Below, in pieces: positions 1 to 64,000 of a stretch of 64,000 nucleotides of DNA. Every line of letters starts with the position of its first letter. The first letter of the stretch is position 1. The stretch lies in the NCBI GenBank assembly GCA_000611775.1, contig KK106981.1, forward strand, positions 9,632,619-9,696,618. Reading direction: 5' to 3'. The translations under genes and the position numbers were made by a program. Source of the stretch: Umbilicaria muhlenbergii (Eukaryota; Ascomycota; Lecanoromycetes; Umbilicariales; Umbilicariaceae). The notes under the pieces were generated by a model that was given only the letters and a program-made list of their open reading frames with translations, made no database searches and was not told where the DNA came from.

Positions 1-1
1 A

Positions 2-2956
2 GTCCAGATGCAGTTTTCGATAGTGGATCCTTCGAACCCATCGGCGACCCCAAACGATATACTTCAGAGGTTCATGTCACTCGCTGATTCTAGTCCCGGC
101 GAGGATGCCGATGAAGATGACGAACTTGCACGACTTGAAAGCCTTGATATTCGGGAAGATGACGATGATGATGAGAAGGAAGACGAGACATCTGACGAGA
201 CGGACGATCCCAACAAACCAGAGATCGCGGCCAAGCGGAGAAGAATGCTACGACTGAAGAGATTAAGAAGAAAGACAAAGGCACGGGCATATGAGTTCAC
301 TGGCGGAACGGATGTCGTTGGCATAGTGTTCCTGGAAATAGGCAAGATCACGGATCTGCCGCCGGAACGAAACAGTAAGCACGACCTTAGCACCCAGTGC
401 TTGTTAAAGGCTCACCTTGCTGGGTAGTGACTCGGACTTCCTTCGACATGGACCCTTTTATTGTGGTTTCTCTGGGTCGAAAGACTTATCGCACGAGGGT
501 CATCCGTCACAATCTGAACCCGGTTTATGACGAGAAGATGGTATTTCAGGTGATGCGGCATGAGCAGCAGTATTCTCTTAGTTTCTCTGTTGTAGACAGA
601 GACAAGCTATCTGGCAATGACTTCGTCGGCACAGTGACAATCCCTCTAACATCCATCACGTCCATAGCCCCCGAAGCAGATCCGGAAACGGGGCTGTATC
701 GCCTACGTGAGCCACCTGAGCCTACGGCAGTGGCCCCTCACAAGTCGCGGTTCAGGCTACCAATATCTCGTTCCTCGTCGTCTTCCAGCCTCAACAAGCT
801 CTCAAGGCCTCCTCTTGATTCGAAAAACTCGCAAATTTCAGTAACAGGCACCACTCACCTGGATCTCCCTAGTCCTCCAACCAGTACGCCCAATGACCGT
901 CAAAGCCTCGGGCCTGTTCCATCGCTTGCAAGACAGGATTCTGGGGATGAAAACGCCCAGCAGAACTGTCAACATCCATACGATCCGGATCTCAAACCCT
1001 TCGCCTTACCTATCGTCCTCAAAAACAAAGACCGCTGGGAAGACAAACATACACCCCAATTGTTCATCAAGGCCAAGTACCTTCCCTATCCTGCCCTACG
1101 CCAGCAATTCTGGCGGGCTATGCTTAAACAGTACGATGCCGATGACACTGCGCGAGTCAGTAAGGTCGAGTTGACAACGATGCTTGATACTTTGGGTTCG
1201 ACTTTGAAAGAATCGACCATCGATGGCTTCTTCAAGAGGTTCGCACCAGAGAACGAGTCGCAAGATACCGGCACGATGGACTTGACCTTTGACCAGGCAG
1301 TGATCTGCCTGGAAAACCAGCTACAGCAGGGATCTTCGAAAAAGTCGTGGGGTGACACTATGAAAGGCTACATGTCCAATGCGCATTTCTCAATGGTTAG
1401 CAACGGGGAGAAGCCAAGTAATGAAGCCGATGTCCCGGCCATGGAAGGAAATTCGGAGGTAGCGCTAAACAATGAAGGTGATCGGTCTGCAATTCCTTCC
1501 ATATCGCAAGATCAGATTGGTGCTCAAGGCGAAACTGGCGATCTGTTAGACAGGGACGATTTGACGGATGAGAGAGGGGAAGAACACGTGATTGAGATAG
1601 CTGAATGTCCTCTCTGCCATCAACCCCGCCTGAACAAGAGATCCGATGCGGATATCATCACCCACATCGCCACATGCGCCAGTCAAGATTGGCGGCAAAT
1701 CAACAATATTGTGATGGCTGGCTTTGTAACTCCCAGTCAGGCTCAGAGAAAGTGGTACTCGAAGGTTATTACCAAGATCTCATACGGTGGTTACAAGCTT
1801 GGTGCCAATTCGGCCAACATTCTCGTGCAAGACCGCATCACCGGCCAGATCAACGAGGAGAGAATGAGTGTGTACGTGCGGTTGGGCATTCGACTAATGT
1901 ACAAGGGCCTGAAGAGCCGGGAGATGGAGAAGAAACGAAGTACGTCTGGTCCAATATGAGCGATCATACTGTTGCTGACCCAATGCAGTTAAAAAGCTCC
2001 TGAAATCTCTAAGTATCAAGCAAGGCAAAAAATACGATGATCCTGCGTCCGCCCGAGAAATCCCGAGCTTCATCAATTTTCACAAGCTTGATATGTCCGA
2101 AGTGCTTAAACCCGTGCAGGAGTTTAAGAACTTCAACGAGTTCTTCTATCGCGAACTGAAGCCGGACGCGAGGCCATGTTCTGCCCCAGATAACCCGAAG
2201 ATCATTGTCTCGCCCGCGGATTGTCGTTCTGTGGTATTCAACCAGATCGATGAAGCCACAAGGATATGGGTCAAAGGCCGCGAGTTTTCCGTGGAGCGTT
2301 TACTGGGTAAAGCATACCCCGAGGACGCGAAGCGTTACGCAAACGGTGCTATGGGTATCTTCCGCCTTGCGCCACAGGATTACCACCGCTTCCATGTACC
2401 GGTTGACGGGATCATGGACAAGCCAAAGCTGATTGAAGGAGAATACTATACGGTCAACCCAATGGCCATCCGGTCTGCCCTAGACGTTTATGGTGAGAAT
2501 GTTAGGGTCGTGGTCCCTATCGATTCCGTGGTTCATGGGAGGGTGATGGTTATATGTGTCGGGGCAATGATGGTGGGCAGTACGGTCATCACACGAAAAG
2601 CTGGTGATCGGGTTGCTAGAGCAGAGGAGCTCGGTTACTTTAAGTTCGGAGGCAGTACTCTACTGGTGCTTTTCGAACCCGGCAAAATGAAGTTCGATGA
2701 CGATATAGTCGACAACGCAAGCCAGGCAGTGGAGACTTTGGTAAGCCTCCTTGGATCTGGGGGAGATATACAGCTGACACCACGCCAGCTTCGAGTAGGC
2801 ATGTCCGTTGGTCATCATCCGCAGCAGCCGCAGCATACGCCCGACATGCGTAAGAAAGAGGAGAACGTAACGCAGGAGGAGAGGCAGGATGCAAAGCGCA
2901 GGATCGAGGGCAGCCTGGCGCCCCAGATGATCCCTAGCCCTGCTAACATCAAGTGA
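2..2956 (+). CDS. psd2: C2-domain phosphatidylserine decarboxylase, PSD2 type (5' end outside window)
   Basis: Decarboxylates phosphatidylserine to phosphatidylethanolamine; PSD2-class enzymes act on Golgi/endosomal membranes. Exons 2-374, 428-1939 and 1989-2956 close in phase and give about 950 residues; the frame is open to the window edge, so the N-terminus is missing. An acidic Asp/Glu stretch is followed by a C2 domain (PFIVVSLGRKTYRTRVIRHN), an EF-hand-like segment (QYDADDTARVSKVELTTML), a Cys/His cluster (CPLCHQPRL...HIATC), then the catalytic domain with DYHRFHVPVDG and the self-cleavage motif GGST near 2650, where the serine becomes the pyruvoyl group in this family. The two introns (53 and 49 bp) were placed because the C2 and decarboxylase homology only continues across them. 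The tail after GGST is rich in charged residues and shows no domain. Upstream C2 copies may lie outside the window. Confidence 0.93.
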
Positions 2957-3586
2957 GCTTACTGAACATGATAGCCGCTGGCTCGCGACCTAATGAAGAA
3001 ATGTTGCCTCCGCCATATCAACGACCGAGATGAAGAAGCTGTCTATGCTTCATGATGGTTTCGAGCATAGCTAGCGGCCGACGCAGTATCCTATGATTCC
3101 TCTCGTTACTCTCTGCAATGAACGCTTCAATAGCGCTTATTTATGCTCAGATCGTTCTACATGACTTGTAACCCATGTCTGAATGCCCAACCCGTCGTAG
3201 ACTTAATACATATTCAAGTAGTCCGTCGTCGGTCTCGTCTATCAAATTCCAATCGTCTGAGGGAGATAGGGAAGTGATGATGGTTAGCGGCCATGCCACA
3301 ATTTGCCTAGCGTCACTAGCTCCCTGCACGGTCGCGCCGAGACCAAAACAATGCGGACACTCACCTTCTCCTCATCCAAGGCCGACATCCAAGGGTTCCA
3401 TCGCCAGCCTTGGGAATTGCGACACACCAAACCCGCCATCCACAGTCCAGAGCGCCGAAGATCAATTGCACGGTGGCGAAGAGTCCCGCTATCTCGGTAT
3501 CTAGCGTGCGTTGACAACCTCTCCCTAGAGGTGATCCCCGAACGCGCCAACATATCGACAAACTAGTCACCCCATCAAAAGCTTCA
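2957..3586. other. Intergenic spacer between psd2 and mis13
   Basis: About 630 bp holding the psd2 3' region and the mis13 promoter. Short open frames overlap on both strands with no recognisable motif. I see no RNA gene or repeat. Confidence 0.6.
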
Positions 3587-5574
3587 ATGACAACCTACAC
3601 GACGCGCTCTCCCTTGCAGCTCCTTACAAACACTCATGCGATGGTCGAGCCGCGCCGCACCGCACGAAGAACAAGCGCGAGACTGGCTGATAAGGATGAC
3701 ATTCCGGTGACAAATGGAGTCGTGCATGCCACAGAGAAGGGCAAGGCTGGACAGAGCAATGGCACGAGTGTGAAGCACGGGAAAGCCAACGTCGATGGTG
3801 CTGGGACCGGTGGAGCTGGAGGAAGGGGAAAAAGGAAGCACGGTGGGTAGATCCTGAGAACGCGGTGTAATTACGCTATTTCGCGCAGAGGCGGCGCATG
3901 CTCTGCAGTGTGATGCGAGAAATACATCGGAGATGGCAATGCTGATTCTGGCACAGATTCCGACGAAGAAGATGATTGGTTCATGTACACGCGCACACGG
4001 TCGAAGAGGACTAAAGCTGCCCCCGCGGTACAGCAACCGGAGCCAATAAGGGAGGAAGTCGAGGAGGAGGTTCCAAAACCAGCGCCAGCGAAATCGAGAA
4101 GGAAAAAGTCGTTCGGTACGCCCAGTGCTCCTGCGCCAGCGCCAGCGGATAAGGACAAGGATGCAAAAGGCGTGAAGAGGAGGAGAAGCGCGAGGAATAG
4201 TCAGGATGGAACTATTGTGGATCCGCCAGTGCTAGAGGTTAAGAAGAAACGAGGAAAACCCCAAGCTCCTGTTGACGGGAAGGCGCGCAAAGATCAGGAC
4301 GCTTCCAAAGCTTCGCAAACCGAAGGGGAAGGGGAAGAGAGCATCCAGATTGTGGGAGGAACCACTCAGCTTCAACCAGTAGAAATACCTCGAAACGCCA
4401 CCAAGATCGCACTTCCATTCGCGGACACGCCCATCATAAGAAGGAACAAGGAAATGCGGAAAGGAGCGGACACCGGGCACCGGAGGAGTAGTATGAGCAA
4501 CAGAGGACGGAGGGCGAGCTCGTTGATTGACTCTGGGAAATCTAATGGTGAATCTAAACATATGTTGGAGCACGATGACACTTGTACTGATGGACCTGAA
4601 GCTATGCCACATGATGAGGTCGAGAGTTCCGAGTTCTACAAGCATATCGAGAGCGACGGTCTTCCGGAACCGCGGCGGATGAGACAGCTTCTTACTTGGT
4701 GTGGGACTCGGGCTTTGGGCGAGAAGCCGTCGTTTGCGGCGGAGGATAGCCATGCCAGATTGGCGGGTGAGTCTCCAGCGACAACGTCGATATCAAGAAC
4801 ATCAGCTGATGTGCAGTACAGCCCGAGAGATACAGCAGCAGCTACTGAAAGACTTCTCCAGCCGGTCCGAGATGTCAGATTGGTTCAGCAGGGTCTGTCA
4901 CCACGTCCAGCACAGCCTCATACTACTTAACAGCTAACAAGTCATCCCAGCAGGACTCTATCCCGAACCCCCAACCTCCAAAGCCGAACCCCAAGAACAT
5001 CTCCAACCTGGCCAAAATCGAAGAACTCGAGCAACAGATCGCCCGGTAAGCCCTCCCTCCCTCTCTCCCTTCCCTTCCCTCGAACCCCCAAAAAACTAAA
5101 CCCCCCTCTAGCCTCCGCACCGAGCGCCAAACCTGGGAGTCCCTCCTACACCCCCCCTCCCCACCCGCCACCGCACTCCCCCCCCTCGCCTCCACCTCCA
5201 TCCCCTCCCCCTCCTCCATCGACCCCTCCCTCCTCCCCGCCTCCCAAGTTCCACTCCTCGAATCCCTCCAATCCCTCCCCACGCTCTCCGTATCCATCCC
5301 CGCCCGCTTGCGAACTCTTTCCCAAAATCTCGAGTTCTCGGTCGATGTTCTGGCGGATAACGTGCATTGCTTGGGGAATTGGGTGAGGGGGGCGGAGCGG
5401 GTGGCGGATGGGGTGTTGGCGGTCAGTGCGGGGGTTTTGGAGGAGAGGGAGAGGGTGGGGAGGAGGAAGGGGGCAGTGGGTGTGGGTGGAGGGGAGGATG
5501 GAGGGGAAGATGCCGGGAGGGAGGTGGGGGCAAGGGAGGTGCTGAGGGGGTTGAGTCGGGTGATTGATCGCTGA
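3587..5574 (+). CDS. mis13: Kinetochore Mis12-complex subunit Mis13/Dsn1
   Basis: Subunit of the MIND/Mis12 complex that links inner kinetochore to Ndc80. Five exons close in phase: 3587-3842, 3957-4766, 4822-4892, 4951-5045, 5112-5574 (564 residues). The family signature is FYKHIESDGLPEPRRMRQL followed by LTWCGTRALGEKP, then REIQQQLLKDFSSRSEMSDW, then a coiled coil (KIEELEQQIARLRTERQTW). The first half is basic and disordered with many Lys/Arg/Ala runs, normal for Dsn1. The start at 3587 gives MTTYTTRSPLQLL, resembling other fungal Mis13 N-termini; ATG 3641 is an alternative. The junction 3842/3957 is the least certain, because an in-frame stop upstream forces the acceptor to the CAG at 3954-3956. 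Exon 5 is almost pure pyrimidine in its first 170 bases and purine-rich near its end. Confidence 0.9.
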
Positions 5575-7744
5575 GCTGAGCGGGGCGGAGCCGAACTGCT
5601 TCGCTGCTGGAACGATGGACGGAGTCGGATTGGATTGTTGAGAGGAAGGGTGGACACTGGTGGCGAGCTACGCCCGCTGTTTCTTTCGATCCACAAGACT
5701 GGGGATAGCCATCACGAGGGCCGTCGAGTTTGGAGCAAAGCACACTTTCCCGGCATCATTGCTCCCCTTTCGCTCCCCGTCTCCCGTCCAGCTTTCCTGC
5801 CCCGCCGGTCTCGCACCGGGGATTGAATCCTGCAAACCTCCATTTCCCGTCTCACTCCCCCTCTCACCCTTCAGCTCAGTCTCACCCTTCAGCTCCATCG
5901 CCCGATCGCGGCAGTCGGCTGTCATGGCTTCGCGGCTCCTTTGGGTCGAAAGCGTGACGCCTGGCTGCCTGACTGCCGCCGGATGGAGGGCATGGATGCA
6001 TACGCGGTGTGTGGGTGCTAAGGTTCACGACTGCCGGCGGGTGGATGCACCGCCCACAGCAGTGGCAACGACGGGTCCGGCCGTGGGGTGTGACGCGTCG
6101 GTGGCGGCTGGGATGATGGAGCAGGAGCAGAAGCAGAGGGGCAAGGGCACGGAATAGGAAAAGGAAAGGGGAGGGGGTGGTGGTGAAGCGGTTCAGATCC
6201 TTGGCGTTGGGAAAGAGGGATTTTATTTTTTTTTCTTTTTGGGGGGGGGGGTTTGGTCGAGGGAAGGGGGTGGCGATGTGCTTTAGGTTCTGCGCGTTGC
6301 TACTCGTGTCGGTGCTGGTGGAGTCGGTGCTGCTGGTAATGCCTGTGCTGTTGGTGCCTGACCTGCTGTCTGTGGGTTATGTTTCAGGGCAGAGGGGTCC
6401 TGGCGATGTGAGGGATGGTGGAGCTGAGGGGAAGTCGGGCATGGGTTGGGTTTGTGAAAGGCATGAGATACGGGTTCCGGGGTCCGGTTGCTTGATCATG
6501 GTATCTTGGTCACGAAATCGAACCAGCAATTCACACACAGCCCACAGCCCTGTGCTTCCCCTTGCCTTTCCCTTCCTCTCGTCTCTTCTCCCGCCTTGCC
6601 TTGACCCCGTTCCCTCCGTATCCCTCCTCACTCTTCTCACTGACAACCACCGGATACCATCTCTACCATCTCTCCAGCCTCCCATCGCCCTTCCCTCTAA
6701 CCCGTCAAAATTGTATCCGGTAGAGTAGCCATTACCTCCGCCGCCGCCGCCGCAGCCGCTTACCGCCACGACGACAGCTAGCTGGAGCGCCTCTATCTCC
6801 CCGGGTGCCGGCTGCCTAACGTTTGATCCGGGCAGGCACGCACGCACCCACGTAGCGCCGATCCGACTGCCGGCATGAGCGTGGATGCGGGCTGGGCAGG
6901 GCGGGGGGAATGGAGAGAGAGCTAAGAGGGTTTGGAGGGCAGAGGGAGTCGTGGTCGCGTATGTGCGACGATGGGTGTTGTGGACGGGTCAGCTGGGAGA
7001 AGCGGGTATGAAATTGGGGTTCTCGCTCTACATACAGACATCAGCCCGGGGCCAGCACGTCATGTTGAGGAAGGGAGTTGGGGAGAGCGCGGATGTAAAG
7101 TGCCCTTGTCGGGTTCGAGACGACACCACACGAGACGTGGGGAGAGCTCCGCATGAAGAGTGAAGCATGGCGAACAGACACTCGATACTTTTCCTTCGCA
7201 GGTGGAGAGGTCGAGGCAGAGCCAGACAGTCCAGGTGTCAAGTGATCGACCGGCAGTAGACAGTGCAGGGTGCGTTTTCTGAGGTGCGAAAAAATCCGGG
7301 AATGGGGAACGAGTGAGTGTTGGTTGCCCAGGCACTGCCAGGGAATCAGGATGAACGATTGCCGGCAGTAGCAGCGTGGGGTGGGTGTGTCTCCTTTGCG
7401 TTGCGGCTATGGGGGAGAAAAATTCGGCATCGGATTTGTAATGTCGTGAGTTGGCGGCGACTGCGACGGGAGACGCATGAGATGGTCCCGAGATTTCGAA
7501 GGTGCGTTTTTGGTTTTGATGGGCGTGAGGGTACGTGCGGTGCGTGAAGGGGGGGATGGTTCACGCGATGTTGGGGTTACTGGTAGAGTACGGAGGACGG
7601 GCATGGGTGGGGATTGTGTGTTATCTTGGTAAGATTAAGAAATACGGTACGAGAGGGCGCGGTGCGGTGCGAGTGGGTTGCTGTTCTTTTTGCCTGGTTA
7701 TGCAAAGTGGTTGGGGATCAGGGATATAGTGGGATCGTCGGCGC

Positions 7745-7825
7745 AGTTTGCAGTGCAGCAGTTTGCAGATGCAGATGGACGCAGATTGCAGATGCAGTTC
7801 CAGTTGCAGTTGCAGGTGCAGCTGC
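7745..7825. repeat. Imperfect TTGCAG/GATGCAG microsatellite
   Basis: About ten GCAG units spaced 5-8 bases apart form an imperfect hexamer-like repeat. It lies in the gene desert and encodes nothing recognisable. Confidence 0.6.
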
Positions 7826-8874
7826 TTACGCGCGGCGAGGAAGGACGTGATACAAGATCCGCCGCGATGCGCTGCTTGTGCTTGTTGCCTGTAGCTGGTG
7901 CTTTCCTTATCCTTTGGGGGAAGCACTGGTTGCGAACTTGCATGCCTTTTTCTCGAATGCTTGGGCCATCGGGACTGGCTTCCGAATGAGAGAGGCGCGC
8001 AAATCAAAGGGCGATGGCTGAGGTTGGTTTAGAGTGGCCGGCGCGTCCATGCTTGCTTGTGAGCTGTCAAAGGTGCATGAGGTCTGGGACTTACCTTGCA
8101 ACGACTCAGCTGGCGATGTTTCTGGAAGGTTTTGGTGGCACTGTCGTTCTTGTTCAATGTTGCTGCCTTGTGTGTTTCGCTATTGAATGTCGGCGGATAT
8201 GCGACGGAATTTGTGCGACTAGGGTTTGCCCGCTGTTGGCTGTTTGGGCTTGCATGAAACGCGCGGAGGGATACGGGCTCATCTCGATAAAACGGAGGAA
8301 GAAAAGTATGCGTACCGTATTGGTGGTGGATAAGGTAGATGCGGTGCAACTGAGGAGCAGAATTGGCGCCCCGACATGATCCGGATCCTACTCGTATGGC
8401 TCTCCGACTAAAGGGTTTTATCTCTAGGTACCAATGTGATATGGCAACTCCTCCGCGTGGGGGCCAGGTGCCGGGCTTACACGACGCAAGCGGATAGGCA
8501 ACTATATCCATCAAGTAGAACCAGTCGAGGTTGAGGTCGCCTCCCGTGACTCGGTATGTATTCTTAGAGGGGCGCCAATGGCATCATCTCGGGTCGTGTC
8601 AACAGAAGGCTAGGTGCATGTATGGCGGCTGTCAGAGTGCATGATGGGCAAAGCATCGAGGCCCACTGACTTTTAAGGTGCTGATGTCGTCGGAGATGCC
8701 AGCATCGGGAATGGGATTTTATTTTCGGCATGAATCTTGATCTTGATAGCTTGCATGTGCTGTATAACCATTGCTCTGCGCCTTCGCTGGAACGGATAGT
8801 GACTTCGCGGCTAGAGCAGTCTTGATTCGATATACTCGGGGCAAATGCGGCTTTGTGCAGCACTTATGCAGGTC

Positions 8875-8886
8875 TGACAGCTGTCA
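8875..8886. promoter_or_regulatory. TGACAGCTGTCA palindrome, candidate TALE-homeodomain site
   Basis: A perfect 12-bp palindrome made of two inverted TGACA half-sites. It matches the TGACAGSTGTCA consensus known for TALE homeodomain proteins. It sits about 6.4 kb upstream of the nsdD start. Function is inferred from the motif alone. Confidence 0.35.
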
Positions 8887-9181
8887 AAGGCATTAGCTAC
8901 TTAACCGCCATCAGCTCACTCGATAAAGTCACATGTAGGTACAGAGATCTGTTGCGTGGCCTGGATTATTGGCCTATCGTAAGATTCCTTCCTGAATCGT
9001 AAAGAAGGAATGGATTCCTACTTGTGATTATAATGTGTGTTGCCATGCTGTGCGAGGTTACTCTGCTCTAATCACATAACATAGCACCTCAAACGGCCGC
9101 TTCGAATGTTGGAGCACTCAGGTTCTAGGTACTTGAATACGTCATCGTGTAGTCAGCGTTGATATCTGCAGCATGCCGACT

Positions 9182-9193
9182 TGACAGGTGTCA
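9182..9193. promoter_or_regulatory. TGACAGGTGTCA, second candidate TALE-homeodomain site
   Basis: Second full match to TGACAGSTGTCA, 307 bases from the first. With one flanking base each side it reads TTGACAGGTGTCAA. A partial match (TGACAGCTGTGG) follows at 9569-9580, and a half-site sharing AGCTGTCAAAGG with the first copy lies near 8063. Confidence 0.35.
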
Positions 9194-12100
9194 AACTTGC
9201 GTATAAACAGACGACTCCTCGCTGCAGTGACACAAAATGTATCTGCTACGTAGTTGGTACGGCTCTTAATGTGATACAGTGGTGACGGGTACACAGAACT
9301 GCCAGCGGTCGGCTTTGGGAAAGCGTTGAATCTATAAGGTGGAGATACCTGCTTTACTGCCTTTTCTCACATGCTCTGGCTTGTACGATGAGGTCTCGAG
9401 TCGCGAGAATAAGGGTGGCAGGATTGGGCTGTACGAACCCGGGGAGAGCGCAACAACGGCCACCGACAGTGTATCATACATCAAGGGGGATAATCGGTGA
9501 ATAGATACCTGCGTCGACTTCTGTCGATGTCGCGATCCCCTGCAGCAGAATTTGCCTTCAAGTCATTATGACAGCTGTGGCACAACAGCTGCGTAGACTT
9601 CATATACTGGCGCAAACAGCTGGAACTCAGTACGCACCCAATCAGTCGACCATGGCAAAGGCATCCAGGATTTGGTGATGCAGCGTGGAAGCAAGTTCCA
9701 AGATCATGAGTATTACAGTCGTCAAGGGAAGTCGAGGTTTTCGCAGCTGGCTGACGCAGCCTATTTGGTCGGATATGTGGAGAACTTATACTTCATGTCG
9801 ACATCAAGGAACTGGACAAACGGCCCTCTAAAGAAGAGACACACATACGCCATAAACCGGGGCTCACTGGTCGCAGTCCCTGGACGGCCAATTTGGGAGT
9901 TTGAAACGGCGAATCCTGCGAAAGCAATAGATTTGCATAAGGTGGACATGTCTCTTTCCATGTCTCTGAAGCTGGAATGAGTATTTGGAGGTGAAGCCAA
10001 GCATGAGTAGGCGGTCACAAACTTCGTCGATCAGCCAATCTGTCCTCCAAATCCAAAGGTGGAAACTATGCAATGCAGGAGTGATGCATCGGTATTGAAG
10101 CGCTGTATTGAATCGAAAACACTAACGGTTCTTGCGCTTGATAGGTATGTGAAGATAAGCCGATATGCCCAGGGTATGCGCTGGGTTGTGTGCTTGTGAA
10201 GTTCTGAGATTGGCAGATGGCTGCGAATTACCCGATACGAGCATACGGCTGCATCTATCTGATGCACCTCACGATCGTGGCACATGGTCATAACGGCACT
10301 TTATTCTGATCGTCTGCGGCCGGGTAAAGCAGTCCCGTCCATGTAGCACCGACGGCCTGTTATTTTGCGTAATTCAGATAGAGCCCGGATTTTGAGTCTG
10401 GGAAAGATTTGGTCAAGAAAGCGGGGGATAGCGGGGAATATTGGCCTGATGTGAACGCCCTGAGTCTGAGGTCCTGTGCCAAGCCTGTTGAAGCATTGAA
10501 GGCAGCTTGAATAACACCTAGGTCCGGCACCTACAAGCTCGACCGCGGGGATTTCTACCAGAAAACGACATGCAGAACAAAGAAACGCGGACATGATTAT
10601 CGACTGGCCTCGTAAAAAGACCTGCAAAGCAATCTAAAACACAGGATACAACAGTAGAAGCTGGGGATCCTGCGATTCCAGAGCGAATCACATTTTGGTC
10701 ACGCAGAAGAGGTCTGAGCAGGAGCTCGCCAAGAACTAGCCATGGCATGTGCTTATCCACGCAAGCAGCCGCGCAAGGGAGCTGGATTGACAACAGGCCA
10801 GCATCGACTGTGAGCGCGCAGTGATGGCACAACAAGCTCATGCCAGAACAAGTAAGGGGCAAGGGCATGGCCCCTATAGTTTTATCCGCCAGTTTTAGGA
10901 TTCCCAACTTGGGGTAGTTCAGCTCGAAAGCAGTATGGCGAGGAGCTTTGAGGTGCTGTAAACCGTTAGGCTTTACTTCTGGAGCCAAACAGCGAGGCGA
11001 GGTGCGTGGACCCTAGTTTGTAGACAATAACAACCGACGTGGCACGAGCATTCATGGACGGTGCTTGACCGGCGAGGCAAGGACCAGTCATGCAGTCTTA
11101 GAAGACGACTTTTAGTATCACCCAGGCGGTCCAAGCAATCGTCAAATATGCTCTGGAGCGTAGGATACTGCTCTTTCTTTGCTCATTATATCTTAAGGCA
11201 GTGTCTCTGTAATAAAACCAACATAATGCATTTGGCCGGGGATAGCCAGCAGCAAGGTGTGTGCTTGTGAGTAGCGGCAGTGTGCTACCGTTGATGCCGC
11301 TTCGCTGTTACGAGACGAGAGAAAGAAAAAGGGGCCTCGTCAGATCAGAATGATGAAATTCTGGGGGAGCTCGAGAGTCAAATCAGACTAAAAATCAAGC
11401 GCTTCTCCCATGAACTCTCCACGTACAGACGGTAGAGCTCATTGAAGATCCGAAGGCCTGATCCTCTTCGACGTCTCATTGTGCGGTCAACTTCTGAGGT
11501 GCCGAGGACGTCTCCCGAGACAGGGTGCCTAGAACAAGTGCCTGGACCAAGTGCTGAGGAGCCCAGATCTCTTAGCTAGCGCTGAAGCTAAGCCAAATCA
11601 GTGCGAGTCGCACGTGATACAACAAATTAAGGTTTCGGGAGAGATCTCGATCGCCACGATTTCGGAAACGCACAGACACTTTAATTCATCCAATGTTTGC
11701 ACACGTTTCCACCAATTGCTGAGCAAAGAATCCTCACAGGTGCTGACCTCATAGGGTCATCGTGTCTGCCGCATTTGGGGGTGAGTACCTGCGTTCAGAA
11801 CGTACCAGGATCGAATCCCTTCACCAACAAAGAGTCGTCGCAATCGCAAAAGTCAAATGCGAGCATGCCACATGCCATCGTTCCATTCCCTTTTCTATCC
11901 GTATCTATAACGCGGCACTCAGGTAAGATTTATGCGATGGCTCGCTTCCAAGACCTGCTCTGAGAACTCTGCAGCGATCGTCAGCGTCTTTCGGGCTGGT
12001 CGCCCGGGCCAATGCGTGTGACTGGGTCGAGGGTTCGGGAGTAGAGCGATAGTGTCCGCCAGGCTTGGCCCAAAGCCCTCCGGGTATAAACCCCTAGGTG

Positions 12101-15100
12101 GAGTCGAAGAAACGGTCCAAAAGAGGCGCATCGTGAAGGATGGACAGAAGACGAAGCTGCCACGCCTTCTTCTTTACATTTTAGTTTTGCGCCACTACAC
12201 GCGATGGAGTCGGTAAAGACTGTGGTGTTCCTAGTTTCTTTTTAGAATTGGAGGCTTTGACAGTCACAGGAGTTTGACACTGCGCCAAGAGCCCCGTGGG
12301 CCATGGGTCGGCCCACTTGACCATTTGCGCACAGGGCAAACGGTGTTGCCACCGCGTGGGGTTGGCTCGACGCGACCAAAGCGGGAGTACCTTGTCGTTC
12401 AGCGTTGAAAACTCTTGGCTTGGTGGGCCTGAGGAGGCCCTGGGTCTCAATCATCTCCCGTGGCCAGTAGCTTCAACGTGAACCAGGACCGGCTCTTGCC
12501 TTGGGTCATGCCACGGCTTTTGGGCTTCTTGAGGAAAGAGATGCGCGCAATGAGCGAGGTATCGTCAAGTGGGCGGAAAGCTCCGACGGAGAGGGCGGGC
12601 ATTCCAGCGTGCAATGTGTCCTCAAACGCAAGGCTCGGCTGTACGCCATCTCCTCGGTGCCAGTCGACCGCAGCTCCTGTACGATGTAAGAATGACAGCG
12701 CCGATCCTATCGCATGGCCGTTGGTTGAGCAGCGGTTACAAGAATAGCGTACGCATCCAATCGGCTGGCAGCACCGTGAGCACAATCACGCAACGGCATG
12801 CTGCATCTGCCAGAACCGCCATGCTGGGAAGGTTCAGGTAGGTTACATCTGATCTGATCTGATATCTGATCCTTCGTCAAACCCCACCAGTGATGCATGC
12901 GATACGGTTTCATCGTTGCCTACTGCAGCCTGCTGCATTCCACCTAGCCAACATGGCGAAAGTAACGCTGTGGCATCTCGATGTGCGAGTGCACGAAGCC
13001 AGCTCATCGCCTCGTGCTCGTCTGACCGACTGCTGGCCAGATTGCCCACATGATTGCCAATGAGAAGTAAGGCGTCTGGGACATACTGCCAGGAGCCGTT
13101 TCACCGTCGATCAGGGCCCTCCCTACGCATTGCTTGGCGGGAGTCGCCGACCTTTTCGAAGAGGCCCAACGGCAGTCACAGGTGAGCGAGGCAGCATTGG
13201 TCATCAGCGGTCATGCGCAGAAATTGCAAAGACTCTGGGCTCTGCATTAAGTTAAGGTAAATAAAGCATGTCGTCATGCCGGTGCCGGCATATTGCCGCC
13301 GTTGAGACCACTCTCGACGTGATCATCGTTAGGATGGATGGAACTGCTTGCAAAAGCTTCGTAGCCTGTCCAGATGTTCCGGATTGAGGAACCCGAAAGT
13401 TATGGAGTGAGATACGACGTACCATGTGTGGGTATTAATGGGAACAGTATTCTCCATGAGGCACGGCGGCGTGGCAAAGGGCGATCCACAATCCCAGCAT
13501 TGTGGTCCCGAGAAGAAAAGGAACGAATCATCAAGTGCTCCATCTCCGGCCCTACGGGTAACCACGATATCCAATGATGATCCGTCTATCTCCGTCTATC
13601 TTGGGGACCGATGGCGTGGAGCATTTCCTCTTCGAAGCACGCGTTTGCGCATCATGGCCTTGTTGGTCGATAGGCAGAAGAGAAGCTCCATGCTCGCCAC
13701 GGGATGTCCCATCGATCGGGCTCCATTCGGCTGTGCTCTTTTTCGAAGGGATCTTCCTTGGGAGGGGCGAAGTCGCATTGAGAGCGAGATGCATGCTTGG
13801 CGCTTGGCGCTACGGTGTCATGTATCATTAGGTTCTGTGCTTTCGGGCCTGTATTATTCGTGCAGGGGCCATGGATGCAGCGTAAGCGAGCAGCCCTGCT
13901 GTGGGTGGTGCGTGCAGGTGCGGTGTCGAAGGCAAGTGGTCTGCCTGCGTGCTGCGCGGGCGCAGAGAGCAGCGTCGCAGTGGAGCGGCGCTCCATCTCC
14001 GATCTCTCAACGCCGCCAAGGCAGCGTCCAGAGGTCGAACCTTACCTGCCCTTGCCTGACCTTGCCTTACCTACCTGAGTCGGCCGGGCAGGGGTGCTGG
14101 CCACCAGGCCATGGTCGACAGGGATCCACCATTTTCCGCTTGGGCAGAAATGGGCCAGGAGGCATCGCGGCGGGCAGGGGGGGCGCTGGGATTGGTCGCG
14201 ATTGGCCGCGACTGGCTGGCCCGACTGCGATGCACGAAAGAAGGATGACGCTTAGTGCGCCGCCATCGTTGGGATCGAGATCTGCCCCCCCCCTCGCCCG
14301 CCTCCCGGCCCTTCGACCCCAGCCCATGATTACGGCCATACGGCCATACGGCCAATACACGCGTGACGAGCCGGCCATGCAATAATACCGAATAAGGTGT
14401 GAACAAGGTGGGCAGTGACGGAACCGTCCACGGTTTTCGTCTGAACGGGCGTGCCCACGGCGCCCATGCTGCCATGCGCCTGCGAACTTACCACTGCTCG
14501 CCTCGTTCCTTTCCTCCTTTCCTCGTCCCGTAACTTACCGCGTCCCATGCACCGCGTCCTGACCAAACTTACCACCGTACCAGCGTACCCACGTCCCAAC
14601 CTACCGCCGTACCAGCGTGCCGCCGAACTAGCGCTGGGATTACTAACATATTGATTCTTCGATTTCGGACGAATTGAATGATATTCACTCGTCCCTTGAT
14701 CCTCCTCCAGACCTGACCCATCCTCAGCCGTTCCCATCTGACATCTGACATCTGCCATCTGCAACCGGCACGGCCGATTGAGTGTTCGCGGACGGTCAGC
14801 AATCAAAGCATCCGGCTGACGCTCCCACCTGGTCGCCAATCTGATTTTAGTGGCGTTCGAGCTAGAAGGTAGATCCCAAGACTCCGATGTGGTGACGATA
14901 TCGTACCTCTACGGTTATTCACCAGGATCGCTTCCCGCACTCGTCCAATTCACCGGCTGAGGGCTCCGCAACCACCACACCGATCCGGCCATTCTCCATC
15001 CTCACCACTCTCTGCATTCCCACAGTAATCCCCATCTCCTCCGCCTACCCATTTCTGCACCCAGATCGTGAAAAGAATCAAACGGCGTCAAAGGTGCCAG

Positions 15101-15288
15101 CGGCGCCAAGGAACTGCTGGGCCGGGCTCAGCATATTGATAGAGCGGCTGGGTCCGCAACAAACCGACGTCCGACGTGCGGCAAGCGACAGAAGGGAGGG
15201 AGGATAGAGTCCGCACGCTGAGGGACCGAGGGATGTGCATGGGCGCTTGAGGAGTCTTCATTTCGCGATCGCATCTCCATCGTTCGTA

Positions 15289-17054
15289 ATGGCAACTACA
15301 GACTCTGGAAGGCAAAGGTCGGTCCTCCCGCGGTCCAGACAGCTTCTCTCCCTCCCGACTTCGCCGTCGACACCTCATGCTGACCGTGTTTGCAGCGGCG
15401 CACTCCCATCCATCCCATCCATCCCATCTATCAACTATCTCGATCTCGAGAAAATCCAAAGGGAAAGCTCGGAATACAGCCAGAAGCAAAGCATGTCTGC
15501 TCCACCGCTTATCAGCCCGTCCGCCATGTATTCCGGCCCACCGCCTCCGTATTCGTACCCGTCCTCCACGGCCAGCTCGGTCGTAGGACTGCACACGTCG
15601 AATGGCTATATATCTCCGCCCAGTTCTCGAAAGTTATCGGAAGATGCCAAAGATCCACCGCCACCCCAAAGCGCCAAACTGCTGCCATCGATCCACGAGG
15701 CTCTCAACGGCGAGCAACCACGAGCGTATACCTCAACGGCAGCTCCTGTTCCTCCGTTACCACCGTCCACGCAGCCGGCTCCAAACCTCACGCCTTCGAC
15801 TCCGATACATCGCCCGTATTCGGACGGTAATTCCCAAGGACCTCCGAATCCTTATGCTCAAGGCCCTCCACCTTTGCCGTATCCACCTCACACTACTTCA
15901 GACCGACAACCGCAATCGCATTATCCAGTGTACAGCTCTGCGGAACGAGCTTCGTCCCGATTTTCGGCTGTAAACTCACGCGAAGCGCCTTTCTCTTCCA
16001 CACATCCTTTGAAAACAGCAACGAGCCCACCGGTTAGTGTCCGGCCGAGTCCATACAACATTCAACGCCGGCAATCACCCCCTCCTCAGAACCAGGTGCC
16101 ACGGTCCACAGCGCCGATGCAGTCCCCATATGGTTACGGCAACTATCGGCCTGCCTACTCACAGCATCCACACTCGCCAGGGATGCCACAGCATCCGTCG
16201 TATCCTTTACAGCACCCGGCCTGGCGATCTGATGGATCTGAAATCGACCGCGCCGAAGAGATGAGAAAAGCGGCATCGAAAACCAATCCCATAACTGGCC
16301 AGACATATGGTGAATCGGTGAAACGTCACCTGGACATCTTTGATTTGGAAACATCTCTCAACGAGGTAAGTAGTTTCCCAATCTCGTCCGCCTTTCACTC
16401 TTGTTCACCGTCAATTCCAGATTGCTGAAGGGAGCGGCCGGGCTTTGGAATTCTCGCGGCACTATGGAAATTGCGCACACCAAAATCAACGATCTGGACC
16501 GTCACCTGGGTCCATACCCTTGCTGCAAGAATGTGAGGAACTTCTCCGACAGCAGACTGGAGTTCTCGATGCTATCAACCGGATTCGGGAGGGTATCATT
16601 ACTCGTCAACAGCAAGCCCTTGCGGAACAGCGCAGTCAAGATCAAGCTTACAAGGGATCAAGTGAATTTGGTGACGACGGAAGCGTCTACCAGGAGAAGC
16701 TCGACGGTAGTGGTGGTTTTGCTGGAGCGGACGCGAAGAAGAGAAGAGGAGTATGTGACTACACGAAGATGTCGATTGCGACATTGACTAATAGCTCACA
16801 GAGAGCCGCCCCTCCCGGACGCTGCCACAGTTGCAACCGAGCGGAGACACCAGAGTGGCGGCGAGGACCGGATGGAGCTCGCACACTCTGCAACGCTTGT
16901 GGATTACGTAGGTTCTATGCCTTGTGGTACTGAGTGTTTGACTAATGTTGATGTAGACTATGCAAAATTGACCCGGAAGATGGGATCATCGAAAACTTCG
17001 ATGGGTAGCTCCAACCTGCGACCGAAGGATGCCGGCCCTGGATCTCCACACTAA
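15289..17054 (+). CDS. nsdD: NsdD/SUB-1-type GATA transcription factor
   Basis: Nuclear regulator; NsdD/SUB-1 orthologues control sexual development, conidiation and light responses. Exons 15289-16365, 16421-16750, 16802-16907 and 16957-17054 close in phase (536 residues). A long Pro/Ser/Tyr-rich disordered region (about residues 50-310) is followed by the conserved segment [20 protein letters not shown], a helical region ([20 protein letters not shown]), and a single C-terminal type IVb zinc finger, CHSC-X18-CNAC with [14 protein letters not shown], running into YAKLTRKMG. The finger's last cysteine and basic tail are separated by the final intron, as in orthologues. The first in-frame ATG is 15289; an in-frame 5' intron ending at TTTGCAG (15395) is possible, and ATG 15493 (MSAPPLISP) is an alternative start. 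Very long non-coding flanks on both sides suggest extended cis-regulation. Confidence 0.9.
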
Positions 17055-18835
17055 AGTTGAACGCACAGAACGTACATTTTGCAATCCTCGTGAAACGCAC
17101 ATATACATTCACCCTATTTGTCACGACCACGTTATCTTCGCATCTGGCGTTTTGGGGGAAAATCGGTCAGTGTTACTGGAGCGACTTACCTTGGACGAGG
17201 TCATGAGGAGCATCAGCGTGCATGCTCCGATGTTTGCGGGGACGAACTCTTTCAGGAGACTAACGACCAGGCACGAGCAACTTACGGTGTTACTTGGGGA
17301 GATGTGATACCCGTCCACATTTTTAGATCGTCATCATTTTCGCAAGGAGAATCGCTTTCCGATGTCTCCTCTTATCATATGTACAGCACCTGACGGCATG
17401 GGCTTTTTTTTGGCATTTCCGGGACCTGGGGCTCCTTTTCACTATGTTGCTGTTTTGCCTGAGATACCACGCGGGCCTTCTCAGAGGCCCTGCTTGCATG
17501 AGACCTGCGTCACTTGGAAGATATCTTCGGGGACAGGATTAGGGAGAGATACGATTTTGGGAGGGGGATGGAAGTGGGCGGCTTGCCTAAATACGATATG
17601 GCATTTTTTCTACCAAAAAATAGATATATGCACCTCTGCGCATATCGCAATCTTGGAGGTTTTGCGTTCATTTTTTGCCTTTGGCTGCTGATTCAAGTCT
17701 CGCTCTTTGTGCAGAGCATGCTCACCTCTGCCTAGATCTCGAACTTTCCTTGGCACAACCACACCATCGATACAGACAATCGACTCTCTTGCGACATTAA
17801 TGCAGACACTTTACCATTCTTCCCACCTCGAAATAGCTAATCTCAACCCTCCTTGTCCTTCCCTACCTCTAATACCGACCCTCAACCTTTCCTACCTCCA
17901 CCACCGACCCTCAACCTTCCATCCTCATCCTCACCTCAACCACCCTCTCACACTCACCCCCAACATCCCCCCTTCCCCCGGATCCCCAACCCCCCACATC
18001 TCAAACCCGTCAATCTCGCATATCCCGCCCCCTGATCCCGGCTCCGGCCCGTACCACGCCACGTTGCCCCCTCTTTCTCGGACGCAGCCAGCCAAACACC
18101 CATTCATTGCCCGCCCGTCGCCCCCAGCACGATACGTGCCACCCCCATCGGCCGAACAGCCTCGGGGTCCACAACCCGATGCTGAAATTGAGAGGTGAAA
18201 TCGGCTTGCGCACGGAGCGATGGACGGGGCGTGCGTGAGGGGGATCGGAGCGGGCGGGTGCATGGGGGGGAGGAGGTCGGTAGCCGGTACGTACGTACGG
18301 AAGAGGAAGCAAGGGGTGGGGGGACCAACCAGGTGTCCAGCCGAGTGGAACGAACGAACCGGTCCCAACGGAAAACCGCACAGAATCGGAATCCGTCTTT
18401 CGAATACCAGCGTGTGGGCTGACTTGTGTGATGCGCCAGTATGATCCAAGCCCGCCGGGCTGTGCGATCATATCGTAACCGGCCTCCAGCTCTCCTCCCT
18501 TACCACCAACCGCGATCCCTCCCACAAACCCAAAAAAATCATTCATTCCTTCCGCCCTTCATCCCCTCCCCTCCCTCCCTGCAAACCCCATCTCCCCTTT
18601 CTTTCCCGGCTCAACCCCACCATTCCCGCTTTCCCGCTCTCCCAGCCAGTCTCCCGACCGAAAATCCACCGACTCCCATGCAGCTGAAACACCCCCTCCC
18701 CGGCAGCGACCCGTCCGCCCACCCGCATGCACGCACGCACGCAACCGTGCTGCAACCGCCCGGCCGGCCGTCCGTCCGTCCACCACGTGCTTGCGAATCC
18801 GCGCGTGCGGGTCTCGCTCGCACGGTGCAGGCGGT

Positions 18836-18861
18836 GGCATGGCATGGCATGGCATGGCATG
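18836..18861. repeat. (GGCAT)n microsatellite
   Basis: Five consecutive GGCAT units. It lies in a non-coding, low-complexity stretch. Confidence 0.8.
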
Positions 18862-19559
18862 GTCGCAAGGAAAAAGGAAAGGGAAACGGAGACGGGCATA
18901 CACGCAGAAGGCGGATCGAGATACGGGCGAAGTCGCGGGGGCGAAGTGGGGTGGGTGGGGGGAAACGAACTGAATAACGACGGCTCCAGCAAAGGTAGTC
19001 CTCAGTGCCTAGCTTGGCTGGTGGTGGGGTGGGGAAGGGCTCCGTTCCGTGGACGCATAGGTACGAAATGGGACGAGCGGAAGGATTTCAGTAGGGGAGG
19101 AGAGGAGAGGAGAGAATGTTGGCTGGAGAGGTGGTAGGAGGGTATGGGGCGGGTGGAGATGGTATGGGAGGGGAGGGGATGCGAGTGCGGTTGTTGAGCT
19201 GGGGAGGCAGGAGGGAGGGCGTGAATACCTATCTATCGCCGCCCCCGGCTGTGCAGGTAGCCTACGTACGGCGGGGCCCAGCACTCGGGGGTTGATAGAG
19301 GAGGGGATGGGCTTAAAAGCAGGGTTGGGTTTGAGATTGAGAATCAGGTATGCAGAAGGCGAAGATACTTCTGAAAACCCCGTTCGTATTACTCAGGCCG
19401 GATTCATCGGAATGCTCACATAAGCGTGGAATACACCAAAACTGAGCACTCCGGTAAAACCAGCCTGGGTAGTGATGAGCTATTCTCCTCGTCGATCTCT
19501 CACCCCATTGCCACCAGTTCACTCGCTAAGACCAAGACGCAGGAAGCGACGCCAAGAGA

Positions 19560-19605
19560 AAATATGTGCGTCTACTTCCTGATTAGGAAGTAGACGCACA
19601 TATTT
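19560..19605. repeat. Perfect 21-bp inverted repeat (hairpin)
   Basis: Arms 19560-19580 and 19585-19605 are exact reverse complements around the four-base loop GATT. The stem carries GTGCGTCTACTTCCT and its complement. It lies about 355 bp beyond the LIM-gene stop codon, so it could fall in that gene's 3' UTR or terminator region, or be the footprint of a foldback element. Confidence 0.9.
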
Positions 19606-19959
19606 CTACTTTCTTCTTGCTGACATAATTGCTCAAAAAGAATCCGGACTGAATTCCCAACGTCCAGCAAGTGATTAATGATCACAACGCGGTAGGAGCA
19701 CCATATCCTCAATCCCGGCCTTAGACCAGACCAGCGATGCAGATCCGCGCTGTAGAAAACAAAAGTTATAGACATTATCCAAGATGCAAGATAGATCGCC
19801 ACGCAGGATCAAGGCAAAAATATAAAGGGTATCAAACATGGCCCAGAAATGGCAGACCCCGCCACCGCATGCCCAAATGCCCCAATAGATGTAAACGAAG
19901 ATAGAGAAAAGGAGATATATGCAAGAAAGTTGAAATGGTAGATAGGGCAGATGGATCGA

Positions 19960-22354
19960 TCACTCCATCATCATAAGTCTCGTAGTTCTTCTCTCCGGAT
20001 GCCTGCGGCCACTCCCTAGCGTCGAAGTCTGCTGCGCGGCGCGGAAAGCATGCTGCTCGCAATACGTTCGGCCGTTCATCTCGAAGTAGTCGTCGCGAAG
20101 GACTTTGCGGCAATCCTGTAGTCAGTGTTAGCATGCCTCACCATTCTCCATCCCTAATGACTAAACTATGACGAACCTGGCAAGTGAAGCAGCCGGGATG
20201 GAACTTCTGTTTCAGTTCTGTTTCCAGGTATTGCCCCTCGATGCCGATATCACAAGCCTTGCAAAGCGAACCGTTGAGTTGGTGGTAGTGCCGCTCGCAA
20301 TACGGATGGTTGTCTAGAACGTAGAAATCTGCTGTTTGGAAGGGCTCTTTGCAGGTCTTGCACACAAAGCATTGTTTGTGGTATCTACCCGTAAGTCGAC
20401 CGTCCGCCGAGCTGACGGATTTTCCTTTGATGATTTCACCACATCCTCTGCAATTCCCCTTATATCCGCTTGTGGCTCTTCGTGCTGGAGGCCTCTGAGC
20501 CGGTGTCTGATTCGATATCTGAGTCGGTATCTGAGCCGGTGTCTGTGCCGGTATTTGAGCCGGTAGCTCGGGCACTGGAGGAACAGCTGGATAATTGCTC
20601 GGATGCGGTATAGGCGAGAGCACACCATTTTGAATGGCTGGATCCATGGGCGACTCCGGTGGTGATACGAGAGCCTCTATTCCCGGCGGCCGTTCCGAGG
20701 GCCTCGCGTATAGCGGCCGACTAAAACTGAGAGGTGGGACTCGCGGAGCTGGTGGACGTTCCTCCTTTTCTGCTACATGTTCCGTAGCTTCTTGAACACC
20801 GTGCAACAAATCATCGAGTCGAGTCATTCGATCAGAAGGCCCTCTTCGCAGGTTGAATGAATCATCAGACAACGGTGGACTCGACCTTGAACTTCCACTC
20901 TTCATGTCCGAGCGCAACGATCCGTTTGATGAGGTGGATTCGGTCGATGTATGGTATGCGTTGCCTGCTTCGAAATCTCCCGCACGAGTTGGGCCAGGCG
21001 CTGTATTGTTCCACCCTTCGTTCGGACGTGAGGGCTCCAGATCAGGTCCTCTCGTACGGATTTTAGGTGGTGATTGTGGGGTTTTGGAAGACTTATATGA
21101 GCTTACACTGCCTATCTCATCGAGTGGTCGGTTCGCTGCTGAAACTGTTGGCCGTCGAGTTCGGGGTGCGCCGGCCGAGGGTCTTCTAGGAAGTGGTGCG
21201 GATGGACCATCCCCAGGAGTCCCATTTGTTGGCTGCAGAGGAAATGTATGTGGGCGATGTTCTTCTCGGAGAGGTTCCGCTGGGATCTCCTTAAAATTCG
21301 GTAGAAGAGGTGCGTCCTGAACAGCATCGCCATCTGGACGGACAGGTCTGGGTGGTGGAGCCCCTGAAGGAAGAGAGGGTGCAGTAGGTGGGCGTCGGTC
21401 GAGCAGGCTTCGGGGTCCTCCTGAGATGCTCGAAAGAGAGAGCTTTCGCGACGCCTCTGTTCCCGCGGTTGAAGGACGCTGAATATGACCATCTTCACCA
21501 CCAACAAGAGGTGAGTGGTCAAAATCTCCATTCCTGTTTGACGCCGCAGGCTTTACAAAGCTCTCACGATCGCGAGTGAAAGTCTGTGGCTTAATGCCGT
21601 CCTTGATCCCACTACCCTTGGTTCCTTTTACGTTGAACGGCCCAGGCACAATTGTGTTCATCCTTTGCAGTACACTTCGACCACCATTATTCCTCGGGCT
21701 TAGAGGTGCAGTAAACAATGCTTTATGAGCCAAAGTTTGTGGGGTTGGAGAGAGGGCATGGTTCGTGTCAGGAGGGTTGGTGGGGGTGGTAGGCGTAGCG
21801 CTGTGTGCTTTCGCCGGAGGGAAAGGTGGAAAGGGGCAATCCTGGGCGATTAGCTCTGGCGATGGCGGATGTAGAGGTAGAGGAGCAGTCGCACTCCTGG
21901 GAGGCACCATAAAGGGCGGTTGGCGAGGACTTCTAGGAGACAGTGGGGAGAGACTACGGGAGTTCGTAGCATTGTTATGGGGAGCATATCGATCCGCATA
22001 CAGATATGGCTGGTCTGCAGGAGAATCAGTAGAAGTCTATATAGCCTGAGGATTTCGAGGACATACTTGCGGCTGAGGCATCGATACGGGGCGGAGGCAA
22101 TCGAGTAGGTTTCGGTAAACTAGACGCATTGCTGTAAGATGGTTTCGAGGCATACAAGGCACTGAGATTCCCCCAATTCGATTGCGGTAGCGGAGGTGCT
22201 GATGCTGTGTCATTATTGCCGCATCAGCCACGATTTCGATGTGCGTACCTTCTGAGCAGATATGCTCTCCCATCATCGAGATCTCAATCTCCACACCGCA
22301 ATTTGAGCATTTCACCGTGGGCAAGAAGCTCGACGACCGCGTGGCTCCTGCCAT
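19960..22354 (-). CDS. Paxillin-like LIM-domain protein
   Basis: Probable cytoskeletal/cell-polarity adaptor; LIM domains bind partner proteins rather than DNA. Minus-strand exons 22249-22354, 22067-22204, 20177-22014 and 19960-20115 close in phase (745 residues). The N-terminus has a small zinc-binding motif (KCSNCGVEIEISMMGEHIC). About 480 disordered Pro/Ser-rich residues follow, including a four-residue repeat (PAQI/PAQT). Two LIM domains follow: CRGCGEIIKGKSVSSADGRL...CFVC.TCKEPFQ, and CKACDIGIEGQYLETELKQK continuing across the last intron into DCRKVLRDDYFEMNGRTYC. The C-terminus ERRTTRLMMM is shared by fungal members of the family as I know it. The last donor is a weak GTTCGT but is fixed by the LIM homology. 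A 44-bp first intron is short even for fungi. Confidence 0.9.
20492..20572 (-). repeat. 12-bp coding minisatellite in the LIM gene
   Basis: About six 12-bp units encode PAQI, PAQT, PAQI, PTQI, SNQT, PAQR in the disordered linker. The unit keeps the reading frame, so copy-number change would lengthen or shorten the linker without a frameshift. Confidence 0.7.
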
Positions 22355-24873
22355 GATTGCAGTTGACAGCCTCGCGCTCCACTCCCGATACCAGGCCGGC
22401 TAAGGATCCCTTCAGCTGGTATGGTATATGCAATCATCCGCGCCTTGCTACCAGCCGACAGGGGTGAAGCCGTGGAGAGACGAAGTTAGTGGAAGAAATT
22501 CTCAGGTTGCAGAGTTCTCGGTGGCGATACAATCGCTCAGTGTCGGATTGACAATGGCAGAGGGCGAGATGTACACGCAATGGGCGTGGTTGTCGGCGCC
22601 AATACGGTGCGTAGGCGATGTTCTTGAGTGGCCTCTCGGGAAATGAAGGTGCTCCCAAACGCAGAGCAAGGGTAAAGCACCCCTGGTCTGTGAGATGCTT
22701 GGAAGCCAGACAAATCGGGAAGAACAGTGAAGTCAAGGCTGGCGGCTTGTGATGGTGATTCGTGATGAATGTGGTGAAGGTGATGTGGGCGCTTGCCTAG
22801 GTTAGGCATCACCCAGGTGAAGATGAAGGTGGAAGTGAAGTCGTTCTGGACATTCGCATCGCAGTCTTCCCCGGAGGACCATTTCGAGACCCTTACGGCA
22901 CGCTTATGGTTACGGTTACGGTTACGGTTACAGCCACGGTTACAGTTTCATCTTCGATGGCAGGCCAAGCTTCGCACAATGGCCGGCTTCCTGTCACCAG
23001 GAGTGGCAGCAAAGCCGTTCGTTGTTGCACATGGTTGCACATTGTTGCACATTGTTTACCGAACTCCTCTTCGCTTCATACCAGTATCACTGGAACAATC
23101 ACTTCCCACCGGCATCGTGACACTGTAGTATTTCCTGTATATGTGGAATGCAGGACAACAGCCGCAGGGTTTCCTTCTCTCGGATGGCTGCATACATCTG
23201 CGATGCGACGATAACTGTGGACGTGCTGTTATTTCGACATGTGCCAGATGTGGATTCGTGTTCCCGTTGAAAAGCGCGTAAATCGCGACTCGCTCCGCAT
23301 TTGCTGCTCAAGGGGAGCCCGGCAATGTTCTTATACTCCAACCGTGACACCTCCGGCTCCAATAACAACACTGGACGCAGTGGGTCTTGGTCGTTGAGAA
23401 TGATAAGAACCCATAAAGACCTAGCGCCAAAACCTCCACACAAATCATCCGATCATCAACATGCAAATGCACGTCGTACGGGCCTTTTACAGCGCATACC
23501 CCTGACTAGGGGCGAGAAGGATTCCCAGGGCCAAGGGGCGCCTGCAATGGTTCATCACAACGTGCATGCTCGACGGATCACCATCTCTCCTCACACCGAG
23601 GATCAGTACCTGACTGCGTACCACGTACCATAACAACCAAGATGAATTATTTCGGTATCCAAATTGCATATCTGACAAGTCTTCAGACTGCTACTTGACT
23701 GTTGCTGTGAGCACCTCTAAATTAGCAGGGCTTGCTTCTGGCCTACTGAGTCTGGCTTCTTGGCTGCAGCATCCAATCACTGCGCGGCGACCACAAATGG
23801 TAAAGGATACGCTTCTGGAAACCCGCGCCGATGGGCCATATTTCAATTATTTCAGTTATTTCAATAGTCATAGGGACCCACTGTCTTCGGAGGTCAGAGT
23901 GCCTGGCTTGGCAACTCTCCGGTCTTGTTGCGACTTGCGACGCTTCGTGAAGCCAGGCAGCCGACCATGTGGCTTTAGGCAATGCAATCACCGACCCTGA
24001 GTCTGTCGTCGTAGGTGTTATCGTACTCGTACTTCCGTACATGTTCGTCCATGCTTCGGAATACGGTAGTCAAACGACGAGTGTATTTTCTCACGTGATG
24101 TTGGACGAGGTCGGAAATCCTTCCGGGCGCTTTCAGACGGCATGAACTCGCAGCCTGTTGTGGAACCACAGCTGCCAATGACACCCTTCAGCCCAGCTCG
24201 TGCCATCATCCACGTCGCACCGTCCTATTCACTTCGAGATCCTCTAGAGGGGTACAATCTACCTTAGTCTCTCAAGTGCTCGCTGTCTTTGCAATCTTTG
24301 AAGACATCGAAGACATCGACCTGGCAGCGATGGGAATCTACCGAGATCGTTCATCTAGCGTGAACACGCGACAGTCCAATGCCGATCCGCCGTGGGGGCC
24401 GTGGGGCCTTGGGATGCTACAAAAAGTTGTTAAGACTTGAGCGCCCCCATGTCTACATCACTTCAATTCTACACAATATTTGCACACCATTGAACTCTCT
24501 GTTCGCAACACCAACGTCACTTCTCCTACCTGATCCCAAAGGTCGCACCATTGTAGTGCGGTCACCACAACGGTCAAGACGTTTTCCAACTTGCTAAACT
24601 CGTGAGTCTCCACTGGCCTTGAAGATTGGGGATCCATAACAAATCAGTCCTCCACCTCGATTCACATAGTTTCACATACTAGCTTATAGTCACATCAGTG
24701 CCATGTAGTGTTTCGAGGTCGTACTAATGCCATTCACAACGCAGGACTCACCATCCGTACAACGGAAGCCGACGCTCTTCCGCTCCTGGAGGCGCATCGG
24801 ACTCACCTTACACTAGATAAGGACCATTCTGCTTAGACAACAAAGTACCCATCTCTCAGAACAGACAACCGAG
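22355..24873. other. 2.5-kb intergenic region between divergent LIM gene and INO1
   Basis: Shared upstream region of two divergent genes. It holds a short GGTTAC repeat at about 22,905-22,930 and otherwise unremarkable sequence. Frames are short and lack coding character. A 5' UTR intron for INO1 (donor near 24,600, acceptor near 24,745) is possible but unproven. Confidence 0.5.
22905..22930. repeat. (GGTTAC)n short tandem repeat
   Basis: Four GGTTAC units, with degenerate units on either side. They do not match the fungal telomere unit TTAGGG. Confidence 0.7.
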
Positions 24874-26608
24874 ATGGCTCCTCACGCCAACGGTGAAAAC
24901 GGCTATACGAACGGCTCTGGTGGGTCAACTATGATGACCAGTGGCAACAAGGACTTGTTCACTGTCAATTCTCCCAACGTCATCTACACCGACAGCGAGA
25001 TCCAAAGCAAGTATGTTTACCGTACGACATCTGTTGCAAAGACTGCTGGTGGCAAGTGGGTGGCCACGCCAAAGGAAACAGTGTACGATTTCAAGGTGGA
25101 GCGGAAGGTCGGCAAGGTCGGTATGATGCTTGTTGGATGGGGCGGTAACAATGGTACCACTGTTACTGCGGGTATCATTGCCAACCGCCGTGGCCTGGTC
25201 TGGGATACCCGTGAGGGCAAGCGTGCCGCAAATTACTACGGCTCTGTCGTCATGGGCTCCACCATCAAGCTGGGCACCGAGGCCAAGACTGGAAAAGAGA
25301 TCAATATTCCTTTCCACGACGTACTACCTATGGTGCACCCCAACGATCTCGTGATCGGAGGATGGGACATCAGCGGCATGAACTTGGCCGACGCAATGGA
25401 CAGAGCTGCAGTTCTGGAGCCTACGTTGAAAGCCCAAGTCCAGAAGGAGATGGCCAGCATGAAGCCGCTCCCTAGCATCTACTACCCAGACTTTATTGCT
25501 GCCAACCAGGAAGACCGTGCGGACAACATCCTCGAAGGCTCAAAGGCTTCTATGGCCCACGTGGAAAAGCTTCGCAAGGACATCCGGTGAGCAAGCCATC
25601 TAAGTAACCAAAGCCAGATGATGAAGAATCTAAACTTTTCCGCAGTGACTTCAAGGCTGAGAACGGACTCGACAAGGTCATTATCCAGTGGACTGCCAAC
25701 ACTGAGCGCTACGCCGAGATTATTGAGGGCGTCAATGACAGTGCTGACAACCTCCTGAAAGCCATCGAATCAGGTCATGAGGAGGTGGCTCCGTCCACAA
25801 TCTTTGCTGTTGCGTGTATCCTCGAGAACGCTCCGTTCATCAACGGCTCACCCCAAAACACCTTCGTGCCGGGGGCAATCGAGCTTGCTGAAAAGCACGG
25901 GTCTTTCATTGGTGGCGATGACTTCAAGTCTGGCCAGACGAAGATGAAGTCCGCACTCGTGGATTTCATGATCAATGCTGGTATCAAGCTCACCTCCATT
26001 GCCAGCTACAATCACCTCGGCAACAATGATGGCATGAACTTGAGTTCCCAGAAGCAGTTCCGGTCCAAGGAGATTTCCAAGTCCAATGTTGTTGACGACA
26101 TGGTGGCCGCCAACAACGTGCTGTACAAGGAAGGAGAGCACCCGGACCATACGGTGGTCATCAAGTATATGCCTGCAGTCGGTGACAACAAGCGTGCGCT
26201 TGACGAGTACTACGCTGAAATCTTCATGGGTGGTCACCAGACCATCAGCATGTTCAACGTCTGTGAAGACTCCCTCTTGGCATCTCCGTTGATCATTGAT
26301 CTTGTGGTCATTGCCGAGATGATGACTCGCATCACCTACAAGGCTGACTCTGGTGTCGGAACGGCTTCCAAGGAGTACAAGGGTTTCCACAGCGTGCTCA
26401 GCATTCTGAGCTACATGCTAAAGGTACCCACATCAATATGTGATGGTATAGAACTCTGCTGACTGATGCAAAGGCTCCTCTGACTCCACCCGGAACCCCG
26501 GTTGTCAACGCCTTGGCCAAGCAGCGTGGTGCACTGACCAACATCTTCCGCGCTTGTGTCGGTCTTCAGCCGGAATCTGACATGACTCTCGAGCACAAGC
26601 TCATCTGA
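24874..26608 (+). CDS. INO1: Inositol-3-phosphate synthase
   Basis: Converts glucose 6-phosphate to 1D-myo-inositol 3-phosphate with NAD, the first step of de novo inositol synthesis for phosphatidylinositol; cytosolic. Exons 24874-25586, 25646-26423 and 26474-26608 close in phase (541 residues, close to the ~533 of yeast Ino1). Visible motifs are the NAD-binding loop [10 protein letters not shown] (about residues 87-96), [27 protein letters not shown] and the C-terminal [16 protein letters not shown]. The start follows an A-rich leader (ACCGAGATGG). The last acceptor is AAG rather than CAG, but phase and the C-terminal sequence support it. Inositol-phospholipid synthesis also links functionally to psd2 in the same window, though the genes are 22 kb apart and no co-regulation is visible. 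Confidence 0.97.
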
Positions 26609-26973
26609 AGTCAGAGGTTGCTTCGACACACAGTTTGGGCTTCTTGATGTTCCAGATGCAGTGAGTCGGGGAGCTGGGTTTACACGTGATTTTCGGTAGG
26701 ATGACATGGTAGCTTGGCACAAGCTATGTAGGTATTTACACCTTTCATTATCACACTCTTTCAGCCAACAGAAATAAGAAGTGGCATTTGACCCACCAAG
26801 CGTTTGTTCTGCAAGCTATGTGTGTAACTCCTGGTGAACACTGATGCTGTGATGACTAATCGTGCCCTAACTCACATGATGCACCAACCTGCAAGCGAAA
26901 GCTCAGCACAAGCGGCACCCCACTTTTTTCCCAAACCCTCCTCATCCCCAACGACCATAGCCGACCATCAGCC

Positions 26974-29033
26974 ATGCCCCCCCAATTCCCCTCCATCCAA
27001 TCCTTCTTCGGCCGCGACCCCTCCCTCCGCACCCCACCCCCCCACGCCGACTCCCCAGCTCCAGAACCCGACGGACCCGGCTCCAGCTCCCCAGGTGCCC
27101 CCGGCTCCGGCTTCACCGCCTCCGACGTCGCCGCCGTCCTGCACCCCGCCGGCCTGCCCACATGGAACCCGCCCAAAGAATACGCCGAGGTGGAAATCGG
27201 CGCGCTGGTGCCCGGGCCGCTGTGTGTGGCGATTACGGGGCGGGTGGTGAATTTCTTCGACCGCAGCGTGAACGGGGGTAAGATGGCGCGGGCGGCGCGG
27301 GGGTGTTTGAGATGTGTGGTTGGGGATGGGACGGGGTTTGTGGTGGTGGGTTTCGCTTGTTCTGGTTCTGGTTCTGGTTCTGTTTTGTTGGGGAGATGTG
27401 CGGGCGCGCTGATCGTTGGGAGTTGTTGGGTGATGCAGGTGAAGCTGTGGTATGGGAAGGTGGAGTATAGGCTTCGACTGGGCGGTTTGGTGAGGGTGTG
27501 GACGCCGCATGTTTCGAAGGCGGAGGCNNNNNNNNNNNNNNNNNNNNNNNNNNNGGGCGGGGATGAGTAGGAGTGGGGGGGGGTTGACCATGTCGGTGTT
27601 TCCGGAGAGGGATTGTAGTTGCTATTTTGTGGTGCGGGAGGGGAGGGATGAGGGGGGGTTGTGTAGGATTCCGGTGGGGTATCGGGAGGGGAGGGCGTTG
27701 GATGGGTTGATGACGATGAAGAGTTTTGTGGAGGGGGGGAGCGAGGTGCTGGGTGGGAGGATTTTGGTGGCGGTGAAGAGTATTGGGGGGAGGAAGAAGT
27801 GTGAGTTGTCCATACGAATATCAGCTAGATGGCTGGTATGTGGTTTTGGGGTTTTACTGACTATCCACAATAGTTACTACGAAGAAGGGGAACCCGGCTG
27901 AGAAAGTCGATGTCCACGTTTTCGACGATACTGCCGATGCTACGCTCACGCTATGGGGGTGTGTTGCTGGGTCTGCGAGTGCCTGGAAACCGTCAAGTAC
28001 GATACTGCTGCTTTCGAGTGCGGCTCTCAAGGAGTACACACGGCCTATCTTGTCCTTGACTGCAGATACTCATGTCGAGATCGATCCGGCTATCGCTGAT
28101 GCGGAGTGGTTACGCAAGTACGCGCAGAACTTGACGAAGAGGGAACATGTTAACCCACCGTACCCTGAAAATGGTATGTCATGAGGTCGGCGTCTCTGCA
28201 GCGTCGGATAGGAAGCGCTGATGGTTACAGTGTTTGATGTCGAACAGTTCAAGGAGTCACAGTTACGCATGTTATTTACACTGGCTGACATCGATGAGTT
28301 GTAAGTCCGGCCCAGCCCATCTGAACTATAGCAACACAAGAAAAGCTGACCGTTCCCAACAGCGCTCGAGCAGCTCCCACAGGTGCCACATCCTCCCCCC
28401 TATCACAGCAACCGCATTCCTAACCCCAAGCAGAGGTCTTCATGGGCTACTTCAGCCTCATAATCACCGAACTCAACATCATGACTTACTATCAGCGTAA
28501 CATGCTCTTCGGCACCGAATGGTCCGTCATCCCAAACCTCCTTCCATGCATGCTGCCCTAACTCTTTCTAACAGCTGCGGCGTCCCCCTCTTCGCCAACG
28601 CCACATCCACAAAATGCAAACAGTGCGAGAAAGACGTTGTCCTCTCTATTAATCCTCACATCGTACGTCCTCTCCTTTACCCCCTCTCCCACTCCCTCTC
28701 CTTCTCCCTCCCCTTCCCTTCCCACACATATCCCCATGAACCCCCACTTATCTCCCCCAAACCCCCAACCCATCCCCCTTCATCCCCACCTAACCCCCCG
28801 CCATGCAGATCGGACCCCTAACCGACGAAACCGGCCACATCGGCACCGGCAAACTCATCTGGTCCCCCCAAGCCTGGGAACAACTGCTTGGACGCACGGC
28901 TTCAGAATTTGTCGGCGCGGGGACGGAAGTGTTGAAGTATATGGAACATCGGTTGTTGTTTATGCGCGTGACGGTTTTGTTTGGGTGGAGTGGGGAGGTG
29001 GGAAAGTTGTGTGTTTGTGAGGTTGGGACCTGA
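26974..29033 (+). CDS. OB-fold, RPA1-like single-stranded-DNA-binding protein (contains assembly gap)
   Basis: Probable nuclear DNA-binding protein; the OB folds plus a C-terminal Cys cluster recall RPA1 and meiotic MEIOB-type proteins, but the exact orthology is not certain. Exons: 26974-27345, 27439-~27800 (interrupted by 27 N at 27528-27554), 27874-28173, 28231-28300, a 20-bp microexon 28363-28382, 28434-28521, 28575-28662, 28809-29033. Key stretches are the N-terminal PSIQSFFGRD, an OB strand set (ITGRVVNFFD...VKLWYGKVEYRLRLGGLVRV), HVFDDTADATLTLWGCVAGS, and a zinc-type CKQCEKDVVLSINPHI. Across the N gap the frame changes from 26974-phase to 27509-phase, so the gap length is not real. The coding strand is strongly G-rich after 27,200, unlike the C-rich first exon. 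The last five junctions close in phase. Confidence 0.72.
27528..27554. other. Assembly gap (27 N)
   Basis: A run of 27 undetermined bases inside the second coding exon of the OB-fold gene. Flanking coding frames differ by one, so the true length is not 27. Confidence 0.99.
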
Positions 29034-29689
29034 AGGTGGGAGAGGAAAGCGTGTAGGGAGGTGGTGGTGATGGTGATGGTGAGGGGGTGGGAGAAGGTAG
29101 ACGCTTGAGGCTTGTACTGGTTAGGAGACTAGGGCGCTGGGTCGTGCTTTGGTGGAGGTGTGAGGCATGTGATGCTTGGTGGTCGCTGAGGTATGTATCT
29201 TTCGCATATGCGGTACCTATCTAGAGTCGCTGAAGCAATCATATTGATTGTTTGAAATTCTACCTTTGGAGTTTGAACATAAGCCATCCTTTGGGTTCTC
29301 CATAGTGGATGATTCATGGTATCCAGCGGATCCTAGTGGCGAAATTCAGATTATGGACCAAATAGGAGAAATTCCACCCGACCACAGTACCGTTAATAGT
29401 CCAATGCATATTCGACATCAACCATATCCTCTCAATGCAGGCTGCAACGAACTTACAATCTGTACCTCCCTCCCTCCATTGCGCGACTCCATCCCTAGTC
29501 TGAACCGTCCAGCGTAGTACAAGTTGCCTAGCCTCCTCGTTACCTACAAAGGACCTCCCACTTTGTGTACCCGCCCATACCCCCAGTCCAGAACCCACAA
29601 AACACTGTATCTACGAGAGCCCCACACCCTCGTTTGTACCCACTCTATGCATCTAATGCCTCACTCTCACCATCAGCCCCACCACCATC
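29034..29689. other. Spacer upstream of the BTB-like pair
   Basis: Contains a short GGTGATGGTGATGGTGA repeat near 29,062-29,078 and no supported gene. Confidence 0.5.
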
Positions 29690-30712
29690 ATGGCCACCCC
29701 AACCCCCAACTCCCACCCCACCACCTCATCCTCATCCCCGCGCACCGTTCCCGACCCCACCCGCACAGTCGAGCAGCTCCAACCCCTCGCCTCCTCGTCC
29801 GTTCCACCCCGCCTTCATCCCCTCACCACATCCCCCCCAGACACTCCAAAATAACTCCTCTTCCAGAACCCCCATCCTCCTCCTCACCGGCACCCCTTCT
29901 TCGTCCCCCGACCGCTCCTCCTGCGCATCCCCTTCTTCCGATCCGCCCTCTCCCCTTCCCGTTTCATCGAGAGCACCGAATCCAAAATCCGACTCCCGGA
30001 CGGCGATCCTGGGGTGTGGAAGACAGCGATTGAGTTCCTACACACGGGGGAGTTCTCCCCTGGACTTGTGGAAAGCGGGGGCGAAGGCGACGATAGCGAT
30101 GGTGATTGTGAATGTAGGAAGAGGATGGGGGTATTTCAGGAGTGGGAGAGCCATATGCACCGCGAGGAGGAGGAGTGGTTGGGAATTCCCTTACGCGTGA
30201 TCCGCAAAAGCGGGAAAGTAGAAACGTTCGGGCCTCGGGAGCGACAGGTGGAGAATTGGGTTACGGATGCGGGGACGTACGTGCTATTCGAGAAATTGGT
30301 GCGCCTATTCTACATGGCGGAGAAATACGCCTGGACATCCCTAATGCGTCTCTGTCTCCGAAAACTCCACCTCTTCCCCCTCGGCCCCCGCGAATTCGTC
30401 GTCTTGGTCTCCAACTGCGCCCCTGTTCTCCTCTCCACAGTTCGAATGCGAGTGGGACGATCCCAAAGTCGGCCTCGTGCGACTGGTTCGCGATGCGGCT
30501 CGCTACCACAGTCGCGCGTACGAGGAGAGTAAAGTGGGACCGCTGTGGGAAGGTCAACTCACACCGGGGGGAAGGCGAAAGAGTATGCGGATATTGATGG
30601 GTTCCTGGAGGCGAATATGACGCCGGAGGCTTGGGCGACGGTGCAGTTGCTTTTGGATGCGCGGGCGAGGGCAATGTGTGAGATGAGGAGTCGGCTTGAT
30701 CCCGGGTGGTGA
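29690..30712 (+). pseudogene. BTB/POZ-like gene, copy A, with three single-base frame losses
   Basis: BTB-type proteins usually act as oligomerising or ubiquitin-ligase adaptors. The protein is recognisable only by moving through three frames. It starts at ATG 29690 (low-complexity leader), then ILLLTGTP, then (frame change near 29,890) LLLRIPFFRSAL, IRLPDGDPGVWKTAIEFLHT, VRLFYMAEKYAWTSLMRLCL and FPLGPREFVVLVSNC. A second change near 30,430 leads to DDPKVGLVRLVRDAARYHSR, and a third at the G-run near 30,570 leads to FLEANMTPEAWATVQLLLDA and TGA at 30710. Each change equals the loss of one base. No GT-AG intron of normal length explains them; only the second could be a 34- or 43-base intron. 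It is therefore either a young pseudogene or an intact gene with homopolymer errors in the assembly. Copy B lies 1.2 kb downstream. Confidence 0.6.
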
Positions 30713-31907
30713 GCGTGCGGGTAGGAACGCTAGGGGGTGGTGTAGATAGTTTGGGATGAGGAGAGGGCGGTGGGGGCGTGAATTGCGTTGATGAAGGAGG
30801 GCAGGCGGTGGCCGAGGGGTGCGGCTGGGCTGGAGTTGCGGGATGGGGACGAGGGGACGAATTTGTTTCCGGGGCTTAATTTCGCAGAGGCGATGCCGGG
30901 GGGTTTGGTTACTCCTGTTACGGTTGATCAGCCTGCGAAAGGGTTTGCGTATGGGTTTGTGCAGAGGTCGGAGAGGTGGGGGTGGTTTCGAAAAGATGAT
31001 TTGAGGTTTCTCGAGCAGCGGCCGAGTAAGTTTTGTACTGGAGTGTGCCATGAGTTGAGGACTTTCAAGTGGGATGGAATGACGCTGCTCGTGGATGATC
31101 CTGAAGGTAGAGGTATCAAACTCCGAATTGGGAGAAAGAGTCGGGGTTGGAGGAAAACGGGTGGGCCGAAGATGCTGGATCGAGACCATGCTGTTCCGCT
31201 GGAATCGGAATGAATCCGGTTGGGTTGGTGACCAGACTGATCGGAGTTGTAAGAAGTCGTTCCCGCGCGGGTGTCTGGCTGAAGATGGGAAGTGATGTGG
31301 AAAATGTACCGTACAACGAGGAAGACAATGACTGATGACCCGCAAGTATGCACAGAAGAGACAGGAGACCAAGTTTGCTTGCTTGACGAACAAAGTAATG
31401 CGTATCAAACCGCAAGCGTTGACTTCTCCACACGTGATCGCGATTGTTCGTGACTATAGAAATAAGTCCCACAATACAAGTAATATAAGTATCGTGTGTA
31501 AATGTTCAAGCCCTGTGGCTGAGTATAGGAAATCTCCTAGATCCATATATGAGCTGGTCACATCGAGATTTATGTGGTTCGCGCTGAGCGTTTTGAAGTA
31601 GGCGTAACCCGGTATATGAATCGGATACACGGAGACCGATGTCCGTGAGGCGCTCCATGGTTTAGAAAAGGCATGCTTAAATGGTTGGTCCTAACACGCC
31701 TTGCGATATAACACCCAGTATACCTCGTTGGCATATCGTTCATGTACTCAAACACTCCGTATACCATACATGCATCTCACCATCTCAATCTCTTTATGCA
31801 ACAGTATTGAAAAACAAGTTATGTACCGCCAAGAGCACTCCATCTAGTATTTCAGACAAGAAAGAACAGTCCGAGAATTCCCTTCTCGCTTTATCTAGAG
31901 TTAGTAC
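30713..31907. other. Spacer between BTB-like copies
   Basis: Open frames exist on both strands (plus 30788-31213, 141 residues; minus 30554-31408, 284 residues), but the minus one overlaps copy A and is Pro/Arg low-complexity, and the plus one shows no recognisable motif. No gene is called. Confidence 0.4.
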
Positions 31908-32987
31908 ATGTCGAATAACAACAACAACTTCCTCGCCTTGGCCAATAAGGCAGACCTAGACCCTCCAAGCAGTCGACCAAAGCATGTTGAGATAGAAGGG
32001 ATCCAGAACTACACGTAAGCTACCACCACAACATCCAATCGTGAAGCACTTGGACGTGGACGGTGGAAACGAAAGATGCTAACATTCATAATCTGTAGCA
32101 GGTTGCGGATTAAGGAGGTCGCACTTGTCGTTGGCGTTGGGAAGAACCAAAGAGTCTTCTTCCTACCAAAGGATCCACTCATGAAAATAGTACCCTTCTC
32201 TAAAGGGGCGCTAGGTCATGACTGGTTTCTGGAAGGACGGAACAATAAAGTCATGCTCCCGGAAGATGACATCTACCTCTGGAAAATGGCCATTGATTTC
32301 CTCAACACCGGAGACTTTTATCCTTGTCTGAAACATTCGAAGACCCAATGTGTCCGCCGCGGTCCACCTCCTCACGGTGCTTACGGTCCACAGAGTATTC
32401 GAGACTGGGACTATAGGTGTATGGTGTTAGAAGTTCCGCTTCATATTGTGGATTGCAACGGAAGCCGCATTCTCTTCCAGCACAGAGATGTTCGGATCGA
32501 CAACTGGACAACCACGGAACCCACGCACTTTCTCTTTGACCAGATGGTGCGGCTCTTTCGTATGGCGGAGGGATACGGGTGGACTGAACTGGTGAACATA
32601 TGCATGCGCAAAATCGATGTCTTTCCTCTTGGTCCACGCGCTCTTGCCACCATGAAGACAAACTGCGGATCCTTGGAGGCTAGTCTGCTCGACTCTCGCA
32701 CCTCCGCAAAAGCCGGCCTTCTGCGCCTCCTCGATGAGGCCTACGACTTTCACCAAGCTGCCCACAACGGGAGTGAGACCACACCTTTCAAAGTCTAAGC
32801 CGATGAGAGGAACAGCCAGTCAACGCACGATGCTCGGTTGTTGTTGGAAGCTAACATGAAGGGCGAGGCTCGGGCTGGATATCAGCACCGCAACGGCATT
32901 CGATCAGGCAGGAAGACAAAGCAGGACTCGAAGACGAAGATGGACTCGCAGACAGAGGCGTATAAACACCTGAAGGTGCTGAGTTAG
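31908..32987 (+). CDS. BTB/POZ-like protein, copy B (in-frame TAA at 32796)
   Basis: Paralogue of copy A. Exon 1 31908-32014 (MSNNNNFLALANKADLDPPS) joins exon 2 from 32099 in phase. BTB-like core: EVALVVGVGKNQRVFFLPKD, LPEDDIYLWKMAIDFLNTGD, then VRLFRMAEGYGWTELVNICM and FPLGPRALATMKTNCGS, matching copy A segment by segment. The frame stops at TAA 32796-32798 (269 residues) but continues open in the same frame for 62 more codons to TAG 32985, and this extension (ARLLLEANMKGEARAGYQ) aligns with the C-terminus of copy A. So the TAA is either a nonsense mutation that removes the ancestral tail, a sequencing error, or a readthrough site. Function is not known; the BTB assignment rests on secondary-structure-like pattern, not on a search. 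Confidence 0.65.
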
Positions 32988-33565
32988 TTTAGTAAGTACT
33001 TGTCGACATCTCTTTGGTGAAAAAGTTGATGGACAGAGTAACACTCTTGACGCAGGGGAAGAAGTTTGATTGAAGATACAGAGTTAGCAATATCGAGATC
33101 TCGAAAGGTACATGCAGGAAGAAGATGCACAGGTTGTACACCTCACTCTATGAGCTCACTTTACAGGACCAAAGAGAGTACTGAGGAAAGAAGGAAGAAC
33201 AGAAGGAGGACTAGCTGTGGATACAGATGCTCTCTCCGCATGCGCGAGGGAAGATTGTTGAGGATCTTGATGTAGGCTTCTGAGTGTCTCCGACAATTGT
33301 AGGAAGTACACGAGCCGGCCAAGCCAATACATGATCTTCAAAAGCTCCATGAACCTGTACGGTAGCAGTCGTCTCAATGGAGTGAGGATTAAGTCCCCAA
33401 TAAGATTTCCCCACGCCCCCCACCCACCTACTGCTACGCGAGGAGCTAAATCCCTACACAGCACGCTAGCACGCTAGGTATCCCGTCGCGTCTCCCCAAA
33501 GCTCCTCAAGCACCTGCGTTTCTCAAGATCTATACAGTTTCCCCAAATTGTCGACATGTAGCACA
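32988..33565. other. Spacer before fta4
   Basis: About 580 bp. A minus-strand open frame at 33156-33464 begins with GTG, not ATG, and has no recognisable motif. No feature is supported. Confidence 0.5.
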
Positions 33566-34510
33566 ATGGCCAACCCTGATACTGTCATCGCCCTAAAGAC
33601 ATCCTTCCTCAATTCCCAAATCCGTATCCTCAATGCCCCTTTAGAGCCCTCTCGCAACTGGCGCAATCATGGCCGCACGCCTCTAGAGGGTGATCTGAAA
33701 GAGCGAGTGGTGCAAGAGATTCTAAACAAACGTACGCCAGCTGGACTGGACCGGCCTTTCATTCACTCAATGCAGGCTAGGAGGCTGACCCGAGCTTGAG
33801 AAGCAACATAGTGAACTCCATCGTCCGCCATCACAATCGCACCGCATACTCGTTCCAAGCCCTTCGGCATGTGGCAGAGCAGATTGATAGGCTTTACTGG
33901 GCTTCTGGGGCGCCGGATGCGACTTTGGCAGGATATGGAGACGATGTGTTAGAAAAAGGGATTGATCTCAACGATTCAGAGTGGGTGCATGCGCTAGGCT
34001 TTCACGTCACATTGATAACTCCAGTCCGTGGATGCTGATGAAGTACACAGCATCATATTCACGTTGCCAGATGAATGGCCACAGGACGACGAAGAGGACG
34101 AGAGTGGGTTGGAGAAGTTTGCCGACTCAACTAGGTTGGTGTTATTAGAGTGTTATCGTACGCGTAGGACTGATTCGCAGGCATGCAGATACAAGCAGTT
34201 ATTAGCACGCTTGAATAAACTCAACGAGCAACGGCAGGCCCAGCAAAAGAAACTGGCTCAGTATAAGCATCTGCAAAGTCTTCTGGAACCTTTCGGAAAT
34301 CCGCAGGAGAACGTCCAGCCGAATCTAGTCACCAAGGATGGGGAGTTGAGCAAGGAGCTGGATAGAATGAAGTTGCTCATGGCAAGGGTGGGGGAAAAGG
34401 TCAAGGGACTGAAGGGCGCGGACCAAGTGACTTTCGACGGGCATGAGGTGGTGGTAGACAGCCAAGAAAAGCTGGCAACTCTTCTGGAGAGAAATCCGGC
34501 TTCGCGTTGA
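33566..34510 (+). CDS. fta4: Inner-kinetochore Sim4/CCAN subunit Fta4
   Basis: Fungal centromere protein of the constitutive centromere-associated network. Exons 33566-33731, 33812-33984 and 34025-34510 close in phase (274 residues). Family-like features are the N-terminal VIALKTSFLNSQIRIL, then across intron 1 NKLNSIVRHHNRTAYSFQ and ALRHVAEQIDRLYW, and a C-terminal coiled coil (RYKQLLARLNKLNEQRQAQQ) ending in SQEKLATLLERNP. The acceptor ATAG at 33808-33811 was chosen over nearer AGs because it is the one that closes phase and restores the conserved LN..VRHHNR segment. The second intron is only 40 bp. This is the second kinetochore gene in the window (with mis13), without evidence of linkage in function. 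Confidence 0.8.
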
Positions 34511-35239
34511 CATGACTTGGGTAAGGCGTAAGGAGTTGCAAGGCAGAATGCGTTCATGATACCCCGGGGGCTGTCGCTGTCTTCCGGGCCCTTACATAGT
34601 TATCTATCCTCGGGGTCACAGATATATTTATGATCAAGCATTTCCGATGGGATGAGGTGGGTTTGGATTTCACATGGCAGACCCATTTAGAGGAACCTTT
34701 ACAAAATGGCCGCTTTTGTCGCCATGTTCAATGCCTTTGCATCAGGCTAAGACACTCTGGACATCATTTGATCGTTTGACCTACAGGTCAGAAGACATAG
34801 CATGGAAGTAGGATTTAGTAAGAGAACTGCAAATAAGTCATGAATAAAGGGAAACCGGCTAGCAGGCATATGTGTGGCAGTCCTCAACTGGAGGTCCCTC
34901 TCAACCACTTCAAGCGTTGAGGAGCTATTAATTCACTTCGAGGATTTAGATACGTCGTTATAGCTTTTTTAATATCCAGAGGGTCACCGGCTGGAGACTG
35001 CTATCTAGATTTGTCCATACCCCTTCAGGCTGTTTTCTCTCTATTCATGACTTGTGTCCGATACTCTTACCTCCAGCCCTAAGCGATTGCACGCCGGAAA
35101 TAATTCAAGAATACAACCGCCACTTCGGGAATAGCGCCGGTCAGACGAAGCAAGCCGGACAGAGTTTCGAATCCTCACCCCAGCATCATTCAACAGTCAA
35201 GACCAGTTTATTCTGGCACATACCTCAAGGTAGTCAAGC
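34511..35239. other. Spacer between fta4 and the coiled-coil gene
   Basis: About 730 bp containing an AT-rich stretch around 34,610-35,030 and probably the leader of the next gene. No other feature is seen. Confidence 0.5.
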
Positions 35240-36501
35240 ATGGATGTATTGTGCTTCAACTGTGGCGACCTTCACACGGTTAAGATGGACGGGAGCACGG
35301 AACATAGATGCGCCGAGACGCCGGTGAGTGACTTCCCACTGAAACCGTGGACCGAATTTCTCGACCAATTACACCGGCAGCCAAGCAGCGTCGTCGGCAA
35401 TCCCTACCTAGCTACGGCAGAGAGCAACATGGTCCATCCGAACACTCTCGACCTTGGTCCCATCAACCTCGCCTTGGGCCTTGACAAGCACGGCAACGGC
35501 GTCATGTCGCTCAACAATCCAAATAACATGTTCCCGTCCTTTCTCGACCAGTCTCCAACCGGCTCCGCCAATTTGGCCGGCATGCAGCGTCAAGCGCCTT
35601 CTCCAATCGTCGGGCAGCACCAAGCCAACAATGCGAACGGCGGAGGGGCTATGAATGGGATGAATGTGGGAATGCCGATGAACGCGGGGTCTCAGATGGA
35701 TTACAACTTGCTCTATCAGAAGGTCATGGAGTTGGCTCAGGTTCTTCAGGAAAATCGTGAGCAGACCAAAGGAATTGTTGCCAGTGCTGAAGAGCTTGCT
35801 GTAAGTCATAATCTTTATCTCGAATTTGAGTGCGCACCAACACTTGGAACGCGTTCGTGGTGAATTGAGATGTGGACATTAGTGTTCTATACCAATTGCT
35901 AATCATGGCCCTATATCAGACTCGTGCTGCTGCCAACGGAACCGCCCCGTCTTTAGAGGAAGCTAACGGCGAGATCACCGGTGAGCTTCAGAAAGCGGCC
36001 GATTAAACTCAACTTGACAACTTTGCTGACGAAGCTCTCCTAGCTGCACGCATCGCTGACCTCAATCGTCAACTCTCCGCTGAGCAGAGCAAAGTCCGCA
36101 TCCTCTTGCGCGAGCAACACGAGAACACCAAGCTGATCGGCGAGTACGAAACCGCAGTCGGCAACATCGTGGAAATGGTCCGCAACTATTCCTACAACAA
36201 CAATATGGAGAAAATCGCCATCCGCAAGCACTACAACAAACTCCTGCAGGACGAAAAGGACGCCCACCTCGAAGCTCGGCTGGAAAAGGACGACTGGCAC
36301 GCCAAATTCATGCGTTGTGTCGACATGTTGCGTACTGCCTATCGTCTGCGCTGCGAGGAGGAAGAAGAACCCACCAGTATCATCACTGGTTTGCAGAACG
36401 AGGTTCGTACCTACCGTAATGCATTGGGGCTAGAGCAGGAGAAGTTCGAGGACGAGTTTGGGTACGGGTTTTTGAAAGATGTGCCGGATGGGGCTAAGTA
36501 G
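35240..36501 (+). CDS. Conserved coiled-coil protein of unknown function
   Basis: I do not recognise a named family. Exons 35240-35800, 35920-35980 and 36044-36501 close in phase (359 residues). The N-terminus has a small Cys cluster (CFNCGDLHTV...RCAE), followed by a Gly/Asn/Met-rich disordered middle and then a long, highly charged helical region: NLLYQKVMELAQVLQENREQ, ARIADLNRQLSAEQSKVRIL, HYNKLLQDEKDAHLEARLEK and DDWHAKFMRCVDMLRTAYRL, ending in acidic EEEEEP and an aromatic tail. The pattern suggests a coiled-coil structural or scaffold protein. The first ATG follows a frame that is open upstream in other phases only. Nothing in the neighbourhood indicates its role. Confidence 0.75.
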
Positions 36502-37070
36502 GTTTGTGTCGAGACGACGTTACGAACGATGAACTTGGTCACTCAGCGAGGCGTCTGGAATTGATACCCAGGAGGCATGTTTGGTGTCAGCTTTTGTCAT
36601 GTTCGGAGCTTGAAACATGGTGTGAAGGTTGCAGGCACGTGAATGGAGATGATATTAACGGTGAAGATGATCTTGATTGGGTGGGTGTTACAGTGAACGT
36701 TTCGTGCATCAGGTGCTTTCCGCCTTCCCCTCGTTCACTGACCGGTTAAGCTCACCGTTTACTTTATATCAAGTCCAGGCTCCGGCGGCAGCTTATCGAG
36801 AACATACCCTTTTCGCTTTGTCGGTGACAGGCTCATCATCACTAGATATAAAGTCCAGATTCTCCCAACAGCTTTATCAAGAACACACCCTTCCGCCTTT
36901 GCAGCGATTAGGCTCACCACCACTCTATATCAAGTCAAGGCTCCCGCGACAGCTTGATCGAGAATACACCCTTTCCGCCTTTGCAGCGATTATGCTTACA
37001 ACATTCCATATTGAGTCCAGACACTCCCAACAGCTTTCTAAGGGAATATAAACTCCTAAACCATATCATT
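36502..37070. other. Promoter region of the F-box gene, with an 81-bp repeat array
   Basis: No gene. Most of the interval from 36751 is occupied by the tandem array described separately. Confidence 0.6.
36751..37040. repeat. 81-bp tandem repeat, three full copies plus a partial one
   Basis: Units begin at 36751, 36832, 36913 and 36995. Each opens with CTCAC/CTCAT, then a TATATCAAGTCCAGGCTC-like block, a CAGCTTNATCGAGAACA block, and CCCTTTCCGCCTTTGCAGCG. Copies have diverged noticeably. The array ends 31 bp before the F-box ATG, and part of the repeat motif (ACATCAAGTCCGAG) recurs near 37,840 before the second F-box copy. Confidence 0.8.
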
Positions 37071-37802
37071 ATGGTACAACCCCCGACCCTTCTCACGATT
37101 CCCATCGAACTACAAATGGATATCATCGCCCTTCTCCCCTTCCCGAACCTGCAAATTCTTTATGATATGCACTCACGCTTCCGTACCCTTATCGACCTAC
37201 CAAAGATCCGAGCCTCAACACCTCATGACGATCTTATGGAAGAGCTAGTCACCACTGCGCGTACTGATACATACCTTGCAACCAAAGACCTGTATGCCTG
37301 CAAATACTGTCTGGATCTTCTGCCAAAGGATCGTTTTGACGACAATATGCGGGAGAAGCCTAATCATAACTCCTTCTGCATCGACTGCGGTCTGCAAAAC
37401 AAAAGGTGTAAATTGGGCGCACGAATAAACTGCATTGGGATCTGGGGGGTCTATTGCTACGATTGCGGAACATTGAAGAAGGGGAAGGCCGACGCACCGT
37501 ACGTATCTGGTCCTTATTGCAGACAGTGCCAAGAAATCAGACTGGCGGCATGGAGGACGCTGCTCGATGAGGAATTATATGACTTTTGCCGCAGGAGGGC
37601 ACGGGGACAGAGCTTGAAGTATAATCACGATGGCTACCTTTCCCGTGATGGCGAGATGTCGGAGGAAGTACTGAAGGAGCAAGTTTGGAGCCTGACGTTT
37701 GTCGCGAAGGAGGTGCGTGTTAGTAGGGATTTTGCTGAGGTGCAAGCAAATTATTGCATGATGAGGTGGTATTTAAGGGAGCCTAGTATTTGGGGTATAT
37801 GA
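37071..37802 (+). CDS. F-box-like protein with Cys-rich C-terminal half
   Basis: Single-exon frame, 243 residues from ATG 37071. The N-terminus fits an F-box pattern (LLTIPIELQMDIIALLPFPN then LQILYDMHSRFRTLI), which in SCF ligases binds Skp1. The second half has paired cysteines: CKYCLDLL, FCIDCG, CYDCG and CRQC, suggesting zinc binding. Fungal genomes carry many such lineage-specific F-box genes; the substrate is unknown. It is immediately preceded by the 81-bp repeat array and followed after 120 bp by a decayed copy of itself. Confidence 0.7.
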   Translation: MVQPPTLLTIPIELQMDIIALLPFPNLQILYDMHSRFRTLIDLPKIRASTPHDDLMEELVTTARTDTYLATKDLYACKYCLDLLPKDRFDDNMREKPNHNSFCIDCGLQNKRCKLGARINCIGIWGVYCYDCGTLKKGKADAPYVSGPYCRQCQEIRLAAWRTLLDEELYDFCRRRARGQSLKYNHDGYLSRDGEMSEEVLKEQVWSLTFVAKEVRVSRDFAEVQANYCMMRWYLREPSIWGI

Positions 37803-37922
37803 CTGCGATGACGTGGCGGCTATAGTGAATGATATCTACATCAAGTCCGAGTTAGTCTAAGGTAGTTTCGGATCATTTTTCACACATCTACATCTACAAC
37901 ACTATCCTATACCCATCTTAAC

Positions 37923-38514
37923 ATGTCCTCGCCCGCAACACCTCCACAACCCACCCTCACCATGACCCCACCCTCCCTTCTCTTCACTCTCCCCACCAAG
38001 CTCCAAAAAGACATCCTCGATTTCCTCCCCTACCCAGCCCTACACCTCCTCCGCTCCACCCACCCCCACTCCCGCACGCTCATCAACTTCACCAAAGCCC
38101 GAGCCTCAACAACTTGGGGAGACCTCATCGACGAGACGATCGCCGCATACCGCCACGACCCCTTCCACAGACTAAAACGTATGCCGCCCTGCCGCGAATG
38201 CTTGCGCTTCAGACCAACGGCGAAATTTGCGGACAAAGTCTTGCACGAGAAACCCCCACACGAAATAGTTTTGCATCCACTGGCAGCGAGTGTATCTACC
38301 AAGCCCGGGGCGGAGGTTTGGAGTGGGGGGGAGACCGGGGGTGTGGTGTAAGAAATGCGGGATTTATAGGACGGGAGCGGAGGATACGGTGATGCGGGGA
38401 GAGGCGTTGTAAAGGAGGTGTAAAGAAGAGTGGGAAGGGGAATTGAAGAGGATGGCTGGGGTGGTGCGGGAGATGAAGTTTGGGTTTGGCGGGGAGCGGA
38501 TGGTACCTGCTTGA
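37923..38514 (+). pseudogene. Decayed tandem copy of the F-box-like gene
   Basis: The first 115 codons (SLLFTLPTKLQKDILDFLPY, TKARASTTWGDLIDETIAAY, PCRECLRFRPTAKFADKVLH) align with the intact gene at 37071. The homology then moves to another frame at about 38,262: after a TAG it reads FCIH, then GVWCKKCGIYRTGAED, and after a TAA at 38410 RRCKEEWEGELKRM, mirroring FCIDCG, GVYCYDCGTLKKGKAD and CRQCQEIRLAAWRTL. So at least one single-base insertion and two stops interrupt it. The open part alone would give a truncated 142-residue product ending at 38351. Confidence 0.7.
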
Positions 38515-39891
38515 CTAGGAAGATGGTGGCTGGGTGAGACGGGAGAGAGAAGGGGGTCGTGGATGCTGGGGTGAGGCAGGGGATTTGAACTGTCAAAGCG
38601 GTTGGAGTGAGGGGAAAGCAAGAAATATCTGTTGAATTTAGGCGCTGTCGGCTTACGGCAGTCGCTTATCCGGGTTGATATCGGTGTTGGATGGCAGGCA
38701 GGGTTTAGGGTTTTCGGGGTCCAGGCAGTAACGGCGGGGCCTTATAGTTAGCTGGTTCCCACGTTGTTCTTTGCTAGTCAGTCAGTCCTTATGGATATTT
38801 ACAACAATATCGACTATGTTTCCGCGTTCGTGATCTTATGGGCTGGCATTGCAGCGTTGATCATACCCCAGTGGTTTAGCCCAAAGAATACATTGGGTAC
38901 CTTAGCTAGAGCAATTAGAGGTGGCTACAGTGCTGTAGTTGAGTAAGGTAAAGTAATTCGTACGGCTAGGGTTCAAAAAAGCTTGGATTTTTAGCGAGGA
39001 TTTGGCGAGGGTAGAGCCGCAGAGGCGTGAGAGGGTACAATCAGTGCTGGTGTCTACGTAACGTCGTGCGGCTGAATCGTCCACCGCCAGCGGCAAATCT
39101 GTGCGTGGTAAATGCGCACTCCGTGGAAGCAGAGAGATGTTCGAGTTCTGCTTTCCTTCTGCCAATGATTCGGTCCGGGTACGAGGTGAATTATGCGCTA
39201 TCTGACCTCCTTGCGACCTACTTCGACACAGGCGAGGGGGAGGGTCTGTGGGGCGGGGATCTAAAATGGCTTGGTGATATTATCCCTGGACAGATCCCTG
39301 GAGGACGGGGCGGGTACCGAGTATTTGAGCATTCGCTCTTGTTTCTTTAAATTTTGAACTTCATGCTAATAATCGTTATTTGTGGGTTGGATTCCATATG
39401 AAAGAGAATTGGAGCACTGCGATGAGTCAAAACATAATTGGTGGTTAGGTATTAGTATGAGAAGCACTTCTGTAATAACTACAGAGTCATATCCCCTGCG
39501 CATACATACTCCGGAGTATGGTCCTTGCAACAGGATACAGGATATGGTGATTACGCCCGCTTTGTTAAGGGAGTTCCTGCCAAGTGATTTGCTTTGCACA
39601 TATTAGAGCGCATGTACACTGACGTCTAGGCTACCGTGGCTACGGAAGTACCTAGGTATACCGTCATGCAAGCCACGCGATGCTATGCGCCTTCACAGCC
39701 TCAGCGGCACCGAGTCTTGTTCATGTACTCGTAGGTATGCAGTGGGCTACAGATATGTATTTTCCAGTTTGCTGCCCTTCTCTGCAGTCTCAAGATGAGT
39801 ATATACTTTGCAGCACTCTTTAGAATGCTCTAAGCTATTCATCCCGTCGGGCCCAATAAGATCAAGCTCAGACTTACACAACAAGTGAGAA
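38515..39891. other. Spacer with a dispersed repeat copy
   Basis: Holds copy 1 of a dispersed repeat at about 38,640-38,790 and AT-richer sequence after 38,900. Short frames on both strands have no coding character. Confidence 0.5.
38640..38790. repeat. Dispersed repeat, copy 1
   Basis: Shares GCTTATC...GGGTTTAGGGTT...CAGGCAGTAACGGCGGGGCCTTATAGTTAG-type blocks with sequences at about 50,110-50,290 and 51,136-51,240. Boundaries are approximate. Confidence 0.5.
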
Positions 39892-42800
39892 ATGTCTATC
39901 ATCGGTAAATTGACAGCATCCGCGGCCAGTGGCACTGTCGAAATAACGCCTGCTCTTGCGAATTTCAACTTCGATTTCGCCCTGTACAGAATTGAAGCGC
40001 CCAAGGAGTTTGAAGGCGTTGGTGCTGCTTTATCCAATTTCCGACGGCAGGAGGCTGAGAGCGGCATGTCTCACACCACGGCTCGAAAGCTCGGCGCTCT
40101 TTTTGAACAATTGCTTCCCCCAGTTCCAGAACTTATCAAAGCCTACGGCCAAAGAGCGTCAGAGATATCTCAATCTTCATCTATTGATCCTCAAATACGT
40201 AGCACCTACGGCGTCTTTGCCAGTCGAGTTGGTACAGATGCCACTAGCTTATGGGCAGCAGCTACTTCTGGCCAAGCAGCAATAGCCGTCCACTTACTTG
40301 CTTGCATGCTAGCTAAGATCTGGGAAGGGTCCGAGGCAACATCCATCTGGGTTGAGATTGTTAAGAGGAGGAAGGAGGAAGTCAGTGCCGAGTTCGAGCG
40401 GGACAATGTTGTCAACATGGCTACTTTTGCTGCCGCAAAACAAGAGTTGACACGAACCCAAATGGCGGAATGGGATGCCAGTGCACGTGCGTGGTTGAGA
40501 GCAGCAAACGCGGTTAAAACGAAACAGCAGCGTCAACTGATGTTGATTCTCGACAACATTCAGATGCCTGTCAACCTGACGGCCGACACATATGGAAGTG
40601 TAATTAAAGCGTGGAGAAACTCTCTAGTGCAGATGGAGGGTTTGATCAAGGGCGTTGCTCAACAGGCACAAGGCGGTGATATTCTTCTGGCCCTCTCCGC
40701 CTGGCATCTTTATCCAGATATTATCGTCGTTGTTCCTAGTTCAGCACATGTCCGCCAGCACGATCCGATCTTTGCCTCAGGGGGTGTGTTGACCATTGGA
40801 CTACCCAAACTGAACTGTGAGCACCCTGGCATATATTGGTCATTACCGTTAGCACATCTTCGACACTACGGTGCGCCTGTTAGATCAGCACGCTCAATCG
40901 ATAGCAGTGAGCAATCCAGGATATCCCTCGAGGAGCTCTTGCAAGCCGCTCTCGGTTGTGTTCTCCAGGGGTGGGGCGACGCCGGATCAAACACTTCAAG
41001 GGCCTTGGGCTGGCTTTCTCGAGTATCAGACATGCTCAGCGATAATACGTTGGCTGACTTGGCGAAAGCCCGGGCAATGGTCCATGGAGAGGCGAATGCA
41101 TCCTGGTTCAATCTTCTGCTCATGGCCTCAAAATATTATTTCACAGCCACAGGCAATGAACGGAGCGTTGCGAACAAGCTAATATCTCTAGGGCGCAAGC
41201 ACGGGAGAGCGTTCCTAGGCCTTCCGCCAATGCCACTACTAGGACTGCTCGAGCATGGTGCTTTTGTTAGCCTGATCAAGACAGAAGACGGAAAGATCGA
41301 GCTTCTCCGCAAGGTTGCGAAGGATTATGCCGCGGAGATGTTTGTAGAAAGTCATCGGATCTTCATTCGATATAGCCGGCGGTATCCAAGATGGTCTAAA
41401 ACTGTTTACGAGTATGCGACTGCATTGCCGTGGAGCAGATTGACGCACAAGAGGAAGTTTGACGATTCACAACAACAGGGCACAGGACATTGTCGATGGC
41501 TACATGCTGGGGGTAACTTGCGTCGACGTGCATCCAGCTCAACATACTATCGAAAGTTGGACTCAGTTTATTTAAGGGAAAAGGTGTTCCCATTTAGCGT
41601 TCAAAAGACCAGGCATATGGTTCCTGCTGATTTTGCGCACTGGCATGCAACCCGGGGGCACGCCAAAACCTCATTCGAAACAGAACGGGACTTGTTTACT
41701 AAAGACGAGTCCGAGCAGATTCATCAAGAGTTCGAAATTAGGAGGCGATTTTATTCTTCAAAAGGAGAAGATATAGCCAGACGAGAAGATTGGCTTATTG
41801 AAGACTTCGCTTTAGAAACAATGGGTATATTTTGGGAGGACACGGAAATGTCCAGTGCGACCCCAGACACAGGAGACCAAGGGACGACCCCCTGGTTTAA
41901 GTTTCTCTACGGCGATGTTGATTCAGCAGCTCTCTTTGTCGTTGAGGGCCGAGAACAGTTGATCAATCTTGTTCGCACGGTTGAGAAAGATTCAGATGCG
42001 TTCTATTCACTCTTTGAGTCAGACCAAACAGATGCCAACAGTGTAGTAAATCGATTACACACAATATTCCAAAGGGCTAACATGGAGATTGATCCTCACC
42101 TCAAATCTCTCAAGGCTTTGTCTAGCGCAGCAAAGGTGTACAAAACCTTCGGAAACGCTTCGGTCGATGTTCGAGTCCTACAACAACGTCTTTACGATGC
42201 GTATTGGGTACAGCCCCTGAGAAGAGAACTTTCACCCATCAACTACAAGAGCGAACCACACGAAACTCCTGACTCTCTTCGTCCTTTCACACTAGACCGA
42301 GCAAGCGCCTTTGCGTGCGTTACTATGTTTGAGTCAGGCACGTATAACGCCAAACCAGCCGACCTTAAAAACGTCATGGCAATGTCATCTGGAGACTCAA
42401 TATACGTCGCAGCAACATTGTTGTGCGACCCATCCGAGAACACTCCTCAGGGAGAAATCAGACGAATCTCGGGTAACATCGGACGTCCCGGTATAGCATT
42501 CATGGTACCCCCAACGGACCCACTAATGAAAGAAGTCTCATTAACGGAATGGCCCCAAATCAGCCGCAACGATTTCGACGGCCAAATTAAGAATTGTTTC
42601 CAGCCTACCTCCCTGCACCTCTCCTTCACGAGCGCTCAAACCTCCCTATTCATCGGATTCTCCGGCGCCCAAGACACCGACGTCTACATGCTCGAGACCC
42701 TCATCTCCTTACACTACGGCGGGAAATGGTTCGCCGACTTGGACATTCTCAAAGCGATCAACAGCCTCAAATTGAGACGCCTGCCTCCATGCGACGACCC

Positions 42801-43062
42801 CAACTGCGGAGGAGCGCAGGGGCTCAAATCGCAAGTCACGTGCATCGACAACTGGCTCGAGCTGGTGGATGCGCCGGAGCAACATACCAGCCTTGTGCGG
42901 GCGCACCGGAATTGGCAAGCCAGACTGGCGGCTACGGCGATCAGTATTGCCAAGGGGTACGACACGCTCGTTCTGCCGGACGAGGTGTGTTGGCAGTGTT
43001 TCGATCGGGTGATCAATAAATATTGGTGGCAGAAGCATAATCAGGTCATTGCGATCGGATGA
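39892..43062 (+). CDS. Large conserved fungal protein of unknown function (1056 aa)
   Basis: One intronless frame of 1056 residues, unusual in this intron-bearing window. It begins MSIIGKLTASAASGTVEITP and shows no transmembrane segment or signal peptide. Clear blocks are FNFDFALYRIEAPKEFEGVG, HTTARKLGALFEQLLPPVPE, TSGQAAIAVHLLACMLAKIW and AWHLYPDIIVVVPSSAHVRQ, and a Cys-bearing C-terminal part (RLPPCDDPNCGG, EVCWQCFDRVINKYWWQKHN). I recognise the opening as typical of a family widespread and multi-copy in filamentous ascomycetes, but know no assigned function. The last third, from about residue 780, has a run that reads like a surveillance or metabolite-binding fold, but I cannot support one. 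It is intact, flanked by gene-poor sequence, and has no obvious partner gene. Confidence 0.8.
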   Translation: MSIIGKLTASAASGTVEITPALANFNFDFALYRIEAPKEFEGVGAALSNFRRQEAESGMSHTTARKLGALFEQLLPPVPELIKAYGQRASEISQSSSIDPQIRSTYGVFASRVGTDATSLWAAATSGQAAIAVHLLACMLAKIWEGSEATSIWVEIVKRRKEEVSAEFERDNVVNMATFAAAKQELTRTQMAEWDASARAWLRAANAVKTKQQRQLMLILDNIQMPVNLTADTYGSVIKAWRNSLVQMEGLIKGVAQQAQGGDILLALSAWHLYPDIIVVVPSSAHVRQHDPIFASGGVLTIGLPKLNCEHPGIYWSLPLAHLRHYGAPVRSARSIDSSEQSRISLEELLQAALGCVLQGWGDAGSNTSRALGWLSRVSDMLSDNTLADLAKARAMVHGEANASWFNLLLMASKYYFTATGNERSVANKLISLGRKHGRAFLGLPPMPLLGLLEHGAFVSLIKTEDGKIELLRKVAKDYAAEMFVESHRIFIRYSRRYPRWSKTVYEYATALPWSRLTHKRKFDDSQQQGTGHCRWLHAGGNLRRRASSSTYYRKLDSVYLREKVFPFSVQKTRHMVPADFAHWHATRGHAKTSFETERDLFTKDESEQIHQEFEIRRRFYSSKGEDIARREDWLIEDFALETMGIFWEDTEMSSATPDTGDQGTTPWFKFLYGDVDSAALFVVEGREQLINLVRTVEKDSDAFYSLFESDQTDANSVVNRLHTIFQRANMEIDPHLKSLKALSSAAKVYKTFGNASVDVRVLQQRLYDAYWVQPLRRELSPINYKSEPHETPDSLRPFTLDRASAFACVTMFESGTYNAKPADLKNVMAMSSGDSIYVAATLLCDPSENTPQGEIRRISGNIGRPGIAFMVPPTDPLMKEVSLTEWPQISRNDFDGQIKNCFQPTSLHLSFTSAQTSLFIGFSGAQDTDVYMLETLISLHYGGKWFADLDILKAINSLKLRRLPPCDDPNCGGAQGLKSQVTCIDNWLELVDAPEQHTSLVRAHRNWQARLAATAISIAKGYDTLVLPDEVCWQCFDRVINKYWWQKHNQVIAIG

Positions 43063-43411
43063 GACATCGACGTGTGTGATCACTTAATCTCAATAAGGAG
43101 AATAAAAGGAGGATGGGGAAGCTAGGGGTCATGCGTTAGGCGTATGGGCAGCTTTGCAGACACCCTTGCTCATGTACGCCACCAGCCATTTGAACTGTTC
43201 ACGGTATGGATCATCTCTCATCTCTCATCTCTCAAACCACCGGGTATCTGACATCAGCGCTACCACCTCAGACCACATGCGTAAACCTTCAGATACCATC
43301 AAATCCATCCTACGCCTTTCCTTTCCCTTCCTTTCCTTTCCATCCTCCCCGCAAATCCCCCCCCCCCACCACCTCCTTCCCCCTCCTCCCCACCCCACCC
43401 CAAAGCAACAC
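43063..43411. other. Convergent intergenic region
   Basis: About 350 bp between the convergent 1056-aa gene and mbp1-like gene. It contains a strongly C-rich run at about 43,315-43,410. No feature is seen. Confidence 0.5.
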
Positions 43412-45574
43412 CTACGCACAAACCGGCGTCCCCACCCCACCCCCATCCTCCATCCGACTCAACTCCAACTCCTCCAAAATATCCGGCACGAACCCTTCGA
43501 CCTCTTCCTCCGCGACCCCCATCGCCGAAGCGATCAACCGCGTATAATCCTTGCCCTTCTCGCTCATCCCCGCCGACGCCTGCGCCTGCACCACCTCCTG
43601 CGCCAACTGCCTCCGCAGCGTCTGCTGCGCCTGCAACGCGTACGCCGCCTGCAATTTCTCCTTCAACTCGTCTTCGGGGGTGAATGCGACAACGACGGCG
43701 GCGGGTGCTCTTTCCTCCTCGGCGCGCACGAGGGCATGCAGGGTCGCGTGTTGGGACTGTTCGAGCAAGCTCTCGAGTTCGTGTTCGAGGGCGGCGTATT
43801 CGGTGGATTGGGAGTGGGCGACGAGGTCGTCGCCGTCTTCGCGGTTCATGAGGTCGAAGAGCTGTTGCCGGATATGGTGGCGTTCGGACTCAACGGTGGA
43901 GAGGAGGCGGCCGGCTTCGTCGAGGTCGTGCGTCTTTTCGAGCACTTCGGTTTCCATTGTTTGGGCGAGCTGGGCGCCTTTGTCGGAGATGAGGGGGCCG
44001 AAACTGGAGCTGAAGGAGCGGGCGGCGGGGGTTTGGTAGCTGGGGATGCGCTTCTTCGGGATCAGGTCGAGGCCGTTGGGTTGGGAGTCGGTTTGGATGG
44101 GAGAGGAGGAGACGAGGGGGAAGCGCTCGGGGCGTTGGGTTCGATGTTTGTAGATGATCTGTTCTGCGGTCTCGTTTGCGTTGTTGTAGATATCGCCGGC
44201 GACTCCATGCCCTTGGAATGCTCGGATGCACTTCCGGGAATTGTGTCTAGCTACTATGTGTAGGGCCGTGTCTCCCTGCTTATCCTGCGTGTTGAGGAAG
44301 TTCGCGAACTGTTGACTCGGACAAAGTTCACTGAGTTTGTTCAAAAGAACGTCGATGTAGTATCTAGCACACTTTGACTTGGCGTGGCTGCTTGTAGTCC
44401 AAGCCGCATGGTGAAAGATTGTACCCCCGAAGTAGTCTTGAGTCATAATGGTTTCTGAGAGTAGATGTACAAGCTTCGGCATCGTCTGTTTCTCGTGATT
44501 GTTTGTAAAGAGAACCGCTCGAATCAATGGCGTCTCGCCACGGACATTGCGAGCCTCAGGGTTGGCGCCACGGCGAAGAAGGTCCTTGACTACATCGATA
44601 TCACCCATCGCAGCTCCCCAGTGAAGGGCGGTGTGTCTCTGATCGTCGATGGTGCGGTTCACTTGGAAATTCTCGGGAGGTACGGGCGGTGTGATATTAA
44701 GAAGCGGTGCATCAGATGAGGAGAGCATAAAGTAGTCGAGTAGCTCATCGGCATACATGACGTGTTGCTGCTCGACAATGGAGAGCTGCTCGCCGGAATC
44801 TGGCACGCGCTTGCGTTTGCGTCCAGAGAACTGCGAACGTTGTAGCATATCGTCTTCATCCATCATAGATTCGGATGCGACGGTGGAGTTATCTGGGGTC
44901 TCGTCATCGTTGAGTTGTGCGCTAATGTTTTCGTATTGATCTTCGCTCATCTGACGATGGACAGGCACTGGTTTGGGTTCTGCTCGTCAGCATCCGTCAA
45001 CACCAACGTAGAGAGAAAGGTGGTCGTACTAGGAGCTCTTCGGATCGGGGCTGCCTTTGGCGCCTTGGGCTTGTTCGATGCAGCAGTTGTGTGCTTAGGA
45101 GCTTGCGGTGGACTTCTGTCTCCAGGGACATAGTCGAAGATGGGTCTCAGTTTCTCGAGGACGCCATTGCGCTCTGCCAGCACTCGACCGTCATGCAAAG
45201 GTACCCAGGTGCCTGATATGATGTGTTAGGTAAAGTTTGTGGAGAGATGATATGGTCTTGACTTGCCCTGGTATTTTCCGTAACCGCCCTGAACCTTCTC
45301 GTGAACACCCTTTTGTACTTCCCTCTCCAGGATTCTTGTTCGCGCTGGCTTATCGAAGTCGGCGACTTTGAGGATGTGTGTGGCATTGATCCAGTCGTCC
45401 GCACGACGGCGCATTACATGATTCCCTTCGACGTTGAACTCAAAGACCGGTACCTTGACAACCGTCAGCTTGAGTTCCCACAAGGACGACATAGCAGCAA
45501 GCATTGACCAGAAGAATACTCACATTGCTGTACGTCGCAGAATAGATTCTGCTTGCATCGTCGTTCGGCGCCAT
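43412..45574 (-). CDS. mbp1: APSES/ankyrin cell-cycle transcription factor, Mbp1 type
   Basis: DNA-binding subunit of an MBF-like complex that drives G1/S genes through MCB elements. Minus-strand exons 45524-45574, 45267-45453, 45030-45212 and 43412-44967 close in phase (658 residues). The KilA-N/APSES domain spans exons 1-3: [60 protein letters not shown] basic linker (RKRKR) and ankyrin repeats follow ([39 protein letters not shown]), then a C-terminal coiled coil. Intron 2 has a GC donor (GCAAGT), required by the unbroken KYQG-TWVP homology. The gene is divergent from ndufb7, sharing a 422-bp region that holds an ACGCGT box, so self-regulation is plausible. Exon 4 is read in strongly codon-biased GC-rich sequence at its 3' end. 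Confidence 0.9.
45213..45266 (-). other. GC-AG intron in the mbp1-like gene
   Basis: 54-bp intron with donor G|GCAAGT and acceptor ATATCAG|. The residues around it ([13 protein letters not shown]) are strictly conserved in APSES factors, so the junction is well fixed. No GT donor nearby preserves the frame. Confidence 0.8.
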
Positions 45575-45996
45575 GATGGATGGCCGTTTCTTTCATTCAG
45601 CAGCTGCCCGTCACTACCGGATAGTCGGGTTTAGCGACTAGTGTGTCGTTGAGAAGATTCCTTTGTTCTGTGGTGTCGAAGACTAGTCGAGCAGTACCTT
45701 GACTATCAATGATCATGAAGTATCCGTCTTCGAAAACAAGGGAATCTACAAAAGGCGAGTTTTGGAGGTGAGCTTCAAAGTGAGTAGACTACAAGTAGAT
45801 GGAGGCCGACTGAGGAGACGCGCCGACAGCCGCCGACGCGTTAATTAAGTGCGGGGTGCTAGTCCCTTTCCAGCAAGCGAGCTTGGCTTCAGCACCAAGC
45901 CGGATACAGCAAGAGTGGCCCTTGACGTCTTCAGCGAGATACACGCCATTGGGCATAACGCAAGGAGCTCGAGGAAGTGCGGCTGTATTTGCAAAC
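45575..45996. promoter_or_regulatory. Divergent promoter mbp1/ndufb7
   Basis: 422 bp between the two start codons. It contains ACGCGT at 45836-45841 and ACGCGC at 45818-45823, the MluI cell-cycle box core bound by Mbp1-class factors. Confidence 0.5.
45836..45841. promoter_or_regulatory. MCB box ACGCGT
   Basis: Exact MluI cell-cycle box, 262 bp upstream of the mbp1-like start. The hexamer occurs elsewhere in the window by chance, so function is inferred from position. Confidence 0.35.
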
Positions 45997-46481
45997 ATGA
46001 CGGTCACAGAGACTGTCAAGGAGACACTTGGTCTCGGGGCTGCGCCTTGTGAGTATCCAGCACTTACCAAAACAGTTGCCCAGGTTAACCAGACCGTCAT
46101 CTCGTACCTTACTTCTGGAGCACCCGGCGATGGTGCTTGAGCTATACTGACGTGAATCTACGAAGCTGCGCCCGCCTCCAGAGAAGCAATGTCCGAAGCT
46201 CGACTTCCACTACCCTACCGAGACAGTTGCGCCCACCTCCTTATCCCGCTGAATCGGTGTCGATTCGAAGAGTACTACCTGCCCTGGAAATGCGAGGTAT
46301 GATCATGGCCTTTGGCGGCACTGGGCGCTCCAACACGGGGACAGAAGACGCCAGCTAACCAGGGTTTGGCGGATAGACCGAGAGACATACGTACGAGAAG
46401 TGCCAGTATGAAGAATTCAAGAAGCGGGTCGCAAAGATGGACGAATTAAGGGAAGCAAAGGGTGGAGCGAGGAGCAATTGA
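45997..46481 (+). CDS. ndufb7: NADH:ubiquinone oxidoreductase subunit NDUFB7/B18
   Basis: Accessory subunit of mitochondrial complex I on the intermembrane-space side. Exons 45997-46048, 46166-46296 and 46377-46481 close in phase (95 residues, short as is usual for this family in fungi). The sequence MSEARLPLPYRDSCAHLLIP, LNRCRFEEYYLPWKCE and HTYEKCQYEEFKKRVAKMDE shows the two CX9C pairs of the CHCH fold, which are oxidised by the Mia40 pathway in the intermembrane space. The gene is too small and too divided for single-frame detection. The N-terminal exon (MTVTETVKETLGLGAAP) is the least certain part. It is divergent from mbp1. Confidence 0.93.
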
Positions 46482-48151
46482 AGTGCGTTTTTGAATGGAT
46501 AAGGAGTTACGTCTCTGTAAATACGGCAGACATAGAGCTGTGTCATAAAAGGCCATGGCATCCTGGTACTGTTCTAAGAGGAATTTCACATGGCATCGAT
46601 TGATTCATTCTCCAAGTTTTCGCGATTCTGTTGGTCAAGCAAATGGAGAGCATCGTTTTGGTATTGGGGTCAGCACTGATAGTGAGAGCTTGCGATTTCG
46701 AAGGCAATAGTACATCCTCCATACAACCCTATCGGCTTCTCTTGTCTCGCTGCATCCTCAATGCCAGTGATGTCTTATGTTGGCCCGACTTTCCAATGTA
46801 AACGACGATCCACGAGGGTACGGTATCTATTCGCGAGAGAACCACCCAGAATTCAGCAAGCCTAGCTCTGCGACATCCTCACCAAGGTCTCGCTTGAAGC
46901 CTCCGCACAAGGCAGTCTTGGTTCTCATGGCGACGCAACTTGCGACTACTGCATACCTCTAGTTTCCGCCCTCTGTCTATACCACGGCCACACACGTACC
47001 CCCGCCTGCGTTGAACGTCTTGTTGCTGGCCTCAAAGTTCCATGACGCTCGCTCGCCAGTAGCAATCACTACCTTACCTCTTGCTCATGTCATCGAACAC
47101 GCTTTTTCAAGAGAATCCGGTAGAAGGGTCCTGCTGGGACGTGCTGCGGAATGGCAGCAAGATAGACAGTGGCAGCGATGTGCATCGGCAGCAAGCTCCA
47201 AGTAGATACCGATCGATGCACCTTCACTAATCCGCATGTATAATAACTGACAACTTCTAATGCAGCTGAAAATGTACAAAGGTGTATTGCAATCATTTGC
47301 TGTAGATGAACGGACTGAACAGAGCTAAGGCGCATGGGTTGGGCCAACGCTGTGAGGACCAAAATATACTCGGCTAAGGATGCTTATAAAGAGCACCCTA
47401 TAACGATCCAAGTACCACAACGCCGACGGCTCGGGAAAGCCAGTGGGGGCGGTGTGATCGCACCTGCATTGTCATCACTCTCACACACGGCAACGTGGCT
47501 ACCTTGTCTATCAAGCATTCTCACCCGGAGAACTCTTATTTTAGGGACCAATCAGTGGACATGCGCCTCAGCGTCTTCATCATTGCGCTCCAAGTTTCGG
47601 TACAATATCGTTGCGGATACTTTTCTTAATCATGTTGGGCGCCAGACCCCGGAAGTACCTTCCTAGGAATTAACCTCGTGTCTCCCTCCCTTCTATGGAG
47701 TTACCGACGTGTCGACGTGTTCTACATCGATATGAGCTCTGCGCTGACAAGCTTTCCACATCGGGGCCGGCCGGGCAACCCGCATGTTCCTGGACTGGGA
47801 GCTGAAAAGCAGGAGGAGCAAAGGAGCGACATCTCCTGTTATGGTTGCTAGCTACAGACGGTAGTGGAGATGGAAGCGTGGCCAATCTTGGCAGCGAGGA
47901 GAGGCCCATGCGTGATAAGAGGGAGTTTTGGGGGCTAAAAGCTCGAAATTAGCATGGTGCAGCCACATCGGACTCTCGGCTTTGTAATGTCCTTGTCTGC
48001 GCCGCAAGGCTATCTGCACATGTGATATCAGTATGGGGTTGGCAAATACACCATCGTATAAGGATTCGCGAGGCTCCCCGATTCCCTGGAATTCCTCGTA
48101 TCTACGTCCTATTTTGCCATTCTGACTGCTCAACTTTGCCAAGCGTTCAAC
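46482..48151. other. 1.7-kb spacer before the membrane-protein gene
   Basis: No supported gene. A block at about 47,450-47,515 resembles one at about 51,000-51,060 (CACCTGCATTGTCATCA versus CACCTGCATTGTTATCA, then GTGGCTACC/ATGGCTACC), suggesting another dispersed repeat. Confidence 0.4.
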
Positions 48152-49897
48152 ATGGTTTCTTGCAAATTCAATAGTACTGATTCGCGCCTTTGTGTGGAGG
48201 GAGAGTACATTATCTCGTCGGACTATTCAGAATCCATTCGGAACTATTTTACTATTGCTTTCACAGTCTTCCAGACTCTTATCCCTCTCATCGGCGCACT
48301 TGCTCTCAAACGATTGAACCAGAGAAGGGCCTTGACTCAGGATGGAAAGGTGCCATTTACGCTCATCTCGTCCTGGCTTTCCGTCCCGTCAGCTTTGTTA
48401 CATCTATTCAAGACACGCAGACTCCCCGGGCGGTACTGGGGCCTCATCATGCTTCTCATTGGCTTGTTCAGCTGGGCGACGCATTTCCTGGTCAATGCTA
48501 TCACTTACTTGCCCATGGCGGGCCTTTGTGATTTTGAGCAAGGGATAGTCGTAGATACCATACATCAGGGAGATTCTTTCAACTCCTTGGTTCCGCCTCC
48601 CTTTTGGACGGTGTCGACCTGGTCTATAAGCTCGCAAAGAGCGAGCTTCGACAACCGCGGAGAATTGAATCTGACGCCTGCCATAGGTATTTCAAGGAAA
48701 GCGAACAATGATACGGATTTCTACGCCACGGATGATGACCTTCTTGGCGGCTGGGAATGTAATCCGACTGATGCTTCTGAATCAAATCGCACAATTGACA
48801 ACAACCTCACTACCATGGCTTCGCAAGTCATCAACAATGGACTGGTCTACCCGTTTGATAGCTCTTCGGAGCTGTTGAATTATGAGGAGATCCAAGACAA
48901 AGCCGAGGCCGTCTTGGTCTGGTCCCCAACCCCCGATAGTTTTGCATGGGATGTGAAGGCTGCCATGGCGTCGAAGATTAATACCACAAACACGTCCTTC
49001 ATTGTCAATACACTGCATTGTACGCTAAAAAGTAATAGCTCGACGTAAGTGTCCCAAGCTTATAAACGTTAGCGCTATACCACTGCTTTCACTAAATTCG
49101 ACTGACAACCTATTAGCAAATCCAACTTCACGAACATTCTCCAGGTCATGGATAGCGTGAGGACCTTGGTTCAATGGGCGCCAGCAGCGTTAGGTGTTCT
49201 CAAAGACAGTCCCGAAGACCCAGACTTCTATAAAACTACGCTAGAGCTCTATCTCAACGCTATGGTCATGGCGACGGGAAGCAACAACACGGCCGATGCC
49301 ACCCCGCTAACCGATGATGATTGGACTTATAACTGCATCATATACAAAACACGAATCCCCATTGTCACCGTTGTTGCGGTGGTCATTGAGCTTGCCCTGC
49401 TCTCATTCCTAATACTCATCCACAGTGTCCTCTTTCTCCGCGTGCGGTTCAGGCATGACTACAAGAAGGTCGAACACATGCCATCTAGTGTGATGGAGCT
49501 CCAGCTTGCGTTTATCCGACAGTTGGAAAACGACACGGAGCACAAGATCACGCCGAGACATTTGGGTCGCTATGTGTACGGATTCGACAAAGAAAGGGAC
49601 ATGATGCGGTTTCAGCACAGAAACAGTGCGCCGGTACATGATTCTGTACGAGTACCCCCAGATTTCTTTGCTGTCATGCACTCCATCGCTGAGGGGCTTC
49701 TTGTAATCTTGTATTGAGAGGATTCATTATTCATCCCCTCAGCGCTTGTACGTCTTGTTCCTACTGACAATCCCCTTCTAAAGCAGGACCAGTTGCCGGA
49801 TGATTCATCGCCGTCGTCTCCTGAAAAACCGGCGCACGGTACATATGAACCGGTTCCATCAGATATGGATTTGGATACTGTTCAGCACCTTCCCTAG
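48152..49897 (+). CDS. Multi-pass membrane glycoprotein of unknown function
   Basis: Exons 48152-49044, 49117-49702 and 49787-49897 close in phase (529 residues). Three hydrophobic segments are visible: FTIAFTVFQTLIPLIGALAL (about residues 34-53), WGLIMLLIGLFSWATHFLVN (about 96-115) and VTVVAVVIELALLSFLILIH near residue 410. Between the second and third lies a roughly 300-residue loop with many N-glycosylation sequons (NDT, NRT, NLT, NTT, NTS, NSS, NFT, NNT), so it probably faces the lumen or outside. The C-terminal tail is cytosolic-looking and, with the third exon, ends in a Ser/Pro/Asp-rich stretch (DQLPDDSSPSSPEKPAHGTY). Without the last splice the frame ends at 49717. I recognise no named family. 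Confidence 0.65.
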
Positions 49898-50402
49898 TGG
49901 GCTGTGATTAGGTTGAGAAGAAAAGCGGTTTTATGTAGTACATGGTTGTGTAATTCGCGAAGAGATATAATGAGATTGAGGACCAGGACGTTGCACTTCA
50001 AGTGAACACCGATAACCTTGCAAAAAGCTGTAGCACCGTCAGAAGTCTTTCCCATAAAGTTGAAGCTCCATAAGTCAATGTTTTATTACTTTCCTCAAGT
50101 TTATCCGGTGTATTACTCTGTTGAACGCAGACGCTATCAGCTATTGGCGGATGCTTATCGGAGTTGGTTCAGGGTTTAGGGTTCAGGTAGTCACGGAGGG
50201 CCTTAGGGGTTTGCCGGGGAAGGAAAACATAGGAAATGGCACGGTCGGTAAGAACCATTACAGCACCCTTTCCACATCTCCTTTAGCTAGGTGGTCATTT
50301 TTCTATAAAAGTGCTGCAGTCATCAAGTCTCCAAAACGCTAAGCGTCCCACCCGCACTCCCATACATAAGCTCAAGATCAACAGACCACCAGAAAAGCAA
50401 AC
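49898..50402. other. Spacer with dispersed repeat copy 2
   Basis: Contains the second copy of the repeat also seen at 38.7 and 51.2 kb. No gene is seen. Confidence 0.45.
50110..50320. repeat. Dispersed repeat, copy 2
   Basis: GGATGCTTATCGGAGTTGG, then GGGTTTAGGGTTCAGGTAGT and CACGGAGGGCCTTAGGGG, parallel copy 1; the later part (CTTTAGCTAGGTGGTCATTT) parallels copy 3. Boundaries are approximate. Confidence 0.5.
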
Positions 50403-50915
50403 TCAAGCCTCTTCCACATTCTCATAAACTTCAATCGGCAACAACAAATCACTACACCAGTCCAGCTTCGCAGATTCATCCTTATTCGCCTTCACAACCG
50501 CCGTCCCCGCACCCGTACCCGTCTTGAACATAATCTGCCCATCCGACTCATCGATCCGCCGCATGAGCACTCCGTCGCATGAGCACTCGAGTCCGTCCGT
50601 GCATGCGGTCCAAATCTTGCCCAAAGTGCACGGAGAACGTCGTGGCTTTGAGCTCCGCGCTTTCGAGGAAGCCGGCGTGGTTCTTCAGTTGTAGGAGGTC
50701 GAGATAGATGCCGGGTACTGGGTCTTCGAATCTGCCGCCAAGTCGTTGCACGTGCTTTGGGAGGCTTTCTGTTTCCGAGCTGTGGCTTTCCGTCAGGTTG
50801 ATCCAGCCCTGGAGATTAAGTTGGCTCAGATAGACACCCGTTGGAAGGGTCTAGGGTGCACCTGGGCGGCTGCCGATGATCAGGGTGGCGTTGGGGCGGC
50901 TTTCCAACATTAGGA
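50403..50915 (-). pseudogene. Gene remnant broken by a 16-bp tandem duplication and a TAG
   Basis: Reading the minus strand from about 50,915 gives ESRPNATLIIGSRPGAP, a TAG, then GVYLSQLNLQGWINLTESHS, QRLGGRFEDPVPGIYLDLLQ and FGQDLDRMHGRTRVLMRR. There the frame shifts, and IDESDGQIMFKTGTGAGTAV to SDLLLPIEVYENVEEA continues in another frame to a stop at 50403. At the shift, the 13-mer CGCATGAGCACTC occurs twice, 16 bases apart (50560 and 50576), so a 16-bp tandem duplication accounts for the frame change. The family is not recognised. The patterned residues on both sides indicate a once-coding sequence. Confidence 0.55.
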
Positions 50916-51415
50916 GGGAAGATTTGAAGTGGGAAGTCTTTTGCGCACTCCGAAAGAAGGATATTTTATTGGGGATTGGGTTCTATGCGTTGTCGTGGGG
51001 TTTGATAACACCTGCATTGTTATCAACGTCAACTGCGATATGGCTACCATCATTTGACAGGTCCAACGGTTTTGTGCACTACTTTGATATATATATATCT
51101 AGCTGTGTGTCGGCTTTCATCAGTTCGGCAGTGACTTGTCAGAGTGGGGTTAGGGTTTCAGGGTTCAGGCAGGCACGGCAGGGCATTATAGTTAAGTGTT
51201 TCCCACATTACCTTTAAATAGCTGGTCGCTCTTTTTCGATTCATTACGACATTCTGATCCTGCAGAAGGGTGAAAGTGTTATGCTCTTGAAGTCATTGAC
51301 GCTATTAGTTAACCTTTCTGCCCAATCCTTTGGAAATCTACTCCTAATGTTGAGACATACGTTACCTCTCTCTGCCGTTCCTGGTGGCTTCTGTCTCCTC
51401 TCAGCGAAGCATACT
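50916..51415. other. Spacer between pseudogene and AAA ATPase
   Basis: Contains a (TA)n run near 51,090-51,100 and dispersed repeat copy 3. No gene is supported. Confidence 0.45.
51136..51245. repeat. Dispersed repeat, copy 3
   Basis: GGGGTTAGGGTTTCAGGGTT, CAGGCAGGCACGGCAGGGCA and TTATAGTTAAGTGTTTCCCA match copy 1 at 38.7 kb and, further on, copy 2. It lies between the pseudogene and the AAA ATPase gene. Confidence 0.5.
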
Positions 51416-54400
51416 CTAAGACCCCAACCCACCGAAATCATCCCTTCGCTCATGATGCTCCCTCGCCAAATCCGCCGCGGTTGCAGCCAGAGTCTCCTTC
51501 AAATACGCATCGAAATGCTTTGACGCATTTGCAACACGCTCAAAGTGCTTCTGCCCCAGTCTCGGCGTCGGCATTATCGGTATCTTGAAATTGAGCTGGG
51601 CCTCATGAGCGTCCCACTCCGCCAGGGCGATAGCTGTCTGAAACGCATTGCGGATCTGACGGCCATTCCACGTAGTTCCTGAATTTGCTAGCTCCTTGTA
51701 ATGCTTTGAGGCGAACTCGAGGATTTCTTTGCGGTCCTTCTCTTCGATGGTGAGCTTGTCGCCCCAGATCTCCCGAGCACGCGCGATGTTCATTTCCCAG
51801 ATCTTGACAGTGGCCTCTTCTTCGATTCTGGGATAGAAGAAATTCATGTGGATCCGACTGCGGAAGGCTTGGTCAAAGGCGCCTACACGGTTAGTGGTCA
51901 AGAAGAGAATGCCCGAGTAGTATTCGAGTACTCTCAGAAACACACTGACAATCGCATTGCGTTTAAGGTCAGTCTTGCTCCTTGCTTCAAGGAACACATC
52001 CGCTTCGTCTAGGAGTAAGACACAACCCCATTTGTGAGCCAGCTGGAAGTGGTTCTCAAGCCTCTTTTCAACCTCATCTGCAGACTCGCCGATGTCACCG
52101 CACGTGACTTGAAACAGTGGTCTGCCCGTGAACTCTGCTACAGATTCGGCAGTGGACGATTTTCCCACGCCAGGTTCACCATGTAGCAGAATGATCAAGC
52201 CTTTCCCTTTACCTCGCACGAGATCCATCTGTCGATTCTCCGCTCTAAGACCGATCCCGAGCTTTTTGCCTTTGGAGTGCGTTTTTACCAAAGCTAGCAA
52301 CGTTTCTCTATGTCCAGGAGGAAGCACCAGAGAGTCGAAGCTCCTCCCATCCTTGATGTCCTTGACAAGGCTGATATCCAGCTTCACCCACTTACGGCTT
52401 CTCAGAGCGTAGCCATACACCCAACAGGGACATACGAGGTAGTCTTGTTCTGAGAGCTCGTTGTCGAACTCGAAGAAGTCACGCATGAAGCTCTTCCTCT
52501 GCAACAATTGTGCGTTACGCTGACGATCTATTGCGATGTCTTTGTGAACTTGAGGATTCTGGCAACATCCTTCCCTCCAGCACCGCGGGTCCAGAAACTC
52601 TAGAGTCTCACGCGGATCTTCTTGCAATTCATGTGTGACACCAAATTCTATAATCATGTTGTTCTTTAACAAAGCCATACTGACATCGATTATGACCTCA
52701 GAATCTACCTGATCAAATGATGCTTAGTCAGTTGCTCACATGACATCCAGAAATTGTCTTACCTCCTCCCTAAGCTCGTCCAGAGTCAACCCCTCGTATC
52801 TCTTATGCACAACGTCGGTTGTGCGCGTCAATTCAATAAATCGTTTGCCTCTTTCAATATAGAAGTCACGAGGCTTCAGCCCGCGGAAATCCTTTGAGTA
52901 GATGATCGGATAACATGGCAAGGATGTGATCGCTTTTTTGCCATCATACCACTTGATAGTAAGGATTTTTTGACATGCACCGAGAACCTTCCCATCTGAG
53001 TCATAATAGTAGCACAGGATTTCAAATTTGGGCAAGTCTCTTCCATTCAATGTTGACTCAGGTGGCCCCATTCCTGCCTCTCTTCCATTCAATATTAACT
53101 CAGGTCGCCCCATTGCTACCTGTCGCCTGTCACAAAGAAAAGGTTTCCCACCGCAAACATTCACAATGCGGTATATCTGGTCCTGATTATTCGAATCATT
53201 GGAGACAATCTCATCCCCCAGTGAAAAGAGATGCCAGAGGTCTTGAAAGGCGATACTGTGAGCAGTACCGTCTTTGATCTGTTTGCGTAGATCAAATGCC
53301 GGTTTCAGATCTTTGTCCATCAGCTCTCTCAGAACACGCAACTCTTCGAGACATCGTTTTGACTCCAGGGAAAATACATCTTTGGTTTCTCCATCAACTG
53401 AGGCACCTGTTTGATTCTCCTTATGCTTGAGGTCTTCTGAATAATTCTGGCTCGAAAGTTCAGGTGTGATGTGCAAGGTATCAGTAAGTGGCTGCGGCGG
53501 CGGACTCTGACCCTCGCTCTCGGTCGTCCCAGGTGTCTCTGCCTTCTTTTCATTGTCATCAGGCATGTGTATCTTCTCTAGTCGTACAACTTCGTCCCTG
53601 ATCTCTTGCTCGTAGGTCACAAGTAGTTTGAAGGGCCTCAATATGACTTGAGATAGCAACTTGGGCATAGGATCGAGTTTAGTCGTAGTCAAGATCAGGC
53701 CGGTAATTCTTTGAAGGATGGAAAGCAAGAGAGGTGAGTTGATACGAATGCGTTCAGGCTGGACATATTGCCCATCGCTTGCCGCCAGACCTTGAGCTGA
53801 AGTAGCAAGGCTGGGAGGAGTATGATTGAGTGAACCTGCTGGTGGCTTCGTACTTTGGTCTATACCCAGCCGCTCACGCTGATTTGTAGCGCTAACGACG
53901 ACGTCGATGAGGTGGTCAGACACTTGTCCAGGAAACTCGTGTAGGCGCTTGTGTTCGGAGGGTACATATTTTGTCGTCGTGACTCCAGCGTTTGAATCGG
54001 ACGGTAAGTACTCCTGGAAGCTCATTCGCTTGAGACCCAAGATCAAACCTGCAGGTTGGTTCTTTGTTTCATAGGGAGGAGCAGATGATTCAAATTCTGT
54101 TCTTTTGTTTTCGATCTCTCGCAATCTCTTTTCCAAATCACTGATCCTATCTTCCATGAGCTGTGTGTATGCAATTTGCTGCAAAACACGCTTTGGAGCT
54201 TTCTTGATGCGTTCATGAAGACGGTCTCCCAAGACAGGGAGCAGAACATCGGTTCTTACTTCACTAAGCAAGGCGCCCAGAGGCTCAGCATCGCTGACAT
54301 CATCTTCACCACCAACGTCTCTTGTAGCGGCATAGTGTCCCTCTTTCGACGATTTGTCCTTGTCTTGGGAGATTGCTCTGTCTTTTTCAACATCATCTGG

Positions 54401-54730
54401 CAGCTGCCCTCTGGCCGGTTCACTATTCATTGCATCAGCTATCTAGTGATTAGTCTGCAGTCCCACAAGAGTATCTATATGTGTATTACCTGCATTAACT
54501 CCTTCATTGGTATTGGTAGAGCTTCTGTTGGCAGATAGCTCGCCCCTAGCAAGCTCTGTCGAATGCGAGTCATTCTCGTCATGACCGATGTCCAATCCAC
54601 CGGCCTTCGCTGAAGAAGGAGGTGAAGGTAAGCTCTCAGTATTGCCGTTCTCATTGATATGGGCGTTTTCCATGCTCCTTGTACTTCTCGGCTGAACGTG
54701 GACCTGATCATCGACAGCATTACTCTCCAT
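51416..54730 (-). CDS. Fungal AAA-family ATPase with a large N-terminal region
   Basis: Minus-strand exons 54490-54730, 52763-54438 and 51416-52708 close in phase (1069 residues). The C-terminal AAA module has Walker A LHGEPGVGKSS, Walker B CVLLLDEADVF, an SRIH arginine region and a small lid helix (NSGTTWNGRQIRNAFQTAIA). Upstream is a DUF7025-like beta-rich domain (KFEILCYYYDSDGKVLGACQ; IIYSKDFRGLKPRDFYIERG), then a coiled coil and a Ser/Asp-rich disordered N-terminus. This architecture is common in expanded fungal AAA proteins of unknown role. The exon 1-2 acceptor (GATAG) is fixed by phase because the nearer AG gives a stop. A 42-bp tandem repeat (MGRPELILNGREAG / MGPPESTLNGRD) lies at about 53,040-53,120. 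Confidence 0.85.
53040..53120 (-). repeat. 42-bp tandem repeat inside the AAA ATPase gene
   Basis: Two copies encode 14-residue units that start MGRPELILNGRE and MGPPESTLNGRD. The unit keeps the frame. Confidence 0.75.
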
Positions 54731-55776
54731 GCTGCTTGGCCGAAGAGCTGTATGGATTGTGTATACAAATTGCGACAATCAAAGCTTAGAACACTACCCG
54801 ACGCTGCAAATCAAAACTTAGCACATAAAATCAAAAACATGGTAATGGGAAGCTCGCATGAAAATTATCAAGGCATCGAAAACATGGGAAAGAATATCGG
54901 TAAGATCACCTGTCAGAATAACACTCTATTGCCTACCCTCCCACGCAGCTTGATTTTAACTACGCCCCCCGGAGACGTCCACATCCGTTGAGGCACATCG
55001 AATGCTGCGGGCTGAACTTCGGGCTAAGACTCGCATGATGCATTGACTGTGTCGCACACCTCCACGATCCTCAGCGAAGGAAGAGATCAGCGTTTCAAAT
55101 CCATTTCTTCAGATCGATGCCATTTTGGGTTCTTGTCGGCGCAGCTAGGCAGAAATGCGAAGGCAGCTATCAGTCACAATAAGACAAATACTCCTTATGA
55201 TCGTAGCACTGGCTTTGCCTCATTGACAATTTTTAGAATCATGCACAGTCTCCCAGCTCTAGATCGTTATGTCACTGCGTGATGATGATCTATGTCACTG
55301 CAGGATGCAGTTGTGCGGAAAGACTAAGCTGTTGTGATATGAGGCATTTTCCTCCTCGGGGAGCTGCATGCTGATTGTGCAACACTCCCAGGTCGTTATC
55401 TCTGCGCCTCATTGCCGAATAGAACAGTTTAGAACAAAGAGAGTGTGGCTAATCAACCCCACCCTTTACGCAAGCTATGCACCTTGTTTTTGAAGAGAAA
55501 CAGTGGATAATTGACGGCTTCCATATCAATGGTTAGAAGATTGCGCATGCAATTATATCGCTAAACGACATGTTGTATGAATGGAAGATTGTAAAATCTG
55601 TTGCAAACAAACACGCAAAAAGGCAGCTGAATGAATTTGCAAAATCTCAACAGCCAACGTTGTGCCTTGTAAGTATTTCTGTCTAAGGCCATCGTCATCA
55701 TGTCTTCTGTCATGTTTAGAGGTAGAAGTCTTTGTTGGCTTTAGATTTCTCTTTACCATTTATTCGTTAACAAGTT
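54731..55776. other. 1-kb divergent spacer between AAA ATPase and STAND-like gene
   Basis: AT-richer than the flanks. A few short frames have no coding character. It serves as shared upstream region of two divergent accessory genes. Confidence 0.5.
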
Positions 55777-57960
55777 ATGCTAGGACCGCAAACAAAGATG
55801 TCAAAATCCAAGTTTTTAAAGCGGCATTTCGGCCGCCGGAAAGACTCAGCAAATCTACCAGCGGAGTATATACAAGATCATATGGAAGATGAGGATCTCA
55901 GTCCTGCCATTGTCTCTCCTCCGCTGAAGTATGTAGCAAGGATCAATAGTTTTGCGACCTCAGAGACTGAAGAGGAGCTTGAAAGGTGAGGTCTTTCACA
56001 AATTGCTGACAGAGAGCATTCCAAATGCTAAGGTGCACCGCTTGAAGCCAGGAAGAGTCTTTATTCAGTGGTGCGAGGGAGGAGTTGCAGCTACTGAAAA
56101 CAGCGATGGTCCAATATCAACAAAAGACCGACCCGGACTCGAACCCGCTAATCGGGGTCGATGGGACAGCTACCTGGAAAGATGTCAGGGAGTCGATCAA
56201 AGTAGCAAAGGCTCGTGAAGACGGCCAAGACAAGGAAAGCTGGTCCGCAAGAGACAGTTGCGATAAGATTGTCGATAACATCTCTGCGTTTGAGACATGG
56301 CTCAGCCTTCTGCCCGGTGGGGATTACGGAGCGGTTGTTAGCGGTGTCTTCAAAATGGTCGTTGCGGTATGGCAGGTTCCCTTTCTGTTTGACCAAAACC
56401 TCACAGTCTTAGGCTGCGAAACGCGCCCAAGACGTCCGAGCAACTGTCTTCAAGGCTCTGGCGGATATACCTTATTGGATTGGACGTGCCAATAGATACC
56501 GCGACTTGTACGCCGAATCTAAGCCTCAAGACCTGGTACAGATGACAGCGCAGCTTTGCAGCGCCGTACTGGTTGCTCTTCAACATATTATGATCTACTT
56601 CACCGAGGGAATTTTAAGTACGGCAATTCATTCATGACATTACACACGTGTGAGCTGCTGGCTGACCGTCTGCTAGAGAAAGCATGGAAAGCAATGGCGC
56701 AAGGCTCAGCTTATAAGCAAGCTCTACTGAATCATTTGGACAGGGTTCAGGATCTCATTAGCAGAGTAGATCAGGAAGCTGCAGTCATCTCGCAGTACCG
56801 TATGAGAGACTTGCAAAAACTTTGCCAAGATAGTTTTGAAGTTATCACGACGCGTTTGAAGGAACTGCAAAACGCCAATGGATTTCACATCAATGAAGCA
56901 ACAATACAGGATCTTTCAACGCACATTGGAAAAGCTGTTCTCAATAACTTGTACAGTCAGTTGTCCAGCAATCCAAGCATTGATACCAGGATACGAGGTA
57001 AGCCTTCGGGGCAATCCGAATGTGGCTCTTCACTGACCAGCGCAAAGGTGCAGTATCACCCCGGATGCTAGAAGCTCGATCATCCGCATCGCCAGTCAAT
57101 TCGGAGACACCTAAAGAATGTGAGTGGAGTCTGATGCTTCCATGGAAGAGCACATACTGATTCATGAAGCAGCTGTGAGCCAGACAAGTCTTCTTTCAGC
57201 ATTGCGGTCCTTGCAGGACGTTTCTCAACAGGACATGAAGCGCTGCCTGAGCATGGGCACGACACTCAGCCTCACAAACCAAGACCGCGTCAAATGGATG
57301 ATGCAGTCGGGCAAGCTTCAAGAGTGGCTGACATCCCCCAAATCCCGTACGCTCTTGATCAATGGCAATGATGCTCCAAATGAGACGTTTTCATCCACCA
57401 CGTTCTTATCCGCCAAGCTATTGGAAAGTCTGGGTCATATGGAACCCATCATCTCGCACCACTACTTCTGCTCGCTACATACGGCATCTAAGGACGGCAT
57501 TAAGGATGACGCAGCCGGCTTGGTCAAAAGCTTTATAGTTCAGCTCCTGCGGCGCGACGTCTCCTGGGACCTGAGCTTCCTCTCGAAAGACTATCTCGAA
57601 AAGACCGAACAGAATGATCTAGAAATCATTTGTGTGCTGTTCCGGAATTTGGTTCAGCAACTGCCGAACACAACATTCCTTTTCTGGATGATCGACGGCA
57701 TCAACTACTACGAGCGCTCTGAAAGGCGGCGGGATTTCCTGAGAGTGGTTCACGAGTTGCTTGGGGTAATCAAAGAGAGCAACAACATTGTCATTAAGCT
57801 GCTCCTCACTTGCCACGGCAAAAGCTCATTCGTCAAAGATCCTCTTGAAGAAGACGATATACTGACAGTTCCACCCACCATCAATGGCAGTCGCCAGGGG
57901 TGGAGCGAGCTAGCATTTCAGAAGACGCTTGGTCACGAGATTGAGAACTTCAAGCCTTGA
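55777..57960 (+). CDS. STAND/NLR-like protein with degenerate P-loop
   Basis: Six exons close in phase: 55777-55985, 56069-56366, 56413-56617, 56677-56997, 57048-57119, 57173-57960 (630 residues). A basic N-terminus (MSKSKFLKRHFGRRKDSANL) precedes a helical region typical of the N-terminal part of fungal STAND proteins (GVFKMVVA|AAKRAQDVRATVF; DIPYWIGRANRYRDLY; LVALQHIMIYFTE) and then a nucleotide-binding-like module. Its P-loop position reads LLINGNDAPNETFSSTTFLS, lacking the GxxxxGK[ST] lysine, although later strands are kept (HHYFCSLHTASKDG; TTFLFWMIDGINYYERSERR; KLLLTCHGKSSFV). The protein ends soon after, with no ankyrin, WD or TPR repeats. It is either a truncated NLR relative or a regulatory homologue that cannot hydrolyse nucleotide. 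Domain names are from pattern recall. Confidence 0.7.
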
Positions 57961-58558
57961 GCAACACGTGGGTGTCTCCACCATTCGGTTCGCTGTGTAC
58001 ACAGGCACATGTCCCTCTTTCCGGCGAGACAGGACTATGATGCTGACTTTTTGCAGTAGTACCCGACAAAGATAGGTTTTTACAGCTGCAGGAGCACTTT
58101 ACTAGTTAGGGCAGCACAGGTGTAGGTGGTACACCATAGGACGTCAACAGCACTGAAAACGGCCGTGGAAGCCAAATCGCTATGAGGAAGCTGAGAGGGA
58201 AACGGGATACCAATGGGACGTCAGAGCCTGTTGCAGAATGGCCGAGAAAGACAAACATATGCAAGCTCCCAGCACACGGGCTTCTTCACCCTTTGACACT
58301 GGAACGCGAGTGCCTGGAGCGTCATGCTTATTCCTTGCTATTGTACAGACTACAAAGCGAGCCTGGAGAAGATGAAATAGGTATTATATCTTACATACGA
58401 GCTCCTTCGGATTTCCACGTGGCAGTAGTAACAGAAGGGGTCAACGAAGTAAGGTAGACCAGTTTGCAGGCGTCACCACATTCGAATACACATGAGAAGG
58501 ATAAAGATGTGCTCTAATATAAAAAACTTTATTAAGTTTCTTACATTTCACTTATTCT
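57961..58558. other. Convergent spacer
   Basis: About 600 bp between two convergent genes. The frame at 58182-58457 has no recognisable motif. No feature is supported. Confidence 0.5.
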
Positions 58559-60105
58559 TCACCTTTCCCCGTGTAGTCTTCGCCCGTTGTCTCTTGATAT
58601 GCCCTTCGGTTTCCCAGATCCCCTGACCGTCCTATTGTTCTTTCCCTTCCGCTCCGGCTTTGAACGTGCCGTACGTCTGGAGGAATCTTCCGAAGCCGTC
58701 CTGATCGGGTTTTCAATTACGCTAGAGTGTGGCCGTCTTGGTCGTTCAGTTCCGCGCGGAAGTGTATAGGGTGGCAATGGCAGCCTTTTCGTTGGATCAT
58801 CGACACCCCAAGTGAACAGTAAGGTACCAGTTATCGGGTCATAGATGTGCCGTCGTTGGTGAGGGCCACGCCGCCTTTCCCCAGTAGCTTTGGCTACCTT
58901 CGATGGATGGACGGGGCCCAGAGTTTCGTCTGCGATTGGCTGATCTCTTTGGGTAGGTTTCCGATTACGTGATCGGAACGGTTGTAGCATTGTAGGACGG
59001 AAAACCTGTCCATCATCCCTGGCATGATGCGGGTTTGGCGTGGCGCTATTGTAAGCAACATCGTGATTCTCGATGAGCTCTGTTGTGGAGCACTGACAAA
59101 CCCAGACTCTTGGGCACGACTTGATTCGAAGGGAGAAGGGGATCCAAAAATACTTCTGGGAGGTACTAGCGGCAGTTGTGCGTTCCCAAGCGGGCTCGCT
59201 GAAATTGGACTATCGTCGATGATGTGCTCGAAAGGCTCTTCATGCTTCCACGACATCCCGGGTAGTATACCCCATTTGCTGTTCCAAATTTTTCGCTTAA
59301 TCCAGGTATTCTTTACATTCTCGTATACCCTTGTATTGATGTCCGCAGTATTACTCCCTTCCGCACTGCTCGATTCGTGTTCGATCCGTTCCCGCTCTTT
59401 TGGTATCTGAAAGACGAACTGATGGTATGGACGGGAGGCCTCACGTTCACGCTCCCGTATGACTCGTCGCTCTGCAATCCTTCGCCTCTCCTCGTCGCTC
59501 TTAGGCCGTCTCGGTTTGGGGGGCTGCTTTGGAGGCGCGAATGAAAAGAATGGTAGAGGTGGAGTTTCTGCTTCCGAGTCTGTCTCCGATTCTGACTCAA
59601 GCTCGAGCGGTTCTTCATGCTTCCACCGCCCTCCAGCCCTCTCAGTCCATTTGTTGTTCCAGATGCCTTGGTCGACCCAGCTCTTCTTGACCTTTTCATA
59701 GACTTTTTCATAGACCATTTTATCGAAAGAACTCCCAACGGGAATATGAATCATCCGATTTGTTCTTAGTTCCGCGCACCAAAGCCGCTCCATCTCTTCG
59801 CTTACCTGAGCCTCGAATTGATAGTAAGGAAGTGAGGCCGTAGACTCACAATCAAGCTGCCACCATGGTCGCTGCTCGGTGGGAGGGTTAGGACTCATAG
59901 TCCGGGTTGTCGTGCCCGATGGGTACGATCTATAAGGTGGTGGAGAATCGCTAAACGGCATACTTGCATCATTGAATAAGCCAGCCATGAATGATGTTAT
60001 TAGACAGCAGAGATGAGATCGCGATCTGAAGGGACTGACGAGAGTAAATGAAGGGTCGTAGGAGAGAGGGCGGATACTGTTCTGCTGATGATAGTCTGAG
60101 GCCAT
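58559..60105 (-). CDS. Protein with internal duplication (WKHEEP repeat), unknown function
   Basis: Minus-strand exons 59167-60105 and 58559-59092 close in phase (490 residues); the intron uses GTACCT...GTCAG. ATG 60105 is the first methionine of the frame. Two similar units of about 75 residues occur. Unit 1 is YYQFEAQVSEEMERLW...YEKVKKSWVDQGIWNNKW...GRWKHEEPLE. Unit 2 is YHQFVFQIPKERERI...YENVKNTWIKRKIWNSKW...MSWKHEEPFE. They are separated by a charged, Arg/Glu-rich linker. The C-terminal part holds YDPITGTLLFTWGVDDPTKR and then a highly basic tail. No catalytic motif is visible. The repeat suggests two copies of a small binding module. The TIR element begins 81 bp upstream of the ATG, so it sits in the promoter. 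Confidence 0.65.
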
Positions 60106-60185
60106 GTTGAGAGGTTGCTTTGAAGAGCCAGCACAAAGAAGAAGTCCCCGGCTTTGTTTACTGCCGAGCGACAAGTGAGTCTAAG

Positions 60186-61095
60186 GGGCCTCGTACAACG
60201 ACACCCCTATTTCTTACGTTGACCCCCGTTTTCATACATTGACCCTGCCAAAAACGCTAATCGTTTTAGGCGACTATTTGCAGATTTCGTGATTTTCTGT
60301 ATTAGATTCTAAGGCGTGCTTTTCGGTGCCTTTGAACGCTCGTTTTCAAGCCTTTTTCATGCTCAATTTATGGAGATCTAGCTAACATTTAAATAGAGAC
60401 CACCACCGCCCCTCACCTCACTGCCACCGCCGCCACCTCCTCTACTTTGCCGCCGCCGCTGCCACCACTCCCGTTCCCCTCTCTGAAAACCTAAGACGGC
60501 CTCAGTCAATGAAGTGCGGCCAGAAGTTCACCAGCTAACTGACCAGCTAGGTCGTTGCATCTATAGCGTGCCACGGAGGGGGAGACTCACTGACTAGCTA
60601 ACTGAAATGACCTTATCAATCTGTCTGAAACCTCTAATAGAAAAGAGTCCCTCAAGCTCACTGCCCTTGCTGTCTCTGAGGCCCATCTCGCTGACACAAT
60701 TAGCAACACGGGGAGGGTCAGTAAATTGAGGAGGGGGTTGTCTGCTGCTCCTGTGCATGCTCATCAACGGCTCTCATAAGGGTTTGAACTGTTGAAAAGA
60801 ACTCCTCCATACGGAGTGACTATAGACTCATTGGGGGGCAGGTGCGTCATCCTCTAGTGAGGATGAAAGGTCATAGTCCATAATTCAGAGGTAAAAGAGA
60901 GCAGGCGCAGGGCTTTTTTGCAATGAAAGATTGCGGGTGAGAACACGTTTCAAAAGCAGCTTGTTGAATCTAAGTGTTCTTCTATACCCAAAACAGCTCG
61001 CTAGCCACGTGACTGCTACCTATCTTGGGGGGATGTCGATTTTTGGAAACAGAGGTGTCAACGTAAGAAATAGGCGTGTCGTTTTACGAGGACCC
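60186..61095. mobile_element. 910-bp non-autonomous DNA element with terminal inverted repeats
   Basis: The first 39 bases (GGGGCCTCGTACAACGACAC...) and the reverse complement of the last 39 (GGGTCCTCGTAAAACGACAC...) agree at 36 positions, including CCTATTTCTTACGTTGAC. The interior has no transposase frame; it has CCACCGCC-type repeats near 60,400-60,470 and CAGCTAACTGA repeats. A target-site duplication is not obvious at either end. It resembles a MITE or a deletion derivative of a larger cut-and-paste transposon. Confidence 0.8.
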
Positions 61096-61128
61096 AGTGA
61101 GCCAGTCTAGAGGTAGGAGTCAGAGACG

Positions 61129-61551
61129 TGTTAAACCGTTGATTTAGGATTAGCGCCCAGCTGTAGACTACCGTAGCTACAACCCGCAAGGCGTCGGGTC
61201 AAAATAAGTGGCAGTTCCAGGCAACGGGATCCAGGCTACCTCTGCACCAAATACATAACTGACTGGAATAGTTAGAGATTTTACAACGATGGATTATAGA
61301 GCTCAATGGTGTTGAATTTCGCCGATTCGCCGCCGAGCAGACGTCATTGGGGCAGGGGTTCCTAGCAAGAGAAGCAGTCACGTCATGGGTGTACGTATGT
61401 TTTGGCTTAGCGAAAAGCTCCTTAACATGTATATTAACGGCTCGAAAGCCTCGAGTTTCTGCTTTCTTCCTTACGTTCATTTATATCATTTGGGTGATAT
61501 TTAGGCAGATACAATACATTTATTTGGTCTCTATATCGTCCCATTACAACA
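61129..61551 (+). mobile_element. Probable 5' LTR of a Ty1/copia retrotransposon
   Basis: The right border is set by the primer-binding site that follows directly after ...TTACAACA at 61551. The left border is proposed at TGTTAAACC (61129) because LTRs start TG and end CA. The 423-bp length is normal for copia elements. The 3' LTR is outside the window, so the left edge cannot be confirmed. Confidence 0.5.
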
Positions 61552-61566
61552 GGTTATGAGCCCGGT
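61552..61566 (+). other. Primer-binding site complementary to the anticodon half of initiator tRNA-Met
   Basis: GGTTATGAGCCCGGT is complementary to the anticodon arm of eukaryotic tRNA-iMet, which contains GGGCTCATAACC. Copia-class elements are known to prime with a cleaved 5' half of this tRNA, and the site lies immediately after the LTR as expected. Confidence 0.7.
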
Positions 61567-61891
61567 CAGTGTCTAAACTACCGCCTGTTGCTGTTGCCTA
61601 CCACCTCCGCCCTAACCCTCACTGCCCTAACCCCCGCCGCCGTCGAGCAAGTCGAGCAACCAAAGTTTGCTTCGATATAAACCTTCGATATCGGCCAGTT
61701 ATAAAGTCGAAAAACCGACCGAAAAAGACGTCAATTCTTCGTACGAATTCCACTCCGAAAATCGAACGAATAGAAACGTCTATATATATACGAAGGCTCA
61801 ACGAATAGAACTTCGAATAAATACCCACACCCCCGAGTCGTTATCCACGCCGCCGCGTACGCAGAAGGCAGTCACACGGCCCTAAAAGAGC

Positions 61892-64000
61892 ATGGAATAC
61901 GAGTCTCCGAAGGCCTCAGGCCTAGTCAAACTCAATGAGACGAACTACGCCCAATGGGCAGGGAGAACAAGGGGTTATTTGGAAGCACGGGGCTACTGAG
62001 ACGTCATAGACGGGACCGACGCTGCGCCAGAGGGGAAGAAGGGTTTGGATGGGAAGACATTGGAGCCTCCCATTGAGGAGTATAAGAAGTGGAGAAGGAC
62101 TGATAGGAAGGCCTGGAATGACATATTGTCACTTTGCTCCCAGGAGGACGGAACGTTCTACAAACTGAAGACAGCAAAGGAGCTTTGGGACCGCCTTGAG
62201 AACATCAAGAAGCCTAAGGGCAAGTCGTACTACCGGTCACAGCTTAGGGCATTCGTCAATTACAAGCAAGGACCGAAGGAGACGGCGGAGCAGGCTTACC
62301 ACGCCTTGAAGAAAATCCAGGCGGAGATTACGGTGCTTAAACCAAAGGCGCCCATCAATGATGACATGGTTCAGGAAGTGTTCCTTGGCTCCCTAAAGGA
62401 GGAGCCTTACGGCCCAGTTGTATTTCAAATAAACAACGAAATCGTGGACCCTGAAATCGAGACCGTTCTACGCCAATTGAAGGAGCGAGAAATGGAAGAA
62501 GCGTCGAATAATAAATCGACTAATAATGCCACCGCAAACGCAGCCCAAGCAGGAAGCAAAGGCAAAGACGGCAAGGCAGGAAAAACATGTTTTCAGTGCC
62601 AGAAAAGGGGGCATTTCGCCTCCGATTGCTACGCTTTGAAGATGAAAGACGGGGAAGAACTACCTCCTAACGGAGTTAAACCACCGCCAAAGTTCAAGGC
62701 AAATGCACGGCAAGCCAACGAAAATCCGGGGCCGGCGGAAGATTCGAAAAATTTGAAAGATCCGACTAGCCAGGACAACGAGTCCAACTCAGATGGATGA
62801 GCATGAAAGGCAGTGGCTATGGAAGCCCTAGCCAACCTAGAACTAACCCCCGACTGCTGGATTGTGGACTCCGGAGCGAGCCACCACATGACTCCGAATT
62901 GAGCAATTTTTGTCGAAATTCAGAACTATTACACGGAAGTCTGCTTAGCCAATGGGCACTCGATAAAAGCAGCTGGTATGGGCAAGGTGGAAGTTGATTT
63001 TGAAGGGAGAAAACTCACCCTAAATGACGTCCTCTATGTCCCCGAATTGGATGGAAATTTGCTGTCAATTGGGGCAGCAAGCAAGCACGGAATAACAGTT
63101 GAATTTGGGCTTAAAAACGTTGTTTTTAAGCATAATGGAAGCGTCGTGGCCACAGCAAACCAACACGGTTCGGTCTATGTTGTCAAGTCGACGAGCGCAA
63201 AAGTGGCCTTTAAGGTCCAAGCCTACCAAAAATTGATGAGCAGCCTGGCAGCCCCAGCGACAGCAGGGGGAGGATCACCTACGCCAGGGCTCACTCCAGA
63301 GCTAGTGGGAGCAGTACCAGGCAGCATGATTGCCAGTTCCGCCACCCCCTATCCAAAAACGGGTTTAGGGCACATTACCCCTGAAACCCCCGAAAATTCC
63401 AATTTTTCCACACAGGCCCAATCCGACTACTGGAAGTGGCATCGGAGGTTTGGCCATGCTGGGGCAAGCCGTATGCAACGCCTCAAGCCGTGTGTGGAGG
63501 GTATAACCCGCGAATTACGCCCTAACGAGGCGGAGAAAGCCTGCTCGACATGCTTGCATAGCAAGATGATACGGGTACAGGCCAAGGAGTCAAAGCCAAC
63601 GGCTACAAAACGCCTGCAACGAGTCTATTCAGACATTTGGGGAGCCTACCGTGTCAATACTCTAGGTGGAAACCAGTATTTTGTTACCTTTACGGACGAA
63701 TTTGCCTGATATTCTGATATTTTCTTAATGGCAAAGAAGACGGATATCTACGAAATATTCAAGACTTGAAAGACGAAAGCTGAGAAAGAAACCGGCGAGA
63801 AATTGGAGGTTGTACGGGCTGACAATGGCGGAGAATATATGAAATTGGCAAGCATATGAGGGCCAGAGGGGGTGGAATTCAAATTTACCACCACCTACAC
63901 GCCTGAGCAGAACGGCGTCTCTGAACGCCTAAATCATACGATTACGGAAGCAACTAGATGCATGCTTTACGACGCTCAATTGCCAACTAAATTTTGGGGC
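61892..64000 (+). mobile_element. Ty1/copia gag-pol, continuous frame with seven TGA codons, cut off by window end
   Basis: One frame from ATG 61892 to the window end (703 codons) encodes, in order: Gag (LVKLNETNYAQWAGRTRGYL; KKWRRTDRKAWNDILSLCSQ), a CCHC zinc knuckle (CFQCQKRGHFASDC), the protease site (WIVDSGASHHMTP), the GAG-pre-integrase region (YWKWHRRFGHAGASRMQRLK) and the integrase core (VVRADNGGEYMK; TYTPEQNGVSERLN). Reverse transcriptase and RNase H lie beyond the window. Stops are at 61997, 62798, 62804, 62900, 63707, 63767 and 63857; all are TGA, and there are no TAA, TAG or frameshifts. Under the standard code the element is not translatable as a whole, so it is annotated as degenerate, but see the findings. 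The longest uninterrupted pieces are 62000-62800 and 62903-63709. Confidence 0.9.

Follow-up and report, generated by a model that had tools for sequence, protein, structure and literature searches.

A Copia-like element at the end of the window

The window (the whole stretch of DNA analysed here, 64,000 nt from Umbilicaria muhlenbergii) encodes an inositol-phosphate synthase, a phosphatidylserine decarboxylase, and an ATPase with a fungal AAA+ lid domain (Pfam). Judging by the domains and their order, positions 61892–64000 most likely come from the 5′ portion of a single Ty1/Copia retrotransposon copy in a fungal genome. The features of the element are:

61310..61551, + strand: candidate 5′ LTR, 242 bp, TGTTG...CAACA ends (read from the sequence)
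61552..61567, + strand: candidate primer binding site GGTTATGAGCCCGGTC, half-tRNA(iMet) type, directly 3′ of the candidate LTR
61892..62797, + strand: gag part with Retrotran_gag_2 and CCHC zinc knuckle (Pfam); TGA at 61997
62798..62806, + strand: two TGA with one codon between them, in the linker between zinc knuckle and protease side
62858..63091, + strand: Pol_BBD (PF22936), codons 323–400, with DSGAS motif (Pfam, E 2.7e-24, above cut-off); TGA at 62900
63389..63568, + strand: gag_pre-integrs (PF13976), codons 500–559 (Pfam, E 3.1e-9, above cut-off)
63608..64000, + strand: integrase core (Pfam and Ty1 match), cut by the window end; TGA at 63707, 63767, and 63857

Within the gag part, Retrotran_gag_2 (PF14223) spans codons 27–205 (Pfam, E 3.5e-12, above cut-off) and the zinc knuckle codons 231–246 (Pfam, E 3.2e-4). 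In the integrase core, the Pfam rve match (codons 573–671, E 5.8e-4) lies below its curated cut-off, and the Ty1 integrase matches codons 551–702 (E 1.7e-8). No reverse transcriptase lies between the protease-side domain and the integrase 3′ of it; reverse transcriptase, RNase H, and the 3′ LTR lie beyond the window. The element resembles the Ty1/Copia superfamily (Pseudoviridae) in having gag (PF14223), zinc knuckle, Pol_BBD, gag_pre-integrs, and integrase in the same order, and in matching Ty1 integrase and the Copia-like records L001–L005, but differs in its seven in-frame TGA codons. The candidate LTR was recognized from its ends and the adjoining primer site, and GGTTATGAGCCCGGTC presumably resembles the complement of the initiator tRNA anticodon arm. 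With its candidate primer site directly after the LTR, the element may resemble half-tRNA(iMet)-primed Copia elements (hemiviruses) such as Drosophila copia and Ty5. Half-tRNA priming of hemiviruses is described in PMC1181622.

The preliminary description had taken the host code to be standard, and it looks so: six of 11 mechanical host-side ORFs checked end in TGA, and seven of ten scanned ORFs match Pfam domains in frames without internal stops. Between the mechanical ORF at 58894–60174 and the candidate LTR, a pair of 42-nt inverted repeats (60185–61095) is 90% complementary and 827 nt apart; it could be what remains of a foldback or TIR element, and no clear target duplication was seen there. 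A run of 27 N (27528–27554) lies inside the mechanical ORF 26968–27591. The window holds no other copy of the Copia element, no tRNA gene, and no Rfam match at gathering score.

A long frame with TGA as its only stop

The Copia frame opens with an ATG at 61892, with an in-frame TAA ending at 61885 directly 5′ of it, and runs to the window end as one frame of 703 codons without a frameshift. As had been reported before, its in-frame stops are all TGA, at 61997, 62798, 62804, 62900, 63707, 63767, and 63857 (codons 36, 303, 305, 337, 606, 626, and 656), with no TAA and no TAG beside 26 Gln codons. Read with the standard code, Gag terminates after 35 codons. In each of the remaining five frames of 61892–64000, TAA, TAG, and TGA all occur; the stops number 23 to 38 per frame, and 15 to 22 of these are TAA or TAG.

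The preliminary description had put the chance of such a pattern at 1 in 2,200 by giving the three stops equal probabilities; here, mutational opportunity was counted over the 696 sense codons. Taken only as guides, since the opportunity template is the post-mutation sequence and the pattern was picked post hoc from a scan, so that they overstate the surprise, the P values for seven of seven TGA are 5.5e-6 with equal rates, 9.6e-6 with kappa 3, 1.5e-5 with kappa 3 and GC-to-AT doubled, 8.1e-5 when CpG ×5 is added, 3.4e-4 with CpG ×10, 2.1e-3 with CpG ×20, 4.5e-5 with C-to-T only, 3.9e-3 with C-to-T only and CpG ×10, 2.4e-11 with C-to-T only and CpA ×10 (CpA-type RIP), and 1 if mutation is confined to CpG or is C-to-T avoiding CpA. 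Under the ordinary mutation models, then, a TGA-only set of stops is unlikely (5.5e-6 to 2.1e-3, as guides), and seven stops imply 147 to 312 substitutions.

The earlier doubt that CpA-biased RIP could produce the pattern is well founded, given the P value of 2.4e-11. CpA-type RIP was rejected as a candidate on the absence of TAA and TAG and on its indices (TpA/ApT 0.78, substrate index 1.30, composite −0.52). The composite index is negative in both the candidate LTR and the Copia ORF, and positive at 61096–61309 and 61552–61891 (0.61 and 0.77), stretches too short to conclude from.

Distant relatives and the mutational trace

Relatives of the element were sought in several sequence sets. No close relative was confirmed in viral contigs, with the window element, L001, and L003/L004 as queries, and none was found among phages or in prokaryote genome contigs, which yielded three distant Copia-like contigs filed as MAGs. 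Plasmid records gave five matches with E values no higher than 10, of which two are clear, and a further search of such records returned the same two, NC_015657 (L006), and a weak match in NZ_CP104070. Identity of the matches to the window is 26–40% (L006 is not in this figure), and no fungal sequence was identified among the matches from the viral, prokaryote, plasmid, and phage sets. NZ_CP115302.1 (L001), NZ_CP115454.1 (L002), and NC_015657.1 (L006) are small records deposited as actinobacterial "plasmids", with coding sequences for Copia-like retrotransposon proteins; the sequences L001–L006 in bacterial plasmid records and MAG contigs are probably eukaryotic contamination.

These six distant Copia-like sequences were aligned together with the Ty1 integrase, a set of seven in which L001 and L002 are nearly identical. 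Codon 337 stands opposite K in three of three sequences, one of them doubtful because L006 aligns poorly outside the integrase (two of two without it). Codon 606 is opposite R or K in six of seven and H in one; codon 626 is opposite F, F, F, Y, W, I, and V (aromatic in five of seven); and codon 656 is opposite L in five of seven, then C and Q. At codon 36, where the alignment is weak, the residues are W, H, and an A that is doubtful since it comes from L006 (H and W without it), and codons 303 and 305 fall in a linker without reliable alignment. The expectation that tryptophan is the family's residue at several of the TGA sites is therefore not upheld in general, as W occurs in one relative at codon 36, in one of seven at codon 626, and in none at codons 337, 606, and 656, the relatives being distant. 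The basic residues at codons 337 and 606 argue against Trp and the hydrophobic residues at codons 626 and 656 against Arg, and decoding of UGA as one single residue fits poorly with this alignment.

Residue counts were also compared. The window copy has nine Trp in 703 codons, against 9/749 and 10/667 in two relatives, and reading all TGA as Trp would raise this to 16/703 (P 0.03 given the rate in the two relatives). Arg stands at 27/703, against 34/749 and 31/667 in the same two, and CGA makes up 2 of the 27 Arg codons in the Copia frame, compared with 39 of 254 in the host-side ORFs. Conservation at the protein level leans towards decay as far as the small numbers in the alignment allow: the window keeps 20 of the 24 columns that are invariant in at least four of five relatives, a smaller share than in four of the five others when each is left out in turn (20/21, 20/22, 20/22, and 15/16; Ty1 20/30). 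The four changed columns include codons 585 and 684, at both of which the change would require a transversion. Three relatives, L004, L005, and L006, were examined for frame breaks. The match to each of them changes frame along its length, and the aligned stretches contain 0, 1, and 0 stops, respectively, which is the opposite of the pattern in the window copy.

Synonymous sites were compared with nine host-side ORFs (4012 codons, with 39892–43059 and 58897–60174 lacking a Pfam match). At third positions in CpG, the element has 89/193 (0.461) and the host side 566/1161 (0.488), a converted fraction of 0.05 with an upper limit of 0.20. At GpG the values are 29/51 (0.569) and 127/260 (0.488), so that the converted fraction is below zero (upper limit 0.11), and CpA shows a mild deficit (84/140 vs. 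602/872, fraction 0.13). CpG observed/expected is slightly low in the Copia ORF (0.81, compared with 0.88 in window positions 1–60000), and the candidate LTR (1.23, 242 bp) and leader (1.58, 340 bp) are CpG-rich. At 20% conversion, at least seven of nine CGA codons would be hit with P 3.1e-4, and at least four of six with P 0.017. Hence a process able to yield TGA only left no clear trace in this copy. Third-position C before C is more frequent in the element (0.71 vs. 0.50), which has no bearing on TGA; third-position composition is otherwise broadly host-like and gives no clear sign of foreign origin.

A probable inactivated copy and its alternatives

We consider it likely that this is an inactivated Copia copy in which Arg (CGA) and Trp (TGG) codons became stops by G:C-to-A:T transition. 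What is observed directly is the unbroken frame with its domains, the stops in it and the fact that all are TGA, and the mixture of residues that distant relatives have at these sites. On the proposed route, such transitions would have struck CGA and TGG codons to give the seven TGA: a single one turns CGA into TGA as the only possible stop and TGG into TGA as one of two, CpG deamination would yield TGA as the only stop, and point mutation without indels would have left the frame intact. The original codons at the TGA sites, the deamination process, and the death of the copy are what we infer from these data. A TGG-to-TGA and CGA-to-TGA process had been among the explanations first proposed, and it gives the best fit to the aligned residues, although the synonymous-site trace expected of it is weak or absent.

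Several lines of evidence count for transitions at CGA and TGG. Basic residues at codons 337 and 606 with an aromatic one at codon 626 fit CGA and TGG sources as no single reassignment does; Arg is lower than in the two relatives while Trp already equals theirs; and CGA is scarce among Arg codons in an ORF with slightly low CpG. The host-side ORFs ending in TGA likewise count for an inactivated copy. All seven stops are TGA, the sole product expected of CpG-type hypermutation, and a parallel is found in the CpG-biased hypermutation of Rhizoctonia solani AG8, where TGA is the expected primary nonsense product (PMC4014442). The dominance of TGA there is the authors' reasoning (PMC4014442), and unlike in that fungus, no clear CpG depletion is seen here at synonymous sites, in the candidate LTR, or in the leader.

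On the other hand, if CpG or GpG conversion was as frequent as the stops suggest, depletion at synonymous sites would be expected, unlike what is observed, and the CpG-rich candidate LTR and leader also count against the transitions. So do the mild CpA deficit alongside Gln codons that gave no TAA or TAG, the frame switching in three relatives, and the TGA-only probability, which unless CpA is spared is 5.5e-6 to 3.9e-3 (as a guide), and less under CpA-type RIP. Since synonymous sites have no strong C-to-T excess, the TGA-only pattern is only partly explained, and this missing trace holds down our confidence in an inactivated copy.

Plain neutral decay without any special process would make the TGA-only pattern and the lack of indels a matter of luck, noticed because many windows were read. 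The post hoc choice of the pattern, the mixed residues in distant relatives, and the four changed columns (with the probable transversions at codons 585 and 684) all suit it. However, some indels are expected alongside as many substitutions as ordinary models imply, and none is seen, and the stops themselves are improbable under those models; we regard decay of this kind as unlikely. Far less probable, in our judgement, is that the element or its source lineage reads UGA as sense (Trp, or Arg), with the frame open and kept by selection. The absence of TAA, TAG, and frameshifts across 703 codons, domains recognizable along the whole frame, the lack of a strong hypermutation trace at synonymous sites, and the low probability of the pattern under decay models not sparing CpA (5.5e-6 to 3.9e-3, as guides) speak for it. 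Yet neither Trp nor Arg fits both the two K/R sites and the two mostly hydrophobic ones, and reading all TGA as Trp would lift the Trp count above the rate in two relatives (P 0.03). Host-side ORFs use TGA as a terminator, and the seven that match Pfam domains can be read without any TGA inside them. Also contrary to it are the broadly host-like third-position composition (C before C excepted) and the lower share of conserved columns. If a Copia lineage in fungi tolerated UGA as a sense codon or made use of it, in a host where UGA otherwise terminates translation, and perhaps decoded it ambiguously as Trp or Arg by near-cognate tRNAs, the unbroken frame and the variety of residues would both be accounted for; we think this very improbable. 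In plant systems, near-cognate tRNAs for Trp and Arg are known to read UGA (PMC2194720). Judged by titles and abstract openings, no paper found in the open-access literature deals with a Copia element of a fungus that has numerous TGA codons in frame.

Two of the TGA lie in the linker that joins the zinc knuckle to the protease side, a position that recalls Tca2 of Candida albicans, likewise a Copia-type element of a fungus, in which an in-frame UGA separates gag from pol (PMC2194720). One UGA near 62798 could be a programmed gag/pol readthrough stop, as has been suggested for Tca2, the others being decay. We give this the least credence, because two stops lie one codon apart and five elsewhere, one of them at codon 36, and because the fold of 62790–62900 is ordinary (z −0.61, pseudoknots being outside the fold test). 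For Tca2 a single UGA is described, and the window copy has seven, with five lying away from the gag/pol linker; the Tca2 junction sequence gave no readthrough in S. cerevisiae (PMC2194720).

Another route to a translated frame, A-to-I RNA editing of UGA, is unlikely. A-to-I editing after G is disfavoured. If the frame were truly translated, a mobile element would be giving UGA a meaning of its own inside a standard-code nucleus, and we know of no such element in fungi. On present evidence, a dead retrotransposon copy is the most likely reading.
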